Of a stretch of 64,000 nucleotides of DNA, positions 1 through 64,000 are shown one piece after another. Made by a program: the position numbers and the translations under genes. The stretch's first letter is position 1, and each line of letters starts with the position of its first letter. The notes below the pieces were generated by a model. It was not told the origin of the DNA and did not search any database. It worked only from the letters and a program-made list of their open reading frames with translations. This DNA comes from an uncultured Verrucomicrobiota bacterium (GTDB lineage Bacteria; Verrucomicrobiota; Verrucomicrobiia; Opitutales; Opitutaceae): contig CAIUGM010000027.1 of the NCBI GenBank assembly GCA_903898675.1, forward strand, positions 62,001-126,000. The letters run 5' to 3'.

Positions 1-3000
1 TACCTCTACGCCACCTCCAGCCCCGGTCGCTCGCTCGTGGTGGTGCGCTTCCTCGTCGGTTCCGACCTGGAGCAGAGCCTGGTCCGGCTCAACCAGAAGC
101 TGCAGGCCAACTACGACCGCATTCCGCCCGGCGTCAGCGCCCCGCTGATCAAGCCGCGCACGATCGACGACGTGCCAATCCTGGCGGTCACGCTCCACAG
201 CCGGACCGTCGACCATTTCACGCTGCGCCGGCTCGCCGCGCAGCTCGATGACGCGGTGAAGGCGCTGCCCGGGGTCGCCGAAACCAACCTGATCGGCGGC
301 GTCCGCCGCCAGCTCCGCGTGCAGGTGGACCCGGTTAAGCTCGCCTCCCGCCTGCTCACGCTCGATGACTTGGGCGCCGCCTTGCGGGCCGCCAATGCCC
401 GCAGTCAGGACGGCGCGATCGCCTCGGCCAACCGCGATTTGCTGATCGAGACCGGTGGGTATTTCCGCGACGCGACCGACGCGGCGGCGCTCGTGCTCGG
501 GACCTGGCAATCGCGCCCGATCTACCTGCGCGACGTAGCCACCGTGACCGACGGTCCGGCTGAGCCGTCCGACTACGTGCTGTTCGGCCCCGGGCCGTCG
601 GCGACGGCAATCGCGCGCGGCGACGAGGCCGCCGTGACCCTGAGTGTGGCCAAGCGCCCGGGCACCAATGCCGTGACGGTCGTGCGCGCCGTCCGTGACA
701 CGGTTGACCGTCTTCGCGGTGTGCTGCTACCCGCGACCGTCGAGGTTTCCTTCACCCGGGATTACGGTGCTACCGCCGGGGAAAAATCCAACGAGTTGCT
801 GCTACATATGGGTATTGCGGTCTTTGGAGTCGCACTGCTCATCCTATGCTTCCTCGGCTGGCGCGAGTCCCTGGTCGTGCTGCTGGCGATCCCCGTGACC
901 CTGGGTCTCACGCTGCTGGTTTTCTATCTCTATGGGTATACGCTAAACCGGATCACGCTCTTCGCCCTGATCTTCTCGATCGGTATTTTGGTCGATGATG
1001 CCATCGTCGTGGTGGAAAACATTGTCCGCCACCAGCGCCTGCCCTCTGTCCGCGGCCGTAACCTCCATCAGATCGCCGTCGAGGCCGTCAGCGAAGTTGG
1101 CAACCCGACCGTCCTGGCCACGTGGGCGGTCATTGCCGCCGTGTTGCCGATGGCCTTTGTCGGCGGCCTCATGGGACCCTACATGCGCCCGATTCCCGTC
1201 GGCGCGAGTGCGGCGATGCTTTTTTCCCTCGTCGTGGCTTTCACGGTCACGCCCTGGGCCGCGGTCCGCATACTCCGCCGGCATCTACCCGGTTCCAATG
1301 CCGTCGGGCCGGCCGCCGCCGGCCACGACGCCGCGCCGGATGACTTCTTCACGCGGCTCTATCACCGCCTCATGGACCCGATGATCACACGGGCCAGCTG
1401 GCGCTGGACCTTCCTCGCCGTTGTCGCCGGCCTGCTGCTCGCCGCCTGCGCGCTAGTTGGTTTCGGCCTCGTGCAGGTGAAGATGCTGCCCTTCGACAAC
1501 AAGTCGGAGTTCCAAGTCATGTTGAAAATGCCCGAGGGCACGACGCTGGAGGAGACCACCCGCGTCGCACGGGAACTGGCCGCCGCCGTGCGGACCGAGC
1601 CCGAGGTGCTCGACTACCAGATCTACGCCGGGACGGCGTCGCCGTTCAATTTCAACGGCCTCGTCCGCCATTACTTCCTGCGGCGCGGGGCCAACCTGGC
1701 GGACCTGCAGGTGAACCTGCGGCCCAAGTCCGAGCGCGCGGCACAGAGCCACGCCATCGTGGTCCGCGTGCGCCCGCGACTCGCGGCGATCGCCGCCCGG
1801 TATGGGGCAGCCATCGCAGTCGCCGAGGTTCCGCCCGGACCACCAGTGCTGCAGACGCTCGTGGCCGAAATCTACGGCCCCAGCGGCAGGGCGCGGCTGG
1901 CCCTGGCGGCGCGGGTGAAGAAAATTTTCGAGACGGCGACCGGGGTTGTTGACGTCGACTGGTATGTCGAGGCCCGGCAGCCGACCGTTCATCTCCGGAT
2001 CGACCGCACCAAGGCTGCGCTGCACGGCATTAGCGTTGATACTATCGCCCGCACCATCCGCACCGCGGTGGGCGGCGCCCGGGTCGATTTGTTGCACCAG
2101 CCGCTCGAGCGCGAGGACGTGGAGATTGTGCTGGAACTGCCCCGCTCCTTGCGCAGCCGGCCCGAGGACCTGCTCGCCCTGCAGCTTCGCTCCGATCACG
2201 ACGACATCATCCGCGCCGGTGACCGCCCTTTGGTGCCGCTCGGCGAACTAGTCACGCTCGAGCCCACCAGCGGCGAGCAGAATCTCTACCGCAAGAACCT
2301 CCGGCCGGTCATCTACATCACCGGTGATGTGGCCGGGCGGGTCGCGAGCCCGGCTTATGCGCTGTTCGCCATGAACCGCGAATTCGCGAAGCTCGACGGC
2401 CGTGAGTTCGGCGGGACGCGGGAACGCATCGCGTTGTTCAACGCCAGCCAGCCGGACAGCGAACTCGAGCCGGCCGTCAAGTGGGACGGCGAGTGGCACG
2501 TCACGCTCGAGGTCTTTCGTGACCTGGGCCTGGCTTTCGGTGCGGTGTGCATCCTGATCTACATGCTGCTGGTGGGCTGGTTCAAAAACTATGTGACGCC
2601 GTTCATCATCATGGTGGTCATCCCACTTTCGCTGATCGGCATTCTGCCGGCCCATGCGCTCATGGGCGCCTTCTTCACTGCCACCTCGATGATCGGTTTC
2701 ATGGCCGGCGCCGGCATCGTGGTCCGGAACTCGATCATCTTGGTGGACTTCATCGAGCTGCGCCGGGCGCAGGGCCAGCCGCTCGCCACCGCCGTGGTGG
2801 AAGCCGGGGCCGTGCGCTTCCGTCCGATGTTGCTGACCGCGCTCGCGGTGATCGTCGGCGCGTCCGTGATTCTCGCGGATCCCATTTTCCAGGGCCTGGC
2901 TCTTTCGCTGATGGCCGGCGAAGTGGCCTCGCTCCTGATCAGCCGTTTCGCCGTGCCGGTCTTGTACTTCATGGTCTTCCAGCGATCCGGCGGCGTTGCC

Positions 3001-3018
3001 GCCGCACGGACCGCATGA
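1..3018 (+). CDS. RND-family efflux permease subunit (3' part, 5' end outside window)
   Basis: The reading frame is open from base 1, so the true start lies upstream and the pore-domain beginning is missing. It encodes an inner-membrane proton-driven RND pump of the AcrB/HAE1 type, which exports drugs or other amphiphiles with a periplasmic adaptor and an outer-membrane channel. Visible family features are the TM4 motif [17 protein letters not shown] with the paired Asp residues of proton relay, two membrane blocks separated by large periplasmic loops, and a C-terminal helix bundle ([20 protein letters not shown]). The adaptor gene is not downstream, so it is presumably upstream. Substrate cannot be told from sequence. 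It ends 51 bases before a small DUF2892 gene. Confidence 0.93.
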
Positions 3019-3069
3019 AACCGGCCAGCCCATTTCCACCCCGCAAATAAATCCAACCCAACCCATCCC

Positions 3070-3264
3070 ATGAAAGCCAATATTGGACCCCTCGATCGGG
3101 CCATCCGCATCACTGCCGGCCTCGCCCTGCTCGGCGCCGGTTACTATTTTAAAAGCTGGTGGGGCCTGATCGGCATCGTCCCGCTGCTAACCGCGGTCTT
3201 CCGGTTCTGTCCGGCCTATGTGCCCATGGGGCTGAGCAGCTGCCCGCGGCCCGACGAAAAGTAG
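3070..3264 (+). CDS. DUF2892 (YgaP C-terminal-like) small membrane protein
   Basis: A 64-residue protein starting MKANIGPLDRAIRI, with two short hydrophobic segments (about residues 14-27 and 30-42) and a conserved CP pair (FRFCPAYVPMGLSSCP). This is the DUF2892 fold that forms the membrane part of YgaP-type rhodaneses. Its biochemical role is unknown. The next-but-one gene encodes an exported rhodanese, so the two halves of a YgaP-like protein appear as separate genes here, with a haem protein between them. No clear Shine-Dalgarno sequence precedes the ATG. Confidence 0.85.
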   Translation: MKANIGPLDRAIRITAGLALLGAGYYFKSWWGLIGIVPLLTAVFRFCPAYVPMGLSSCPRPDEK

Positions 3265-3363
3265 CCGCCCGACCGCCTCGCGGCGCCGCATTCTTTGCTG
3301 CGCATCGATTGTCATTGCCCGAGCTCCGATGACTTGCCGGCGGGCCGGGTGTATAGTCGGGTC

Positions 3364-4074
3364 ATGAAAACGGGGCTCTTGCTCGGGATGCTCGTCGGCG
3401 GATCACTCGCCTGTTTGGCGGCGGATCTGGCCCAGCCGGTTGAACCGGTCGCCACTTGGATCGATCCGGATGATCCCTCGGTCGCCGCGATCCGCCAGAC
3501 GGGCGAAAGCCTGATCGACCGGGTCGGCTACATGATGATCTACGAGGTCGAGCGCACGGTAGCCGACAAGGGCCTGGCCAAGGCGATCGAGGTGGTGCAC
3601 CTCAAGGACCTGTCGCTGCCCAAACCGCAACCCGGCCAGCCGCGCGTCACCGCCATCCGGCGCACCAGCCTGCATCTCCGGAACCCGGCCAATCATCCTG
3701 ATTCCCCGGATCGCGCCGCCCTCAGCGTGATCGACTCGGCCCTGCGGGGTGGCAACGACGTGCCGGCGGTGCTGGTGCAGAAGGTCGAGAATCCCGGTGC
3801 CCCCGCGGAGTGGCGCGTGTACCGGCCCATCACCACCATGCCGCTCTGCGTCAAATGCCACGGCCCGGTGGAAGACCTTGCCGCCGACGTCCGGACTCAG
3901 CTCGCCTTGAAATACCCCAACGACCGCGCCACCGGTTACACGGCCTTTCAGTGGCGCGGCCTGATCCGTATCTCCATGACCGCGCCCGAACCGGCGGTCG
4001 CACCGCCCGCCAAACAAGCCGGACCGGCCGGCGGGCTTGCCCCGGTAAACCAACCCGCCAAGCTCCGCCCATGA
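3364..4074 (+). CDS. exported c-type haem protein (DUF3365/Tll0287-like)
   Basis: The ATG at 3364 is chosen because it begins a signal peptide (MKTGLLLGMLVGGSLACLAA); an upstream extension to 3295 has no such logic. The mature protein, about 215 residues, carries one CxxCH haem motif (C162, C165, H166) followed by a segment (ATGYTAFQWRGLIRISM) typical of DUF3365/Tll0287-like periplasmic haem sensors or electron carriers. The tail is Pro/Ala rich. Its stop overlaps the rhodanese start (ATGA), so the two are almost certainly co-transcribed. The haem partner and electron route are not visible in the sequence. Confidence 0.85.
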   Translation: MKTGLLLGMLVGGSLACLAADLAQPVEPVATWIDPDDPSVAAIRQTGESLIDRVGYMMIYEVERTVADKGLAKAIEVVHLKDLSLPKPQPGQPRVTAIRRTSLHLRNPANHPDSPDRAALSVIDSALRGGNDVPAVLVQKVENPGAPAEWRVYRPITTMPLCVKCHGPVEDLAADVRTQLALKYPNDRATGYTAFQWRGLIRISMTAPEPAVAPPAKQAGPAGGLAPVNQPAKLRP

Positions 4075-4484
4075 CCCCAAACTTCCTGCGCCGCCTGCTC
4101 CCGCTGTTTCTTTTTTCCGCCGCCGCCGTCAGCGCGGCTGACGTCGCCAAGATCACCCCGAAGGACGCCGCCGCCCGGGTCGCGGCCAACACGGCCGTGC
4201 TCGTCGATGTGCGCGAGCCGGCGGAATGGGCCGAGACCGGCGTCGCGGCTTCCGCCGTGCTGCTCCCGAAAAGCGATTTCGACGGGACGCAGAAACTCTG
4301 GACGGAGTTTCTCGCCAAAAACAGCGGCAAGGAAGTGATCCTGTACTGCCGCTCGGGCAAGCGCGCCGGCATCCTCGGCGCCGCCCTCGCCGCCAAGGGA
4401 CTCAAGGTCGCCAACGCCGGCGGTTTTGCGGACTGGGCGGCTGCGGGTCTGCCGACGCGCAAGGTCGAGGCCGCGAAGCCCTGA
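4071..4484 (+). CDS. exported single-domain rhodanese
   Basis: A 137-residue protein with an N-terminal signal peptide ending near SAAAVSAAD (residues 15-24), so it acts in the periplasm. The rhodanese fold is recognisable from LVDVREPAEWAETGV and from the active-site loop LYCRSGKRAG with the persulfide-forming Cys93. It would transfer sulfane sulfur or reduce thiols. The start overlaps the preceding haem-protein stop by 4 bases. With the DUF2892 and haem genes it forms a compact set that suggests periplasmic sulfur or redox chemistry; that link is inference. Confidence 0.9.
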   Translation: MTPNFLRRLLPLFLFSAAAVSAADVAKITPKDAAARVAANTAVLVDVREPAEWAETGVAASAVLLPKSDFDGTQKLWTEFLAKNSGKEVILYCRSGKRAGILGAALAAKGLKVANAGGFADWAAAGLPTRKVEAAKP

Positions 4485-4553
4485 GCCGGGAGTTCAGCGA
4501 CGGACAGATTTCTGGCGGCTGAATTTCTGAAGCTCGTCCGGAGGCCGCGTTGG

Positions 4554-5753
4554 TTACTCCGGCTTCGCGCCCGCCGTCACCCACGCGGCGATGACCGCGC
4601 GTTCCTGCTCCGTGATCTGGGTAACGTTGCCCAGCGGCATGATGCGGGTGACCACGACCTGTTGGTAAACCCGCGGGGCGTTCAGCAAAAGATCCTGCGG
4701 GGTGTGGAGCAACACCCCGGCCGGCGGCTGGGTGACGCCCGGGTAGGTGGGCTGCGGCGAATGGCACACGATGCAGCGCTGACCCACGATGGCGCGGACG
4801 CGGTTGAAATTCACCACGCCCTCGACCGGCGGCAACTGCACGATTTGCGGCCGGGTCCACCAAGCGACGGTCGCGAGCAACACTGCGCCCAGTGCCGGGT
4901 ACTGCCAGGCGTAGACGCCCTTGTGCTTGCGGTTGAAAAAATGGCGGATGGAAACGCCGGCCGCCGCCATGAGCATCAGGATCGCCCAGTTCTGCGGGTG
5001 GCTGTAGGTCGAGGCGTAGTGGTTGCTGATCATGATGAACAGCACCGGCAACGTGAAATAGTTGTTGTGCACGCTCCGCTGCTTGCCGCGCTTGCCGTAA
5101 ACGGGGTTGGGCACCTGCCCGGCGCGCATCGCGTCCACCATCTTTTTCTGGCCGGGGATGATCACGAAAAACACGTTGGCCGCCATGATCGTGCCCATGG
5201 CCGTGCCGACGTGCATGAACATCGCGCGGCCGCCAAGGGTGCGGGACAGCTCCCAGGCCAGCAGCGTCAGCAAACCGAAGACCACGCCCGCCAGCAGTCC
5301 CTCGTGCTTGCCCAGCGGCGAGCGGCAGAGCCCGTCATAGACCAGCCAAGACCCGATCATGCTCGCGGCGCCGATCGCCACGGCCTGCCACGGGGCCAGG
5401 TTCGCGACATTGGGATCCACCATCATCACCTGCGCCTTCAGCCAGTAGACCAAAATGAGCAGCGCCGTGCCCGACAGCCAGGTGGTGTAGGCCTCCCACT
5501 TGAACCAGTGGAGGTTCTGCGGCAGGGTCGCGGGTGCGACCGCATACTTCTGCGGGTTGTAGAACCCGCCGCCGTGCACCGCCCAGAGTTCGCCCGAGAC
5601 GCCCTTCTTCGCGTTGTCCGTGTCCGGGGCGGGTGGCTCGAGAGTGTTGTCGAGCCAGATGAAATAAAATGATGAGCCGATCCAGGCGATGCCGGCGATG
5701 ATGTGCAGCCAGCGCACCAGCATGCTCAGAAATTCCAGGTAGTGGGCCTCCAT
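4554..5753 (-). CDS. PuuD-like (DUF989) membrane protein with C-terminal cytochrome c domain
   Basis: The start at 5753 (MEAHYLEFLSMLVRWLHI) is preferred over one 14 codons upstream because the family begins there. About eight membrane helices with conserved His (RWLHIIAGIAWIGSSFYF; HGGGFYNPQKY; NHYASTYSHP) match urate hydroxylase PuuD, which oxidises urate at the inner membrane. The last 90 residues form a cytochrome c domain with CIVCH. In proteobacteria PuuD sits among purine-catabolism genes; none is seen here, so the substrate assignment is uncertain and it may be a general DUF989 membrane cytochrome. It lies 107 bases beyond prmB on the same strand. Confidence 0.82.
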   Translation of the reverse strand: MEAHYLEFLSMLVRWLHIIAGIAWIGSSFYFIWLDNTLEPPAPDTDNAKKGVSGELWAVHGGGFYNPQKYAVAPATLPQNLHWFKWEAYTTWLSGTALLILVYWLKAQVMMVDPNVANLAPWQAVAIGAASMIGSWLVYDGLCRSPLGKHEGLLAGVVFGLLTLLAWELSRTLGGRAMFMHVGTAMGTIMAANVFFVIIPGQKKMVDAMRAGQVPNPVYGKRGKQRSVHNNYFTLPVLFIMISNHYASTYSHPQNWAILMLMAAAGVSIRHFFNRKHKGVYAWQYPALGAVLLATVAWWTRPQIVQLPPVEGVVNFNRVRAIVGQRCIVCHSPQPTYPGVTQPPAGVLLHTPQDLLLNAPRVYQQVVVTRIMPLGNVTQITEQERAVIAAWVTAGAKPE

Positions 5754-5860
5754 AAGATGTGCGCTGCATGGAAGCAGCGCGCATGCCGGTGGCAACGCCG
5801 ATTGGTCCTATCCGTGACGGAATCGGTCTTTCTGGTTTTGGTTGCGCCGCGATGACGCGG

Positions 5861-6757
5861 TCAACCGCGCCACTTTTTCAGCCGCCCCGCCTGCACGACA
5901 CACACGCAGTCCTCGCCGTCCGCCGTGTGCAGCCAGTGCAGGTCGAGCGCGGGAAAGACGCGGTCCATCGCGGCGCGCAACCCGCCCACCTCCAGCACCA
6001 CGAGGCCGTGGGGTTGCAGCCGGTCCCGCGACTGGCGCAACAGCTTGCGGATGATGTCGAGCCCGTCCGGGCCGCCGTCGAGGGCCAGCTGCGGCTCATT
6101 CTTGAATTCGGCCGGCAGTCCGCGGAGTTCGCGCGTCGGCACGTACGGCGGATTGCTGAGGATCAGGTCGTATCGGGCCGGCGGGACCGCGTCGAGGACG
6201 TCGGAGTGGAACAGCTTCACCCGCTTCGCCAGGCCGTGGGTCGCAACATTGAACTTCGCGACCGCAAGCGCGTCCGGCGAGAGGTCGACCGCGTCGACCT
6301 TCGCGACGGGAAACTGGTGGGCCAGCAAAATGGCCAGGCAGCCCGAACCGGTGCAGACATCGGCGACCCGCTTGACCGGGCGGTCCGGCGGCAGCCAGAG
6401 CGGCAGTTGCTCCGGGATAATTTCCAGGAAATAGGAGCGCGGGATGATGACGCGCTCGTCGACGTAGAACCGGTGTTCGCCCAGCCACGCCTCGCGGGTG
6501 AGGTAGGCCGCCGGCACATGCTCCTCGAGCCGGCGCCGGAAAACCTCCGCCACCCGGGCGGATTCCTCCGCCGTCAGCTTGCGCCGCAGCACGGCCGGCT
6601 TGCTGTCGAGCGGGAGTTCCAGCGTACGCAGCAGCAAGTAGAGCGCCTCGTCGTGGACCGTCGTCGCCACCTGCCCGAGTGCGACCTTGTGCCGGGCGTA
6701 GAGTTTTTCCGCGCGATGCAGCCAGTCGCCGAGCGTTACAGATGACGTCTTGGGCAC
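5861..6757 (-). CDS. prmB: ribosomal protein uL3 N5-glutamine methyltransferase
   Basis: A 298-residue SAM-dependent methyltransferase. The N-terminal half has the PrmB signature AYLTREAWLGEHRFYVDERVIIPRS written in two parts (AYLTREAWLGEHRF, then YVDERVIIPRS), which separates it from the release-factor enzyme PrmC. The SAM site is DVCTGSGCLAI and the catalytic motif that holds the Gln amide is NPPYV. It methylates a Gln of ribosomal protein L3. It is the third gene of a minus-strand run (TPR protein, M50 protease, prmB), 20 bases after the M50 stop. Confidence 0.88.
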   Translation of the reverse strand: MPKTSSVTLGDWLHRAEKLYARHKVALGQVATTVHDEALYLLLRTLELPLDSKPAVLRRKLTAEESARVAEVFRRRLEEHVPAAYLTREAWLGEHRFYVDERVIIPRSYFLEIIPEQLPLWLPPDRPVKRVADVCTGSGCLAILLAHQFPVAKVDAVDLSPDALAVAKFNVATHGLAKRVKLFHSDVLDAVPPARYDLILSNPPYVPTRELRGLPAEFKNEPQLALDGGPDGLDIIRKLLRQSRDRLQPHGLVVLEVGGLRAAMDRVFPALDLHWLHTADGEDCVCVVQAGRLKKWRG

Positions 6758-6777
6758 CTTGGGGAAGGGTTGGCGTG

Positions 6778-7425
6778 TTACGCGATCAAACGGTAGAGGA
6801 ACTCAAAGGGCAAACCCACGAGCCCAAACAAAATACTCATAAGAACTTGAAACGGGCGCAGGTTGACCAGCAGCAGTAGCACAATCCAACCCCACTGTGC
6901 AAAGCGTGCATAAGTTTCTTCGCTCATCCCGAACCAATACATTAGAAACTTCGAACCATCGAGCGGCGGGACAGGGATCAGGTTGAACACAACCAGCGCG
7001 ACATTGAGGGTGAGGATCGTCTGAAATAGAGGCACTATCTGAGGCAGAAAGTGATGCGCCGTGCCCGCGGCGAGAGTCGCTACCAGAGCGATGGCAAAAT
7101 TCATCCCCGGCCCTGCGATCGTCACCAACGCCCGATCCCGCGTACCATTTCGAAAATTGCGCGGATTTGTGTATATCGGCTTGGCCCAGCCGATGACACC
7201 AAAGCTGCCAAAAAAACCTAATGAGCCCAAAAGAGGTATCAGCACGGTACCGACCGGATCAATGTGAACGAGTGGATTTAGCGTCACTCTCCCCTGAGAC
7301 CTTGGGGTATCATCGCCCAGCCGATCGGCCATATAAGCATGGCCCCATTCGTGGAGTGCGAGACTTACAATAATGATGATGACGTTGAGTAACGCCTCTC
7401 GAATAAGAGCCGGATCAAAACTCAT
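6778..7425 (-). CDS. site-2 protease family (M50) membrane metalloprotease
   Basis: A 215-residue polytopic protein of the minimal M50B type. The zinc site HEWGH lies at residues 25-29 in the first hydrophobic segment, and the second metal motif NLIPVPPLDGSKFL provides the Asp. These enzymes cleave membrane-embedded substrates; the target is unknown and no PDZ domain is present. The gene starts 6 bases after the TPR protein stop, so the two are coupled. Its base composition is visibly lower in G+C than both flanking genes, with codons such as AAA, ATA and TTA that neighbours avoid, which suggests separate acquisition. Confidence 0.87.
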   Translation of the reverse strand: MSFDPALIREALLNVIIIIVSLALHEWGHAYMADRLGDDTPRSQGRVTLNPLVHIDPVGTVLIPLLGSLGFFGSFGVIGWAKPIYTNPRNFRNGTRDRALVTIAGPGMNFAIALVATLAAGTAHHFLPQIVPLFQTILTLNVALVVFNLIPVPPLDGSKFLMYWFGMSEETYARFAQWGWIVLLLLVNLRPFQVLMSILFGLVGLPFEFLYRLIA

Positions 7426-7431
7426 GACCGG

Positions 7432-8289
7432 TCACTTCTCGCCCGCTTTGGCTAGTTCGTCCAGCAAAGTCTGCTTTTCCGCCGCCAGCTGCAGGCTGGT
7501 CACGGTGCTGAGAAGGATCTTGGCCTCGTCGGGGCGCTTGAGCTTGAGCAGGACATTCGCCCGCTGCATCCGGACCAGCTGGCGCTGGGTGTCGGTTTGC
7601 GCGCGGTCCTCGAGTTTTTCCCAGGCGGCCAGCGCCTCGGGCCAGCGCGGGACCGCCAGATCGTAGTAGGCCTTGGCGTACCGGTAGGCCGCGGCGAAAT
7701 CCTTGGGCTCCAGGTCGGCCGCGTGCTGGAAAGCCTCGAGCATGACCTGGTCGAGCTTCGCATCCGTGAACTGGCCGGTCTTCACAAATTCACTGCGCCC
7801 CGCGGCCAGGAGTTCCCCCAGGTGGTAATGATACAGCGCCTTCTTGGGATCGAGATCGATGGCGGCCGCGACCCAGGGCATTGCATCCACGGGCCGGCCG
7901 TCCTCCGCCAGATGCACGGCGATCTGGTTCTTCACCTCCGGCATGGTGGGATCGAGCTTGTTCGCCTTGAGCAGCATGATGACCGCCTCCTTGGTCATGC
8001 CGACCTTGCCCAGCAGCATGCCATAGGCCCCGTATCCGAGCGCGTAATCCGGATTCTTCTGGATCAGCACATCGTAGCTTTTCATGACACTTTCCAGCTC
8101 ACCGCGCAGCCAGGCTTCATCCAGATGCTCACCCTCCTTGGCCGCCCGGGAGAAAATGTCCTGCTGGCGCTCCACGATCTCGACCAAAGTCTTTTCCGCC
8201 AGGGTTTCCGCCGGCGCTCTTCCGGCCGCCAAAGCCAGCACACTGGCCCCGATCACCGCCCGGAGAATGGTTCCTCTTACATTGTTCAT
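7432..8289 (-). CDS. exported TPR-repeat protein
   Basis: 285 residues starting MNNVRGTILRAVIGASVLALAAG, a signal peptide ending near APAE. The remainder is helical with several 34-residue TPR-like units (for example YALGYGAYGMLLGKVGMTKEA and DFAAAYRYAKAYYDLAVPRW written as separate blocks). TPR proteins are scaffolds; no catalytic residues are seen. It is the first gene of the minus-strand run that continues with the M50 protease and prmB. A functional link to the protease (substrate presentation) is possible but unproven. Confidence 0.82.
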   Translation of the reverse strand: MNNVRGTILRAVIGASVLALAAGRAPAETLAEKTLVEIVERQQDIFSRAAKEGEHLDEAWLRGELESVMKSYDVLIQKNPDYALGYGAYGMLLGKVGMTKEAVIMLLKANKLDPTMPEVKNQIAVHLAEDGRPVDAMPWVAAAIDLDPKKALYHYHLGELLAAGRSEFVKTGQFTDAKLDQVMLEAFQHAADLEPKDFAAAYRYAKAYYDLAVPRWPEALAAWEKLEDRAQTDTQRQLVRMQRANVLLKLKRPDEAKILLSTVTSLQLAAEKQTLLDELAKAGEK

Positions 8290-8731
8290 GCCGCTACGAC
8301 ACGGTCCCCGCCCATCCGTTCAAGGCTTTACGCCATATCTTATGGCCTCGGGGGTCAGCATTCATACCTCTACCTCCATTCAATTGTAACCCAATTGCGA
8401 CGTGACGGATGGCATGACCCGTGCTACTGTACAGTTCGTCATAGGACGATTGCTTTCGAAGAACTCCCCAAACTGTTCTTTGACTTTGGTTTAATCCGGC
8501 GGCGAGGCCGTCGGGTGGAACCGTGGACTGTGTGCCTCTGTGTAGGGCAGCCCGGACGTGCGTCGCTTTTGCGCCACCGGATCGCCCCCAAAACTAGACT
8601 TTTGCTGTAGATGGACCGTTTACCGGGTCGTCTGCGGCGAAACAGGGTGTTGTCCTGCAGCCATTTCGGCTGGTGGTCGCATCTTGCCTAAACAGAAAAC
8701 AAAACCCCGCTTAACGGCGGGGATTATACCA
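8290..8731. other. 442-base intergenic region, function unassigned
   Basis: No convincing coding frame. The part at about 8320-8490 has lower G+C than the surroundings. It contains a 10-base perfect palindrome ACTGTACAGT near 8428-8437, an AAGAAC / GTTCTT inverted pair around 8457-8480, a small hairpin CAGCC-ATTTC-GGCTG near 8657-8671, and the hairpin at 8705-8722. It separates a minus-strand operon from a plus-strand gene, so it should hold divergent promoters, but I cannot place them with confidence. A small RNA is possible but not demonstrated. Confidence 0.5.
8705..8722 (-). terminator. terminator-like hairpin on the minus strand, adjoining a plus-strand start
   Basis: A perfect 6-bp stem CCCCGC / GCGGGG with a 6-base loop. 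Read on the minus strand it is followed by TTTTGTTTT, so it looks like an intrinsic terminator for minus-strand RNA. It ends only 9 bases before the ATG of the TonB-domain gene. On the plus strand it would be a hairpin just 5' of the start codon and could affect ribosome access instead. Confidence 0.5.
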
Positions 8732-9130
8732 ATGAACACAAAGTCCAAAATCGCCCTCAGCCTCGGTCTGCTCCTGGCTCCTCTCGCCTTACTGGCGAAG
8801 TCTCCGGAAGCGGAATATGTTGAGTCCTACCATGGTCGCACGGACATTCCGGTCCCAGTCTCGGTCGTTATGCCCGAGGTCGCTGGCCGGTTTGCCGGCA
8901 AGCAGGTAGTGCTCGAGTTCGTCGTTGATACGGCGGGCAAGCCGACGTCCATCACGTCGACCTCGCCCGGCGTTGATGCCGAGCTCCTGGCTTCAGTGCA
9001 AACCGCCGTTGCGCAGTGGCATTTCGCCCCCGCGCTCGTCGACGGCAAGCCTGTCGCCCGCAAAGTGGTGCTGCCCGTGAATATTGTCGATGAGATCGGC
9101 AATTCCTCGCGCTTCGTGGCACTGAACTAA
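8732..9130 (+). CDS. small exported TonB C-terminal-domain protein
   Basis: 132 residues; start taken at the ATG giving a signal peptide (MNTKSKIALSLGLLLAPLALLA, split here as MNTKSKIALSLG then LLLAPLALLA). After cleavage only a TonB C-terminal-like domain remains (VVLEFVVDTAGKPTSITSTS, AVAQWHFAPALVDGKPVARK). There is no Pro-rich spacer and no obvious retained N-terminal anchor, so it is not a complete TonB energy transducer. A similar domain occurs twice in the protein at 18578-19291. Function unknown. A strong terminator follows. Confidence 0.8.
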   Translation: MNTKSKIALSLGLLLAPLALLAKSPEAEYVESYHGRTDIPVPVSVVMPEVAGRFAGKQVVLEFVVDTAGKPTSITSTSPGVDAELLASVQTAVAQWHFAPALVDGKPVARKVVLPVNIVDEIGNSSRFVALN

Positions 9131-9144
9131 AAAAGAAACCAACC

Positions 9145-9178
9145 AAGGCCGTCCCCTGCGCAAGCGGGGGGCGGCCTT
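9145..9178 (+). terminator. intrinsic terminator after the TonB-domain gene
   Basis: A long stem AAGGCCG...CGGCCTT with a nearly paired GC-rich interior and a small loop, beginning 14 bases after the stop codon at 9130. The sequence after it is only moderately T-rich (GTCATTTT), while the minus-strand side has TTTCTTTTTT, so it may work in both directions. It separates the gene from the his leader. Confidence 0.75.
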
Positions 9179-9341
9179 GTCATTTTCACCCGACGCCACC
9201 CGGTGGCGCGGGGATCTTCCGCGCTCACGGCAGTTCCGGGCCGGCCGTTATGACACATCGACTTGCGCACGGCGCCCGCCGCTACCATAGAAAAATACTT
9301 GCGCCGCACCGCGCCGGACGCCATCAAACGCCTTCGATCCC

Positions 9342-9377
9342 ATGGTTCTCAACCATCACCACCATCACGCTTGCTAG
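9342..9377 (+). CDS. hisL: his operon leader peptide (MVLNHHHHHAC)
   Basis: An 11-codon frame: ATG GTT CTC AAC, then five consecutive His codons (CAT CAC CAC CAT CAC), GCT TGC and TAG. Five His codons in a row shortly before an intrinsic terminator and hisG are the hallmark of ribosome-mediated attenuation: when charged His-tRNA is scarce the ribosome stalls on these codons and the downstream RNA refolds. No strong Shine-Dalgarno sequence is visible before the ATG, as for several genes here. Assignment rests on the codon run and position, not on any database match. Confidence 0.85.
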   Translation: MVLNHHHHHAC

Positions 9378-9474
9378 CCTTCCCCGCGCGGGAAGGCCGG
9401 AAGTGCCTTGCCCGTGGCTGATGGATCAAATTTCCAAAACCCCGGCAGGTTCATCCAGCCGGGGTTTCGCTTTT
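9353..9474 (+). promoter_or_regulatory. his attenuator (leader hairpins plus terminator)
   Basis: Segments that can be read directly: the His-codon run CCATCACCAC (9353-9362) can pair with GTGGCTGATGG (9414-9424) with one bulge; a 7-bp hairpin CCTTCCC/GGGAAGG (9378-9396) follows the leader stop; GGCTGATGGATC (9416-9427) can alternatively pair with 9448-9460, overlapping the loop and the first three bases of the terminator's 3' arm; and the terminator at 9437-9467. The 1:2 and 2:3 pairings share the same middle segment, as expected for an attenuator. The 2:3 helix overlaps the terminator only partly, so its strength as antiterminator needs folding. Confidence 0.75.
9437..9474 (+). terminator. 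his attenuator terminator
   Basis: Perfect 10-bp stem AAACCCCGGC (9437-9446) / GCCGGGGTTT (9458-9467), an 11-base loop, then CGC and TTTT (9468-9474). It lies 60 bases after the leader stop codon and 80 bases before the hisG ATG, so transcription must read through it to express the operon. Confidence 0.85.
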
Positions 9475-9553
9475 CCGGAGCCCCCACCCGCGCGAAACGC
9501 CACCGCTCCCTGCTTAAAACTGACAGCTTAAACCTTAGAACCCACCTTCCGCC

Positions 9554-10462
9554 ATGCCCGCTTCACCGCCCAAAGATCGTCTTCGCCTCGCCGTCCAAAA
9601 AAGCGGCCGCCTGTCCACGGACTCGCTCGACCTGCTCAAGAGCTGCGGCATCCGCGTCAAGGCCCCCAAGGAACGCCTGCTGCTCCATGCCGACAACTTC
9701 CCGGTCGATGTGCTCTTCGTCCGCGACGACGACATCCCCCAGCTGGTCATGGACGGGGTGTGCGACCTCGGCATCGTCGGCACCAATGTGCTCGAGGAGG
9801 CCGCCCTTGAGCGCCGCCACAATGGGGATGGCGGCGGTTACCTGGTGGAACGCCCGCTCGACTTCGGCGGCTGCCGGCTGGCGCTCGCGCTGCCCGAGGA
9901 GCGCCCGTACACGAATTTGCGCGACCTCGAGGGCCTGCGCATCGCGACCTCCTACCCGCAGCTGACGAAACGTTTTCTCGCCGAGCAGAAGATCAAGGCG
10001 GACGTCGTCTATCTCAGCGGCTCGGTGGAGATCGCCCCGCGCCTCGGCCTCGCCGACGTGATCTGCGACCTGGTCGCCACCGGCTCCACGCTCGAGGCCA
10101 ACAAGCTGCGCGCGATCGACACCGTGTTCAAGAGCACCGCCGTCCTCATCCGCAACACGCGGGAGTTCACCGCGGACAAGACGCATGCGCTGGAAATCCT
10201 GCTGCGCCGCATCGACGGCGTGCAGCGCGCGGCCGGCGCCAAGTACATCATGCTGCACGCGCCCAAGGCCTCGCTGGCCGCCATCAAGAAGCTGCTGCCG
10301 GGTTCGGAAAACCCCACCATCCTCCCGCTCGCCGGGGATGACACCAAGGTCGCCCTGCACGCGGTCTGCGCCGAGTCCGTCTTTTGGGAAACCATGGAGT
10401 CGCTCAAGCAGGCCGGGGCGAGCAGCATTCTGGTCCTGCCGATTGAAAAAATGATGCTCTGA
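9554..10462 (+). CDS. hisG: ATP phosphoribosyltransferase, long form
   Basis: 302 residues. Catalyses the first, feedback-controlled step of histidine synthesis (ATP + PRPP to phosphoribosyl-ATP). The length and the C-terminal ACT-like domain (about residues 225-300, ending SILVLPIEKMML) make it the long HisG form that needs no HisZ. The PRPP-binding loop is DVICDLVATGSTLEANKL, and the N-terminal LAVQKSGRLSTDSLDLL matches the family. First structural gene after the attenuator; hisD follows after 41 bases. Confidence 0.96.
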   Translation: MPASPPKDRLRLAVQKSGRLSTDSLDLLKSCGIRVKAPKERLLLHADNFPVDVLFVRDDDIPQLVMDGVCDLGIVGTNVLEEAALERRHNGDGGGYLVERPLDFGGCRLALALPEERPYTNLRDLEGLRIATSYPQLTKRFLAEQKIKADVVYLSGSVEIAPRLGLADVICDLVATGSTLEANKLRAIDTVFKSTAVLIRNTREFTADKTHALEILLRRIDGVQRAAGAKYIMLHAPKASLAAIKKLLPGSENPTILPLAGDDTKVALHAVCAESVFWETMESLKQAGASSILVLPIEKMML

Positions 10463-10503
10463 TTCCTGTCGGGGCGCCGTCTCGCCGCGCCCTTCCGCCG
10501 CCC

Positions 10504-11805
10504 ATGCAACCCCTCACCTGGAATAAACTCTCCGCCGCCCGGCGGGCCGCCGCGCTCCGCCGGCCCGCGCAACAGGCGCAGCCGCAGGTGGCCGCCGCCG
10601 TGCGCGCGATCGTCGCAGAGGTGCGGCGCGCGGGCGACGCCGCACTCCGCCGGCTCACGCGGAAGTTTGACGGCGTCGCGCTGCGCGGTTTGCGCGTGAC
10701 GGACGCCGAGTTCGCCGCCGCCGCCGCCGCGCTGGGCCGCACCGACCTGGCCGCGTTGCGCTCCGCCTACCGCAACATCCACACCTTTCACGCGGCGCAG
10801 CGCCCGCCCGATCTTCGCGTCGAAACCCAGCCGGGCATCGTGTGCGAAAAAGTCTCCCGCCCGATCAACCGTGTCGGCCTTTACGTGCCGGGCGGCAGTG
10901 CGCCGCTGCCCTCGACCGCCTTGATGCTGGGCGTGCCGTCGCAGCTCGCCGGCTCCGCCATCCGGGTGCTCTGCACGCCGCCGGACAAAACCGGCGGCAT
11001 CAACCCGTGGATCCTCTGCGCCGCCCGGCTGTGCGGCATCACGGAAGTCTACAAGGCCGGCGGCGCCCAGGCGATCGCCGCCATGGCGTACGGCACCGCC
11101 AGCATTCCGAAGTGCGACAAGCTGTTCGGCCCGGGCAACGCGTTCGTCACCGAGGCGAAACAACAGGTTTCCCGCGATGCCGACGGCGCCGCCATCGATC
11201 TGCCTGCGGGGCCGTCCGAGGTGCTGGTCATCGCCGACGCCCGCGCCAATCCCGCCTTCGTGGCCGCCGATTTGCTTTCCCAGGCCGAGCATGGCCCGGA
11301 TTCCCAGGTGGTGCTCGTGACCTTCAGCGCGGCCTTTGCCCGCCGAGTTTTGCTCCAGCTGGAAAAACAGCTCGCGGACCTGCCGCGCGCCGCCCTCGCC
11401 CGGCGTGCCCTCGCACGCAGCCGGATCTTCCTTGCCGCCAGTCGGCGCGAAGCCGTCGAGATTGCCAACCGTTACGCCCCCGAGCACCTCATCCTGCAGG
11501 TGGCGAAGCCGCGCGAATTGCTCGCGGGCCTCAGCACCGCGGGTTCCGTTTTCCTCGGCGACCTGACGCCCGAATCGCTCGGCGACTACGCCAGCGGCAC
11601 CAACCATGTGCTGCCTACCTACGGCTGGGCGCGGGCCTGCAGCGGGCTCGGGCTCGCCGATTTCCAGCGCACCATGACCGTGCAAACCGCCAGCAAGGCG
11701 GGCCTGCGGAAACTCGGCCCGGTCGTCGAGCGCCTCGCGCTGGCCGAGGGCCTCGCCGCCCACCAGCGGGCCGTGCGCGTACGACTGGAGACTTTTTCGT
11801 CATGA
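10504..11805 (+). CDS. hisD: histidinol dehydrogenase
   Basis: 433 residues; zinc- and NAD-dependent enzyme that oxidises histidinol to histidine in the final two steps. Family motifs are the glycine-rich YVPGGSAPLPSTALM, FGPGNAFVTEAK, GPSEVLVIAD, the zinc/catalytic segment LLSQAEHGPDSQ, YAPEHL and SGTNHVLPT. The stop overlaps the hisC start by 4 bases (ATGA), indicating translational coupling. Confidence 0.96.
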   Translation: MQPLTWNKLSAARRAAALRRPAQQAQPQVAAAVRAIVAEVRRAGDAALRRLTRKFDGVALRGLRVTDAEFAAAAAALGRTDLAALRSAYRNIHTFHAAQRPPDLRVETQPGIVCEKVSRPINRVGLYVPGGSAPLPSTALMLGVPSQLAGSAIRVLCTPPDKTGGINPWILCAARLCGITEVYKAGGAQAIAAMAYGTASIPKCDKLFGPGNAFVTEAKQQVSRDADGAAIDLPAGPSEVLVIADARANPAFVAADLLSQAEHGPDSQVVLVTFSAAFARRVLLQLEKQLADLPRAALARRALARSRIFLAASRREAVEIANRYAPEHLILQVAKPRELLAGLSTAGSVFLGDLTPESLGDYASGTNHVLPTYGWARACSGLGLADFQRTMTVQTASKAGLRKLGPVVERLALAEGLAAHQRAVRVRLETFSS

Positions 11806-12872
11806 ACCCCGCCGATCCCGTCCTCTCCCTGATCCGGCCGGAAATCCTCGCGCTGACGCCGTACAGCTCGGCGCGCAAGGAGTCCTCGGGCGGACGGGTT
11901 TGGCTGGATGCGAACGAAAACCCGCAAACACCATCCGCCGGGAAACCGCTGCTCAACCGCTACCCCGAGCCACAGCCGGCCGACCTGGTGGCACGCCTTG
12001 CCGATTACTACGCTGTCGCGCCGGAAAATATTCTCGTCACCCGCGGCTCGGACGAGGGCATCGATCTCCTGCTCCGGGCGTTTTGCCGGGCGGGCTCGGA
12101 CTCGATTCTGATCACGCCGCCAACCTACGGCATGTACGCGGTCTCCGCGGCCATTCAGCACGCCGCCGTGGTCAGCGTGCCGCTCGTGGCCGCAAAGAAC
12201 TTTGCCCTGGATGCCGGCGCAGTGCTGCAGGCCGCCCAGCCCGGGGTGAAGCTGGTCTTCCTTTGCTCGCCGAATAATCCCACCGGGGCGCTGCTCGACC
12301 GCACCGCCGTCCTGTCGGTGGCCCGGGCCCTGCTCGGCCGCGCGGTGGTCGTGGTGGACGAGGCTTACCTCGAATTCGCCGGGACCCGCAGCCTCGCCAC
12401 GGAACTGACCGCGCAGCCCAATCTGATCGTGCTCCGCACGCTGTCGAAGGCCTTCGGCCTCGCGGGGGTGCGCTGCGGCGTGACCATCGCCAGCCCGGCG
12501 CTCATCGGCGTCCTGCAAAAGATCATCGCGCCCTACCCGGTGCCGACGCCCGTGTTGCACGCCGCGCTGGCCGCGGTATCGCCCGAGGGCCTGGCCGCGG
12601 CCCGCGCCTCGGTGCAGTCCCTGGTGGCGGAACGGCGCCGGCTGGCGGCCGCGCTCGCCGCGCTGCCGGCGGTCCGCCGCGTCTGGCCGAGTGACGCCAA
12701 TTTTCTGCTCTTTGAAACCACCGATTCCGCGCGGGTCATGTCGGCGACCCGCGCCGCCGGAGTCGTGCTGCGCGACCGCAGCCGCGACCACGGCCTCGCC
12801 AACTGCGTGCGCATGACGATGGGCACGCCCGAGGAAAACAACGCCGCCCTGGAGGTTCTCGCCCGTGTCTAA
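11802..12872 (+). CDS. hisC: histidinol-phosphate aminotransferase
   Basis: 356 residues, PLP-dependent class I/II aminotransferase that converts imidazole-acetol phosphate to histidinol phosphate. Start at the ATG overlapping the hisD stop. Visible motifs: LDANENPQ near the N-terminus, LLDRTAVL..VVVDEAYLEF (the PLP-ring Asp and Tyr) and the Schiff-base lysine in RTLSKAFGLAGVRCG. Overlaps hisB by 8 bases. Confidence 0.95.
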   Translation: MNPADPVLSLIRPEILALTPYSSARKESSGGRVWLDANENPQTPSAGKPLLNRYPEPQPADLVARLADYYAVAPENILVTRGSDEGIDLLLRAFCRAGSDSILITPPTYGMYAVSAAIQHAAVVSVPLVAAKNFALDAGAVLQAAQPGVKLVFLCSPNNPTGALLDRTAVLSVARALLGRAVVVVDEAYLEFAGTRSLATELTAQPNLIVLRTLSKAFGLAGVRCGVTIASPALIGVLQKIIAPYPVPTPVLHAALAAVSPEGLAAARASVQSLVAERRRLAAALAALPAVRRVWPSDANFLLFETTDSARVMSATRAAGVVLRDRSRDHGLANCVRMTMGTPEENNAALEVLARV

Positions 12873-13932
12873 AAAAATCCTGTTCATCGACCGCGACGGC
12901 ACGCTCATCACCGAGCCGTTCGACCAGCAAATCGACCGGCTCGACAAGTTCGCGCTCGAGCCCGACACGATCCCCGCCCTGCTGCGCCTGCGCGATGCCG
13001 GCTGGAAGTTTGTCATGGTCACCAACCAGGACGGCCTCGGCACGCCGAGCTTCCGCGAGGAGGAATTCAAGCCGCTGCAAAAGCTGCTGCTGGATATTCT
13101 CGGCTCGCAGGGCATCGGGTTTGAAGCCGTGCGCGTCTGCCCGCACACCGCCGCCGACCAATGCGACTGCCGCAAGCCGAAGCTCGGCCTGCTGATGGAC
13201 TATGTCCGCGCCACCGACTGGTCCCGCGAGCAGTCCGCCGTGATCGGCGACCGCGAGACCGACCTCGTTCTCGCCCAGAATCTCGGCATCCGCGGCCTGC
13301 GCTACGAGCCCAAGGCCCTCGGCTGGGCGGAAATCGCCCGCCTGCTGGTCGATGCCCCGCGGCGCGCCACCATCGTGCGGAACACAAAGGAAACCAAGAT
13401 CACCGTCTCGGTCGACCTCGACCAGGCCGCGCCGGCGCAACTCTCGACCGGCCTCGCCTTCTTCGACCACATGCTGGAACAGATCGCGAAGAACGCCGGC
13501 ATCAGCCTCGCCATCAAGTGCGACGGCGATCTCGAGATCGACGAACATCACACGGTCGAGGACGTCGGCATCGCGCTGGGCCAGGCGCTCAAGCAGGCGA
13601 TCGGCGACAAGCGCGGGATCGGCCGCTATGGGTTCGTGCTGCCGATGGACGAGGCCCAGGCCCAGGTGGCGCTCGACCTTAGCGGCCGCGCGTACTTTAC
13701 GTTTGAGGGAAAATTCCCGCGCGAAATGGTCGGCGAGCTCCCGACGGAATTGGTGGCTCATTTCTTCCGTTCGCTCAGCGACGCGCTCGCGGCCACGCTC
13801 CAGATGAGCGTGAAGGGCGACAACACGCACCACATGGTCGAGACCCTGTTCAAGGGTTTCGGCCGCGCCCTGCGGCCCGCGATCGCCCGTGGCACCGGCA
13901 GCGAGATCCCGAGCACGAAGGGAGTTCTTTGA
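12865..13932 (+). CDS. hisB: bifunctional histidinol-phosphatase / imidazoleglycerol-phosphate dehydratase
   Basis: 355 residues starting at GTG, with a good GGAGG ribosome site 9 bases upstream inside hisC. Residues 1-165 are a HAD phosphatase (FIDRDGTL with nucleophile D9 and D11; zinc-loop Cys/His in VCPHTAADQCDCRKPK). Residues about 170-355 are the dehydratase (FFDHMLEQIAKNAG, DEHHTVEDVGIALG, FRSLSDAL, C-terminal STKGVL). Such NB-fused HisB is best known from gammaproteobacteria such as E. coli and is also reported outside them; many bacteria carry a stand-alone dehydratase. Part of the enterobacterial-type architecture of this operon. Confidence 0.95.
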   Translation: MSKKILFIDRDGTLITEPFDQQIDRLDKFALEPDTIPALLRLRDAGWKFVMVTNQDGLGTPSFREEEFKPLQKLLLDILGSQGIGFEAVRVCPHTAADQCDCRKPKLGLLMDYVRATDWSREQSAVIGDRETDLVLAQNLGIRGLRYEPKALGWAEIARLLVDAPRRATIVRNTKETKITVSVDLDQAAPAQLSTGLAFFDHMLEQIAKNAGISLAIKCDGDLEIDEHHTVEDVGIALGQALKQAIGDKRGIGRYGFVLPMDEAQAQVALDLSGRAYFTFEGKFPREMVGELPTELVAHFFRSLSDALAATLQMSVKGDNTHHMVETLFKGFGRALRPAIARGTGSEIPSTKGVL

Positions 13933-14525
13933 TGCTAGCGATCGTCGACAGCGGCGGCGCCAACATCGCCTCGGTGCGCTTTGCGCTCGAGCGGCTCGGC
14001 GTGCGCAGTGAACTCACGGCGGATCCGGCGGTGATCCGGTCGGCCGAGCGCGTCATTCTTCCCGGCGTCGGTTCCGCGGTCGAGGGCATGAAACGCCTCC
14101 ACGCCAAGGGCCTCGTCGAGTGCGTGCGCGGCCTGACCCAGCCCGTCCTCGGTGTGTGCCTCGGAATGCAGCTGCTCTTCGAGTCTTCCGCCGAGGGCCC
14201 GGTCGACACGCTCGGCCTGATTCCCGGCCGGGTGGCGCTCCTGCCGGACTCGCCCGGCATCCAGGTCCCGCACATGGGTTGGAACACCGTGCAGATTGCC
14301 AAGCCGGTGGCCCTGCTCGACGGCATCGAGGCCGGGGCCCGGTTCTATTTCGTGCACAGCTACGCCGGGCCGGCGAACGAGTTCACCCTCGCAAGCTGCA
14401 CGCACGGCACCGCTTTTGCCGCCATCGTGCAGCGCGGCAATTTCTCCGGCGTCCAGTTCCACCCCGAGCGCTCCGGCCCGGCCGGCGCCCGGCTCCTGCA
14501 AAACTTTGTGGAGGGCCGCGCATGA
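13932..14525 (+). CDS. hisH: imidazole glycerol phosphate synthase, glutaminase subunit
   Basis: 197 residues. Class I glutamine amidotransferase that feeds ammonia to HisF. The nucleophile is in LGVCLGMQLLFESS, the catalytic His and Glu in GVQFHPERSG. The ATG at 13932 shares one base with the hisB stop and has a GGGAG ribosome site upstream. Forms the HisHF complex although hisA lies between hisH and hisF, as in E. coli. Confidence 0.95.
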   Translation: MLAIVDSGGANIASVRFALERLGVRSELTADPAVIRSAERVILPGVGSAVEGMKRLHAKGLVECVRGLTQPVLGVCLGMQLLFESSAEGPVDTLGLIPGRVALLPDSPGIQVPHMGWNTVQIAKPVALLDGIEAGARFYFVHSYAGPANEFTLASCTHGTAFAAIVQRGNFSGVQFHPERSGPAGARLLQNFVEGRA

Positions 14526-15250
14526 TCGTTTATCCCGCCATCGACCTCCGCGGCGGCCGCGTCGTGCGCCTGACCGAGGGAAAATTCGATCAGGAAAAAA
14601 CCTACGGTGACGACCCGCTGCTGGTGGCCCGCGGCTTTGCCGCCGCCGGGGCGACCTGGCTGCATGTCGTGGACCTTGACGGGGCCAAGGATCCCGCGCA
14701 GCGCCAGACGGCACTCCTGCAAAAACTGGCGGGCGAAAGCGGCCTGCTCGTCCAGACGGGCGGCGGGATCCGCGAGGTCACCCAGATCGACGCGTTGCTC
14801 AGTGCCGGCGCCGAGCGCGTGATTGTCGGCAGCCTGGCCGTGAAGGAACCCGCCCGCGTGCGGGAGTGGCTCGGCCGTTTCGGCGGGGAGCGCATCATCC
14901 TGGCGCCGGACGTGCGGCTCGATGCCAGCGGCATCCCGCGGATCGCCGCGGCGGGCTGGCAGGAGAGCACCGGCGTCGCGCTCGATGACTTTCTCACCGG
15001 CTACCTGCCGGCGGGCCTGCGTCACATCCTGTGCACCGACATCAGCCGCGACGGCAAACTGACCGGACCCAACACGGCGCTCTACGCCGGGCTGATCAAC
15101 CGTTTCCCCACCCTGCAGATCCAGGCCTCGGGCGGCGTGGCCGCCCTGAGCGACCTGCCGCCGCTCCGCGCGGCCGGCGCCGCCGGGGTTATTGTCGGCC
15201 GCGCGCTCTACGAGAAGAAATTCACCCTGCAGGAAGCCCTGGCGTGCTGA
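14522..15250 (+). CDS. hisA: ProFAR isomerase
   Basis: 242 residues, a (beta/alpha)8 barrel. Isomerises the 5-ProFAR aminoaldose to the ketose. Starts MIVYPAIDLRGGRVVRL with the catalytic Asp8, second catalytic Asp in LCTDISRDGKLTGPN, and phosphate-binding ends QTGGGIRE and QASGGVAAL. ATG overlaps the hisH stop, with a GGAGG site before it. It is followed by a 126-base repeat-like spacer, the only sizeable gap after hisD. Confidence 0.95.
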   Translation: MIVYPAIDLRGGRVVRLTEGKFDQEKTYGDDPLLVARGFAAAGATWLHVVDLDGAKDPAQRQTALLQKLAGESGLLVQTGGGIREVTQIDALLSAGAERVIVGSLAVKEPARVREWLGRFGGERIILAPDVRLDASGIPRIAAAGWQESTGVALDDFLTGYLPAGLRHILCTDISRDGKLTGPNTALYAGLINRFPTLQIQASGGVAALSDLPPLRAAGAAGVIVGRALYEKKFTLQEALAC

Positions 15251-15376
15251 GAAATTACAAAGACCAAACCGCCCAATGCCAAAAAAACTTCGAATCTCCA
15301 AAATCAAACCCATAAGCCGGGCTTTGGCCTTGGCCTTTGTTTGGCCTTTGGCTCTTGGCGCTTGGCCTTTTTTCTC
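15251..15376. repeat. low-complexity GGCC/TTTGG tract between hisA and hisF
   Basis: The left half is A-rich with CCAAA units, the right half is built of repeated TTTGGCC, CTTGGCC and CTTGGCG units ending in a T run just before the hisF ATG. The halves are loosely complementary, so the RNA could fold into a long imperfect hairpin. It interrupts an otherwise tightly overlapping operon and has a composition unlike the his genes. Confidence 0.6.
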
Positions 15377-16144
15377 ATGTTAGCCCGCCGCATCATCCCG
15401 TGTCTCGACGTCCGCGACGGCCAGGTGGTCAAGGGCACGCAGTTCCGCGATCACGAGATCGTGGGCGACATCATCGAGCTGGCGCAACGCTACCGCGATG
15501 AAGGCGCGGATGAACTTGTGTTCTATGATATCACGGCCAGCAGCGACGGCCGCACCGTCTCGACGGACTGGGTGACGCGCGTCGCCCGCGTGCTCGACAT
15601 TCCCTTCTGTGTTGCCGGCGGCATCCGCTCGCTAGCCGGGGCCCGCGCCATCCTCCACTCCGGGGCCGACAAGATCTCCATCAACTCCCCGGCCCTCGAA
15701 AATCCCGCCCTGATCACCGAACTCGCCACCGAGTTCGGCTCGCAGTGCGTGGTCGTCGGCATCGACAGCCGGCAGGAAAACGACGGCTACTTCGTCAAGC
15801 AGTACACCGGCGACCCCGACAAGACCCGCGCCACCCGCTGGGGCACGGTCGAGTGGGCGCGCGAGGCGCAGCGGCTCGGCGCCGGTGAAGTCGTGCTCAA
15901 CTGCATGAACCAGGACGGCATGCGGCAGGGTTATGACCTCGCGCAGTTGCGGCTGGCGCGGGCCGCGTTGACGATTCCCCTCGTCGCCTCCGGCGGCGCC
16001 GGCACGCCGGCGCATTTCCGCGACGCCTTCCGCGACGCCGGCGTCGACGGCGCGCTGGCCGCCTCGGTGTTCCACAAGGGGACCATCAAGATTCCCGCGC
16101 TGAAGGCCCAGCTGATCGCCGACGGCATTTCGATTCGCCCATGA
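15377..16144 (+). CDS. hisF: imidazole glycerol phosphate synthase, cyclase subunit
   Basis: 255 residues, (beta/alpha)8 barrel paralogous to HisA. Start [20 protein letters not shown] with catalytic Asp11; second Asp in [14 protein letters not shown]; phosphate sites VAGGIRS and ASGGAGT. The segment [11 protein letters not shown] and the [18 protein letters not shown] insertion region are of the enterobacterial type rather than the form common in Gram-positives. Overlaps hisIE by 4 bases. Confidence 0.95.
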
Positions 16145-16752
16145 AGACTCCCAAAATTGACTGGAAAAAGAACGCCGGCCTGGTTCCTGCCATCGTGCAG
16201 GACGCCGCGACGCTGCAGGTGCTGATGCTCGGCTACATGAACGCCGCGGCCCTGAAGCAAACCCTCCGCACGAAGCGCGTGACCTTCTTCAGCCGCAGCA
16301 AGCAGCGGCTGTGGACCAAGGGCGAATCCTCGGGGAATTTCCTGCATCTCGTCGGCCTCAAGGTGGACTGCGACAACGACACCCTGCTGGTCACCGCCCG
16401 GCCGGACGGCCCGACGTGTCATCGCGGGACCCCGGGCTGCTTCGGTGACCAGGGCGCGACCGGCGCCGGTTTCCTGGCCCAGCTGGACCAGGTGGTCGCC
16501 GCGCGCCTGAAAAGCGGGGACAAGCAGAGCTACACCGTGCGCCTCGCAAAGGAAGGCGTCGCCCGCGTGGCCCAGAAGGTGGGCGAGGAAGGCGTGGAGA
16601 CCGCCCTCGCCGCGTTGAGCGCCAGCCGGAAGGAATTCACCGGCGAGGCGGCCGACCTGCTTTACCACCTGATCGTGCTGCTGCGGGTGAAGAAGCTTTC
16701 GCTCGGCGACGCCATCGCCGTGCTCGAAAAACGGCACGCGCCGAAGAAGTGA
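16141..16752 (+). CDS. hisI: bifunctional PR-AMP cyclohydrolase / PR-ATP pyrophosphatase
   Basis: 203 residues. N-terminal HisI domain with zinc ligands in [11 protein letters not shown] and [14 protein letters not shown]-terminal HisE domain (from about residue 112) with metal-binding [14 protein letters not shown] and [13 protein letters not shown]. Carries out steps 2 and 3 of the pathway. Last gene of the operon; its stop is followed by hairpins and a convergent gene. The fused HisIE is the same arrangement as in enterobacteria. Confidence 0.95.
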
Positions 16753-16792
16753 AAGCTGGAGGCGGTTGCCCCCAGCCGCCCGCCTTGCGCGA

Positions 16793-16814
16793 GGGCCGTT
16801 GAGGGCAACGGCCC
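16793..16814. terminator. hairpin between convergent hisIE and yceI-like genes
   Basis: Stem GGGCCGTTG / CAACGGCCC (9 bp) with a 4-base loop. A second hairpin GGCGGTTG / CAGCCGCC lies about 20 bases earlier. Neither has a T tract. Their place between two convergent genes suggests bidirectional transcription termination or RNA-end protection. Confidence 0.45.
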
Positions 16815-16835
16815 CGACCAATCCACCCGTGCGCC

Positions 16836-17402
16836 TTACTTCTTCGGCTCTTCCACCAGGGCCGGGACGCCGACGAGCTTGAAGCGCACCTTCACCTCGG
16901 GATCGACTTTGAACACAAGGGCCTTGCGGATGACCTTCAGGCCCCAGGTCCGGGTATCCAGGGTGGTTTCGCCCGTGACGGTGTAGGTGCCGTCAACCCG
17001 GGTGACGGTGACGGGAAATTCCACGAGCTCGACGTCCCCATGCATGGTGAGCCGGCCGGAAACCTGCCCCTGGCCATCGGGCGCCATCGCCAGGTTACCC
17101 ATTTCATAGCGACCTTCCGGGGAACCGCCGCCCAGCCACTTGATCATCTCGGTGTCGCGATCGGGCTTGCCGGTCTTGAGGTCGGCAAACTTGAAAGCGA
17201 AAACCGCGCTCTTGATCTTGCCATTGTCGTCCACGATCACCCTGGCCTCGTACGCATCGAGGTGGCCGGTGAAGGAGTCGACGGTCGCCTTGACGTCCAC
17301 ATCCACGAACGAACGTTCCTTGTCCACCTTGAGGGCACGTTCGCCCGCCAGGGCGGCGAGCGGCAGGAGGAGGGCGAGGAGCAGCAGGCGGAAATTTTTC
17401 AT
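16836..17402 (-). CDS. exported YceI-family protein
   Basis: 188 residues; start at 17402 gives a signal peptide MKNFRLLLLALLLPLAALAG. The mature part is a YceI lipocalin-like barrel (LKVDKERSFVDVDVKATVDSF in family register, then MTLHG-like RLTMHGDVELVEFPVTV). YceI proteins bind polyprenyl-type lipids in the periplasm; the ligand here is unknown. Convergent with hisIE and transcribed away from the Mpo1-like gene. Confidence 0.85.
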   Translation of the reverse strand: MKNFRLLLLALLLPLAALAGERALKVDKERSFVDVDVKATVDSFTGHLDAYEARVIVDDNGKIKSAVFAFKFADLKTGKPDRDTEMIKWLGGGSPEGRYEMGNLAMAPDGQGQVSGRLTMHGDVELVEFPVTVTRVDGTYTVTGETTLDTRTWGLKVIRKALVFKVDPEVKVRFKLVGVPALVEEPKK

Positions 17403-17566
17403 GGGCCGGAGTGTGTTTATCCCTGCTCCAGACCGCAAACTTCTCTTTTTGTGCCACGGCTGGCGCGGGTGGTCCCGCTCGACAACCCCGGCGGCCGCTC
17501 CTCGGTGCAGGCTTGCCGGCGGCACGGCGCCCGGCAAGCTGGCGCCCGGGTTCATTCCCTTCCCGC

Positions 17567-18049
17567 ATGAGCGCCCCCCGGAAGTCTGCCGACCAGTGGT
17601 TCGCCGAATATGGCGAAAGCCATCAGGACCACGCCAACGAGACCATTCATTGGATCTGCGTGCCCGTGATATTTCTGAGCGTGATGGGCTTGTTGTGGTC
17701 GATTCCGGTACCGGCGGCGCTGGCCGCGGCGGCCCCCTGGTTCAAATGGGTGCATCCGGTCATCCTGGCGGCGCTGGTTTTCTATTTCCGGCTGTCGGTG
17801 CCGCTGGCGTTTGGCCTGCTCGGGTTCGTCTCCATCTGCTACGTCCTGCTGGAGTGCCACGTGATCTTCTGCCCGTTTCCCCTCTGGAAAAGCGGCCTGA
17901 TCCTTTTCACCGCCGCGTGGATCGGCCAGTTCATCGGCCACCGGATCGAGGGGCAGAAGCCGTCGTTCCTGAAGGACGTGGTGTTCTTGCTCATCGGCCC
18001 CGCGTGGCTGATGCACTTTATCTATAAGAGGCTGGGCATCGCGTACTGA
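17567..18049 (+). CDS. Mpo1/YGL010W-like (DUF962) membrane protein
   Basis: 160 residues with four predicted membrane segments. The N-terminal SADQWFAEYGESHQDHANETIHWICVP and the later FIGHRIEGQKPSF carry the conserved His residues of the DUF962/Mpo1 family, whose yeast member is an iron-dependent 2-hydroxy fatty acid dioxygenase. Whether the bacterial protein has the same reaction is not known. No operon partner: it is divergent from the yceI-like gene and convergent with the next. Confidence 0.82.
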   Translation: MSAPRKSADQWFAEYGESHQDHANETIHWICVPVIFLSVMGLLWSIPVPAALAAAAPWFKWVHPVILAALVFYFRLSVPLAFGLLGFVSICYVLLECHVIFCPFPLWKSGLILFTAAWIGQFIGHRIEGQKPSFLKDVVFLLIGPAWLMHFIYKRLGIAY

Positions 18050-18060
18050 TTGATCCGGGC

Positions 18061-18525
18061 TTACCCGCGGCCGCCGCGCAGCAGGACCAGGTTGGCGAGA
18101 TCGTTCTTCTCGAACTCCGCCCAGTAGCGCTCCTCGATTTTCTTGAGCTTTTCGTCGGTGGACGGGGGCGGCTCGACGCCCGGGGTCTCCACCGTGCGCC
18201 GGCCCTGGTCACCGGCCAGGTCGCGATCGGCCAGCCGCGCCACCATCTCGTGCCAGAAGACATCATTCTGGAATTCGCCCTGAATCTCGCGCACGCGCTC
18301 GTCCTCGGACAACTTGGGCGACGGCTGCAGCGCGCCGTCCGGGTGTTTTTCCACGAGGTCGGCGCAGCCGAGCTCGGTCGCCAGGCCGAGCAGCTTCTGG
18401 TCGAGGTCAAAGTAACGCCGCGCCACCGCCGTGTCCTCGCCCTGGTAGCCGGTGACGGCCCACATGCCGAGGTGGACGAGCTCGAGCAGCTGCCGGTATT
18501 CCTTCGCGGTGAAAGAGACTTTCAT
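18061..18525 (-). CDS. conserved hypothetical protein
   Basis: 154 residues, start at MKVSFTAKEYRQLLELVHLG. Soluble, mostly helical and acidic, with no signal peptide or membrane segment. The central part HPDGALQPSPKLSEDERVRE is unlike any family I can name with confidence. The stop codon is separated by 11 bases from the convergent Mpo1-like gene, and the start is 52 bases from the TonB-domain gene upstream, so co-transcription with that gene is possible. Confidence 0.7.
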   Translation of the reverse strand: MKVSFTAKEYRQLLELVHLGMWAVTGYQGEDTAVARRYFDLDQKLLGLATELGCADLVEKHPDGALQPSPKLSEDERVREIQGEFQNDVFWHEMVARLADRDLAGDQGRRTVETPGVEPPPSTDEKLKKIEERYWAEFEKNDLANLVLLRGGRG

Positions 18526-18577
18526 AGCCGTGCACGGTTGCCCGGCCGGCCAGCCCCGCAAGCGCGAAGTGCGCCGG

Positions 18578-19291
18578 TTACTTCCCCGCCGGCGCCGGGG
18601 GCGCCGCCGGCGGCAGCGGCAGCGTCGGGTGCAACACGGTGTAGTTGCCGAGGCTGGGCCGGGGCGCGAACCGCCATTTCCAGTCGGGCATGCGGACATC
18701 CGTCGCGAAGCTGATCGCCAGCCGCCAGCGGGATTCCACCGCCGTGCCGTCGCGCAGGGCCGGCTTGAAATACCACTGGTTCACCGCGGCGGTCGCCGCG
18801 GCGGCAAAAGCCGGGTTGGTGCTCCGGAGTACCGTCAGGGACTTGACGTTGCCACCGACGCCGATGACCGCCTCCAAGATGACGCCACCGATCTCACCCT
18901 TCGCGGCCAGTTCCGCCGGATAGGCCGGCTGGATCGCCTTGTGGATAATCGGGCGGACCAGGTCGAGATTGGCATCGGGCTCGTCTCCTTCCACGGGGTA
19001 CACAAAGGGTGCCTTGACGCTGTATTTGACGGGTTGGCCATCCTTCAGCCGCGGCTCGAGCTTCATCCCGCGGGCCTGTTCCATCGAGATGCGCTCCAAA
19101 ACGTGGTCGGCCGAGGAATCCTCCGTGGCCGCGACAATCGCGTCCTCCACCGCCCCCTTTTCATCAATCTTCAGGTCCAGCAGCACCGTGTAACCGGTGC
19201 CGGCGGCGGCCGGCTTGTCCTCGCCGAACAGGGGCCGGCTGAGGCCAAGGGCCAGGGTGGCGAGGGCAACGACGAGAAGGCGGGTATTCAT
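18578..19291 (-). CDS. exported protein with two TonB C-terminal-like domains
   Basis: 237 residues. Signal peptide MNTRLLVVALATLALGLSRP. Two TonB-C-like halves: about residues 35-95 (TVLLDLKIDEKGAVEDAIV, MKLEPRLKDGQPVKYSVKAP) and about 115-200 (PAYPAELAAKGEIGGVILE, NQWYFKPALRDGTAVESRW), then a Pro-rich tail ending PPAAPPAPAGK. It lacks the membrane anchor and N-terminal spacer of TonB. It follows the HtrA/Deg gene on the same strand, 91 bases downstream. Confidence 0.8.
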   Translation of the reverse strand: MNTRLLVVALATLALGLSRPLFGEDKPAAAGTGYTVLLDLKIDEKGAVEDAIVAATEDSSADHVLERISMEQARGMKLEPRLKDGQPVKYSVKAPFVYPVEGDEPDANLDLVRPIIHKAIQPAYPAELAAKGEIGGVILEAVIGVGGNVKSLTVLRSTNPAFAAAATAAVNQWYFKPALRDGTAVESRWRLAISFATDVRMPDWKWRFAPRPSLGNYTVLHPTLPLPPAAPPAPAGK

Positions 19292-19382
19292 GGGAGACGA
19301 TTAAGGGGTTGGGCCGGCCACACTGACAATCAAACCGGCCACGACAAGCCCGCATCGCGCTTGGCGACGCGGGCCGGCCGGG

Positions 19383-20861
19383 TTACTTGGACTCGTCGAC
19401 CACCAGGTAGCGGCGGACGCCTTCGCGCCAGAGGAGGACCAGGACCTTCGGGCCCTTGATCTCGGCGCTCAGCTTCACCGCTTCCGCGGAGTTGCGCACG
19501 CGCTTCCGGTCAAGTTCCAGCACGATGTCGCCCTCCCGCAGGCCGGCGCGCGCGGAAGCGCTGTCGGGGTCGACCTGGGTAATGACAGCGCCCGCGAGAT
19601 CAGGCGGCACGCGCAACTGGGCGCGGGACTCCGCGGTAAGGTCCGAAACCCCGACCCCGTTCAACACCCCCTCGTCCTTGCCCGCGGCGCCGGGCGTGGC
19701 TCCCGCGAGCGTTTGCATGCCCTGGCGGCCCAGCTTGGTCTTGAGCGTGGTTTTTTTGCCGTCGCGCACATAGTGCAGCGTAATCTCGGAGTCCGGCGCA
19801 AGCCGGGTGATCGCCAGCGCAAGACTGCGCGGGTCGTTGATCTCGGTTTCGTTGACCCGGGTGATGATGTCCCCGCGCTGCAGGCCGGCCTTCTCCGCGG
19901 CACTTTCCGGCATGATATCCGTGACGAGCGCGCCGTGCTCGACTTCAAATTGTTTCGCGAGCTCAGGCGAGAGGACCTGTGTGGTCACGCCGAGGAAGCC
20001 GCGGTTGACGCGCCCGTCACTGACGAGCTGTTCCACGATCGACCGCACGTAATTGATCGGGATGGCGAACCCGACGCCGTTGGATCCGCCGGTCCGGCTG
20101 AGGATCGCGGTGTTGATGCCGACGAGCCGGCCGTCGCTATCGAGCAGTGCCCCGCCGGAATTCCCGGGGTTGATGGCGGCGTCCGTCTGGATGAAATCCT
20201 CATATTCCTCGATGCCGAGCCCGCCCCGGCCGAGGGCGCTGACAATGCCATGCGTCACCGTGAGACCGATGCCGAACGGATTGCCCGTCGCCAGCACGGT
20301 GTCGCCCACCTCCAGCTGGTCGCTGTCGCCCAGCGTCACCGCCGGCAGCCCGTTGGCGTCGATTTTCAGGAGGGCGACATCCGCCTTCTCATCGCGGCCG
20401 ACAACCGTGGCGGCAAATTCCTTGCGCGGCTCGCCGAAGGCCACCTTCACCTCGTCGGCTCCGTCGACGACATGGTTGTTGGTGAGGATGTAGCCGTCGG
20501 TCGTGACAATCACGCCGGAGCCGAGGCTCTGCTGGACCGACTCCCGCGGCATCCGGCCCTGCTCCGGCAGGCCGAAGTAGCGGCGGAACCGCGGGTCGTT
20601 GAAGAGCGGGTTCTCCTCTTCCGATCGCCGGACCTTCTTGGTGGAGAAAACATACACCACCGCGGGCGAGGTCTTTTTCACCACCGCCGCGTAGCTGACG
20701 CGGGCCGGGGCGTTCCGGTCGACCGGCCTGGCGTCGATCTGCAGCTTGAGCGGCGGATGGGCCGCCGGTTTTTCACCGGCCCAAAGGGCCAGACCACCGG
20801 CCAATGCGACGGCCAGGGCCGTTATCCAAAGCAGGGGACGTTTTGATTTCGTGGTATTCAT
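19383..20861 (-). CDS. Deg/HtrA-type periplasmic serine protease
   Basis: 492 residues; start at 20861 gives MNTTKSKRPLLWITALAVAL as membrane anchor or signal. The trypsin-like domain has the full triad: H130 (ILTNNHVVDGADEV), D161 (KADVALLKID) and S235 (NPGNSGGALL). Two PDZ domains follow (about 285-370 and 400-480), as in DegP/DegQ/MucD. It degrades or refolds misfolded envelope proteins. Divergent from glyQS, with 189 bases between the two starts for promoters. Confidence 0.93.
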   Translation of the reverse strand: MNTTKSKRPLLWITALAVALAGGLALWAGEKPAAHPPLKLQIDARPVDRNAPARVSYAAVVKKTSPAVVYVFSTKKVRRSEEENPLFNDPRFRRYFGLPEQGRMPRESVQQSLGSGVIVTTDGYILTNNHVVDGADEVKVAFGEPRKEFAATVVGRDEKADVALLKIDANGLPAVTLGDSDQLEVGDTVLATGNPFGIGLTVTHGIVSALGRGGLGIEEYEDFIQTDAAINPGNSGGALLDSDGRLVGINTAILSRTGGSNGVGFAIPINYVRSIVEQLVSDGRVNRGFLGVTTQVLSPELAKQFEVEHGALVTDIMPESAAEKAGLQRGDIITRVNETEINDPRSLALAITRLAPDSEITLHYVRDGKKTTLKTKLGRQGMQTLAGATPGAAGKDEGVLNGVGVSDLTAESRAQLRVPPDLAGAVITQVDPDSASARAGLREGDIVLELDRKRVRNSAEAVKLSAEIKGPKVLVLLWREGVRRYLVVDESK

Positions 20862-21050
20862 GATGGATCGAAGGGTTGGGGCGCCTGACATGGTACGGTC
20901 TGTAAAAGTTCCCGCCCGCACGTGACAAAATGGGCTGGCAGGGGTTGGAACCCGGCATTGACCACGGGCCCGGGAGGAGTTGACTCACCGGTCCGGCTCC
21001 GGGCTTGCCGCCGCCGTCCGGCCCGCCTATCGCCTAAAGCCCATCCTTTT

Positions 21051-22580
21051 ATGTCCAGTCCCGCCGCCGAACCCGCCAATCTCATGGAAGCCGTCGTCTC
21101 GCTCGCGAAGCGCCGCGGTTTCATTTACCAGTCGTCCGAAATCTACGGCGGCTTCAACGGCTTCTTCGACTTCGGCCCCCTGGGCGTCGAGCTCAAGAAG
21201 AACATCCGCGACTGCTGGTGGAACGACATGGTCCGCCGCCGCGACGACATCGTCGGCCTCGAGTCCTCCATCATCATGCACCCCAAGGTCTGGGAGGCGT
21301 CCGGCCACGTCGCCGGCTTCACCGACCCTCTCGTCGACTGCAAGGTGTCGAAGATGCGGTACCGGGCGGACCAGTTGTTTTTTTCCCCGATCGTCGTGGA
21401 CGGCAAAACGGTCGGTTATGTGTCCGCGCTGGAAAGCGAAAAGACCACCGAGGACCTGCAGGCCGCCGCCGAAAGCTTCAAGCGCAAGAAGGCGATCCAG
21501 GGCACGCTCGAGCCGGTCCAGCCGCGGGACTTCACCGCGGCCAGGGAGGAGGAAATTCCGCTCATCCCCTCGCCCGCCACCGGCGAGCCCGGCAGCCTGA
21601 CGCCGCCGCGGTCGTTCAACATGATGTTCCAGACGAACGTCGGCGCGATGAACGACGCCTCGTCCGTCGCCTACCTGCGCCCCGAGACGGCGCAGGGCAT
21701 GTTCGTCGACTTCAAGAACGTCACCGACACCACGCGCGTGAAGCTGCCGTTCGGCATCGCGCAAATCGGCAAGTCGTTCCGCAACGAGATCACGCCACGC
21801 AACTTCATCTTCCGCTCGCGCGAGTTCGAGCAGATGGAGATGGAGTATTTCATCCACGAGGACGCCGACTGGGCCAAGTGCCACGAGGAATGGATCGTGT
21901 GGTGCGAGGCCTGGCTGAAGAGCATTGGCCTGCCCGAGAGCCACCTCTCGCGCCACACCCACCCGAAGGAGAAGCTCGCGTTCTACTCGCGTGGCACGGT
22001 GGACATCATGTTCAAGTATCCCTTCGGCGTGCAGGAGCTCTGGGGCATCGCCGCCCGCGGCAGCTACGACCTCACGCAGCACGCCAAGGCCAGCGGCAAG
22101 CCGCAGGAACTCTTCGACGAGGCGACCAAGAAGAAATTCGTGCCGCACGTCATCGAGCCCGCCGTCGGCGTCGACCGCATTTTGCTCGCCGTGCTCTGCG
22201 CCGGCTACGCCGAGGAGGACGTGACCGACGAGAAGGGCAACGTCGAGAAACGCACCGTGCTCCGCCTCTCGCCGCGCATCGCGCCGGTGAAGGTCGCCGT
22301 GCTGCCGCTGATCAAGAACAAGGAGCTGCTCGTCGCCCGCGCGAAGGACCTCTACACAAAGCTAAAGCGGAAGTACGCGGTGAACTACGACGACGGCGGC
22401 GCCATCGGCAAACGCTACCGCCGCCAGGACGAGGCCGGCACGCCCTGGTGCGTGACGATCGACTTCGACACGATCGAGAAGCCCGGCGACACCTTCACGC
22501 TCCGCGAACGCGACAGCATGCAGCAGCGCCGGATCACCGAAGCCGAGCTGTTCGCGCTGCTGGAAGAGCAGGTTTACTGA
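21051..22580 (+). CDS. glyQS: glycyl-tRNA synthetase, single-chain alpha2 type
   Basis: 509 residues, class II synthetase of the archaeal/eukaryal and Gram-positive type, unlike the alpha/beta GlyQ-GlyS pair of proteobacteria. Start [24 protein letters not shown]. Motif 1 region near [11 protein letters not shown], motif 2 [21 protein letters not shown], motif 3 [14 protein letters not shown], and an anticodon-binding domain from about residue 400 ([16 protein letters not shown]). It charges tRNA-Gly. An inverted-repeat element follows directly after the stop. Confidence 0.96.
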
Positions 22581-22590
22581 GTCCGTGCGG

Positions 22591-22663
22591 GGCAGGCCTC
22601 CGTGCCTGTTTTGGTAGGGTCGCAGACTTGCTGCGCCCCTACCACGAAACAGGCGTGTCTGCC
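22591..22663. repeat. intergenic inverted repeat (GGCAGGC...GTAGGG family)
   Basis: Left arm GGCAGGCCTCCGTGCCTGTT continuing into GGTAGGGTCGCAG, a 5-base loop, and right arm CTGCGCCCCTACC then GAAACAGGCGTGTCTGCC. Arms match with a few mismatches. It begins 10 bases after the glyQS stop. A related half element, GTAGGGACGCAGCCTGCCTG, occurs at about 27008-27030. Confidence 0.75.
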
Positions 22664-22725
22664 GGCCGAACCAAGCTTTCACGCCAAGCTCGCGCTTTGG
22701 CCGTTTCCTGCCTATCTTCTCACCC

Positions 22726-25700
22726 TTGTCCTCTCCCGTTCACTCTTCGCCCGCCGCCGACAGTGCGCTGGCACGTCATGCCGACGAACTCGCCGCGTGG
22801 CTCGATACCTTCGCCGCCACCCAGCAGCAGCGCGGCAAAGTGTACCAGCGCGAGGGCCGCGTCCGCGCCTTGCGCATCACCGGCACCCGCGCGCTGGCCA
22901 AGGTGCAGGGCACCGAGCTTTACTCGGTGCGTTTCGACCATGATGCCGCCCATGGCTGGGCCTCGCAGTGCACCTGCGCCGTGGAAATCCATTGCAAGCA
23001 CGCCTACGCCGCCGGACTGGCCCTGCTTGACCGGTTGCGCGAAGCCCCGGCCGAGGCGTCGCCCGACACCCCGGCCCCGGCCGTCAGCGAATCCCTCGCC
23101 GCCCACGTCCAGCAGACCCTCGGCCGGCCGCTGAAGCGCAGCGAGCAGACCTGGCTCCGCCGCCTCGCCGAGGCGCACGCCGTGCTGCTGCAGGGCGGCC
23201 AGCTCGACCCCTACGCGATCAGCTGGCTCCTGCCGCCCTCGCACCGCCACTTCGCCTACGGCTATAATGAACAGCCCTGGTGCGACGGCTGGTGGGAACG
23301 CGACCAGCCCCCGGCCACGCCGCTGGAGCTGTGGCCGTTTCTCGCGGTGGCCCTGCAGCGCCGCGAACTGCCCCTGCCGGAATTTTTGCTGCCACTGACC
23401 GACCTGCCGGCCGCCAAGGCCCGCATCGCCACGCGCGAGGGGGCGCTCGCCCTGCGGTCCTGGACGCAGCATTTCGAACAGCTCCAGTCCGAGCTGCCCG
23501 CCGCCGTGGCCCCCGACACCCTGCCCCGCCCGGTGCGCCATGAACTGCGCCTGCGGTTGAACGACCGCGCCTGGCGCTGGGAAACCCGCACCACCGCGCT
23601 GACGCTGTGGGAGGAGCTGCACCCGGAGACGCTCCGCCAGTGGCTGAGCGACTCGCGGCAGCTCACACTGCTGTTTGATGAACCGGCCCTGCGGCTGGCG
23701 CTCGCGTTCCGCGACGCGGTCTTCCTGCACGGTTCCGCCCAGCCGTCGCCCAAGGCGCCGGAATTCCGCGCCGCCCTGCACGCGGCGATCACGGATCCCG
23801 TGGCCCGCAGCTGCCTCATCGGCCAGGCCCGGGAGCCGCTGACCCTGGCGACCACGCCGCTGGTCTGGACCCTGCGCGCCAAGTCCGGCGACCCCGAACA
23901 CATCGAGGCCGTCCTGACGTCCGCCGACGGTTCCCCGGCGCCGCATTCCCTGATCCTGCTCGAGGGCGCCCCCGCGCCACTTTACCTGCAAGGCGCCACG
24001 GTCTACCGCGGTCCGCTGCCGCTCGCGGAAAAATCCGCCGCCGCCTCGGCGGGCGAACCCGGCAACCCGGCCGCGCCCGTGTCGCTCCCGCGCACGCTGC
24101 TCGCCCTGCCGGCCGCGATGAGTTTCTTCCAGCAGTCGGGCACCCGCCTGCCCGAGGAATTCCAGCGCCGGGTCCGCGCCGAGCACCTCCGCCCCCACCT
24201 GCGGCTTACGCTCGAACTGGTCCCCGGGGCCGTCGGCAAGTACGACGCCGCGGAAACCCAGGAACTGCTGCACGCCGACCTGACCTCGCTTGCCGCCGAC
24301 GGCACGCGCCGCGAACGCTACACGCCGCAGGGCTGGCGCGAGCTCGCGCTGCCCGCCCCGGCGGCCGCCACCGATGAGGACGGGGCGCTGGTGGTTTACG
24401 AACACAGCCGCGTCCACGCCGCCGTGCCGCCCTTCCTGCGCTTCGGTTTGCAGTGGAACACCGAGCGCCCGGCCGCGACCGGCTGGCAGCGGCAGGTCAC
24501 GGACAATTTTGCGGACGATCTCGCCGACTGGATCGCGACGCTGCCGCCGGATACCGTGATCGAGGCCTCGGCGGAGCTCGCGGGCCTGGTGCGTCCGCCC
24601 GATCTCGCAAGCTTTGCCCTGGAGGTCGAGCCCGACGGGCACGCCCGCGACTGGTTCGATGTCCGGCTCGTGGCGCGCGCCGCCGACACCACGCTGACCA
24701 AGGAAGAGATCGCGCTCCTGCTCGCCGCCCGCGGCGGCTTCGTGCGCCTCGAGGGCAAGGGCTGGCGCCGGCTCAAGCTCGGCAACGACGAGGCGCAGCA
24801 GGCGCGCCTCATCGCCCTCGGCCTCGCCGAGATGCCGGCGGTGGGCGAACACCACCGGTTTCACGCGCTGCAACTCGCCAGTGACGAGAGCCTGCGCGAG
24901 GTCTTTGTGGCCCGCGCGTGGGAGCAGCTCCGGGAACGCGCCATCGAGCTGCGCGCGGCCCCGCCCGCGACCGTGCCGGAGACGGTGACCGCCGAACTGC
25001 GCCCGTACCAGCGCGAGGGCTTCGAGTTTCTCGCGTGGCTTTCCACCCACGGCCTCGGCGGCGTGCTTGCCGACGACATGGGCCTGGGCAAGACCGTGCA
25101 GGCGCTCGCCTGGCTCGTCTGGCTGGCTGGTCGCTACCCGGGCAAGCCGTTCCGTGCGCTGGTCGTCTGCCCCAAGTCGGTCACGACCAACTGGCCGCTG
25201 GAAGCCGCGCGCTTCGCGCCCACGCTGCGCCCGGCGGTGTTCGATCCCTCGGCCCCGCGCGGGACGGACGGGGCCAGCCTCGTCATCGCCAACTACGCCC
25301 AGCTGCGGCTCAACCCCGGCACGTTCGCGGGCGGCCACTGGGACGCGGTCATTCTCGACGAGGGCCAGAACATCAAGAATCCCGGCAGCGCCACCGCGCA
25401 GGCCGCGCGCGCCCTGCGGGCCACGCACCGCCTCGTGCTCACGGGCACGCCGGTCGAAAACCGGCTGCTCGACCTGTGGAGCCTCTTTGCCTTCGCCATG
25501 CCCGGGCTGCTCGGGAGCCAGGGCGGGTTCAAGCGCCTCTACGATGACAAGGGCGACCCGGCGAGCGCCCGCACCCGGCTCGCGGCCCGGGTGAAGCATT
25601 TTCTTCTCCGCCGCACGAAGTCCCAGGTCGCCCGCGACCTGCCGCCGCGCATCGAGGAGGAGATCGTCTGCGAACTCGAGGGCACCCAGCGCACGCTGTA

Positions 25701-26370
25701 CGACGCGGAGCTGAAGCGCGCCCGCCAGATCCTGCTCGGGGTGCAGGGCGCCCGCGAGTTCGACGCGCAGCGCTTCAACATCCTCCAGTCCCTGCTCCGG
25801 CTCCGCCAGATCTGCTGCGATCCGCGGCTCATCGCCGGCGGGCACCCCACGGGCCACGCCCCGGCGAGCGCGAAGCTCGACGCACTGCTCGAAACCCTCG
25901 AGCCGCTCGTGGCCGAGGGGCACAAGGTCCTGGTTTTCTCGCAGTTTGTCACGATGCTCGAGCTGATCCGCGACGAGCTCGTGCAGCGGGAAATCCCCCA
26001 CCTGATGCTCACGGGGCAGACGGAGAACCGCCAGGCGCTGGTGGACCGCTTCCAGACCGACCCGGCCATCCCGGTGTTTCTGCTTTCGCTGAAGGCGGCC
26101 GGTTCCGGCCTGAACCTGACCGCGGCGAGCTACGTCGTGCTTTACGATCCGTGGTGGAATCCCGCCGTCGAGGCGCAGGCCATCGACCGCACGCACCGCA
26201 TCGGCCAGCGCAACCAGGTGATCGCGTACCGCCTGCTCGCCCGCGGCACGGTCGAGGAAAAGATCCGCGCCCTCCAGCGCGAGAAGGCCGCCCTCGCCGC
26301 CGCCGTCATCCAGGAAGAGTCCCTCGCCAGCATCCTCGACCTCGACAGCCTGCGGCAGATCTTGAGCTAG
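22726..26370 (+). CDS. SWIM zinc finger SNF2-family helicase
   Basis: 1214 residues from a TTG start (MSSPVHSSPAADSALARHAD); no better start is near. Residues 82-92 form a SWIM zinc finger (CTCAVEIHCKH). A long non-conserved middle part precedes the SNF2 ATPase: Walker A LADDMGLGKTVQALAWL near 780-795, motif II LDEGQNIKNPGS near 876 (DEGQ instead of the common DEAQ/DEAH), and helicase C with LKAAGSGLNLTAASYVVLYD and IDRTHRIGQ. Such proteins are ATP-dependent DNA translocases; bacterial members often resemble RapA or HepA, but the exact role is unknown. No operon partner. Confidence 0.9.
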   Translation: MSSPVHSSPAADSALARHADELAAWLDTFAATQQQRGKVYQREGRVRALRITGTRALAKVQGTELYSVRFDHDAAHGWASQCTCAVEIHCKHAYAAGLALLDRLREAPAEASPDTPAPAVSESLAAHVQQTLGRPLKRSEQTWLRRLAEAHAVLLQGGQLDPYAISWLLPPSHRHFAYGYNEQPWCDGWWERDQPPATPLELWPFLAVALQRRELPLPEFLLPLTDLPAAKARIATREGALALRSWTQHFEQLQSELPAAVAPDTLPRPVRHELRLRLNDRAWRWETRTTALTLWEELHPETLRQWLSDSRQLTLLFDEPALRLALAFRDAVFLHGSAQPSPKAPEFRAALHAAITDPVARSCLIGQAREPLTLATTPLVWTLRAKSGDPEHIEAVLTSADGSPAPHSLILLEGAPAPLYLQGATVYRGPLPLAEKSAAASAGEPGNPAAPVSLPRTLLALPAAMSFFQQSGTRLPEEFQRRVRAEHLRPHLRLTLELVPGAVGKYDAAETQELLHADLTSLAADGTRRERYTPQGWRELALPAPAAATDEDGALVVYEHSRVHAAVPPFLRFGLQWNTERPAATGWQRQVTDNFADDLADWIATLPPDTVIEASAELAGLVRPPDLASFALEVEPDGHARDWFDVRLVARAADTTLTKEEIALLLAARGGFVRLEGKGWRRLKLGNDEAQQARLIALGLAEMPAVGEHHRFHALQLASDESLREVFVARAWEQLRERAIELRAAPPATVPETVTAELRPYQREGFEFLAWLSTHGLGGVLADDMGLGKTVQALAWLVWLAGRYPGKPFRALVVCPKSVTTNWPLEAARFAPTLRPAVFDPSAPRGTDGASLVIANYAQLRLNPGTFAGGHWDAVILDEGQNIKNPGSATAQAARALRATHRLVLTGTPVENRLLDLWSLFAFAMPGLLGSQGGFKRLYDDKGDPASARTRLAARVKHFLLRRTKSQVARDLPPRIEEEIVCELEGTQRTLYDAELKRARQILLGVQGAREFDAQRFNILQSLLRLRQICCDPRLIAGGHPTGHAPASAKLDALLETLEPLVAEGHKVLVFSQFVTMLELIRDELVQREIPHLMLTGQTENRQALVDRFQTDPAIPVFLLSLKAAGSGLNLTAASYVVLYDPWWNPAVEAQAIDRTHRIGQRNQVIAYRLLARGTVEEKIRALQREKAALAAAVIQEESLASILDLDSLRQILS

Positions 26371-26377
26371 GATTGAT

Positions 26378-26454
26378 GTAGCCGCGCTTGAGTCCGCGAA
26401 AGCGTGGTTCTGACCGCGATCGACCACGTTGTCGCTAAGCTCCAACACGGCTAC
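26378..26454. repeat. intergenic inverted repeat, family GTAGCCGCG, copy 1
   Basis: Arms GTAGCCGCGCTTGAGTCCGC and GCTCCAACACGGCTAC flank GAAAGCGTGGTT and ACCACGTTGTCGCT. The same element in the opposite orientation lies at 47120-47190. It starts 8 bases after the SNF2 stop codon and contains the possible GTG start of the next frame. Confidence 0.8.
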
Positions 26455-27000
26455 CTCTTTCTGCAACCACGCCGGCTTGCCCGGCGCGCGCCGATCGCCC
26501 AGCCTGCGGTCTTGGACAACGAATGCCATTTCTCCCCCGACCGGCGGCACCGCTACAGCCTGATTCACCGCTGGAATCCCGACCCGCGCGGCCGGCTCAT
26601 CCTCTGGATCGGGCTCAACCCGAGCACGGCCGACGAAGCGCAGCTCGACCCGACGCTCACGCGCATCGCCTCGTTTTCGAAGCGCGAGGGGTTTGACGGC
26701 TTCTGGATGGCCAACCTTTTCGCGGCCCGCACGCCGCACCCCAAGGTCATGATGGCCGCGCCGGATCCGGTCGGGCCGGCCACCGACGCCGAGTTGCTGC
26801 GGGCCGCCGCCGGTTGCGAGCAGATCGTGGCCGCGTGGGGCGTGGGCGGGGAATTCCGGGACCGCGGCGCGGCCGTCGCGCGGCTTTTTGCCGGAAAGAA
26901 ACTCTGGTGCCTCGGCCAGACGCTGGCCGGCCACCCGCGGCATCCGCTCTACGTCGCCGGAAAACAGCCGCTGGTGCGGTGGCCCGCGCACGTGGCCTGA
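26404..27000 (+). CDS. DUF1643 family protein (start uncertain)
   Basis: The conserved DUF1643 domain runs from about RRHRYSLIHRWNPDPRGRLI through LWIGLNPSTADEAQLDPT and AAWGVGGEFRDRG to the C-terminus. Function unknown; soluble, no signal peptide. The longest frame starts at GTG 26404, but bases 26404-26454 are part of an inverted repeat, so the true start is probably inside, for example TTG at 26512 (MDNECHFSPDRR). If the repeat's GTG is used, 17 residues would be repeat-derived. Confidence 0.78.
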   Translation: MVLTAIDHVVAKLQHGYLFLQPRRLARRAPIAQPAVLDNECHFSPDRRHRYSLIHRWNPDPRGRLILWIGLNPSTADEAQLDPTLTRIASFSKREGFDGFWMANLFAARTPHPKVMMAAPDPVGPATDAELLRAAAGCEQIVAAWGVGGEFRDRGAAVARLFAGKKLWCLGQTLAGHPRHPLYVAGKQPLVRWPAHVA

Positions 27001-27007
27001 TTTCCTC

Positions 27008-27036
27008 GTAGGGACGCAGCCTGCCTGCGCGGTTCA
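27008..27036. repeat. degenerate half copy of the GTAGGG(A/T)CGCAG element
   Basis: GTAGGGACGCAGCCTGCCTG resembles the inner arm of the inverted repeat at 22591-22663 (GTAGGGTCGCAGACTTGCTG). Only one arm is clear. It lies between the DUF1643 stop and the MFS gene. Confidence 0.5.
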
Positions 27037-27109
27037 GGCTTCGCCTTGCCTTTCGTCGCGCCGCCCGTGTGATGACGCGGCGCCCCCTCGTTTTTCTTTC
27101 CTACCCCCC

Positions 27110-28861
27110 ATGTCTTCCCCGACTGTCAAAAAGCCCTTCGTCCTGCATCCGGTGTTCTGGGTCTCCTCGCTCTACCTCGCGATGGGCATCCCGTACAATG
27201 TGATCAACAACACGGCCCTGCGGATGTACAAATCCCTCGGCTACACCAACGGTCAGATCACCTTTGCGATCGGGAGCATCGGGCTGGCGTGGTCCCTGAA
27301 GCCGCTGTGGGCGGCGTTCCTCGACATGTACAAGACGAAGAAATTCTTCGTCCTCAGCATGGAGCTGCTTTGCGGCCTGCTGTTCGCGGCGGTCGCCATG
27401 ACGCTGCCCATGAGCGGCTTCTTCCAGGTCAGCATCGCCATCCTGTGGATCGCGGCCTTCGCGTCTTCCACCCAGGACATTTGCGCCGACGGCATCTACC
27501 TCACCGCACTCGACAAGCCGTCGCAGTCCCGGTTGTGCGGTTTCCAGTCCATGTTCTGGACCCTGGGCAAGGTCTTCGCGGCCGGCGTGCTTATCTCCGT
27601 GCTCGACCGGATGCGGGCGTCCAACGGATGGTCCGACCAGCACATGTGGCAGATGGTCATGCTGGCGTGCGCCGCCTCGATGGTCGTGCTGGTGGTGTAC
27701 CATGTTTTTTTTCTGCCGACCGGCAGCGTGTCGGAGCGGCCGCACAACACCCGGCAGGTGGTCGACAGTTTCCTGGGCACCGCCGTGACCTTCTTTCACA
27801 AGCGCGCCTTCTGGGGCATGATCGCCTTCGTGCTGCTTTACCGGCTGGGCGAGGGCCTGATCATGCAGGAAGGCCAGCTCTTCCTGCAAAGCGCGCAGGG
27901 CAGCGGCGGGCTGGGCCTGACCGCCGGGCAAGTCAGCACCATCGACGCCGTGTACGGCACCATCGCGTTCATCCTCGGCGGGTTGCTGGGCGGCTGGTTC
28001 ATCGGCCGGATGACCCTCGCCCGCTGCCTCTGGATCCTGGGGTTGTCCCTCAACATCCCGCATTTCACCTTCGTGTTTCTGAGCCATTACGCCGCGGCCG
28101 GCCATGGCTTGAGCTATGAGATCACGGTCACGATGGTGACGATCGAGAAGTTCGGCTACGGCGTCGGCATGGTGGGCAACATGATCTACATGATGCAACA
28201 GCTCGCCCCGGGGCGCAGCACGATGACCCACTACGCCTTCGCCAACTCGCTCATGAACCTGGTGCTCGTGCCCACCGCCATGATCTCCGGGCCGCTCGCC
28301 GACCGCCTCGGTTTCTCCACTTTTTTCTTCGTGGTCATGTTTGCCTCGATCCCGTCCGTCCTGGCCGCCTGGCGCGCCCCGTTCCCGCTCAAGGACGAGG
28401 AAAGCCAGGCTACCGGTTCCATGGATGTGATGGTAACCGTGGACGATCCAAGCCGGCTGACCGCCGGCGAACGCACCACCCAGCTCCTTTCCGGCCGCGC
28501 GTCGATTTTCGCGATGTTCGGCATCCTCATGATTCTTGTGGTCGACATGAACCTGATCAATTACCTGATCGAGATCACCACGAGCAAACCGGACACCTGG
28601 GGCTATCTCAGCCGGTTGCTAGCCCGGATGTTCGACAGCGGCGCCGTGACCGCGTTCTATGCGCTGCTCATCGCGAGCGCGCTGGTGAAGGCCTTCTTCA
28701 CGTTGCGGACCTTTCAGATCGCCGGCCAATCCATTCGCGAGGGCCAGTCGCAGGGCGCCCAGGCTTACCTGGGCAACGCGCGCGGCGCCAAGCTGGTCTC
28801 GGTGCTTTGCTCGGTCGCGACGCTCGTGGTCCTGGTGATCGGCGCCCGCATCGCCTATTGA
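27110..28861 (+). CDS. MFS transporter, AmpG-like
   Basis: 583 residues with 12 or more hydrophobic segments. Start MSSPTVKKPFVLHPVFWVSS. The order of motifs (LYLAMGIPYNVINNTALRMY, SLKPLWAAFLDMYKTKKFF, ASSTQDICADGIYLTAL) is that of AmpG-type permeases, which import muropeptides or other saccharides by proton symport. A long loop and two extra C-terminal helices after about residue 420 make it larger than AmpG. It precedes a GH9 enzyme by 41 bases on the same strand, so an oligosaccharide substrate is plausible. A second, shorter relative lies at 37216-38499. Confidence 0.85.
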   Translation: MSSPTVKKPFVLHPVFWVSSLYLAMGIPYNVINNTALRMYKSLGYTNGQITFAIGSIGLAWSLKPLWAAFLDMYKTKKFFVLSMELLCGLLFAAVAMTLPMSGFFQVSIAILWIAAFASSTQDICADGIYLTALDKPSQSRLCGFQSMFWTLGKVFAAGVLISVLDRMRASNGWSDQHMWQMVMLACAASMVVLVVYHVFFLPTGSVSERPHNTRQVVDSFLGTAVTFFHKRAFWGMIAFVLLYRLGEGLIMQEGQLFLQSAQGSGGLGLTAGQVSTIDAVYGTIAFILGGLLGGWFIGRMTLARCLWILGLSLNIPHFTFVFLSHYAAAGHGLSYEITVTMVTIEKFGYGVGMVGNMIYMMQQLAPGRSTMTHYAFANSLMNLVLVPTAMISGPLADRLGFSTFFFVVMFASIPSVLAAWRAPFPLKDEESQATGSMDVMVTVDDPSRLTAGERTTQLLSGRASIFAMFGILMILVVDMNLINYLIEITTSKPDTWGYLSRLLARMFDSGAVTAFYALLIASALVKAFFTLRTFQIAGQSIREGQSQGAQAYLGNARGAKLVSVLCSVATLVVLVIGARIAY

Positions 28862-28902
28862 GCCGCCGGCCGGGCCCGACGGGCCTGGCCGCCCCTTTCC
28901 TT

Positions 28903-31449
28903 ATGATGCCCTCACCCCGTTGGTTCATGCCCGGTCTCGCCTTGGCCGCCGGCTCACTCCTGCAAGCCGCCGCGCCCGAGTCGCTGCAGCTCAATGATCG
29001 CGGCTACTTTGAGATGACCGGTTTGAACGTCATGCTCGGCAGCGATTATTATCCCGACGGCCACCAGGGTGGCGTCGGCATTATCCAGAACGGCCTGCGC
29101 ACCGCCACCAATGGCGACCTCCGCCTCAATCCCACGCCCGGCCAGTGGCAGCCGATGCCCAAGACCGGCCAGCGCGTCGTCGATGCCGCCGCACAGGAAA
29201 TCAGCGTCCACCTGTCCTACCCCGACGACACGAAGAACCGGAAGGGCTTCAATCCGATCGACTATCCCGACCTGAACCTCGGCTACACCGTGCGCACGGT
29301 GCCGGCGGGCGGCAGCGCCTTCCGCATCATCGTCGATCTCGACGCGCCGCTGCCGGCCGCCTGGGTCGGCAAGGTCGGTTTCAACTTCGAGCTTTTTCCC
29401 GGCATCCTCTTCGGCAAATCCTTCCAGCTCGGCGAACAGTTCGGCTCCTTCCCGCGGCAGGCCAACGGCCCCGGCGCCGTCACCGACGGCGACTACGAGC
29501 TCGAGCCGCTCGGGCACGGCCCCAAGCTCACCGTCGCGCCCGAGTCCGACCGCCAGCGCATGACGATCGAATCCGTCAAGGGCGGCGAACTCGTCCTGCT
29601 CGACGGCCGCGCCCAGCACAACAACGGCTGGTTCGTCGTCCGCGCCACGGTGGCGGCGGGCGCGACCAAGGGCGCCCTTGAGTGGCTGGTCACTCCACAC
29701 CCCATTCCCGACTGGAAATCCGATCCGGTCATCCAGATCTCGCAGGTCGGTTATCATCCCAAGCAGGCCAAGATCGCGGTCATCGAGCTCGACCGCCATG
29801 AAACCGCCGTGCTGCCCACGATACTCTATCGCGTGACCGACCACGGCCCGGAAAAGGTCGCCGAACATCCGGCCACCGAGTGGGGAAATTTCCTGCGTTA
29901 CCGCTACCTGCAGTTTGATTTCAGCGAGGTCGTCGCGCCCGGCATGTATGTCGTCGGCTACGGCGACCAGCGGTCCAACGCGTTCCAGATCGGCGAGCAC
30001 GTCTACGAGCGCAATGTCTGGCAGCCGACCGTCGAGTATTTCCTCGCCGTCCAGATGTGCCACATGCGCGTGAACGACCAGTACCGCGTCTGGCATGGCG
30101 TGTGTCACCTCGACGACGCCCTGATGGCGCCGGTCGACCACAACCATTTCGACGGCTACGCGCAGGGGTCGTCCACCCTGACCAAGTACGCGGGCGGCGA
30201 ACACGTCCCCGGCCTCGACCACGGCGGCTGGCACGATGCCGGCGACTACGACCTGCGCATCGAGTCGCAGGCCGACACCGTGCACGGCCTCGCGCTCGCG
30301 TGGGAGCTCTTCCACCCGATGCTCGACAACACCACGATCGACCAGGCCGCGCACCTCGTCGAGATCCACCGGCCCGACGGCAAGCCCGACCTGCTCCAGC
30401 AGATCGAGCACGGCGCCCTTTCGATCACCAATGCCTATGCCGCCCTTGGCCGGCTCTACCGCGGCGTGCAGGATGCCTCGCTCCACCAGTACACGCACCT
30501 CGGCGACGCCCACGACATGACCGACAACCTGGTCTTCCACGACGACGCCAACGGCACCGCCGTCAAGGTCCTCGCCGCCGCCGCCGTGCACGGGGCGCAG
30601 GGCGAACCCAAGATCGGCCACCTGCCCGCCCTCGGCGAGCCGGGCTCGGCGGACGACCGCTGGGTCTTCACCGAGGAGAACCCGATGCACGAACTCGGTG
30701 CGGCCGGCGCGCTCGCCGCGGCGTCCCGCGCCCTCACCGGTTTCAATGACCCGCTCGCCAAGGATTGCCTGCGCATTGCCCGGGAACTCTGGACCAACGC
30801 CAAGCCCCCGCGCTTCGCCCTGGCCCGGCTGGAGCCCGCCATCGAGCTCTACCAGTGCACCGGCGAGAAAAAATACGCGGATGTCATCCTCGCGCTCGCC
30901 GACGAGGTCGTGGCGCACCCCGACCGCAGCGGCTGGCTCGGCGCCCGGGCCCTGGCGCTCGTGCAGGACGCCGCCTACACCGCGAAGATCCGCGGGGCGT
31001 TGCAAGCCTACCGCGCCAAGGTGGCCGCACTCGAAAAGGAAACGCCTTACGGGCTGCCCTACAAACCCGACATCTGGGGCGCGGCCTGGGGCATCCAGCG
31101 TTTTGGCGTTGAGCAATACTACCTGCATCACGGTGCACCGGATATTTTTCCGACCACCTACATGATGCATGCGTTGAACTTCATGCTCGGCTGCCACCCG
31201 GGCTCGAACAATGCGTCGTTCGTCTCCGGCGTCGGCGCCAAGTCGATGACCACCGCCTACGGCAACAACCGCGCCGACTGGTCCTATATCCCGGGCGGCA
31301 TCGCCTCCGGCACCGCGCTGATCCGCCCGGATTTTCCAGAACTCCTCGAGTGGCCCTTCCTCTGGCAGCAGGGTGAATATTGCCTCGGCTACGCGACGTC
31401 CGATTACGTCTTCCTCGTGCTGGCGGCGGAACAGGTTTTGAAGGAATGA
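28903..31449 (+). CDS. exported glycoside hydrolase family 9 enzyme
   Basis: 848 residues with signal peptide MMPSPRWFMPGLALAAGSLL; an ATG two codons in (28906) is equally possible. Residues about 30-270 form an extra beta-rich domain. Next comes the Ig-like cellulase domain (IQISQVGYHPKQAKIAVIEL). The (alpha/alpha)6 catalytic domain carries GGWHDAGDYDLRI with the base Asp at D445/D448 and, near the C-terminus, NFMLGCHPGSNNASFVSGVG and the putative acid Glu825 in QQGEYCLGYATSDY. GH9 enzymes invert beta-1,4-glucan linkages; exact substrate unknown. Its stop overlaps the next start, and an MFS carrier precedes it. Confidence 0.9.
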   Translation: MMPSPRWFMPGLALAAGSLLQAAAPESLQLNDRGYFEMTGLNVMLGSDYYPDGHQGGVGIIQNGLRTATNGDLRLNPTPGQWQPMPKTGQRVVDAAAQEISVHLSYPDDTKNRKGFNPIDYPDLNLGYTVRTVPAGGSAFRIIVDLDAPLPAAWVGKVGFNFELFPGILFGKSFQLGEQFGSFPRQANGPGAVTDGDYELEPLGHGPKLTVAPESDRQRMTIESVKGGELVLLDGRAQHNNGWFVVRATVAAGATKGALEWLVTPHPIPDWKSDPVIQISQVGYHPKQAKIAVIELDRHETAVLPTILYRVTDHGPEKVAEHPATEWGNFLRYRYLQFDFSEVVAPGMYVVGYGDQRSNAFQIGEHVYERNVWQPTVEYFLAVQMCHMRVNDQYRVWHGVCHLDDALMAPVDHNHFDGYAQGSSTLTKYAGGEHVPGLDHGGWHDAGDYDLRIESQADTVHGLALAWELFHPMLDNTTIDQAAHLVEIHRPDGKPDLLQQIEHGALSITNAYAALGRLYRGVQDASLHQYTHLGDAHDMTDNLVFHDDANGTAVKVLAAAAVHGAQGEPKIGHLPALGEPGSADDRWVFTEENPMHELGAAGALAAASRALTGFNDPLAKDCLRIARELWTNAKPPRFALARLEPAIELYQCTGEKKYADVILALADEVVAHPDRSGWLGARALALVQDAAYTAKIRGALQAYRAKVAALEKETPYGLPYKPDIWGAAWGIQRFGVEQYYLHHGAPDIFPTTYMMHALNFMLGCHPGSNNASFVSGVGAKSMTTAYGNNRADWSYIPGGIASGTALIRPDFPELLEWPFLWQQGEYCLGYATSDYVFLVLAAEQVLKE

Positions 31450-32342
31450 GAAGTTCACTGCTCTTTCTGGCCGGGTTGATCGTGTGCTGGAGCACCACGT
31501 CCGCCGGGGAGCCGGCCGTCAGCTGGTCGGGGACTTCGTGGCAGGGCGAACGGGCCCTGGCCTCGGTTTCGCAGGGCTGGAAGGCCGTCGTTTCACTGCA
31601 GCGCGGCCGGCTGGTTCATTTCGGCCCGGCGGGCACCGACACCAACCTGCTGTTTGCCCCGGCGACCCGCGACGATCCCGCGGGCTGGGGCGGGCACCGG
31701 GTTTGGCTGGGCCCGCAGTCGACCTGGTCGAATGGCTGGCCGCCGCCCGCCGCGTGGGAACACAGCGGTCCGGAAAGCTTCACGATTGAAGGCGGCGTGC
31801 TGCGCCTGGTGCTGCCCGACGCCGGCGACGGCTGGCCAAGGGTCTCCCGCGTTTACCGCTGGGACGGCGCCCGGCTGGTCTGCGGCGTGGAGATATCCGG
31901 CGGCACACGCCAGGCCCAGATCATTGAGATCATGCAGGTGCCCCGCACCGCCCTGGTGCAGGCGCTGGTGCCGCCCGACCCGGTTGCGCCCTCGGGCTAC
32001 GTGCTGCTGCCGGCCGGACCGAACCGCCAGTTGCTGACGGACTTTCCACCGCCGCCGCAAGTCACCCTGACCGGCCGCGCGCTGCTGCTCCGCCACATCG
32101 GCGTCATCCTGAAGCCCGGCTTCCGGCCGCAGACCCTCGCGGCCATCGAGGGCAAGTATTCCGTGATCGTCGGCCGGGTCGAGGCCACGGGAGCCGTGAC
32201 CGAACCCACCGACCGCGGGTTTCTCACCCAGGTCTATCTCGGCGGACCCGAACCCTTCATCGAGCTGGAACAGCTGTCGCCGTTGTTTTCCCCCGGCGGC
32301 ACCGCCTCGTTTGCACTCACGCTCGAAGCCCGGTCGCGTTGA
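31446..32342 (+). CDS. exported mutarotase-like (DUF4380-like) protein
   Basis: 298 residues; ATG overlaps the GH9 stop by 4 bases and has AAGGA just upstream. Signal peptide MRSSLLFLAGLIVCWSTTSA. The body is all-beta with WGGHRVWLGPQSTWSNGWPP and LVCGVEISGG, resembling galactose-mutarotase superfamily / DUF4380 proteins. A role in handling sugars released by the GH9 enzyme is inferred from coupling. Family assignment is by overall pattern, so moderate. Confidence 0.7.
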   Translation: MRSSLLFLAGLIVCWSTTSAGEPAVSWSGTSWQGERALASVSQGWKAVVSLQRGRLVHFGPAGTDTNLLFAPATRDDPAGWGGHRVWLGPQSTWSNGWPPPAAWEHSGPESFTIEGGVLRLVLPDAGDGWPRVSRVYRWDGARLVCGVEISGGTRQAQIIEIMQVPRTALVQALVPPDPVAPSGYVLLPAGPNRQLLTDFPPPPQVTLTGRALLLRHIGVILKPGFRPQTLAAIEGKYSVIVGRVEATGAVTEPTDRGFLTQVYLGGPEPFIELEQLSPLFSPGGTASFALTLEARSR

Positions 32343-32451
32343 GGCGGGGCACTGCCAGCGGGTGTAGGGCCGCACTCCAGGCACCGGCGGGTGCAGCCGG
32401 GGTATTTTTCTTCCTTATCGTTTCCGGTTATTCGTGTTTGTCTGACCAGCC

Positions 32452-34221
32452 GTGACCGTTCCTTCCTCCCCTAATGCCTTCCGCCGGTACATCTGGCCGC
32501 TGTTCCTGCGCGATCGCTGGCTGCTGGTCGGCGCCCTGGTCCTGAACGGCATTCACGGCGCGGCGATCGCCCTGCAGAATCTCGTGCCGAAGTGGCTGTT
32601 CGCGGAGGTCCTGGAGAAACCCGACCTCACCACCGCACAGCGCTGGACGCGGCTCGGGTGGCTGGTGGCGGGATTCCTAGTCGTCTCGTTGATCGCGCGC
32701 ATGGCGGTCTGGCACGCGGGCTACCGGATGTTCACCTGGGTGCGCGAGCGGGTGGTGTTTGCCCTGCGCGGGCAGTTCTTCCGGCACGTGAACCACCTCT
32801 GCCTGCGCTTCCACGGCGAGCATCCGTCGGGCGAACTGTTCAGCTACCTCTTCGGCACGCCGCTCAACAACGTCATGCAGTTCTTCCAGCACACGTCGAT
32901 GTCCGTGCCCGGCGCCATCATCACGGTGATCACGACCCTCGTCATGTTCTTCCGCTGGGACTGGCTGGTCGCGACGGTCCTGATGGTGACGTCGTTCGCC
33001 AGCGTGGCCCTGATGATCCGCGCCCGCGAAAAGATGCAGGCGATCAACCGCGAGTTCCAGTCGGCGGAGGGCGATGTCAGCGGCCGCGTCGCCGACCTGC
33101 TGCGCGGCAACAAGGCCGTGAAGCTTTACGCCATGGAGGAGCAGGTCGCCGAGGATTTCGACCGGCAGGCGCTGGTCATCAGCCGGAAATCCTACGAGCG
33201 CGACGTGCTGAGCCACATCGAGTACATGAAGCAGGAAACCTTCGGCTACTTCTGCTACGCCGCGCTGCTGGCGGCGTGCACCTGGCGGTACCTAGGCGGC
33301 CACATCGACCTGGGCACGGTCGCCGCGTGCCTGGCGTCGTTCATCGGGCTCAACTGGCCGATCCAGGTGGTCTTCCAGGCCTTCAGCCTCTGGGGCGGCG
33401 CGGAGGCCTCGATCAACCGCATCGGCGTGGTGCTCGACACGCCCAGCACCACGCCGGACCCGGCGGGCGACGCCGTGCCGATCCCGCCCGCGGCGGAGAT
33501 TGTCTTTGAAAAGGTGAACTTTGCCTACACGCCCGGCCAGCCGGTGCTGCGCGATGTTTCCCTCACCATCCCGCGCGGCCAGCGGATCGCCTTGGTCGGT
33601 CCGTCCGGCGCGGGCAAGAGCACCTTCGCGCAGCTGCTGCTGCGGCTCTACGATCCGCAGACCGGCACCGTGCGGCTCGGTGGCGTGGATCTGCGGCGTT
33701 TCGAGTCGAGCGACCTGCGCAAGCAGTTCGGCATCGTGCCGCAGGATCCGTTTATTTTCCGGACCACGATGCGCGACAACGTCCGGGTGTCGCGGCCCGA
33801 AGCCAGTGACGCCGCCATCCGCCACGCCTGCGAGCTGGCCAATGCCTGGGAGTTCATCGCCCGGCTGCCCGGCGGACTCGACGCGCGCGTCGGCGAGGGC
33901 GGTTCGTCCCTGTCGGGCGGCCAGCGGCAGCGTCTGTCCATCGCGCGGGCGCTGCTGGCCGAGCCGCAATGCTTCATCTTCGACGAGGCCACGAGTGCGC
34001 TCGACACGCTGAGCGAGCAGCTCATCCAGGAGGCCCTGGAGAAAAACCTCGGCGGCCGCACCGTCATCTTCATCGCCCACCGGCTCGCGACGGTGCGGAA
34101 CTGCGACCGCCTGCTGGTGATCGCCGACGGCCGCATCGCCCAGGACGGCAGCTACGCCGAACTCGTGGCGCAGCCGGGGCTGTTCCAGGAGCTGGTGCAC
34201 GGGCAGTCGCTGCGGGAATGA
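32452..34221 (+). CDS. ABC exporter, fused permease and ATPase (MsbA-like)
   Basis: 589 residues from a GTG start (MTVPSSPNAFRRYIWPLFLR). Six membrane helices in residues 20-310, then an ATPase with Walker A LVGPSGAGKSTFAQLLL, Q-loop GIVPQDPFIF, signature SLSGGQRQRLSIARAL, Walker B CFIFDEATSALDT and H-loop IFIAHRLATV. All nucleotide-binding residues are intact. These half-transporters work as homodimers and export lipids, lipopolysaccharide precursors or peptides; the substrate is not predictable. An inverted repeat follows 22 bases after the stop. Confidence 0.92.
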   Translation: MTVPSSPNAFRRYIWPLFLRDRWLLVGALVLNGIHGAAIALQNLVPKWLFAEVLEKPDLTTAQRWTRLGWLVAGFLVVSLIARMAVWHAGYRMFTWVRERVVFALRGQFFRHVNHLCLRFHGEHPSGELFSYLFGTPLNNVMQFFQHTSMSVPGAIITVITTLVMFFRWDWLVATVLMVTSFASVALMIRAREKMQAINREFQSAEGDVSGRVADLLRGNKAVKLYAMEEQVAEDFDRQALVISRKSYERDVLSHIEYMKQETFGYFCYAALLAACTWRYLGGHIDLGTVAACLASFIGLNWPIQVVFQAFSLWGGAEASINRIGVVLDTPSTTPDPAGDAVPIPPAAEIVFEKVNFAYTPGQPVLRDVSLTIPRGQRIALVGPSGAGKSTFAQLLLRLYDPQTGTVRLGGVDLRRFESSDLRKQFGIVPQDPFIFRTTMRDNVRVSRPEASDAAIRHACELANAWEFIARLPGGLDARVGEGGSSLSGGQRQRLSIARALLAEPQCFIFDEATSALDTLSEQLIQEALEKNLGGRTVIFIAHRLATVRNCDRLLVIADGRIAQDGSYAELVAQPGLFQELVHGQSLRE

Positions 34222-34242
34222 GGGGTGGGTGCGTTTTCGCAA

Positions 34243-34311
34243 TGTAGCCGGGGTCGCTGACCCGGAGCTTGCACGCTGACGCCCAGACCGGGGTCAGCGA
34301 CCCCGGCTACA
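34243..34311. repeat. intergenic inverted repeat, family TGTAGCCGGGGTC, copy 1
   Basis: Left arm TGTAGCCGGGGTCGCTGACC, right arm GGGGTCAGCGACCCCGGCTA followed by CA. The arms are nearly perfect complements around a 25-base centre. Further copies lie at 36107-36178 and 63064-63135, always between genes. Confidence 0.88.
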
Positions 34312-34328
34312 GAATTACATGGAACACC

Positions 34329-34772
34329 CTACAGCTTCACTTCCAGCCGCACGGCGCGCATCGAGAGGTTCATGTCCTTGATGAAGGCGCTGATTGAGCC
34401 GATCAGGGACAGCACGGCGGCGCAGTAAACGCCGACGATCAACTCGGCGATCTCCAGGTGGAACAAGGCGCCGAGAAACAGCAGCAGCATGAGGACGCCG
34501 ACCATCAGGACCGTGACGGCCGCGAGGGTGATCGAAAGGCGCAGGATGCTCGCCCGGCGGAGCAGGATCTCGATCTGCATGTGGGCCTCGCCTTTCGCGG
34601 CGGCCAGGTTCTCGCCCACGACATCCCGGCGCAGCTGGCGGGTCCGGTCGAGCATCCGCCCGAAGCGGTTGGTGAGCGTCAACAGCAGCAGGCCGACGCC
34701 GGAGATCAGGATGACCGGGCCGATCGAGAGTTGCAGGATCGGCACGAGCTGGGAAACGGAGATGGTATTCAT
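34329..34772 (-). CDS. DUF2721 membrane protein
   Basis: 147 residues, starting MNTISVSQLVPILQLSIGPV. Three hydrophobic segments (about 10-32, 76-102, 106-130) and the family motif LTNRFGRMLDRTRQLRRD between the first and second. DUF2721 proteins are uncharacterised inner-membrane proteins. Convergent with the ABC exporter across an inverted repeat, divergent from the DUF4202 gene. Confidence 0.85.
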   Translation of the reverse strand: MNTISVSQLVPILQLSIGPVILISGVGLLLLTLTNRFGRMLDRTRQLRRDVVGENLAAAKGEAHMQIEILLRRASILRLSITLAAVTVLMVGVLMLLLFLGALFHLEIAELIVGVYCAAVLSLIGSISAFIKDMNLSMRAVRLEVKL

Positions 34773-34917
34773 GGGTGGGCGTGAAACGTTGGTGGGTCCG
34801 GGTTAAAGCATAATAAATTCACGGGGTTTCCTCTCCGCACATCTTGCGATTTTATATCCAGTTCGTGCGGCCCGGACCCATACCTGCGGCTTGCGGCCCC
34901 CGCTGGCAAGCCACAGG

Positions 34918-35505
34918 ATGCCCGGCGTGGACCACCCTGCCCGAGCCCGCGAGTTGATTGATGCCGCCCATGCCGCCGACCCCAAGCGGGCCGCGGACGG
35001 GCGTCCGGCCGAGCTGGTCTATGCGGAACGGATGGAGGCCTGGGTCGCCCGCCTTGTGGCTGACGCCCCGCCGATCCTGCGGCTCGCCGCCCGCTGCCAG
35101 CACCTCGAGCGCTGGCTCGTGCCGCGCACGACCTTTCCCGAGGGCAAGCCCGGCTACCTGGCCTGGCGGCGTTCGCTCTACGTCAAGCAGGCGGAGCGCG
35201 CGAAGGCGCTGCTATTGCAGGCCGGCGTCGCGGAAGCGGAGGCGGCGGAGGTCGCGACCTGGGTTTCCAAGACCGGCCTCAAGACCAATCCCAGCACCCA
35301 GGCCCTCGAGGACGCCGCCTGCCTGGTGTTTTTGGAAAACGAGATCGAGGCCTTCGCCGCGGAACACGCGGATTACCCGGCGGACAAATTCGTGGACATC
35401 CTGCGGAAGACGTGGCGCAAGATGAGCCCGCCCGCCCAGCAGGCCGCACTGGGGTTGAACCTGCCGCCGGCGATTGCCGCGCTGGTGCGATCCGCCCTCG
35501 GCTAG
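34918..35505 (+). CDS. DUF4202 family protein
   Basis: 195 residues; start at MPGVDHPARARELIDAAHAAD. Helical soluble protein with the family-typical AELVYAERMEAWVARL, CQHLERWLVPR and GYLAWRRSLYVKQAE, and an ALEDAACLVFLENE motif of conserved acidic residues that could bind metal. Members are often found near nitrogen or sulfur metabolism genes, but the function is unknown. The next gene follows after 30 bases. Confidence 0.83.
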   Translation: MPGVDHPARARELIDAAHAADPKRAADGRPAELVYAERMEAWVARLVADAPPILRLAARCQHLERWLVPRTTFPEGKPGYLAWRRSLYVKQAERAKALLLQAGVAEAEAAEVATWVSKTGLKTNPSTQALEDAACLVFLENEIEAFAAEHADYPADKFVDILRKTWRKMSPPAQQAALGLNLPPAIAALVRSALG

Positions 35506-35535
35506 GCCTCTCTGCCGTCCGGCATTTTCCAGCCC

Positions 35536-35991
35536 ATGATCAAAAAACTATTCCTTTTTCTCCTCATCCTGCTGGTCGCCGCCCAATTCTACCGGCCCAC
35601 GCGCAACCTCTCGGCCGTCGCCGGCCCGAACGACATCAACGCGAAACACCCGGTGCCCCCGGCCGTGCAGGGCCTGCTCGAGCGGGCCTGCTACGATTGC
35701 CACTCGAACAACACGAAGTACCCGTGGTACGCCGAGGTCCAGCCGGTGCGCTGGTGGCTGGACTCGCACATCAAGGACGGGAAGCGCCACCTGGATTTTT
35801 CCGAGTTCGGCGCCTACACCGCCAAGCGCGCGAGCCGGAAGCTGAAACAAACCGCCGAGCAGGTGGAGCAGGGCGAAATGCCGCTGCCGTCCTACACCTG
35901 GATGCACCCCGAGGCCCGGCTCACGCCCGCGGAGGTCAAGCTGCTGGCCGACTGGGCCCGCGCGACGGAGAAGACCGTGGCTGTGCCGTAG
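35536..35991 (+). CDS. exported haem-binding domain protein
   Basis: 151 residues. N-terminal membrane anchor or signal MIKKLFLFLLILLVAAQFYR. A single CxxCH (C52, C55, H56 in RACYDCHSNNTKYPWYAEV) matches the small haem-binding domain family in which W-Y residues and a downstream Met (EMPLPSYTWMHPEA) complete the site. Probably a periplasmic electron carrier or sensor. Possibly co-transcribed with the DUF4202 gene. Confidence 0.85.
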   Translation: MIKKLFLFLLILLVAAQFYRPTRNLSAVAGPNDINAKHPVPPAVQGLLERACYDCHSNNTKYPWYAEVQPVRWWLDSHIKDGKRHLDFSEFGAYTAKRASRKLKQTAEQVEQGEMPLPSYTWMHPEARLTPAEVKLLADWARATEKTVAVP

Positions 35992-36332
35992 CCCGGTTTG
36001 CGGATTTTGGTCGCGGCTTTCGGCTCGAAGATCAGGGCGCTCTAATTTTCCCGGGGCCGCGCTTGAGGCAAAGTCCTCGGGCCACGTCGTCGCTGGATTC
36101 GAACGGTGTAGCCGGGGTCGTTGACCCCGGTTCGGAAGATCTCGGCAAAAGGCACCGGGGTCAGCGACCCCGGCTACAGTATGACTGCAAACTCTCTCGG
36201 TCACGAAACGCGGCGGACGCCTTGCCTCGGCGCCGGTTACACGTCTGCGCGGTTTAATAGCGGTTTTTTAGCAAATCACCGCGAAACCGAATCCTGTCCG
36301 GCCCGTTTGGTTGGGTAATCCTCAACCCTACC
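35992..36332. other. 341-base intergenic region with one inverted repeat
   Basis: Contains copy 2 of the TGTAGCCGGGGTC repeat at 36107-36178. The remainder (35992-36106 and 36179-36332) shows no convincing gene. The last 80 bases are more A/T rich and probably hold the promoter of the repeat-rich secreted protein, but I cannot define -35 and -10 boxes. Confidence 0.6.
36107..36178. repeat. intergenic inverted repeat, family TGTAGCCGGGGTC, copy 2
   Basis: Left arm TGTAGCCGGGGTCGTTGACC, right arm GGGGTCAGCGACCCCGGCTA then CA. Differs from copy 1 mainly in the central 25 bases. Situated about 115 bases after the haem-binding protein stop. Confidence 0.88.
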
Positions 36333-36983
36333 ATGAAAAACAACCGCATTGAATCGTTCCTCGCCGCGACCGCTCTTCTCGGAGCCCTGCTCGCGTTTGC
36401 CAGCCCCGCCCAAGCCAAAACCCGCTCGGGTACCTACACCACGAGTGGCGGCAAGTCCGGTAGCGTCACCCAGTCCGTCACGCGCTCAGCGGGCCAGGTG
36501 GATCGCAGCTCCTCCCTGACCAACCAAAACGGGCAGATGGCGTCCAAGAATTCCACGCGCACGACCAACCAGTCGGCCGGCACCAGCACCTATAACAGCA
36601 CCGCCACCGGCTTCAACGGGAAGACCGCCACGGTCAATAGCAACTCGTCGACCAACCCCGACGGATCGATCAGCACGAGTGGCTCGCGCACGGGTTTCAA
36701 CGGCCAGACGCAGACATTCGCCGCCACCACCGTTCCCGGCAGCTCGACCACGGGCACGATCACCGGGGCCAAGGGCCAGACCGCATCGTTCACCTCGACC
36801 CCCGTCAAGGACTCGGACGGCCTGGGTCACAACACCGCGATCACCGGCCCCAACGGCCAGACCGCCACCCGCGACGTCTACAATCAAAAGAACCCCGACG
36901 GCTCCGTCACCCGCTCGGTCGAAACCACCAAGCCCGACGGCACGACCAACACGAGGACGGCAACGCTGACGCCGACAACCTGA
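36333..36983 (+). CDS. exported Gly/Ser/Thr-rich repeat protein
   Basis: 216 residues. Signal peptide ending SPAQAKT (about residue 30). The mature part is built of imperfect repeats around (T)G(F/P/A)NG(K/Q)T(A/Q)T: TGFNGKTATVNS, TGFNGQTQTFAA, TGAKGQTASFTS, TGPNGQTATRDV, alternating with NPDGSxxxS units. It is polar, nearly free of aromatic residues, without Cys, and has no catalytic motif. Likely an extracellular or periplasmic beta-repeat or disordered protein. I do not recognise a family. A strong terminator follows. Confidence 0.82.
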   Translation: MKNNRIESFLAATALLGALLAFASPAQAKTRSGTYTTSGGKSGSVTQSVTRSAGQVDRSSSLTNQNGQMASKNSTRTTNQSAGTSTYNSTATGFNGKTATVNSNSSTNPDGSISTSGSRTGFNGQTQTFAATTVPGSSTTGTITGAKGQTASFTSTPVKDSDGLGHNTAITGPNGQTATRDVYNQKNPDGSVTRSVETTKPDGTTNTRTATLTPTT

Positions 36984-37010
36984 CGCCTTTCGTCACGAAC
37001 CTTCTCTTCG

Positions 37011-37047
37011 CCGCCGTCGGTGCCTCGCGCCCAACGGCGGTTTTTTT
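37011..37047 (+). terminator. intrinsic terminator after the repeat-rich secreted protein
   Basis: Stem CCGCCGT / ACGGCGG with an inner GGTGC / GCGCC helix, followed by seven T (37041-37047). It begins 28 bases after the stop codon. Confidence 0.88.
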
Positions 37048-37078
37048 ATGTTCGGTGCAATGTCTGCGTGGGCTTGGG

Positions 37079-37132
37079 TGTAGCAGCGGTCGTAAGACCG
37101 CTGGCGCCAGCCGTCTGACGACGGCTGCTACA
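37079..37132. repeat. intergenic inverted repeat, family GTAGCAGCGGTC, copy 1
   Basis: Left arm GTAGCAGCGGTCGTAAGACC, centre GCTGGCGCCAGC, right arm CGTCTGACGACGGCTGCTAC. The near-identical element in opposite orientation lies at 52753-52805, and a decayed copy at about 59971-60018. Confidence 0.88.
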
Positions 37133-37215
37133 AAGAAAGGCCGCAGCCTTGCTACGAACGGCCACTTCTCCGCCGTTGCACCGCGTCCGCAACCGACCAG
37201 TGTTCGCCTCGAAGC

Positions 37216-38499
37216 ATGAGGCCCAACGAAACCCCCGCGAACCAACCGTCGAATGTCTGGCGCTGGGTGCCGTCGCTTTATTTTGGGCAGGGCCTGCCGT
37301 ACGTGATCGTGATGTCCGTGTCGGTCGTGATGTACAAGAACCTCAAGGTCTCGAACACCGACATCGCACTCTACACCAGCTGGCTCTACCTGCCCTGGGT
37401 CATCAAGCCGCTGTGGTCGCCACTGGTGGATCTGCTGGGCACCAAGCGCCGCTGGATCGTCAGTCTCCAATTCGTGGTCGGGGCCGCGCTCGCGCTGGTG
37501 GCGCTGACCGTGCCGGGGCCGGAGTTCTTCCGGCTGACCCTCGCGGTTTTCTGGCTGCTCGCGTTCAGCTCGGCGACCCATGACATCGCCGCCGATGGTT
37601 TTTATCTGCTCGCGTTGCCACCGCACGACCAAGCGGCGTTTGTCGGGGTGCGGAGCACCTTCTACCGGGTCGCGACGATCGCCGGCCAGGGCGGGCTGGT
37701 CTATCTCGCCGGTCGGTGGCAGGCGGCAACCGGCGACATCGCGCAGGCGTGGGCCTTGGTGTTTGGGCTGGTCGCGGGAATCTTTCTGCTGCTTGGCCTC
37801 TATCACTGGTTCGCGCTGCCCCGGCCCGGGGCAGATCACGCCGTGAAACGCGAACCGCGCCTGCTCGCGGGTTTCGCCGGCGTGTTCGCCGCGTTTTTTC
37901 GGAAGAAGGACATCGGCCGGATCCTGGGCTTCCTGCTGCTGTATCGTTTCGCTGAGGCGCAATTGTTGAAACTGGTTACGCCCTTCCTGATCGATGCGCG
38001 CACGACCGGCGGGTTGGGTCTGACGACCGAGCAAGTGGGCCTCATCTATGGCACGGTGGGCATCATCGCCTTGATGCTGGGCGGTCTGGTCGGCGGCTAT
38101 GCGCTGGCGCGTTTTGGCCTCAAGCGGCTGCTCTGGCCCATGATTTTCGCCATGTACGTGCCGAATATCGTCTTCGTCCTGCTGGCGCTGAATCAGCCGG
38201 AGAATATTTCCCTGATCGGCGGCGCCCTGGCGATGGAGCAATTTGGTTACGGCTTCGGTTTCTCGGCCTACCTCGTCTACATGATGATGGTCGCGGACGG
38301 TGAGCACCGCACGGCCCACTACGCGATCTGCACCGGCTTCATGGCGCTCGGCATGATGCTGCCCGGCATGGCCGCCGGCTGGCTCGAGGACCACCTCGGC
38401 TACGTGAAGTTTTTCGAGTGGGTCCTGGTCGCGACCATCCCGTCCTTCATCGCCACCGCGTTGATCAAGGTTGATCCGGAGTTCGGGAAGAAGGCGTAG
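37216..38499 (+). CDS. MFS transporter, AmpG-like (shorter paralogue)
   Basis: 427 residues, 12 membrane segments, start MRPNETPANQPSNVWRWVPS. Shares the AmpG-type order of motifs with the carrier at 27110: LYFGQGLPYVIVMSVSVVMY, VIKPLWSPLVDLLGTKRRW, SSATHDIAADGFYLLAL. AmpG imports anhydro-muropeptides; this protein could serve the same or another saccharide. No enzyme gene is coupled to it. The following threonine deaminase gene is convergent. Confidence 0.85.
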   Translation: MRPNETPANQPSNVWRWVPSLYFGQGLPYVIVMSVSVVMYKNLKVSNTDIALYTSWLYLPWVIKPLWSPLVDLLGTKRRWIVSLQFVVGAALALVALTVPGPEFFRLTLAVFWLLAFSSATHDIAADGFYLLALPPHDQAAFVGVRSTFYRVATIAGQGGLVYLAGRWQAATGDIAQAWALVFGLVAGIFLLLGLYHWFALPRPGADHAVKREPRLLAGFAGVFAAFFRKKDIGRILGFLLLYRFAEAQLLKLVTPFLIDARTTGGLGLTTEQVGLIYGTVGIIALMLGGLVGGYALARFGLKRLLWPMIFAMYVPNIVFVLLALNQPENISLIGGALAMEQFGYGFGFSAYLVYMMMVADGEHRTAHYAICTGFMALGMMLPGMAAGWLEDHLGYVKFFEWVLVATIPSFIATALIKVDPEFGKKA

Positions 38500-38529
38500 G
38501 GGGCCATTGCCCGGGGTGGAGCCCGGCCT

Positions 38530-39687
38530 TTACTTCGCCACCAGAATCGGAAACCCGCTCTTGCGCAGTGCGCGGTGCAGTTCGCGGATGTGGGCGTGGT
38601 CGCGTGTCTCGACGGTGCAGACGGCGTTCACGGCGTGGATGTCGGGGCCGCTGAAGGCGCGGTCGTGCTCGATGTCCTTGAAGCTGGCGCCGGACTCGGC
38701 GATGACGCGCGACAACGCCGCGAGACCACCCGGGCGGTCGCTGATGACAACGGTAAACCGGGTCATGCGGCCGTCATGCACGAGGCCTTTCTCAATGACG
38801 CGGCTGAGAATCGCCGGGTCGATGTTGCCGCCGCAGACCACGAGCACGACCTTCTTGCCGCGCAGTTCCGGCAGCAGGCCCGTCATCATGGCGGCGAGCG
38901 GCGCGGCCGCCGCGCCCTCGACGACGGATTTCTCCAGCTCGACCATGCGCAGGATGGCGAGGGCAATGGAATCCTCGGTCACCCGCACGACGCGATCCAC
39001 GTGCCGCCGCGCGAGGGCGAATGCATTCGTGCCCATCGTCAGCGTGGCGAGACCGTCGGCGAGGGTCGGCCGGCGCGGCACGTTGACGGGTTTGCCCGCG
39101 CGCAGCGCGGCAGTGAAATTTCCCGTCGCCATGCTCTCGACGCCGATGACCTTGACGCGGCGGCGCAGGGTCTTGACCGCCAGGGAAACCCCGGCGATCA
39201 GCCCGCCGCCACCCACCGGGCAGACGATGGCATCGACGTCCGGTACCTGTTCCAGCACCTCCAGGCCAAGCGTGCCCTGCCCCGCGATGATGTCCGGGGC
39301 GTCGAAGCCGTGGATGTAAGTGAGTCCTTCCGCCGCCGCGAGCGTGTCGGCGAGCGCGCGGGCCTCGGCAAAATCCCGGCCGCGCACCAGCACCTTGGCG
39401 CCGATCCGGCGGCAGGTGCTCACCTTGATCAACGGCGCGTAGTCGGGCATCACAACCGTGACCGGGATGCCGAGCAGCTTGCCGTGATAAGCCAGCCCGA
39501 GGGCGTGGTTGCCGGCGGAGGCGGCGATCACCCCGCGTTTTTTCTGCGCCGGCGAAAGCCGCAGCAGGGCGTTGCGGGCGCCGCGCTCCTTGAACGAACC
39601 GGTGCGCTGGAGGTTGTCGAGTTTGCAGAAAATCCGGGCGCCGGTGATCTCCGAAAGCGGGATCGATTCCGGACAGGGTGTAACCAC
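38530..39687 (-). CDS. threonine deaminase with C-terminal ACT domain (start codon problem)
   Basis: A PLP enzyme that converts threonine to 2-oxobutanoate and ammonia. The Schiff-base lysine is in TGSFKERGARNAL, the PLP-phosphate loop is VCPVGGGGLIAG, and an ACT domain (about residues 305-385, RFTVVISDRPGGLAALSRVI) suggests amino-acid feedback. The length fits the TdcB/IlvA short class. The first canonical start is GTG 39687, but recognisable family sequence continues upstream in frame to a TAG at 39766-39768 (ITLADIRGARRRIASGV) with no ATG, GTG or TTG. So either the protein is truncated by about 23 residues or an unusual codon such as ATC is used. Confidence 0.88.
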   Translation of the reverse strand: MVTPCPESIPLSEITGARIFCKLDNLQRTGSFKERGARNALLRLSPAQKKRGVIAASAGNHALGLAYHGKLLGIPVTVVMPDYAPLIKVSTCRRIGAKVLVRGRDFAEARALADTLAAAEGLTYIHGFDAPDIIAGQGTLGLEVLEQVPDVDAIVCPVGGGGLIAGVSLAVKTLRRRVKVIGVESMATGNFTAALRAGKPVNVPRRPTLADGLATLTMGTNAFALARRHVDRVVRVTEDSIALAILRMVELEKSVVEGAAAAPLAAMMTGLLPELRGKKVVLVVCGGNIDPAILSRVIEKGLVHDGRMTRFTVVISDRPGGLAALSRVIAESGASFKDIEHDRAFSGPDIHAVNAVCTVETRDHAHIRELHRALRKSGFPILVAK

Positions 39688-40048
39688 GACGCCACTGGCG
39701 ATCCGGCGACGGGCGCCGCGGATGTCCGCGAGGGTGATGGAAGGCGCGGGTTTGATGGCTTGTTTCTAGGCTTCGCGCCGGTCCGTGCAATCAAGATGCG
39801 GGAGGACTGGTCGCTTGGCGCTTGTTTGAGGGAAGGCGCGGGTTCCCAACACACCCCGGCGCGTCGCGCCACCCCTCTCCAGAGGGGACCCTGCGCAATG
39901 CTGTCGTAAATTCCCCTCTTGAGAGGGGTGCCCGACAGGGCGGGGTGTGTTGGCTCGCCGTCCGTTCCCCCGCCCAAAGATTTCACCCCGGGTTTTCTAG
40001 ACAAGTCGGCCCGCCTCCTTCACGTTAACCGTCCAAGCCCACCCGATC
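39688..40048. other. 361-base intergenic region
   Basis: Bases 39688-39765 encode, on the minus strand, the conserved N-terminal extension of threonine deaminase that lacks a canonical start. The inverted repeat at 39846-39953 occupies much of the rest. The last 95 bases before the RelE-like gene show no further structure I can name. Confidence 0.6.
39846..39953. repeat. 108-base inverted repeat (CCAACACACCCC...GGGGTGTGTTGG)
   Basis: Outer arms CCAACACACCCC (39846-39857) and GGGGTGTGTTGG (39942-39953) are perfect complements. Inside are two small palindromes, CCCCTCTCCAGAGGGG and CCCCTCTTGAGAGGGG, and CCCTG / CGACAGGGC segments. The nested layout would let the element form a cruciform with side hairpins. 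Only one copy in the window. Confidence 0.85.
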
Positions 40049-40402
40049 ATGTACCAGGTCACTTTTTCCGAACAAAGCATGCGCGAGCTCAACCGGCTCG
40101 ACAAGCTGGCCCAGCTGGACGTGATCGAGCCGATCAGCAAAATCCGCCCGGACGATTTGTCGCATCCGCGCGAGCCGCTCGGCAAATTCCACCGCAACGG
40201 CAAGGATTACTACCGCCTGCGGGCCGGGGACTTCCGGTTTTACTTTGAGGTGAAGGACGAGACGACGCTCCACACCCACTACATCCTGCACAAGGCCTCG
40301 CTGGAGGACTGGCTTTTCCGCATGAAGCTGCCGGTGTCCGAACAGCAGCTGGTCGAGCAGCACTCCAAGTTCTGGAAGTACCTGGAAGGTTTGACCAAGT
40401 AA
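40049..40402 (+). CDS. RelE/ParE-fold protein, no antitoxin partner
   Basis: 117 residues. The first 85 have the RelE/ParE toxin pattern: VTFSEQSMRELNRLDKLAQL, PLGKFHRNGKDYYRLRAGDF and RFYFEVKDETTLHTHYILHK. A 30-residue C-terminal extension (LPVSEQQLVEQHSKFWKYLE) follows. No antitoxin gene lies beside it; instead pssA starts 6 bases after its stop, so the two are co-transcribed. It may be a domesticated toxin fold with a house-keeping role. Function unproven. Confidence 0.75.
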   Translation: MYQVTFSEQSMRELNRLDKLAQLDVIEPISKIRPDDLSHPREPLGKFHRNGKDYYRLRAGDFRFYFEVKDETTLHTHYILHKASLEDWLFRMKLPVSEQQLVEQHSKFWKYLEGLTK

Positions 40403-40408
40403 TCCGTC

Positions 40409-41314
40409 ATGTCCGACCTCGAGCAGCGCGACAACCCGTACAACGTCACCCAGGCCAGCCGGATTTACTTCCTGCCGAACCTGATGACCGCCGGGAACCT
40501 GTTCTGCGGGTTCGCCGCCGTGATCAAGTGCATCCAGGCGCGGCTGATCACCGACCTCGGCGAATACGCCGGCATCCATTCGCAGGTCACGTCCAACGAG
40601 CTGTACACCCATGCGGTCTGGCTGATTTTGGCAGCGGTCGTCTTCGACTCGCTCGACGGCCGGCTGGCGCGCATGGGCGGCCGCACCTCCCTGTTCGGCG
40701 CGGAGTTTGATTCCCTCGCCGACGTGGTGTCCTTCGGCATGGCCCCGGCACTGATGGTGTTTTTCCTGATCTTGGCACCGCGGGGCGACTACCAGTGGTT
40801 CCGGGAGTTCGGATGGTTCATCGCCTTCATTTACCTCCTGTGCGGCGCCGTGCGGCTGGCGCGCTTCAATGTCATCACCAACCCGCTCCTCCACCGGGCG
40901 GAAAAGGAGTCCAACAAGGATTTCGTCGGACTCCCCATCCCGGCGGCCGCCGGCACGGTGGCGACCCTCGTGCTGCTGTTGCTCAACATGTCGGCCAATG
41001 CCCGGGAGCTCCGGGAGTGGACCCTCGCGCTGCCGCTGCTCCTCATCCTCGTGTCCTTCCTGATGGTCAGCACGGTGCGTTATCCCAGCTTCAAGCAGGT
41101 CAACTGGGAAACCCGGACCAAGGTCCGCTCGTTTGTGGCCTTTCTGGTGGTCGCGGGCATCGCCATCAAGCTGCGGGAGATCTCGTTTTTCTTCCTTTTC
41201 CTGGCCTATATCTTCTACGGGCTGTTCGCCCACTACCAGCGGGGCGTCCGGCATGTGCAGATGCGGGCGCTGCGCCGAAAGGTTGTGAAAATGAAGCTGG
41301 ATAGTTCCGAATAA
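40409..41314 (+). CDS. pssA: CDP-diacylglycerol-serine O-phosphatidyltransferase
   Basis: 301 residues, about eight membrane helices. The CDP-alcohol phosphotransferase motif DG-x2-AR-x8-G-x3-D-x3-D is present in SLDGRLARMGGRTSLFG and AEFDSLADVVSFG. It makes phosphatidylserine, precursor of phosphatidylethanolamine. The N-terminus NLMTAGNLFCGF and internal GLPIPAAAG are typical of the PssA branch. Forms a two-gene unit with the RelE-like gene. Confidence 0.9.
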   Translation: MSDLEQRDNPYNVTQASRIYFLPNLMTAGNLFCGFAAVIKCIQARLITDLGEYAGIHSQVTSNELYTHAVWLILAAVVFDSLDGRLARMGGRTSLFGAEFDSLADVVSFGMAPALMVFFLILAPRGDYQWFREFGWFIAFIYLLCGAVRLARFNVITNPLLHRAEKESNKDFVGLPIPAAAGTVATLVLLLLNMSANARELREWTLALPLLLILVSFLMVSTVRYPSFKQVNWETRTKVRSFVAFLVVAGIAIKLREISFFFLFLAYIFYGLFAHYQRGVRHVQMRALRRKVVKMKLDSSE

Positions 41315-41407
41315 CTTTTCCCTGTGAACAACCCGCCGGTTATTCGTGGTTATTCGTACCCGGCTCACCGTCACCGGATCGCGGTATTTCCCTCGTAAAC
41401 CCCGGGG

Positions 41408-41436
41408 TTACTGCGAAAATCCGGGACCATAATAAT
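41408..41436 (+). promoter_or_regulatory. dnaN: possible dnaN promoter
   Basis: AATAAT at 41431-41436 matches five of six positions of a sigma-70 -10 box, with TTACTG 17 bases upstream as a weak -35. The whole stretch 41425-41490 is unusually A/T rich for this genome and lies directly before dnaN. It is a pattern match only. Confidence 0.3.
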
Positions 41437-41508
41437 ACGAATACTTCCTTATTGAATACCTCTCTAATCATCCTTTGTTAGTTAAAAGCACCAATAACGC
41501 CCCGCCCG

Positions 41509-42633
41509 ATGAAATTTAAGATCAACCGCGACCACTTCAGCAACGGCCTAGCCCAGGTCCTCAACGTCGTCGGCTCCAAGGCGGCGATGCCCATTTTAAG
41601 CAATGTTTTGATCGAGGCGGAAAAGGATTACATTTCGCTGACGACCACCAATCTCGACCTCGGCATCCGGTGCAAGATCAAGGCTGACGTCAAGGAAGGC
41701 GGCTCTGTCACCCTGCCGGTGAAGCGTCTGGCCACGATTGTCCGCGAACTGCCAAATGTGGATGTCTCGTTCGACTCGTCGGCCGCGCACCAGGTCAAGA
41801 TTGCCTCGGGAGGTTCCAATTTCCGCATCATGGGCATCGGCGCGGAGGAATTTCCGAAGCTGCCGGATTCAGCGGACGACAAGACCTTCACACTCGAGCA
41901 GGCCGAGCTTGCCACGATGCTGAGCAACGTCTCGTACGCGCAGTCGACCGACGAGACCCGCTACATCCTCAACGGCGTCTATTTCAACTTCAAGGAGGGC
42001 AAGCTCGCGCTCGTCGCCACCGACGGCCGCCGCCTAGCGCTTGTCAGCAAGGAAATGACCGTCGCGTCCGCCAGCGCGGGTGCAATCATCCTGCCGGCGA
42101 AAACGGTCGCCGAGCTGCTGCGCCTCCTCGGCAAGGGCGAGAAGCTCACCATCGCGTTCAACGAGCGCCGCGCGGCGTTCCAGATCGACACCGGCAAGGA
42201 CACCAGCGGCCTGACCGACAGCATTTATCTCTTCTCGAAGGTCGTGGAGGGTAACTACCCGAATTACCAGCAGGTCATTCCCAAAGAGACGCACCAGCGC
42301 ATCAAGCTCGAGCGCGAGCTGTTCCTGCAGTGTGTGCACCGCGCCGCCCTCGTCACGTCCGAGAAATCCAACTCGGTTAAAATCAAGCTCTCCGCCAACC
42401 TCCTCGAAATCAGCGCGTCGTCGCCGGACTTCGGCGAATCGCACGAGTCGATGGCGATCTCCTACAGCGGCCCCGAGCTGCAGGTGGCTTTCAATCCCCA
42501 GTTTGTGATGGATCCACTGCGCGCCCTCACGAAGGACGAGGTGTTCTTCGAGCTGAAGGACGAGGTCAGCCCCGGCGTATTCAAGACGCTGGAGAGCTTC
42601 GTCTGCGTGATCATGCCGGTGCGGCTGAGCTAA
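41509..42633 (+). CDS. dnaN: DNA polymerase III sliding clamp (beta subunit)
   Basis: 374 residues, start [20 protein letters not shown]. Three clamp domains of about 120 residues; family hallmarks are [27 protein letters not shown] and the C-terminal [11 protein letters not shown] ending with the MPxRL motif. Dimer ring that holds polymerase on DNA. The neighbours are pssA and an uncharacterised membrane protein; dnaA and recF are not adjacent. A short hairpin GGCGG-TTTTG-CCGCC follows the stop. Confidence 0.96.
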
Positions 42634-42663
42634 CCCTGCGGCGGTTTTGCCGCCATCCCCACC

Positions 42664-43548
42664 ATGCCGGAAACGCTCTCCCTGTTTCTTGCCCCGTCGG
42701 TCGCCGTCCTGCTGCTGTTGCTTTACATCAACCTGCGCGTGGCGTCACCGGTCCTGGCGATTCCCATCCGCTGGCTGCGGTGGGTGCTTTTCGCGATCAT
42801 CGCCGCGCAATCGAACGAACAGTTCGCCCTGATCGACCGTCCGTTCTGGGTGGTGGCGCTGGCGGTTTTCCTCCTGTGGTTCCTGCTGGAATCGGGCTTC
42901 AACTGGCTGAAAGTCAGCGCGATCAGCCTGAGCCCGATGCCGTTGTTCCCCCGCTATGTCGTCAACAGCGGCGGGGATGAGTGGCCGACGCAGCAACGCC
43001 TGCTGCGGGTGCGCGACTGGCTGCGCGGCCACGGGTTTGTCCATGTGCAGGCACTGAAGGCCGAGCTGGGCGGCGGCATCTGGCTGCGCACCTCGGTTTA
43101 CCAAAACCAGGACAACACCGAGCGCCTCCATGTGCTCTTCGTGCCGCAGGAAAACGGCGCGATCACGGTTTGTTACAGCCTCGCCACCCAGCTCGGTGAT
43201 GCCCGGCGCTACGTGACGGACAACCTCTACATTCCCTTTGGCGGCTTCTATCCGGAAAGCTGGCAGGTTGAGCGGAGTCCCTGGCGCCGCCGTCTGGCCG
43301 GACTGGTCGCGCGGCATCGCGCCCGGCTCGCCCGGGCCGGCGCGCCGGCGCAGGCGTGGGAGATCAGCCCGATCGACGACATCAACCAGCAGCAGCAGCA
43401 CATGGAGATGATCAACACCGAGCTCGGGTACCTGCAGCCGCAGGCAGAGCGCGAGGAATTCGGCAAGATCACCCCCGAGGGACGATTCCGGATCTGGAAA
43501 GAGGCCTGGCTGCTCGATTACCTGGGGATCGCGGGGCGGTACCGCTAA
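42664..43548 (+). CDS. uncharacterised membrane protein
   Basis: 294 residues, start MPETLSLFLAPSVAVLLLLL. Two to three membrane helices in residues 1-85, then a soluble part of about 200 residues with LGGGIWLRTSVYQNQDNTER and an Arg-rich stretch (RRRLAGLVARHRARLARAG) before a QQQQ segment. I recognise no family. The soluble part has no obvious catalytic motif. Start lies 30 bases after dnaN, so it may be co-transcribed. Confidence 0.75.
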   Translation: MPETLSLFLAPSVAVLLLLLYINLRVASPVLAIPIRWLRWVLFAIIAAQSNEQFALIDRPFWVVALAVFLLWFLLESGFNWLKVSAISLSPMPLFPRYVVNSGGDEWPTQQRLLRVRDWLRGHGFVHVQALKAELGGGIWLRTSVYQNQDNTERLHVLFVPQENGAITVCYSLATQLGDARRYVTDNLYIPFGGFYPESWQVERSPWRRRLAGLVARHRARLARAGAPAQAWEISPIDDINQQQQHMEMINTELGYLQPQAEREEFGKITPEGRFRIWKEAWLLDYLGIAGRYR

Positions 43549-43673
43549 ACCAAGCGGACCGGCTGGCTTGGAGCGAAATCCCACCCCGGCCCGCGGGTTA
43601 CAAGCAGGTGACGAAGGCTGGTCGTGATTGTGCTGGGGCTGTGCTTTCGCAAGCTGCTTCCAAATCACGAATA

Positions 43674-44027
43674 ATGAACATCCACTTATTTGACCGCGAC
43701 GAACAATCCCAGGCTTATGCGGTCGGGCAGACCATTTTCCAGGCGGGAGACCCCGGGGAGCACATGTACGCCGTGATCGATGGTTCGGTCGACATCATCA
43801 TCCGCGGAAAAACGGTCGAAACGGTTGGCGCCGGCGGCGTCTTTGGGGAGATGGCGCTGGTGGAAGACCGCGCCCGCATCGCCACCGCGCAGGTGAACAC
43901 GGCCGCCAAGCTGGTCCAGATCGATCGCAAGCGCTTTGAATTCCTGGTGCAGCAGAACCCTTACTTTGCCCTTCAGCTGATGGCGGTGATGGCCCGGCGC
44001 CTGAGGCGGATGGACGAGAAGCTCTGA
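43674..44027 (+). CDS. single-domain cyclic-nucleotide-binding protein
   Basis: 117 residues consisting of only a cNMP-binding beta-roll: IFQAGDPGEHMYAVIDGSVDI, the phosphate-binding cassette GGVFGEMALVEDRARIATA and a C-terminal helix with LMAVMARRLRRMDEKL. There is no DNA-binding helix-turn-helix, so it is not a CRP-type regulator. The cassette has GEMAL followed by RIATA, fitting cAMP or cGMP binding. Partner unknown. Confidence 0.87.
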   Translation: MNIHLFDRDEQSQAYAVGQTIFQAGDPGEHMYAVIDGSVDIIIRGKTVETVGAGGVFGEMALVEDRARIATAQVNTAAKLVQIDRKRFEFLVQQNPYFALQLMAVMARRLRRMDEKL

Positions 44028-44114
44028 CGGGGCCCGCGGTCAAAGCGCCGTTAAACGCGGGGGCGGCGGGAAAAAGGACTGGTGTCCCGGGCCATTCCCG
44101 GTAACCCGTTAAGC

Positions 44115-44417
44115 ATGCTCCCGTTTGCCGAATCCGCCTTCGATAAGCTCAAGACGCTGCCCCCGGCCGTCTGGTTGAAGATCGGCATCGCGATCGCCGC
44201 CGTCATCGTCGTGGTCTTTGTTTTCCGAAAGGTGATGAAGGTGAACAAGATTATCGCCGCGATCATCGTGTTTGTGGTGACGACCGTCGTCTTTTTCTCG
44301 TGGGTGTACAACCGCAACGAGCCCAAGTTCATGACCCCGATCGTGGAAAAGATCGCCCCCTTCTTCCCGAGTGCCGGCGCGTACAACGCCAAGCAGCAGA
44401 CTGCGCCCAAGCCGTAA
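44115..44417 (+). CDS. small membrane protein, unknown
   Basis: 100 residues from the ATG at 44115 (a GTG 11 codons upstream at 44082 is the alternative). Two adjacent hydrophobic helices (about 16-37 and 43-59) separated by a short basic turn [11 protein letters not shown], then a polar tail rich in Pro and Ala. Probably an inner-membrane hairpin protein. It lies between the cNMP-domain gene and gnd on the same strand. Confidence 0.65.
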
Positions 44418-44475
44418 GTCATATTTCGGAGAAAAAGATTGGGCGTTTTGGCGGAAAGGGGTAAGGTGCTGGCGT

Positions 44476-45981
44476 ATGGCCAAACCTCTTTCTGACATCG
44501 GACTCATCGGCCTGGCGGTCATGGGTCAGAACCTCGCCCTCAATATCGCCGACCACGGCTTTCAGATCTCCGTCTACAACCGGACCACGGAAAAGACCGA
44601 CAAGTTTGTCGCCGAAAATCCCGCCACGCCCGGTGGCGTCATCGGCACCGCGACCCTGCCGCAATTCGTCCAGTCCCTCGCCAAGCCCCGCAAGATGGTC
44701 ATCCTTGTGCAGGCCGGCAAGGCCACCGACGCCGTCATCGACGGCCTCGTCCCGTTGTTGGAGGCCGGGGACATTGTCATCGACGGCGGCAACGCGCTCT
44801 GGACCGACACCATCCGCCGCGAAAAGGCCCTGAAGGAAAAAGGCCTGCGCTTCATCGGCTCCGGCGTGTCCGGCGGCGAGGAGGGTGCGCGCTTCGGCCC
44901 GTCGCTCATGCCGGGCGGCGACGTCGCGGCCTGGAAAGAATTGAGGCCCATCTGGGAGGCCATCGCCGCCAAGGTGGACGCCAAGACCGGCAAGCCCATC
45001 CCGGGCGCGACGCCCGGCCATCCCGTCACCGGCGGCGTGCCCTGCACGACCTACATCGGCGAGAACGGCGCGGGCCACTACGTGAAGATGGTCCACAACG
45101 GCATCGAGTACGGCGACATGCAGATGATCTGCGAGGCCTACGCTTTGCTAGGCGGACTGCTCGGCCTCAAGCCGGCCGAGATGAGCGCGATTTTTTCCGA
45201 ATGGAACAAGGGTTCGCTCGACAGCTTCCTGATCGAGATCACCGCCGACATCCTGCAGCAGACGGATCCGCTGAACAAGCGGAAGGCCTTCGTGGACGTC
45301 GTCCTCGACACCGCCGGCCAGAAGGGCACGGGCAAGTGGACCTCGACCAACGCCCTCGACATGGGCGTGCCGGCGCCGACGATCGCCGAGGCGGTGTTCG
45401 CCCGCTGCATCAGCGCCATCAAGGAAGAGCGCGTCGCCGCCGCCAAGATCCTGAAGGGCCCGGGCAAGAAATACCGCGGCTCCAAGCGGGCGCTGATCCA
45501 GGCCATCCACGACGCCCTCTATTGCTCGAAGATCTGTTCCTACGCCCAGGGCTTCCAGCTCATGCGCACCGCGCAGAAGGAATACAACTGGCAGCTCAAC
45601 TTCGGCGAGATCGCGCAGATCTGGCGGGGCGGCTGCATCATCCGCGCGGCCTTCCTGCAGAAGATCACCGAGGCCTACACCCGCAACCCCGGCCTCGCGA
45701 ACCTGCTGCTCGACCCGTATTTCAACAAGACCGTGAAGAAGGCGCAGGCCAACTGGCGCAAGGTGGTCTCGCTCGCCGCCGAATGCGGCGTGCCGGCCCC
45801 GACCTTCAGCTCCGCGCTCTGCTACTACGACAGCTACCGCTCGGCCCGCCTGCCGGCCAACCTGCTCCAGGCGCAGCGCGACTACTTCGGGGCCCACACC
45901 TACGAGCGCGTCGACCGCCCGCGCGGGAAGTTCTTCCACGTCGACTGGCCCGAGAAGACGCGTCCGCAGCTGGACGTTTGA
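44476..45981 (+). CDS. gnd: 6-phosphogluconate dehydrogenase, decarboxylating
   Basis: 501 residues; start [20 protein letters not shown]. Rossmann NADP site [17 protein letters not shown], substrate motif [21 protein letters not shown] split around the conserved SGGEEGAR, and catalytic Lys in [16 protein letters not shown]. Catalyses oxidation of 6-phosphogluconate to ribulose 5-phosphate in the pentose-phosphate pathway. An upstream in-frame GTG extension is not family-like. A terminator follows immediately. Confidence 0.96.
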
Positions 45982-45988
45982 TTCCACC

Positions 45989-46013
45989 GCCGGCGTCACC
46001 CGCCGGCTTTTTT
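45989..46013 (+). terminator. intrinsic terminator after gnd
   Basis: Stem GCCGGC (45989-45994) / GCCGGC (46002-46007), a 7-base loop and six T (46008-46013). It starts 7 bases after the gnd stop. The T tract runs directly into the ATG of the next gene at 46014. Confidence 0.85.
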
Positions 46014-46265
46014 ATGCCCGAGGCCATCGCCATCATCGCCGTCACCCTCTTCGTGGTGATCATTCTCGCCCTGAGCGCCCTGAAGTCCGCCGCGCGCAGC
46101 CCCCAGGAGAAACTGGCGCAACTGCACCAGCGGCTCGCCTGGCTGGAGGAACGGGAGCGGCTCGCGGACGGACGCGGCTGGGACGGGCAGATGCGCGAGA
46201 ACCTCGCGGACCAGCTGCAGGAAACCCGCCGGGCAATCGCCGAGTTCGCGCCCCGGGCAGATTGA
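46014..46265 (+). CDS. small membrane-anchored coiled-coil protein
   Basis: 83 residues. One membrane helix (MPEAIAIIAVTLFVVIILAL) then a charged amphipathic helix with heptad-like leucines (EKLAQLHQRLAWLEERERL) . The layout recalls PspB but I cannot assign it. The ATG abuts the terminator of gnd, so expression would need read-through or an internal promoter; this makes the gene less certain. Confidence 0.55.
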   Translation: MPEAIAIIAVTLFVVIILALSALKSAARSPQEKLAQLHQRLAWLEERERLADGRGWDGQMRENLADQLQETRRAIAEFAPRAD

Positions 46266-46330
46266 TCCGCCGCGAGGGCCCCGCGGAAAGAGCCTTGAAC
46301 AATCGCTTCGGTTTAATGGTGTTGTCGGGG

Positions 46331-47098
46331 ATGAAATACCTCCTGCGTTGGTTGGTCCTGGGTATGTTGGCCGTCGTCGCGCGGGCGGATCACCCGGATT
46401 ATGATCGCGACCATGATCATGACCGGGACCGCGACGGCCCGCGCGTCATCCTGTTCGAGCACGCCAATTTCCGCGGGGACTTCCTCGTGCTTTATCCCGG
46501 CGATGTGATCGACAATTTTTCCGGCCGGACGTACGCCAACGGCAACAGCCTCAACGACAGTGTCTCCTCCATCCGTGTCGAGGGCGGGGCGGAGGTGTAT
46601 GTCTACGAGCAGTCCCGCTTCCGCGGCGCGGTCCTCCGCCTGACCGACAGTGTGCGCGACCTGTCGAACCGGCCGCTGGGCGATGGCGCCCGCTTCAGCT
46701 GGAACGACCGGATTTCCTCAATCAAGGTCGAGGGCTCGCGCCGGCACAACCGCCAGCTGGACGTCGACGCCGACGTGGTGATCAAGCGCGCCTACAACGA
46801 CCTCCTGGGCCGGGATCCGGACCCCGAGGGGGTGCGCCACTATCATGTGCTGATCATCGACGAAGGCTGGAACGAAGCCATGGTGCGCGACCAGATCCGG
46901 CGCGGGGAAGAATACCGCAAGGAAGGCATCGACCGCATCATCCGCCGCGCGTACCGCGACCTGCTCGGCCGCGACCCCGACGAGGGCGGACTGCGCAATT
47001 TCCGGAAGCTGATGCTGGACCGCGACTGGTCCGAGAACGACCTTCGCGCCGAGATCCGCCGCAGCGAGGAATACCGCCGCCGGAACGGCGGGCATTGA
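46331..47098 (+). CDS. exported beta/gamma-crystallin and DUF4214-like protein
   Basis: 255 residues. Start at MKYLLRWLVLGMLAVVARAD gives a signal peptide. After a His/Asp-rich linker come two Greek-key beta/gamma-crystallin halves (residues about 40-80 and 88-135), each closed by a calcium-binding NDxxSS motif (NDSVSS and NDRISS). The C-terminal part has two copies of a helical unit IKRAYNDLLGRDPDPEGVRH / IRRAYRDLLGRDPDEGGLRN typical of DUF4214. Likely a secreted calcium-binding stress or matrix protein. An inverted repeat follows 21 bases after the stop. Confidence 0.83.
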   Translation: MKYLLRWLVLGMLAVVARADHPDYDRDHDHDRDRDGPRVILFEHANFRGDFLVLYPGDVIDNFSGRTYANGNSLNDSVSSIRVEGGAEVYVYEQSRFRGAVLRLTDSVRDLSNRPLGDGARFSWNDRISSIKVEGSRRHNRQLDVDADVVIKRAYNDLLGRDPDPEGVRHYHVLIIDEGWNEAMVRDQIRRGEEYRKEGIDRIIRRAYRDLLGRDPDEGGLRNFRKLMLDRDWSENDLRAEIRRSEEYRRRNGGH

Positions 47099-47119
47099 GG
47101 CGCGCATCGGTGATGACTG

Positions 47120-47190
47120 GTAGCCGCGTTGGAGCATAGCGACAACGTGGACGCCCCGAACCACGCTTTCGCAGACTCAAGCGCGGCTAC
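47120..47190. repeat. intergenic inverted repeat, family GTAGCCGCG, copy 2
   Basis: Arms GTAGCCGCGTTGGAGCATAG and GACTCAAGCGCGGCTAC with inner GACAACGTGG and CCACGCTTTC. It is the reverse complement of the element at 26378-26454 with few changes. It lies between convergent genes. Confidence 0.85.
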
Positions 47191-47215
47191 CGGAAGGCCC
47201 AAATAGCGATCAGCC

Positions 47216-47821
47216 TCAACCCAGCTTGCGCCGGGCCTGTTCCCAGTAGGCGAGCAGCGCGCGGAAGTCCTGCTCCTTGCTGCCGCTGTGGATCACGTAG
47301 TCGTAGGAATTGCGCTCCCCGAGCTCGAGCTCGGCGGTGCGCAGGCGGCGGGCGATCTCCTCGTCGTTGTCCTTGCCGCGGTATTGCAGGCGTTCGCGCA
47401 GCACCTCGAAGGAATCCGGGGCGACGAACACCGTCACCAGCCGGTCGCGGAGCAACGCATGGTGCGCGGCGGCGGCGCGGACGCTGCGCACGCCCTGGAC
47501 GTCGATGTTCATGACGAGGCTGGTGTGGGCGAGGCGGTCCAGGACCGCGGACCGCAGGGTGCCGTAGCGGTATTTCTGGTGGACGTAGGCCCACTCGAGG
47601 AATTCGCCGGCGGCGAGCCGCTCGTCGAATTGTTTCTCGCTGAGGAAATGATAGTCGCGGCCGTTGGTTTCGCCGACACGCGGCGGCCGCGTGGTCGCGG
47701 TGATGACGCGCTCAAAGCCGGGGACCTCGTCCACCAGGCGGTCGCACAGGGTGCTTTTGCCGACGCCCGCGGGGCCGGCGACGATCAGCAGCACCGTTTT
47801 CGATGGGGTGGGCGCGGCCAT
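47216..47821 (-). CDS. gmk: guanylate kinase
   Basis: 201 residues. P-loop AGPAGVGKSTLCDRL, GMP-binding TTRPPRVGETNGRDYHFLS and FLEWAYVHQKYRYGT, and MNIDVQGVRSVR. Phosphorylates GMP to GDP. The canonical SGPSGVGKST loop has A for S at the first position and A in place of the next S, a conservative variant. Transcribed 1 base after a membrane-protein gene, so likely coupled to it. Confidence 0.93.
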   Translation of the reverse strand: MAAPTPSKTVLLIVAGPAGVGKSTLCDRLVDEVPGFERVITATTRPPRVGETNGRDYHFLSEKQFDERLAAGEFLEWAYVHQKYRYGTLRSAVLDRLAHTSLVMNIDVQGVRSVRAAAAHHALLRDRLVTVFVAPDSFEVLRERLQYRGKDNDEEIARRLRTAELELGERNSYDYVIHSGSKEQDFRALLAYWEQARRKLG

Positions 47822-47822
47822 C

Positions 47823-48368
47823 TCAGTAGGTGAAGGCGGCGGCCGAGGTGGCGACGCCGTAGGCCAGCAACACCGCGCCGGTCAGGCGCGCGCGCGCCGG
47901 CGCCTTGAACAGCCACTCGAACAGGTCGCGCAACCGGTACGGCGCGCCGGCGAGGTAGATCGCGGCGGTCAGGCCGAGGTAGACCGCCGTCACCATCAGC
48001 AGCCGCTGCGGGTGGCCGTACTCCATGTAGGCGGCGTAGAGCAGCGGCTCGGCGGCCAGCAGCATCAGGACGCACAGCCCGCGCACGGCGAGGAAGTCGG
48101 GGGTGTAGACGAAGGCCAGCACCACCAGCACCGCGAAGCCGAGCATGACGGGCTGCGGCGACTTGAAAAAGATCAGGTCGGATTCACCCAGCCGGGAGAG
48201 CCGCCAGATGAACCACGCCGCGCCCAGGCCGAAGAACACCCAGGCCGCGCCCCGCGAACGCGGCAGCGCGCGGGCGGCCGCGCCCACGCGGGGGTGGTTT
48301 GACACCAGCAACGCGCCCAGCAGGACGAGAAACAGGCCGGGTAGAAGAGTGGCGAGGAAAAGACTCAT
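47823..48368 (-). CDS. uncharacterised membrane protein
   Basis: 181 residues, five to six hydrophobic segments, start MSLFLATLLPGLFLVLLGAL. No motif that I recognise. The stop is 1 base before the gmk start, indicating a shared transcript; upstream lies an inverted repeat that carries the end of miaB. Confidence 0.75.
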   Translation of the reverse strand: MSLFLATLLPGLFLVLLGALLVSNHPRVGAAARALPRSRGAAWVFFGLGAAWFIWRLSRLGESDLIFFKSPQPVMLGFAVLVVLAFVYTPDFLAVRGLCVLMLLAAEPLLYAAYMEYGHPQRLLMVTAVYLGLTAAIYLAGAPYRLRDLFEWLFKAPARARLTGAVLLAYGVATSAAAFTY

Positions 48369-48383
48369 GAGAGGAATGAAGGG

Positions 48384-48451
48384 CCCACGGAATACACCGA
48401 ATACACGGAAGGAAGGGAATTCATTTCAGTGTGTTCCGGGTGTTCTGTGGG
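48384..48451. repeat. inverted repeat (CCCACGGAATACACCGAATA family) carrying the miaB stop
   Basis: Left arm CCCACGGAATACACCGAATA then CACGGAA; right arm TTCAGTGTGTTCCGGGTGTT then CTGTGGG. Pairing is imperfect with several G-T pairs. The miaB stop (48426-48428) and its last eight or so codons lie inside the right arm, so the C-terminus of MiaB is repeat-derived. Confidence 0.75.
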
Positions 48452-49817
48452 CAGATTCCGGTTCAACCCCCGCCAACGCCAGCTCGCCATAAAGCACCGC
48501 GGTCGAGGCGCGCTCGATTTTCACCGGGACGAGTTCGCCGACCAGCCGCTCTTGGGCGTCGAAGTGCACGATCCGGTTGCCGCGGGTGCGGCCGGTGTAG
48601 CGCCGGCCCTTCTGGTCCGGGCCCTCGACGAGCACCTCCTGCGTCGTGCCCACCAGCGCCGCGTTCCGGCGGTTGGAGTTGGCCTCGAGAATCCTGAGGA
48701 GGATGCCGTTGCGCTCCTCCTTCACCTCGTCGGACACCTGGTCCGGCAGGCAGGCGGCGGGGGTGCCGCTGCGGATGGAATACTTGAAGACATACGCCAT
48801 GTCGTAGTTGCACGTCTCGAACAGCTCGCGGGTCTGGGCGAAGTCCTCCGCGGTCTCGCCGGGAAACCCCACGATCACGTCCGTGGAGAAATACATGCCG
48901 GGCTGGGCGGCGCGGAGGTCGTCGACGATCTGGCGGTAGCGCTCGCGGGTGTAGGGGCGGTTCATGGCCTTCAGGATCCGGTTGGACCCCGACTGCAGCG
49001 GCAAGTGCACATATTCGCAGAGTTTTTCCAGGCGGCCGTAGGCGGCGATCAGGTCGTCCTTGAACCCGCGCGGATGCGGCGAGGTGAACCGGATGCGCCG
49101 GAGGCCGGGGATGGCGTTCACGCGCTCCAGCAATTGCACGAAGGGCGTCACGCCGCCGGTGTGCTCGTAGTCGCGCCGGCCATAGCTGGTGACGATCTGC
49201 CCGAGCAGGGTGACCTCGCGGACGCCGCGTTCCGCGAGCTGCTCGCATTCGCGCACGATCTCGTCCATCGGCCGCGAGCGCTCGTCGCCGCGGGTTTTCG
49301 GCACGATGCAGAAGGCGCAGTCCATGTTGCAGCCCTGCTGGATGGAGACAAAGGCTGAGACCTGTTTTTCCTCCAGCACATGGTCGCGGATAGTGTTCTG
49401 CGAGCCGGCCTCCTCGGCGATGTCGACGATGGTCTGGCCGATGGGGGTGCCGGCGGCCTGGGCGGCGCGGAGGTTGTCGAGGTAGTCCGGCACCTGGTGG
49501 AACTTCTGCGTGCCCACGATCAGGTCCACGTCGGGCAGGCGGTCCAGCAGCTCCGTGCCGCGGTTTTGCGCCATGCACCCGAGGATCCCGAGGATGAAGT
49601 CCGGATTGCGCTTCCGCTGGCTGGCCACGTGTGCGGCCTTGCCGATGGCCTTCTGCTCGGCGGCATCGCGCACGCTGCAGGTGTTGAGCAGCAGGATGTC
49701 ACACTCGTCCTCCTTGGTGACCATGCGGTAGCCCCGGCCGCGCAGCAGGGCCGCGACGGCCTCGCTGTCGCGCTCGTTCATCTGGCACCCATACGTCTTG
49801 ATGTAGACCCGGTTCAT
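48426..49817 (-). CDS. miaB: tRNA-2-methylthio-N6-dimethylallyladenosine synthase
   Basis: 463 residues; start at MNRVYIKTYGCQMNERDSEA. Radical-SAM methylthiotransferase with an N-terminal [4Fe-4S] cluster (Cys in TYGCQMNE, LNTCSVRDAAEQKA, LGCMAQ), the radical-SAM CxxxCxxC in QQGCNMDCAFCIVPKTRG, and a C-terminal TRAM domain. It adds the methylthio group to A37 of tRNAs reading UNN codons. The last residues (about ESAHRTPGTH) come from an inverted repeat. Confidence 0.95.
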   Translation of the reverse strand: MNRVYIKTYGCQMNERDSEAVAALLRGRGYRMVTKEDECDILLLNTCSVRDAAEQKAIGKAAHVASQRKRNPDFILGILGCMAQNRGTELLDRLPDVDLIVGTQKFHQVPDYLDNLRAAQAAGTPIGQTIVDIAEEAGSQNTIRDHVLEEKQVSAFVSIQQGCNMDCAFCIVPKTRGDERSRPMDEIVRECEQLAERGVREVTLLGQIVTSYGRRDYEHTGGVTPFVQLLERVNAIPGLRRIRFTSPHPRGFKDDLIAAYGRLEKLCEYVHLPLQSGSNRILKAMNRPYTRERYRQIVDDLRAAQPGMYFSTDVIVGFPGETAEDFAQTRELFETCNYDMAYVFKYSIRSGTPAACLPDQVSDEVKEERNGILLRILEANSNRRNAALVGTTQEVLVEGPDQKGRRYTGRTRGNRIVHFDAQERLVGELVPVKIERASTAVLYGELALAGVEPESAHRTPGTH

Positions 49818-49926
49818 TCGGCAGGAGGGTCTAACTACCCGCCCGCGGAGGTGGGTCAACGCGGGAAAAAGCCGGGCGCCGGCCCGCGCTTGCCAAGGCC
49901 CGGGCGGGAACCAGATTCAGGTCCTG

Positions 49927-51276
49927 ATGCGCCCCATCCGCAAATTCGCCCTGCTGGTCTGCCTGCTGCCGGCTTTGCGGCTGCCGGCGGCAGAGCCCGA
50001 GGCCCTGGTCCTCCTGATCGGCGACCAGCATTCGGCGTACGAACGGACGGCGCAGCTGGTGGCGGCCGTCGACCGGATCAAGGCCGAGCACCCCGCCCTG
50101 CCCCTGGCCATCATGCTCGATGGCGATACCCTGGAGTTCGGTAATATCGTGGCCCGCCGCAGTGGCGGCGCGGTGGACTTTGCGCAATTTGCCGCCCTGG
50201 CCCAACGCGCGCCAACGATCCTCAACCTCGGCAACCACGAGCCGGAATTCTACGATCTCGCCGATACGGTGCAGCGCGTACAAGCGACCGGCGTGACGGT
50301 TATCAGCAACATCATCAACCGCGCCACAGGGCAGCCGTTTGCGCCGGCCTCGACCCGGCTGCGGCTCGGTCGCGAGGAAGCGGTCATCATGGGCCTGACG
50401 ACCGACCACCTGTCCACTTACCGGCGCGCGGTGCAGCCGTCGCTCGACCTGGCAAACCCGGTGGTGTGGGCGCAACAGAATCTCCCCGGGCTGCTGGCCG
50501 CGGCGCCGTTGAAAATCATCCTCAGCCACGCGGGGCTGGCGGCCGACCGGGAACTTTTCCCGCTGGTGCCGGACGGGACGCTCTTCGCCGGGGCCCACGA
50601 TCACCTCCGGCTGGTTCACCCGCTCGGGCGCGGGGTGTATGTCCACTCGGGGTCGTGGAATGAATACCTCACGCTCGCCTGGCTGCGGCGCGACGCGGCG
50701 GGCGTGACCCACTGGGAAGTGGAGCAGCAGCGCATCCCGACCGACGGCCCGGCTGAGGCCGGGCTGGCCGCCATGATTCAGGCCACCCGGGCCAAATACC
50801 TGACCCCGGAGGACACGATGGTGGTGGGACAGACCGCCGCGCCACTCTCGCCCGGCGCGGCGGCCCGGTGGGTGGCGGCGGCGCTGCGGGATGCGGCAGG
50901 CGTGGATGCGGCCTTTATTGGCAACACCACTTTCGGGGCCGGACTACCGGGCGGTGCGGTGCAGCGCACGGAATTCGATGCCTGTGTCCGGTTTGACGGG
51001 GCGATTTTCACGGCGGAGGTGGACGGGGCCCGCCTGCAGCAGCTCCTGGCCGCGGCCAACCAGACCCCGGAGACGCCGTTCGAGACCCGGCACGGGGAAT
51101 ACTGTTTTGCCGCCGGCCCGGTCACGATTGATCCCGCCCGGCGCTACCGGATCGCCACCACGGACTGGGGCGCCCGCAACACCAAGGCGTATTTCGGCGA
51201 CCCCGCCCTGGTCTGGACGGAGCTACCGGGCGTGCGCCTCAAGGCCGCGGCGCTGGCGGGCCTGCAGGGCCACTAG
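49927..51276 (+). CDS. exported metallophosphatase, UshA/5'-nucleotidase-like
   Basis: 449 residues with signal peptide MRPIRKFALLVCLLPALRLP. Calcineurin-like metal motifs in order: LIGDQHSAY, MLDGDTLEFG, LGNHEPEFYD, ILSHAGLAAD and FAGAHDHLRL; the first Asp motif is GDQH rather than the usual DxH in DFHG. A 5'-nucleotidase C-terminal domain follows from about residue 290. Likely hydrolyses periplasmic nucleotides or related phosphoesters. Divergent from miaB across about 110 bases. Confidence 0.85.
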   Translation: MRPIRKFALLVCLLPALRLPAAEPEALVLLIGDQHSAYERTAQLVAAVDRIKAEHPALPLAIMLDGDTLEFGNIVARRSGGAVDFAQFAALAQRAPTILNLGNHEPEFYDLADTVQRVQATGVTVISNIINRATGQPFAPASTRLRLGREEAVIMGLTTDHLSTYRRAVQPSLDLANPVVWAQQNLPGLLAAAPLKIILSHAGLAADRELFPLVPDGTLFAGAHDHLRLVHPLGRGVYVHSGSWNEYLTLAWLRRDAAGVTHWEVEQQRIPTDGPAEAGLAAMIQATRAKYLTPEDTMVVGQTAAPLSPGAAARWVAAALRDAAGVDAAFIGNTTFGAGLPGGAVQRTEFDACVRFDGAIFTAEVDGARLQQLLAAANQTPETPFETRHGEYCFAAGPVTIDPARRYRIATTDWGARNTKAYFGDPALVWTELPGVRLKAAALAGLQGH

Positions 51277-51380
51277 GCGGCGGGGTTTCCCGGGAAGCGT
51301 GCACCCGGGCTGCGCCCTCCGTGCATTTGATTCAAAATCGCATCGCTTCGGCCCGTTAGATTCCTTTGCTGGCTGGCAGC

Positions 51381-52733
51381 ATGGGACTTTTCGACCGCTT
51401 TGCCGCCAAGAACACGAACCCGGAACCGGGCACCCCGGCCGCCGACCCGACCGCGGAAAAGAAACCGGCCTCCGGCGGCGTGTTGCCGCAGCTGGCTGCG
51501 GCCCGCGAAAAACTGAAGGCCGGCGATCTGCCGGGCGCGATGGCCGTCTACGAGTCGGTCCTGGCCACCGCGAGCGACCGCTCCGACATCCTGATGACCA
51601 TCTCCGCCGACCTTGGCACCACGGGGCATGTCCGGGAAATCATCGAGCTGCTGGCCCCGCGCTATGACGTCGAGAAGCACGGCGCGGCCGCCGGCATCAA
51701 CCTCCTGCAGGCCTACCTCGCCACCCGCGACGCGGAGTCGGCGCAACACCTGCTCGACCTGCTCTTCGCGCTCAAGCGCCCCGACCTCGAGGCCCGCCTG
51801 GTCGGGTTTTCCAACGTCATCGCCGAGCTCTTTATCAGCGAGGGCGAGGCCGAGCATGTCGACACGGCGGAGAAAAAAATCAGCCTCGTCAGCCTCAGCA
51901 AGCCGGTCTGGTTCTACGGGCTCGAGACGCTCGCGCCGCACCTGCTGCCCGCCAAGGAGGGCAAGCTGCGCCGGCTGGCGTTCGCCCAGTGCGCCCTGCC
52001 CGGGACGGAAAACACCGACGCTATCGCCGCGCGGCCCGAGGACGACCTCGGCCGGCTCACCCGCGCCATCCCGCTCTGGCTGGCCGACGCCTTCAGCTTC
52101 AGCGCCGGCTACCACGCGGTGGCGGCCGTCGGCAGCGTGGCGCAGCACTACGCCCTTTTCCCGCTCGAATGGGTCGGGGAAAATATCCGGCAGCTGAACG
52201 AAAGCTCCGACAGCGGGCTGGACTACGTCGTCACCGGCGCCCTGCGCAACCGCAACGACGACTTCGAGCTGGTGCTGCGGATCTGGGAAGTGAAGAAATT
52301 CCGCGAGCTCAAGGTGTTCAACGCCCGCTGGACTCCGTCCACGGCCGACGCCGACCTTAAAAAACTTTTCGACCAGCTGAGCGCCTACATGGAGTGGAAG
52401 GCGATGCCGGCCGGCCGGGGCCTGGTGTACACCGCGCCCGCCGCGCCGCTGAGCTACGCGATGGGACTCGGGGCCAGCCTCTCGCATTTCCTCGGGGAAA
52501 AGGATGTGCTCGCCCCGGATCAGGTCCCGGCCGACCTCTCGGCCCTGCTCCAGTCCGCCCGGGCCAATCCCGATTTACCCGCGGCCCAGCTCGCGCTGGT
52601 GGCGGCCCTGCTGCGGCTCAAAGCCAAGGGTGCGCCGCTTGAGCCCGAGGCTTTCAAGTATGCCTGCGGCTGGCTGTCCTCGGCCGGGGCCCAGGCGGCG
52701 GATGTGTCGGCGCTCGCGGTGAAATTGGCGTAG
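51381..52733 (+). CDS. TPR-like protein of unknown function
   Basis: 450 residues, start MGLFDRFAAKNTNPEPGTPA. No signal peptide. N-terminal Pro/Ala linker, then helical repeats with TPR character (AAREKLKAGDLPGAMAVYES, GINLLQAYLATRDAESAQHL). The central part (YHAVAAVGSVAQHYALFPLE, LDYVVTGALRNRNDDFELVL) is unlike standard TPRs. I do not recognise the family. Stand-alone, followed by an inverted repeat. Confidence 0.75.
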   Translation: MGLFDRFAAKNTNPEPGTPAADPTAEKKPASGGVLPQLAAAREKLKAGDLPGAMAVYESVLATASDRSDILMTISADLGTTGHVREIIELLAPRYDVEKHGAAAGINLLQAYLATRDAESAQHLLDLLFALKRPDLEARLVGFSNVIAELFISEGEAEHVDTAEKKISLVSLSKPVWFYGLETLAPHLLPAKEGKLRRLAFAQCALPGTENTDAIAARPEDDLGRLTRAIPLWLADAFSFSAGYHAVAAVGSVAQHYALFPLEWVGENIRQLNESSDSGLDYVVTGALRNRNDDFELVLRIWEVKKFRELKVFNARWTPSTADADLKKLFDQLSAYMEWKAMPAGRGLVYTAPAAPLSYAMGLGASLSHFLGEKDVLAPDQVPADLSALLQSARANPDLPAAQLALVAALLRLKAKGAPLEPEAFKYACGWLSSAGAQAADVSALAVKLA

Positions 52734-52752
52734 CGGCCGGCCGCGCCTCTTC

Positions 52753-52805
52753 GTAGCAGCCGTCGTCAGACGGCTGGCGCCAGCGGTCTGACGACCGCTG
52801 CTACA
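52753..52805. repeat. intergenic inverted repeat, family GTAGCAGCGGTC, copy 2
   Basis: GTAGCAGCCGTCGTCAGACG, GCTGGCGCCAGC, then GGTCTGACGACCGCTGCTAC. Reverse complement of the element at 37079-37132, differing by about one base. Lies between convergent genes. Confidence 0.88.
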
Positions 52806-52848
52806 TCCAAACCGGAGCACGCTCCGGCGTATTAGACCCAACGGAAAT

Positions 52849-52874
52849 AAAAAGGCCCGGCGTTAAGCCGGGCC
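52849..52874 (-). terminator. intrinsic terminator of the ompH-like gene
   Basis: Perfect 8-bp stem GGCCCGGC / GCCGGGCC with a 5-base loop, followed on the minus strand by five T (52853-52849). It lies 34 bases after the OmpH-like stop codon. Confidence 0.85.
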
Positions 52875-52907
52875 GGTAATTGGCAGACGACGCGAGACGC
52901 GAGGCGC

Positions 52908-53480
52908 TTACGGGTGCTTGGCGTTGTAGTAGCCGATGAACTCGGCGGTGATGTCGAGCTCCGGCTTGGCCGCGAGCATCACGTCACCCATCTTGGTGGC
53001 GTCGAACACCAGCGCGATGTCGCGCTGCAGGGCGAAGGCCCGGAGTTCCTTGCTGATCTCGGTGGTCACCGGACCCTGCATTTCCTGGGCGCGCTTGTTG
53101 AAGGCTTCCTGCGCGTTCTGTTGCCGCGCCTGCAGTTCCTGCTGCATCTGCTGGCCCTGGGCCTGCTTGTCGGCGATCGCCTTGGCGTTGAGCACCGGAT
53201 CGGCGCTCAGCTTCTGCAGCTCGGACACCAGGGTGCGGAGCTTCTCGCCGCGCAGCGACAGGTCGCTCTGCGTGCTGCTGAATTCCAGTTCCAGCGCCTG
53301 CGTGGTCTTCACCAGCTGCTTGATGCCGGTCGCGGGATCCAGGAAGGCGCTGCTGGTGACGTAGGCGACGGCGGAAGGCTCCATGGCCTTGGCAATCCCG
53401 GAGATTTTGGGCTGGGCCACCACGGGCGCGGCGAACGCAGCGACCAGGAGGGGCAGGAAAAGGAGACGGAAGGTTTTCAT
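52908..53480 (-). CDS. OmpH/Skp-family periplasmic chaperone
   Basis: 190 residues with signal peptide MKTFRLLFLPLLVAAFAAPV. A central coiled-coil (residues about 70-150, rich in Q, E, K and A) is flanked by strands IAKAMEPSAVAYVTSSAFL and DIALVFDATKMGDVML, the OmpH/Skp fold that binds unfolded outer-membrane proteins as a trimer. It stands alone rather than next to bamA. Confidence 0.82.
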   Translation of the reverse strand: MKTFRLLFLPLLVAAFAAPVVAQPKISGIAKAMEPSAVAYVTSSAFLDPATGIKQLVKTTQALELEFSSTQSDLSLRGEKLRTLVSELQKLSADPVLNAKAIADKQAQGQQMQQELQARQQNAQEAFNKRAQEMQGPVTTEISKELRAFALQRDIALVFDATKMGDVMLAAKPELDITAEFIGYYNAKHP

Positions 53481-53534
53481 GGGAAAACGAGCACTACGTC
53501 CCCCCGGGGGTTTGGCAAAGGCAAAATAAGGGCC

Positions 53535-53552
53535 CCAAAACCGGGGTTTTGG
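53535..53552 (-). terminator. possible terminator of rlmN
   Basis: CCAAAACC / GGTTTTGG almost closes on itself with a GG centre, 16 bases after the rlmN stop on the minus strand, followed by a weak T-rich stretch (CCCTTATTTT). Position fits, T tract is poor. Confidence 0.4.
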
Positions 53553-53567
53553 CCCGGTGGTGCGACC

Positions 53568-54659
53568 TCAGCGCCCCGTGGCCAGCTGGCCGCACCCGGC
53601 CGCGATGTCGATGCCGCGCCGCTGGCGCACGGTGCTGGGCAGGCCGTATTCCGCCAGGATCTGCTGGAAATGCCGGGCGGCCTCGCGCCCGGTGGGCGCG
53701 CCGCCGTAACCGGCCGTCGGATTGAGGGGAATCAGGTTAACCTGCGCCAGCTGCCCGCGGAGCAGCCGGCCGACCGCATGGGCGTTCGCCGGCGAATCGT
53801 TCTTCCCCTCGATGAGCGTCCATTCGTAGAAAATCCGGCGGCCCTGCTTGCCGATGTAGTAGCGGCAGGCGGCCATCAGCTCGTCGAGCGGCCATTTTTT
53901 CGCCACCGGCACCAGCGCCGCGCGTTCCTCCTGCGTGGCGCCATGGAGCGACACCGCGAGGTTCACCGGCCGCGCCTCGTCCGCCAGCCGGACGATGCCG
54001 GGGATGACGCCGACCGTGCTGAGCGTGATCTTCTTCGCGCCGAGCGCCAGGCCGGTGGCGTCGCGCAAAATGTCAATCGCGGTCATCACGGCCTCGTAGT
54101 TGTGCAGCGGCTCACCCATGCCCATCAGGACGATGTTGCGCAGCCGCTCGTGGCGCTCGTGGGGCGACCGGCCGTGCGGCCGGGCCAGGGCCGCCCCGGA
54201 TTCCGTCCCGCGGAGGACTGCATCCACGTGCATGGCCTGGGCGACGATTTCGCCGGGGGTCAGGTGGCGCACAAAGCCCATCTGGCCGGTGGCGCAGAAC
54301 ACGCAACCCATCGCGCAGCCGGCCTGGCTGCTGATGCAGGCGGTGACCCGCCCGGTGTAGCGCATGAGCACGGTCTCGATTTGGCGGCGGTCCGCCAGTT
54401 CCAGCAGGTACTTGTGCGTGAAGCCGTCGGAGCTCTTCTGCTCCACGGCCACCGCCAGGCGGCCGAAAAACAATTCCGCCCCGGCCCTGGCGCGAAAACG
54501 CGCCGGGAGCTCCGGCATCGCCGCCCAGTCTTCCGCCCCGCTGAGGTAAACATACGCCCAAAGCCGCGCGGCGTGCACCGCGGGAAACCCCCACTGCGGC
54601 GCGAGCGCCAGGAGCTGGGCCCGGGTCAGGTCGTAGAAGTTGGTGCGGGCGGTGGGCAA
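53568..54659 (-). CDS. rlmN: 23S rRNA (A2503-C2)/tRNA methyltransferase
   Basis: 363 residues from a TTG start (MPTARTNFYDLTRAQLLALA). Radical-SAM CxxxCxxC in SQAGCAMGCVFCATGQMG, MGMGEPLHNYEAV, and the C-terminal methyl-carrying Cys in DIAAGCGQLA. Methylates C2 of A2503 in 23S rRNA and A37 of some tRNAs. Divergent from the epimerase gene with 70 bases between starts. Confidence 0.95.
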   Translation of the reverse strand: MPTARTNFYDLTRAQLLALAPQWGFPAVHAARLWAYVYLSGAEDWAAMPELPARFRARAGAELFFGRLAVAVEQKSSDGFTHKYLLELADRRQIETVLMRYTGRVTACISSQAGCAMGCVFCATGQMGFVRHLTPGEIVAQAMHVDAVLRGTESGAALARPHGRSPHERHERLRNIVLMGMGEPLHNYEAVMTAIDILRDATGLALGAKKITLSTVGVIPGIVRLADEARPVNLAVSLHGATQEERAALVPVAKKWPLDELMAACRYYIGKQGRRIFYEWTLIEGKNDSPANAHAVGRLLRGQLAQVNLIPLNPTAGYGGAPTGREAARHFQQILAEYGLPSTVRQRRGIDIAAGCGQLATGR

Positions 54660-54729
54660 GACTACGGCGGATATGAAAGCCCGACCTACAGGTTGCCAGC
54701 CGGGAATTTCGTGTTACTGAATCTCCCGC

Positions 54730-55650
54730 ATGGCAAAAAAAGTGATCCTGGCCGGCGGCAGCGGTTTTCTCGGCCAGACGCTGGCTCGTTCGCTCGCCGC
54801 TGACGGCTGGGAGCCGGTCGTGCTCACCCGCGCGCCGCGCGACCAGCCGGCATTTCGCGAGGTCTTGTGGAACGCCGAGACCGGCGGGGCATGGGCCGCG
54901 GAACTCGAGGGCGCGGCCGCGGTGGTCAATCTCACGGGCCGGTCCGTCAACTGCGTCCACACCCTCGAGCACAGCCGGGAAATCCTGGAATCGCGCGTGA
55001 ACGCCGTGCGGGCCCTCGGCAAGGGTTATGCCCGCGCCAAGCAGCCCCCGCCCGTCTGGGTGCAGTGCAGCGCCACCGGCTATTACGGCAACGCCGGCGA
55101 CCGGCTGTGCGATGAATCCCTCTCATACGGGCCAGGCTTCATGGCCGAGGTCTGCCGCCAGTGGGAGGAAACCTTCGCGGCGCTCGATTTGCCGGGGGTC
55201 CGGCGGGTCGTGCTGCGGATCGGCGTGGTGCTGGGCCGCGAGGCAGGCGCGCTGCCGCCGCTGGCGAGGCTCACGCGGCTTTTCCTCGGCGGCGCCGCCG
55301 GCAGCGGCCGGCAATACCTCAGCTGGATCCACCGCGACGACCTGATCCGGATTTTCTCCGCGGCGTTGGCGCAGCCGGAACTGGCCGGCGTGTACAACGC
55401 GTGCGCCCCGGTCCCGGTGACCAACGCGGAATTCATGCGCGAGCTGCGCGCGGCGTTGCGGCGGCCGTGGAGCCCGGCGGCCCCGGAGTTCATCGTGCAG
55501 CTCGCCGCCAAATACCTGCTGAAAACCGACGGAAGCCTGGCGCTGCAAGGCCAGCGCTGTGTCCCGGCGCGGCTGCGCGCCGCCGGATTCAATTTCCAAT
55601 ACCCGGCCGTCGGCGCGGCGATCCGGGACCTGCTGAAGCCCGCGGCGTAG
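54730..55650 (+). CDS. TIGR01777-family NAD-dependent epimerase
   Basis: 306 residues; start MAKKVILAGGSGFLGQTLAR shows the Rossmann GGSGFLG motif. CSATGYYGNAGDR holds the YG(N) region of the family and YLSWIHRDDLIRIF is the substrate-domain motif; the C-terminal DUF1731-like end is ALQGQRCVPARLRAAGFNF. Family members (YfcH, SulA-like) are sugar-nucleotide-epimerase homologues of unknown substrate. Confidence 0.9.
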   Translation: MAKKVILAGGSGFLGQTLARSLAADGWEPVVLTRAPRDQPAFREVLWNAETGGAWAAELEGAAAVVNLTGRSVNCVHTLEHSREILESRVNAVRALGKGYARAKQPPPVWVQCSATGYYGNAGDRLCDESLSYGPGFMAEVCRQWEETFAALDLPGVRRVVLRIGVVLGREAGALPPLARLTRLFLGGAAGSGRQYLSWIHRDDLIRIFSAALAQPELAGVYNACAPVPVTNAEFMRELRAALRRPWSPAAPEFIVQLAAKYLLKTDGSLALQGQRCVPARLRAAGFNFQYPAVGAAIRDLLKPAA

Positions 55651-55669
55651 GGAGTGTCTTCTTGTCATC

Positions 55670-55752
55670 CCGAGCCGCGCGAAGGATCCATGCGTTCGTC
55701 CGCGCCGCCACGCCCGGAGCCGGCGGGATAATCCTGTCGCCTGCGGCTCGGT
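55670..55752. repeat. possible decayed repeat (GTCATCCCGAG...GAAGGATCC)
   Basis: TTGTCATCCCGAG followed by CGCGCGAAGGATCCATGCG resembles a widespread intergenic repeat with a TGTCATCCTGAG core. A matching second arm is only partly visible (ATCCTGTCGCCTGCGGCTCGG). One copy, weak. Confidence 0.35.
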
Positions 55753-55831
55753 AACTGCGCGGTGCCCCGACCAGAAAACTTGCATCCGACTTCCCGCTCA
55801 AGCCGTAACAGCTTCGTGCCGTTGACCCGTC

Positions 55832-57052
55832 ATGACAGGGTTGCTGATTAATTTGTCACCGTGGCTGTTGCTGGCTGTCGCGCTCGCGGCGGGCGGATGG
55901 CTGCGCCATCGCTACCAGCAGGAGCTCGCGGCGCACCGGCGGTCCAGCGCCCAGCTCATCCAGACCCAGGACATGCTCCGGCGCATCAGCCAGGCGGTCG
56001 AGAGCACCAGCGACGCCATCGGCATCGGCGACATGGCGGGGCACTCGCTCTATCACAATCACGCCCACATCCAGCTGTTCGGTTACACGGTGGACGAACT
56101 CAATGCCGTGCCCGAGTCCGGCGTGCTGTTCGCCGACGAGCGGATCGCGCGGGAAATCCTGGAATGCGTCAAGGAGGGCCGCTCGTGGCGCGGGGAAACC
56201 GACATCAAGACGAAGGCCGGCCGGCGCGTGCCGGCGTTTGTGCGGGCCGACATCATCCGGGATGAACAGGGCCGGCCCGTGGGCATCTACGGGGTTTTTG
56301 CGGATATCACCGAGGAGCGGAAGCGCCGGGACGCGGTGGCCCGCGCCGGCAAGCTCGAGTCGCTGGGTCTGCTGGCGGGCGGCATCGCCCACGATTTCAA
56401 CAACCTCCTCGCGATCATCGGGGGGAACGTCCAGATGGTGCAGGCCCAGCCCGGGCACTCCGACTTCACCGTCAAGCGGCTCCAGGAGGTGGACAAGATC
56501 GTCTGGCGCGCCCGCGACCTCACGCAGGGCCTGAAGACTTTCGCCAAGGGCGGGACGCCCATCAAGATTCCCACGCAGTTGCCCGGGCTCATCCGCGAGA
56601 GCGCCGGCCTCGCGGCCCACGGGGCGGCGGTGGAACTGGACTACTGGCTGCCGGACGGATTGAGGCGGGTCGAGGCGGATGAAAGCCAGCTCGGGCAGGT
56701 GCTGCATAACATCGTGCTCAATGCCGTGCAGGCGATGCCCGCCGGCGGCCGGATCACCCTCAGCGCGGGCAACCTGGCGTTCGGCGACGATCCCGCGATC
56801 CGCGAGGGCGAGCACTGGGTCCGGGTCTCGATCACCGACAACGGCCCGGGAATGACCCCGGAAGTGCTCGCACGGATCTTCGATCCCTTCTTCACCACCA
56901 AGCAGAAGGGCACCGGTCTCGGGCTCGCGACGTCCTACTCCATCGTCGAGCAGCACGGCGGCCGCCTGCGCGTCGAATCGACCGTGGGTCGCGGGACCGT
57001 TTTTCACCTGCTGCTGCCGGCGATGCGGGAGCAACTGGTCTCGGCCGCCTGA
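55832..57052 (+). CDS. PAS-domain sensor histidine kinase (NtrB-like)
   Basis: 406 residues. One N-terminal membrane helix (MTGLLINLSPWLLLAVALAA), a PAS domain (about 50-160), then the dimerisation helix with phospho-acceptor H187 in GGIAHDFNNLLAIIGGN and an HATPase domain with VLHNIVLNAVQAMP, DNGPGMTPE, FFTTKQKGTGLGL. All ATP-binding boxes are intact. No response regulator is adjacent; the kinase at 60727 is of the same subfamily. Confidence 0.88.
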   Translation: MTGLLINLSPWLLLAVALAAGGWLRHRYQQELAAHRRSSAQLIQTQDMLRRISQAVESTSDAIGIGDMAGHSLYHNHAHIQLFGYTVDELNAVPESGVLFADERIAREILECVKEGRSWRGETDIKTKAGRRVPAFVRADIIRDEQGRPVGIYGVFADITEERKRRDAVARAGKLESLGLLAGGIAHDFNNLLAIIGGNVQMVQAQPGHSDFTVKRLQEVDKIVWRARDLTQGLKTFAKGGTPIKIPTQLPGLIRESAGLAAHGAAVELDYWLPDGLRRVEADESQLGQVLHNIVLNAVQAMPAGGRITLSAGNLAFGDDPAIREGEHWVRVSITDNGPGMTPEVLARIFDPFFTTKQKGTGLGLATSYSIVEQHGGRLRVESTVGRGTVFHLLLPAMREQLVSAA

Positions 57053-57111
57053 CGCGTTTCCCGCGCCCACAGGCGCGTTGCCTTTTCCGCGGTGCGGCCC
57101 ACGCTGCGGGC

Positions 57112-57696
57112 ATGATCGAGTGGTTCGGAAAATTCCTGCTGGCTTTCATCCCGTTGTTCGTCGCGATCGACCCGGTCGGCCTCGCCGCGATCTTCCTCGG
57201 GCTGGGCCAGGACATCGCGCCGGAACGCCGGCAGAAGATCGCCGACCAGGCGACGTGGACCGGCGGCCTGGTGGCGCTGGGCTTTCTTTTCCTCGGCCAG
57301 AGCATGTTCAAGGCGCTGGGCATCTCGGTCAGCGACTTCCAGATCGCGGGCGGGTTGATCCTGTTCATTCTTGCCGCCAAGGACCTGGTCCAATCGGCGG
57401 CCGAGTCGGAAAAATTGCCGGAGGACTTCGGCGTCGTCCCCCTCGGGATGCCGCTGATCGCCGGACCGGCGTCGATCACCACCCTCCTCGTGCTCGCGCA
57501 GTCCCAGACCATCGGCCTCGTCGTCACCCTGGTGGCGCTGGCGGCCAACCTCGTGATCGTGGTCTTTGCCCTCCACTACAGCGAGTGGCTCGGCCGCAAG
57601 GTTGGCGCGACCGGCATGCGCGCGATCTCGAAGATCATCGCCATGCTGCTCGCGGCCATCGCCGTCAGCATGATCCGCAGCGGCTTGAAGAACTGA
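57112..57696 (+). CDS. MarC-family membrane protein
   Basis: 194 residues, six membrane segments, start MIEWFGKFLLAFIPLFVAID. Conserved DPVG near residue 20 and GMPLIAGPASITTLLVL in the middle identify MarC/UPF0056. Cellular role unknown despite the name; the E. coli protein is not an antibiotic pump. 59 bases after the kinase gene. Confidence 0.88.
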   Translation: MIEWFGKFLLAFIPLFVAIDPVGLAAIFLGLGQDIAPERRQKIADQATWTGGLVALGFLFLGQSMFKALGISVSDFQIAGGLILFILAAKDLVQSAAESEKLPEDFGVVPLGMPLIAGPASITTLLVLAQSQTIGLVVTLVALAANLVIVVFALHYSEWLGRKVGATGMRAISKIIAMLLAAIAVSMIRSGLKN

Positions 57697-57700
57697 GGCT

Positions 57701-57804
57701 GAAAAGTTGAAGGTTGAAGGTTGAGAGTTGAAAGACCGGAGAAGTGTGGCGGCGCGCAGTACGGGCCTGCCTCTTTCAACTTCAGACTTTCACCTTTCAA
57801 CTCT
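57701..57804. repeat. intergenic GTTGAA(A/G)G inverted repeat
   Basis: Left side repeats GTTGAAGG, GTTGAAGG, GTTGAGA, GTTGAAAG; right side TCTTTCAAC, ACTTTCACC, TTTCAACTC. The arms are complementary across a GC-rich centre. It sits between convergent marC and M20 genes. Confidence 0.75.
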
Positions 57805-57827
57805 TCCCCGGGTCATGACCCGGGGAA
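57804..57827. repeat. 24-bp perfect palindrome overlapping the M20 stop
   Basis: TTCCCCGGGTCA is followed by its exact reverse complement TGACCCGGGGAA. The M20 peptidase stop codon (57813-57815) is in the centre. It may serve as a protein-binding site or terminate the two convergent transcripts. Confidence 0.75.
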
Positions 57828-59051
57828 AGTGGTCAACAGATCCGCGTAGATCTTTGCGGAGTCGACCAGGTCCTGCACCCGGGCGCGTTCGTCCACGGCG
57901 TGGTAGTCGAGGCCGCCGGGGCCGTAGCCGAGCGTCGGGATCTTCCGGACCTGCGCGAAGAAATGCATGTCGTTGAAGCCGGTCGAGACCATGAACTTCG
58001 CGGGCTTCCGGCGGACGCGGGCGACGCTCTTCTGCATCGCGCCGAACAGCGGGTGCGTCGGGGCGTGGTAGCACGAGTAATTGTCCGAGATCTTCTCGAT
58101 CGTGATCCGGCAGCCGGGGATTTTTTTCGCCGCCGCCTGCAGGAACGCCCGGAGCTCGCGCTCGACGGTGTGGATGTCCTCCACCGGCAGCACGCGGCGG
58201 TCGATGCTGAAGCTGGCGGCGGCGGGCACGGTGTTGACCTTGCCGCCCTCGCCGGAGGCGAAGACGCCGCCAAGGTTGACGGTCGCGTGCATCCGGCCGC
58301 CGTCGGGCGTGCGGAAGGTGCGCCGGGCGAGCCGGCGCTTGTAGGCGTCGAAGGCGAGCACGAGTGCGGACATCTTCTCCAGGGCGTTGACGCCCTTTTC
58401 GGGCGTGGAGCCGTGCGCGGCCACGCCGTGCACGCGGACGTTGAGCCAGACCACGCCGTTGTGCCCGCAGCAGATCGCATCGCCCTCGCCGCCCTCGCCG
58501 ACCACGGCGTAGTCGGCGCGGAGTTTCCCGTGGTCCGTGACCCAGCCCGTCCCGAGCAGGCTGTCGGTCTCCTCGTCGTTGGTGAACGAGACCTCGACGT
58601 TGAAGTTGGGCCGCACGCCGGTTTCGCGCAGGGCCTTGAGCGCATAGATGATGCTGGTGATCGCGCCCTTCATGTCCGCAGTGCCGCGGCCATAGATCCA
58701 GCCCTTCGCCACCACGGGATTGAAGGCCGAGCCGTGCTTCCACTGCCCGGAGACGGGCACGACATCGTAATGGGCGTTGAAATGCAGCGTCTGCTTCGCG
58801 CCGGTGTCCCAGAAGCCGAGGACGTTGTAGCGCGGGAAATCCAGGAGCTCCGGCTGCGTCTTCTTCTGCAGGGCGCGGGGAATGGCGATGCGGCGGACCT
58901 TCAGGCCGAGCCCCTGCAGGGTCGTGGCCAGCAGGGCCGTGATCTCGCCGTAGTTCTCCCCGGGTGGGTTGACAGTCCGCAGCCGGATGAGCTGCTGCAG
59001 GAAACCGGTCAGGTCGGCGTGGTGGCGGTCGAGATAGCGGTCGGGGGTCAT
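57813..59051 (-). CDS. M20 family metallopeptidase (ArgE/DapE-like)
   Basis: 412 residues. Zinc-ligand pattern of the family: LHFNAHYDVVP (His, Asp), GRGTADMKGAI (Asp), FTNDEETDSLLG (catalytic and ligand Glu), then GEGGEGD and a late His in GLDYHAVDE. Dimerisation domain in the middle. ArgE, DapE and carboxypeptidase G2 share this pattern; the substrate cannot be chosen from sequence. Confidence 0.87.
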   Translation of the reverse strand: MTPDRYLDRHHADLTGFLQQLIRLRTVNPPGENYGEITALLATTLQGLGLKVRRIAIPRALQKKTQPELLDFPRYNVLGFWDTGAKQTLHFNAHYDVVPVSGQWKHGSAFNPVVAKGWIYGRGTADMKGAITSIIYALKALRETGVRPNFNVEVSFTNDEETDSLLGTGWVTDHGKLRADYAVVGEGGEGDAICCGHNGVVWLNVRVHGVAAHGSTPEKGVNALEKMSALVLAFDAYKRRLARRTFRTPDGGRMHATVNLGGVFASGEGGKVNTVPAAASFSIDRRVLPVEDIHTVERELRAFLQAAAKKIPGCRITIEKISDNYSCYHAPTHPLFGAMQKSVARVRRKPAKFMVSTGFNDMHFFAQVRKIPTLGYGPGGLDYHAVDERARVQDLVDSAKIYADLLTTFPGS

Positions 59052-59126
59052 GGGAAGGGCGTGCTCCGGCTTCGTGCGCGTTAACTTACTCCCATTCCGT
59101 GGGAATGAGAAGGAGTAAGCGAACGA

Positions 59127-59900
59127 TTACCGCGTGAGGCTGGCGTAAATAAGCTTCAGCGCCACCAGCGCGGCCATCACCAGGAAGATGGGCCGCACGA
59201 ATCGGGCGCCGCGCGTCAGGGTCAGGTGCGCACCGAAGCGCCCGCCCAGCAGCTGGCCCGCCCCCATGGCGAGCCCGGGCAGCCAGAGAACACTGCCGGC
59301 CAGGGCGAACAGGATCAGCGAGGCCAGGTTGCTGGCGAAGTTCATCACCTTGGTGTGGGCCGCGGCGCGGACGAAGTCGTGGCCGAGCACCGTCACGAAC
59401 GCGATGGTCCAGAAGGACCCGACGCCCGGGCCGAAAAAACCGTCATAGAACCCCAGCCCGAGCCCGAACACGGTGTAGAAGGCCGCCGCCCCGAGGCGGT
59501 GCCGCCGGCTGGTTTCGCCCAGCCGCGGGCGGAAAATCATGTAGATGACGATGGCGGCGAGCAGCCAGGGGATCAGCGCCCCGAGGAATTGCGGGTCGAT
59601 CAAACGCACGGCATAGGCCCCGCCGAGCGCCCCGAGGGCGGTCAGGAGGATGCCCAGCTTGCATTCGCGCAGATCGACCGCGCCCCGCCGGGCAAAGCTC
59701 CAGGTGGCCGAGCCGGAACCCAGCGCGCCCTGCAGCTTGTTGGTCGCGATCGCGAGCGGCGCGGGCACGCCGAGTCCGAGCAGGACCGGCAGCGTGATGA
59801 GTCCGCCGCCGCCGGCGATGGCATCGACCGTGCCCGCGACCAGGCCGGTGGCGAAGAGCACGGGATAGGCCCAGGCGGGGAGTTCAACGGCGGGCAACAT
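59127..59900 (-). CDS. TauE/SafE-family membrane transporter
   Basis: 257 residues, eight membrane segments. The paired family motifs are AGTVDAIAGGGGLITLPVLL and GFYDGFFGPGVGSFW. TauE/SafE proteins are thought to export sulfite, sulfoacetate or related organosulfur anions. It is 75 bases upstream, on the same strand, of the M20 gene but nothing else links them. Confidence 0.9.
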   Translation of the reverse strand: MLPAVELPAWAYPVLFATGLVAGTVDAIAGGGGLITLPVLLGLGVPAPLAIATNKLQGALGSGSATWSFARRGAVDLRECKLGILLTALGALGGAYAVRLIDPQFLGALIPWLLAAIVIYMIFRPRLGETSRRHRLGAAAFYTVFGLGLGFYDGFFGPGVGSFWTIAFVTVLGHDFVRAAAHTKVMNFASNLASLILFALAGSVLWLPGLAMGAGQLLGGRFGAHLTLTRGARFVRPIFLVMAALVALKLIYASLTR

Positions 59901-59970
59901 GGAGGGAAGAGTTAGCGTGCCGGGACGTCACGCCTGCGCCAAGCGGGAAGAATTTAGAGCGTAGCGCGGG

Positions 59971-60018
59971 GGTAACACCGCTGGCCGCGCGTCCAGCCGT
60001 CTGCCGACGGCTGCTACA
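59971..60018. repeat. decayed copy of the GTAGCAGCGGTC inverted repeat
   Basis: The right arm CGTCTGCCGACGGCTGCTAC is well kept, while the left arm is degenerate (GGTAACACCGCTGGCCGC). Compare 37079-37132. Confidence 0.6.
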
Positions 60019-60087
60019 CCCAAGAGATCCCGTGCCGCCGTTTGCTTTTTGACAGCGTTGACCGCGTGCCCACCATGGCCGCCACAT

Positions 60088-60723
60088 ATGGCGCTCGCTG
60101 ACATGCGGAAAGACTATGGGATCGCGGGGTTGCTGGAGAAGGACCTCGCCAAGAACCCCATTCGCCAGTTCGAAAAGTGGTTTCAGGAAGCCGAGGCCGC
60201 CAAGATTCCCGAGCCCAACGCCATGACCCTCGCGACGGTGGGCCGCGACGGCCGGCCGTCGGCGCGCACGGTCCTGCTCAAGGGCTGCGACGGGCGCGGC
60301 TTCGTCTTCTACACGAATTACGAGAGCCGCAAGGGCCGCGAGCTCGACGCCCACCCGGGCGCGACGCTGCTGTTCGCCTGGGTGCCGATGGAGCGCCAGA
60401 TCATCATCGAGGGCCCGGTGTCCCGGGTGGCCCGCGAGGAGGCCGAGGCCTATTTTCACAGCCGCCCGCGGGCCAGCCAGCTCGCCGCCTGGGCCTCCCC
60501 CCAAAGCACCGCGGTCGCCGGCCGCGCGGTCCTCGAGGAAAGCTACCGCGTGGTGGAAAAAAAATACGAGGGCAAGGTGGTGCCCCTGCCGCCGCAATGG
60601 GGCGGCTTCCGGCTGGCCCCCGAGACCATCGAGTTCTGGCAGGGCCGCCGGAGCCGGCTGCACGACCGGCTGCGCTACCGGCGGGAAGCCGGGGAATGGG
60701 TGGTGGAACGGCTGGCTCCCTGA
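60088..60723 (+). CDS. pdxH: pyridoxamine/pyridoxine 5'-phosphate oxidase
   Basis: 211 residues; start at MALADMRKDYGIAGLLEKDL is the family start (a TTG 13 codons upstream is unlikely). FMN-binding RTVLLKGCDGRGFVFYTNYE, SRKGRELDAHPGATLLF, and C-terminal WGGFRLAPETIEFWQGRRSR then LHDRL. Oxidises PNP and PMP to pyridoxal phosphate with O2. Stop is 3 bases before the next start. Confidence 0.96.
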   Translation: MALADMRKDYGIAGLLEKDLAKNPIRQFEKWFQEAEAAKIPEPNAMTLATVGRDGRPSARTVLLKGCDGRGFVFYTNYESRKGRELDAHPGATLLFAWVPMERQIIIEGPVSRVAREEAEAYFHSRPRASQLAAWASPQSTAVAGRAVLEESYRVVEKKYEGKVVPLPPQWGGFRLAPETIEFWQGRRSRLHDRLRYRREAGEWVVERLAP

Positions 60724-60726
60724 GTC

Positions 60727-62268
60727 ATGACGCGTGTGACCAAGTTTGCGGAGGCCACCCCGGCCGGCTTTGCCACCGTCGCGGGCCTGCCGGTGCCGGC
60801 CATCATCACCAAGGACCAGTGGGAAAAGGGTGGGGTCGAGATCCTGGGCGTCAATCCGCCGTTTTGCCGGCTCACCGGCTACACGGCGGAGGAGCTCATC
60901 GGCCAGAACACCCGCCTGCTGCACGGCCCCAGGACAGATTTCGCCCTGTTGCAGCACGGCCGGCGCGACACCCCGCCGGGCAACGACGCCAGCGGCGAGG
61001 GCTGGCTCTGCCGCAAGGACGGCTCGCCGTTCTTCGCCCAGTGGAACTTCAGCCCGCTGCCCGAGGCCGGCGAACCGGCCGGCCGGCTGGTGGCGCTCTA
61101 CCATGACCAGTCCGAGGTCAAGCGGCTGCGCGAGGCCCTGCTCCAATCCCAGAAACTCGGCACCCTCGGCCTGCTCGCCAGCGGCGTGGCGCACGACTTC
61201 AACAACCTGCTCTCGGTCATCAACGGTTACTGCGAGATCCTGAGCGGGAAAATCAGCGCGTCGCCCGAGGCGCAGAAGGACCTGAACGAGATCCACCGCG
61301 CCGGCCTGAAGGCGGCGGCCATCGCCCGGCAGATCCTGGAGTTCAGCCGGCGGCAGGAGACCGAGGTCCGCGTGGTCAACTACAACACACTGATCCGCGA
61401 GATTGCGGAAATCCTCCGGCGGGTCGCGGGGGACGATGTGGTCCTCGAGCTGCGCCTGGCCTCCAACCTCGGCAACGCCCGCATCGACCCGACGCAGTTC
61501 CAACAGGTGCTGCTCAACCTCTGCTTCAATGCCCGCGAGGCCATGCCGCGCGGCGGCAAGCTCAGCATCCGGACCTACAACCACGAGGTGTCCTCCCCGA
61601 ACGACCGCAGCGCGGCGGAGATGAAGGCGGGACGCTACGCCGTCATGCGCGTGACGGATACCGGCAACGGCATGGCGACGGGCACGATCGGGAACATCTT
61701 CGAACCCTTCTTCACCACCAAGCCCGAGGGCACCGGCCTCGGCCTGGCCACGGTGCGCAGCATCATCCGCCAGCACGACGGGCACATCGCGGTGCAGAGC
61801 GCGCCGGGCCAGGGGACGTCCTTCGAGGTCTTCCTGCCGGAGACCCCCGAGCCGGAGCAGACCGCCCCGATGAAGCTGGCCAGCCTGCCCGCCACGCAGG
61901 GGACGGAGACGCTGCTGATCATCGAGGAGGACGTGGTGTTGCGCAAAATGATCGCGGGGATCCTGGCGGTCGACGGATACCGGGTGACCGATGTCGCGAC
62001 CGCGGAAGCGGCGACGGCGGTCATCGCGGCGGCCGGGCTCAAGCCGCAGCTGGTGCTGGCCAACGGCGAGGCGAAGCCCGTGGCCCAGCTGGTGCGGACC
62101 CTCTACGCGAAAAATTCCTCCCTGCGGCTCATCAGCATCTCGGCCGGGTTGCCAACCGGGCTGCTGACCGAGTTTCCCGCCAAGGCGGCCGTGCACCTGC
62201 CCAAGCCTTTTGCGCTGAGCACGCTGATGCTCAGCGTGCGCACGCTGCTCGACGCCGCCGGGCGCTGA
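60727..62268 (+). CDS. histidine kinase with Cys-less LOV-like PAS and pseudo-receiver domain
   Basis: 513 residues, no membrane segment. Residues about 20-130 form a PAS domain with a LOV-like helix LTGYTAEELIGQNTRLLHGP, but the photo-active Cys is Thr62 (GQNTR instead of GxNCR). The kinase core has H156 in SGVAHDFNNLLSVINGY and full ATP boxes (FNAREAMPRGG, DTGNGMA, FFTTKPEGTGLGL). Residues 390-513 are a receiver fold in which the acid pair is EED and the phospho-acceptor Asp is replaced (QLVLANGEA), while Lys493 (LPKPF) is kept. Thus it looks like a hybrid kinase whose receiver cannot be phosphorylated normally. Coupled to pdxH. Confidence 0.87.
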   Translation: MTRVTKFAEATPAGFATVAGLPVPAIITKDQWEKGGVEILGVNPPFCRLTGYTAEELIGQNTRLLHGPRTDFALLQHGRRDTPPGNDASGEGWLCRKDGSPFFAQWNFSPLPEAGEPAGRLVALYHDQSEVKRLREALLQSQKLGTLGLLASGVAHDFNNLLSVINGYCEILSGKISASPEAQKDLNEIHRAGLKAAAIARQILEFSRRQETEVRVVNYNTLIREIAEILRRVAGDDVVLELRLASNLGNARIDPTQFQQVLLNLCFNAREAMPRGGKLSIRTYNHEVSSPNDRSAAEMKAGRYAVMRVTDTGNGMATGTIGNIFEPFFTTKPEGTGLGLATVRSIIRQHDGHIAVQSAPGQGTSFEVFLPETPEPEQTAPMKLASLPATQGTETLLIIEEDVVLRKMIAGILAVDGYRVTDVATAEAATAVIAAAGLKPQLVLANGEAKPVAQLVRTLYAKNSSLRLISISAGLPTGLLTEFPAKAAVHLPKPFALSTLMLSVRTLLDAAGR

Positions 62269-62274
62269 GGGCGG

Positions 62275-63051
62275 ATGCCTCCGGCCATGAAGCTGCACCT
62301 GCTCCCTGTCCGCACCGCGGGCGCCGCCGAGAACATGGCGGTCGATTTCCTGCTGCTGCAGCGGTACCCGGGGCCGCCGGCGCCGCGCTTCCGGCATTAC
62401 GCCTGGCGCGGGCCGGCGTTCACCTTCGGCTTCAGCCAGAAGATCGCGTTTGTGCGCGCGGCGCTCGCAGCGGACCTGCCCTGCGACCTCTGCCGCCGGC
62501 CCACCGGCGGCGGGATCGTGGATCATCGCAACGACTGGACCTATTCTTTGGTCCTGCCCCGCGGCCTTCCGCTCTACGACGAGCCAGCGCCACGTTCCTA
62601 CCGGGTGATCCATGAATGCCTGACCGCGACACTCGTGGCCCTGGGCCAGCCGGCCGTGGTGAAGATGCAGTGTGAGCCGGAGTCCTCCTGTGGGAGTGAG
62701 CTTGCGCGCGACTCCGGGGATTTATCGCGAGCAAGCTCGCTCCCACAGGTTGGTCCAGGCGTCTGCTTCCAGCGCGCGGAACTCTACGATGTCGTGAATT
62801 CCCGCACCGGCGCGAAGATCGCCGGCGCGGCGCAGAAACGGAACAAGCACGGCCTGCTCTTCCAGGGCTCGATCGAAAAAAGCAGCGTCGCGCCCCTCGA
62901 CTGGGCGGATTTTCAGGAACGGTTCACCGCTGCGCTGGCGCAGGTCCTGGGAGTCGAGGCGGCTGTGACCCCCTGGCCTGAATTGCACGAGGACGAAGTC
63001 TCGGGCCTGATCGAGCAATACTCCGCGCCCGAGTGGATCGAGTACCGGTGA
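62275..63051 (+). CDS. lipoate-protein ligase-like protein with in-frame REP-like insert
   Basis: 258 residues (ATG 62275; ATG 62287 is equally possible). The LplA/BPL fold is shown by AENMAVDFLLLQRY, RRPTGGGIVDHRNDWTYSLV and the lysine motif KIAGAAQKRNKHGLLFQGS. Such proteins attach or transfer lipoyl or octanoyl groups. About 21 codons around residues 138-158 (SCGSELARDSGDLSRASSLP) are encoded by a REP-like inverted repeat at 62687-62749 and break the fold between GQPAVVKM and the CFQRAELYDVV strand. The frame is kept. Activity of the product is uncertain. Confidence 0.82.
   Translation: MPPAMKLHLLPVRTAGAAENMAVDFLLLQRYPGPPAPRFRHYAWRGPAFTFGFSQKIAFVRAALAADLPCDLCRRPTGGGIVDHRNDWTYSLVLPRGLPLYDEPAPRSYRVIHECLTATLVALGQPAVVKMQCEPESSCGSELARDSGDLSRASSLPQVGPGVCFQRAELYDVVNSRTGAKIAGAAQKRNKHGLLFQGSIEKSSVAPLDWADFQERFTAALAQVLGVEAAVTPWPELHEDEVSGLIEQYSAPEWIEYR
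62687..62749. repeat. REP-like inverted repeat inside a coding sequence
   Basis: Left arm CCTGTGGGAGTGAGCTTGCG, right arm GAGCAAGCTCGCTCCCACAG then G, with a 15-base centre. The GTGGGAGCGAGCTTGCTCGC core is like the REP elements well known from Pseudomonas. Length 63 bases, a multiple of three, so the lipoate-ligase-like frame stays open. Confidence 0.85.
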
Positions 63052-63063
63052 GGTCCTGAAAGC

Positions 63064-63135
63064 TGTAGCCGGGGTCGCTGACCCCGGAGGCCGCCCGCCC
63101 AGCTCCCAGACCGGGGTCACCGACCCCCGGCTACA
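63064..63135. repeat. intergenic inverted repeat, family TGTAGCCGGGGTC, copy 3
   Basis: Left arm TGTAGCCGGGGTCGCTGACC, right arm GGGGTCACCGACCCCCGGCT then ACA; the right arm has one substitution and one inserted C. It begins 13 bases after the lipoate-ligase-like stop. Confidence 0.88.
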
Positions 63136-63196
63136 GGCTTCGCCGCCGCCGCTCCGTCTTTGACTCCCGCTGCGCCGCGGCCAAGGGTGCAGGCTT

Positions 63197-64000
63197 ATGA
63201 AATTCCCGCGCCTTCTCTCGTTGGCTCTCACGCTCGTGCTGGCGGTGACCGTCTTCGCCGCCGACAAGCACCCCCTCACCCCGCAGGACATCTGGGCCAT
63301 GAAGCGCCTGGGCAGCCCCGCCCTTTCGCCGGACGGCAAGACCGCGGCCTTCACCGTCCAGGAATGGTCGGTCGAGAAAAACAAGGGCACCACGAATCTC
63401 TGGCTCGTGGCCGTCGCCGGCGGTGAACCGCGCCGGCTCACCACCGCGCAGGCGGCGGACGGCTCGCCGGTCTGGAGCCCGGACGGCACGCGGCTCGCCT
63501 TCATTTCCAAGCGCGGCGACGACGAAAACAATTCGCTCTACGTCATGCCCATCGATGGCGGCGAACCCGAGAAAATCCTGGAGCTCCCCTTCGGCGTGGC
63601 CAGCCCTCGGTGGATGCCCGACGGCAAGGGCATCATTGTCGCCACGGTCGTGATTCCCGAGCTGGCCGGCACGCTGACCAAGGCTGATCTCGCCGCGATG
63701 CGAAAGGAAATCAAGCACCGCCGGGATTCCAAGATGACGGCGAAAGTCACCGAGAACCGCCAGTACCGCTATTTCGACCACTACATCACGGACAGCGTGG
63801 CCAACCGGCTGCTGCTCGTGGACGTCGCCACGAAGGAGATCAAGGATCTCATGCCAAAATGGGACCGCCTCTTCACCGTGAGCGGCGAGATCTTCTATGA
63901 TCTCGCGCCCGATGGCCGGACGCTGGCGGTCACGCTCAACACCACCCCGCCGCCCTATCGCGACTTTCCCAACGACGACGTATATCTCGTCCCGACCGAC
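63197..64000 (+). CDS. S9 family serine peptidase (5' part, runs off the window)
   Basis: 268 residues are visible from ATG 63197 and the frame is still open at base 64000. Signal peptide MKFPRLLSLALTLVLAVTVF followed by AADKHPLTPQDIWAMKRLGS and WD40/TolB-like beta-propeller blades (PALSPDGKTAAFTV, PVWSPDGTRLAFIS, PRWMPDGKGIIVA). This is the N-terminal propeller of prolyl-oligopeptidase-type S9 enzymes (dipeptidyl or acylaminoacyl peptidases). The catalytic Ser domain lies outside the window. Confidence 0.88.
   Translation, partial: MKFPRLLSLALTLVLAVTVFAADKHPLTPQDIWAMKRLGSPALSPDGKTAAFTVQEWSVEKNKGTTNLWLVAVAGGEPRRLTTAQAADGSPVWSPDGTRLAFISKRGDDENNSLYVMPIDGGEPEKILELPFGVASPRWMPDGKGIIVATVVIPELAGTLTKADLAAMRKEIKHRRDSKMTAKVTENRQYRYFDHYITDSVANRLLLVDVATKEIKDLMPKWDRLFTVSGEIFYDLAPDGRTLAVTLNTTPPPYRDFPNDDVYLVPTD

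Follow-up and report, generated by a model that had tools for sequence, protein, structure and literature searches.

The his leader of E. coli (hisL) can adopt two mutually exclusive structures (PMC10065794), and an extra hairpin lies between the pause hairpin and the terminator of the his leader (PMC1183508). RNA attenuators have been called a proteobacterial mode of regulation, with his attenuators also found in three Firmicutes lineages; candidates are described for the Bacillus cereus group, the Peptostreptococcaceae and the Erysipelotrichales, and for Lutispora a joint transfer of operon and attenuator has been proposed (PMC9413887). The gene order hisGDC[NB]HAF[IE] is that of the enterobacterial operon (PMC1963479). 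The same work argues that the hisNB fusion was born within the gammaproteobacteria and spread from there into other lineages as part of the complete operon, the recipients it names including Campylobacter and the CFB group (PMC1963479). A search of the open-access literature returned no paper tying his attenuation to the Verrucomicrobiota or the Opitutaceae and, as far as the open-access papers searched show, a his attenuator in the Verrucomicrobiota is previously unreported.

The DNA studied here, referred to as the window, is a stretch of 64,000 nucleotides that forms part of contig 27 of a 3.5 Mb genome. The original prediction, made from the letters alone, had guessed at a verrucomicrobial genome, and rightly so, the nearest named relatives being Opitutaceae MAGs (Opitutus, Lacunisphaera, Candidatus Didemnitutus and Oleiharenicola). 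The window contains a complete operon, hisGDC[NB]HAF[IE], at 9554–16752, downstream of the leader that is the subject of this report. Its genes are as follows.

9554–10462, + strand: hisG, long form of the gammaproteobacterial type (PF01634, PF08029, TIGR00070)
10504–11805, + strand: hisD (profile matches)
11799–12872, + strand: hisC (aminotransferase PF00155 and operon position)
12865–13932, + strand: hisNB fusion, encoding a bifunctional HisB (NF003937, above cut-off)
13929–14525, + strand: hisH (TIGR01855)
14522–15250, + strand: hisA (TIGR00007)
15377–16144, + strand: hisF (TIGR00735)
16141–16752, + strand: hisIE fusion (NF002747)

The gene order and both fusions (hisNB and hisIE) are identical to those of the E. 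coli his operon, and in these features the operon is of the gammaproteobacterial type. Upstream, a TonB-C-like gene (8558–9130) is followed by a strong 16-bp intrinsic terminator of its own at 9144–9179, which insulates the his leader. As the upstream gene ends in its own terminator, the leader opens a new transcription unit.

The leader begins with a short open reading frame (ATG GTT CTC AAC CAT CAC CAC CAT CAC GCT TGC TAG) 212 nt before hisG. This is the 11-codon frame with five consecutive His codons that had originally been picked out, and it encodes MVLNHHHHHAC. The elements of the leader, lettered as segments A to F with an additional segment A*, are listed below.

9299–9327, + strand: promoter-like element (TTGCGC at 9299–9304, 17 nt, CATCAA at 9322–9327), recognized by comparison of leaders
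9342–9377, + strand: leader peptide ORF, MVLNHHHHHAC and stop, with a homologous ORF in 28/28 leaders
9354–9368, + strand: segment A, five tandem His codons, positions 1 and 2 invariant and position 3 C or T
9378–9384, + strand: segment B (CCTTCCC), pairs with C; 0 nt from the leader stop codon in 24/28 leaders
9389–9397, + strand: segment C (CGGGAAGGC), pairs with B (antitermination) or D (termination)
9399–9414, + strand: segment D, of which 9405–9414 pairs with C and 9399–9412 with E at 9444–9456 (antiterminator)
9414–9424, + strand: segment A* (GTGGCTGATGG), complementary to the His codons; in the modelled stalled state it pairs with the terminator 5' arm, lengthening D:E
9438–9474, + strand: intrinsic terminator E:F (9438–9446 with 9458–9466) with an interrupted T tract (9464–9474)

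The five-His run is unique in the 64 kb on either strand, where none is expected (100 shuffles). Immediately downstream of the ORF lies the anticipated hairpin, CCTTCCC/GGGAAGG, formed by 9378–9384 with 9390–9396. In the alignment the conserved core of C is GGGAAGGC (9390–9397) and that of D is GTGCCTTGCC (within 9399–9414). Between the leader ORF and the first gene an intrinsic terminator is formed by the arms AACCCCGGC and GCCGGGGTT, followed by TTTCGCTTTT, 87 nt before hisG; the terminator and its position are as first described, with a stem of 9 bp instead of 10. The leader region as a whole is more stable than its shuffles (z = −2.56). In all 28 leaders the distance between the first base of the stop codon and the start of C is 14–17 nt and, because of this fixed spacing of B and C from the stop codon, a ribosome halted there would cover B and leave C free, and a ribosome halted on the His codons would leave B exposed.

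A simple sigma-70 scan gave no promoter; instead, a CTTGC box emerged through comparison of the leaders, 41–48 nt upstream of the leader ATG in 27/28 of them. The pattern CTTGC-N18–20-CATCAA occurs once in the window (0.07 expected). The conserved AAAATACTTGC box (window 9290–9327; 27/28 leaders), followed after about 17 nt by CATCAA or CTTTTT, is probably the promoter, and the predicted transcription start would lie at about 9333–9336, a few nucleotides upstream of the leader ATG.

The comparison is based on 28 distinct leaders, taken from relatives with a window-type HisG and from named records, the window included. All 19 readable relatives with a window-type HisG (18 from the same genus and one from another Opitutaceae genus, the window not counted) have an ORF that starts with ATG and contains a His run, approximately 190–275 nt upstream of hisG, and ten relatives with the other HisG (approximately 30% identical) show no His run within 500 nt upstream of hisG. 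The His codons are thus conserved among relatives, the leader stands directly before hisG in 28/28 cases, and the layout is identical throughout; recurrence of the arrangement in 28/28 leaders excludes chance. Five or more tandem His codons are present in 21 leaders; across these, none of the ten first and second codon positions varies, and each of the five third positions alternates between C and T. As variation is confined to third positions, it is the His codons themselves, beyond the RNA, that are under selection. One leader (L037:1094–1190) has a shortened peptide, MGFHHHSPLS, no CTTGC box and an unrelated upstream sequence, with segments B to F intact; this odd stretch, close to the end of its contig, suggests a rearrangement or a chimeric contig.

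To model the two states, nascent RNA was folded with its 5' part masked according to ribosome position, a ribosome reach of approximately 13 nt from the A-site codon being assumed. The same procedure recovered the known alternative folds of E. coli hisL. With the middle His codon occupied by the ribosome and the transcript ending just short of F, all 28 leaders form D:E and 27 of them B:C. In this state upstream pairs take up a mean of 5.3 bases out of the 7 in the terminator 5' arm; most of the arm is held because A*, which pairs with E in 28/28 of these folds, lengthens D:E through pairs with the CCCC stretch in E. When the ribosome sits at the stop codon and the transcript ends just short of E, every one of the 28 leaders forms C:D. 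Without a ribosome, and at the same length of RNA, the His codons pair with A* in only 19/28. The mutually exclusive folds that had been looked for are therefore found in the model, with D:E in the stalled state and C:D in the released state, and in these computed structures it is the ribosome that chooses the antiterminator. Once E has been made, the equilibrium fold of the released state is D:E in 18/28 leaders, so that termination must depend on C:D forming first. D:E likewise appears in most leaders when no ribosome is present and the RNA stops short of F.

The antiterminator found here differs from the one first put forward. The original prediction had the His codons pairing with 9414–9424 and the latter pairing alternatively with 9448–9460. 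The first of these pairings holds: no part of the leader complements the His codons better than 9414–9424 (−14.0 kcal/mol, against −8.0 kcal/mol at best elsewhere), and in 26/28 leaders A* ranks first of approximately 88 windows as a complement to the His run. The second does form in the window genome (−12.7 kcal/mol) but is not a conserved antiterminator. It is strong in the window and in one or two relatives, lies between −4.9 and −9.4 kcal/mol in nearly all relatives and is weaker than 9399–9412 with 9444–9456 in all leaders but one, and it was rejected. The latter pairing, D:E, is conserved in all leaders. It also removes the earlier reservation that the antiterminator overlaps the terminator only partly, as the correct D:E and A* between them occupy the larger part of the 5' arm.

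Within D:E, the pair 9404–9451 is U–A in 12 leaders and C–G in nine, and the adjoining pair switches between G–C and G–U. For C:D and E:F together, 98.7% of cells in the alignment are paired (98% for the terminator E:F), with three doubly changed pairs against 0.6 in shuffles. A swap test, which compares the duplex energy of each segment with its own partner and with partners from other leaders over 10,000 permutations and which ignores the kinship of the leaders, gave permutations as stable as the true partners in 0/10,000 cases for D:E, 0/10,000 for E:F and 7/10,000 for C:D. These three helices are backed by direct covariation. The same test gave no covariation for B:C (2878/10,000) or A:A* (8409/10,000); conservation and folding point to B:C, and complementarity is what suggests A:A*.

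From these features a mechanism can be proposed. When histidine is scarce the ribosome would stall on codons 5–9 and cover the His codons. B (9378–9384) would then pair with C (9390–9396), so that D (9399–9412) becomes available for pairing with E plus the terminator loop (9444–9456). A* (9414–9424), released from the covered His codons, would pair with the remainder of the terminator 5' arm, no terminator would form, and RNA polymerase would continue into hisG. When histidine is plentiful the ribosome would reach the stop codon (9375–9377) and cover B, with C free 15 nt downstream; C:D (9389–9397 with 9405–9414) and E:F would form and transcription would stop. If the leader is not translated, the His codons would pair with A*, D and A* would be kept from E, and transcription would again stop. 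The ribosome positions and the response to histidine are inferred from the arrangement of the segments. The apparent attenuator of the original prediction is well supported by the conserved His codons, the mutually exclusive hairpins and the position before hisG, and on the sequence evidence it is real, conserved and almost certainly functional. Very probably it is a ribosome-mediated transcription attenuator of the E. coli his type that came from a gammaproteobacterium together with the entire operon.

The likeness to hisL of E. coli and Salmonella lies in the His-run peptide ending just upstream of segment B, in the opposition of B:C and D:E to C:D and E:F, and in the extra C:D hairpin between leader and terminator. 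E. coli hisL also has a His-complementary stretch after D (AGTGGTGCATGA). This stretch (L112:2588–2599) is its best His-codon complement at −11.2 kcal/mol, with segment B at −9.6 kcal/mol. The post-D stretch ranks first or second among His complements in most of the E. coli, Yersinia and Orbaceae leaders read, the exceptions including Frischella and Orbus. However, the conserved A:B pause hairpin of hisL is absent from this type of leader, in which B:C is short, strong and immediately 3' of the stop codon and the His codons pair chiefly with A* after D. The peptide has 9–11 codons in the Opitutaceae as against 16, the predicted 5' untranslated region is very short, the stems are GC-rich, the Rfam score is below cut-off, and the host belongs to the Verrucomicrobiota. 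A supposed difference in the Shine–Dalgarno sequence was dropped, as this test showed no clear one in hisL of Yersinia and the Orbaceae either. Inspection by eye for a conserved RNA-polymerase pause site revealed no consensus shared by both leader types.

The His_leader family (RF00514) is the best Rfam match of the leader, over its full length, with 38.4 bits (E = 7e-5 for the region, 1.8e-4 for the genome). The search originally suggested thus finds the expected family, at a score that falls short of the curated cut-off of 49 bits. In the alignment to RF00514 the C:D and E:F helices are mostly paired and the A:B pairs are broken. None of 388 Verrucomicrobiota genomes gives a match to RF00514 above the cut-off; other matches in the phylum, at 35–46.8 bits, were set aside as false positives after six loci were read and found without a run of four His codons. 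As such His-less regions score 35–47 bits, the Rfam score alone proves little. With its E. coli-like working, its lack of the A:B pause hairpin and its score below the cut-off, the window leader is a variant and not a member of RF00514, and the Rfam model overlooks real leaders outside the gammaproteobacteria.

The window HisG is 57% identical to that of Yersinia, 56% to Orbaceae, 49% to Bacteroidota and approximately 30% to that of most other Opitutaceae genera. In the sample the fused HisNB is limited to the window genus and one more, with unfused HisB (39–48%) elsewhere in the order. The leader is similarly limited to those Opitutaceae genera that have the gammaproteobacterial-type operon; the others have the approximately 30% identical HisG, unfused HisB and no leader. 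A covariance model made for this analysis and run over 384 genomes of the class gave strong matches (119–154 bits) in two Opitutaceae genera only, and a leader was found in a third by direct reading. Matches at 21–34 bits look like terminators and were rejected, two that were inspected (L121 and L122) being without a His run. In a HisG tree the Opitutaceae branch with the gammaproteobacteria (SH-aLRT 91), inside the Pseudomonadota (99), and in a tree of eight concatenated His proteins with a Legionellales MAG and a Coxiellaceae MAG (SH-aLRT 96), again inside the Pseudomonadota. Both trees place the operon within the gammaproteobacterial his clade; they are quick trees that carry long-branch warnings, with the Legionellales thinly sampled. 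The Coxiellaceae operon also gives the best non-verrucomicrobial identities in most his genes, and its leader peptide, MLNIKDLALHHHPHSQV, is accompanied by C:D-like and terminator hairpins. The simplest account is that operon and leader moved together, before the carrier Opitutaceae genera split or with later spread among them. The notable extension to the Verrucomicrobiota that had been suggested is real as a presence but, as the evidence stands, reflects horizontal transfer of an entire gammaproteobacterial operon plus leader and no independent extension of the mechanism.

Alternatively, the operon may have arrived leaderless and the leader been built within the Opitutaceae by combining a short ORF with a local terminator. 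The hairpins are indeed unlike those of enterobacteria in primary sequence, the A:B pause hairpin and an Rfam score above cut-off are both lacking, and a His leader is missing from several long-HisG operons of gammaproteobacteria. Such convergence is nonetheless unlikely in view of the segment order stop codon-B-C-D-A*-E-F, which is the same in E. coli, Yersinia and Orbaceae leaders, the similar distance to hisG (196 nt in E. coli, 212 nt in the window), the full-length best match to His_leader and the His leader carried by the nearest operon in the tree, that of the Coxiellaceae. If, on the other hand, the terminator were read through or a second promoter lay downstream, the leader would be a relic without attenuation. 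The interrupted T tract, the 87 nt between terminator and hisG and the degenerate leader of L037 with no promoter box would fit this. It is nevertheless very improbable, as synonymous-only change in the His codons and compensating changes in D:E and E:F over 28 species indicate continuing selection, and the L037 upstream sequence has the look of a rearrangement or chimera. A sensor of another amino acid or of tRNA (a T-box) or a protein-binding attenuator, with an incidental His run, was considered since his genes elsewhere are under the control of T-boxes and HisR in phyla other than this one (PMC9413887). It can practically be dismissed, as nothing was found in its favour, a scan of the window at Rfam gathering thresholds gave neither a T-box nor any other family above cut-off, constraint within the ORF is strongest on the His codons, and the stop codon sets the B/C spacing.

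The acquired attenuator, favoured over these alternatives, is then a known principle brought into a new phylum by horizontal transfer, with one helix remodelled; the mechanism is ordinary, and its place and history are moderately surprising. It suggests that a regulator that works with nothing more than ribosome, RNA polymerase and charged tRNA can cross phyla with its operon and stay selected, while one helix, A:B, is replaced. The locus offers a natural comparison between the essential parts of the classical his switch (B:C, C:D, D:E and E:F) and its replaceable ones. A more tentative reading, which we would put at somewhat less than even, is that A* represents a general third state of his attenuators, pairing with the His codons when no ribosome is present or with the terminator 5' arm when one is stalled, and that in the Opitutaceae it has fully replaced A:B, within an attenuator that passed from the Pseudomonadota to the Verrucomicrobiota and was maintained by selection. 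On that reading the third state was overlooked because the A:B hairpin had been credited with its job.

Other leaders and other forms of control were seen beside the acquired attenuator. The Firmicutes attenuators (PMC9413887) share with the window leader a His leader peptide, a terminator and an antiterminator outside the Proteobacteria; they belong to another phylum and are set beside it here by description. In the gammaproteobacterial long-HisG operons that have no His leader (L134, L136, L137, L140 and L141) the ORF directly before hisG looks TrpR-like by eye, and is possibly a HisR-type repressor representing another control of the same operon. Finally, the Bacteroidota leaders (L099–L111 and L145–L164) have a short tandem-His ORF before a related hisG operon. 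They differ in lying mostly 116–230 nt before hisG and in having one terminator-like hairpin in those read, and they resemble the window less than the gammaproteobacterial leaders do. A His-rich leader is often seen among them (L099–L111, L145–L147, L155, L156, L159 and L162), for example MNKNIHTHHHFLPIG, ending in a stop codon, approximately 139 nt before hisG, and the Bacteroidota his leaders are apparently a simpler his attenuator.
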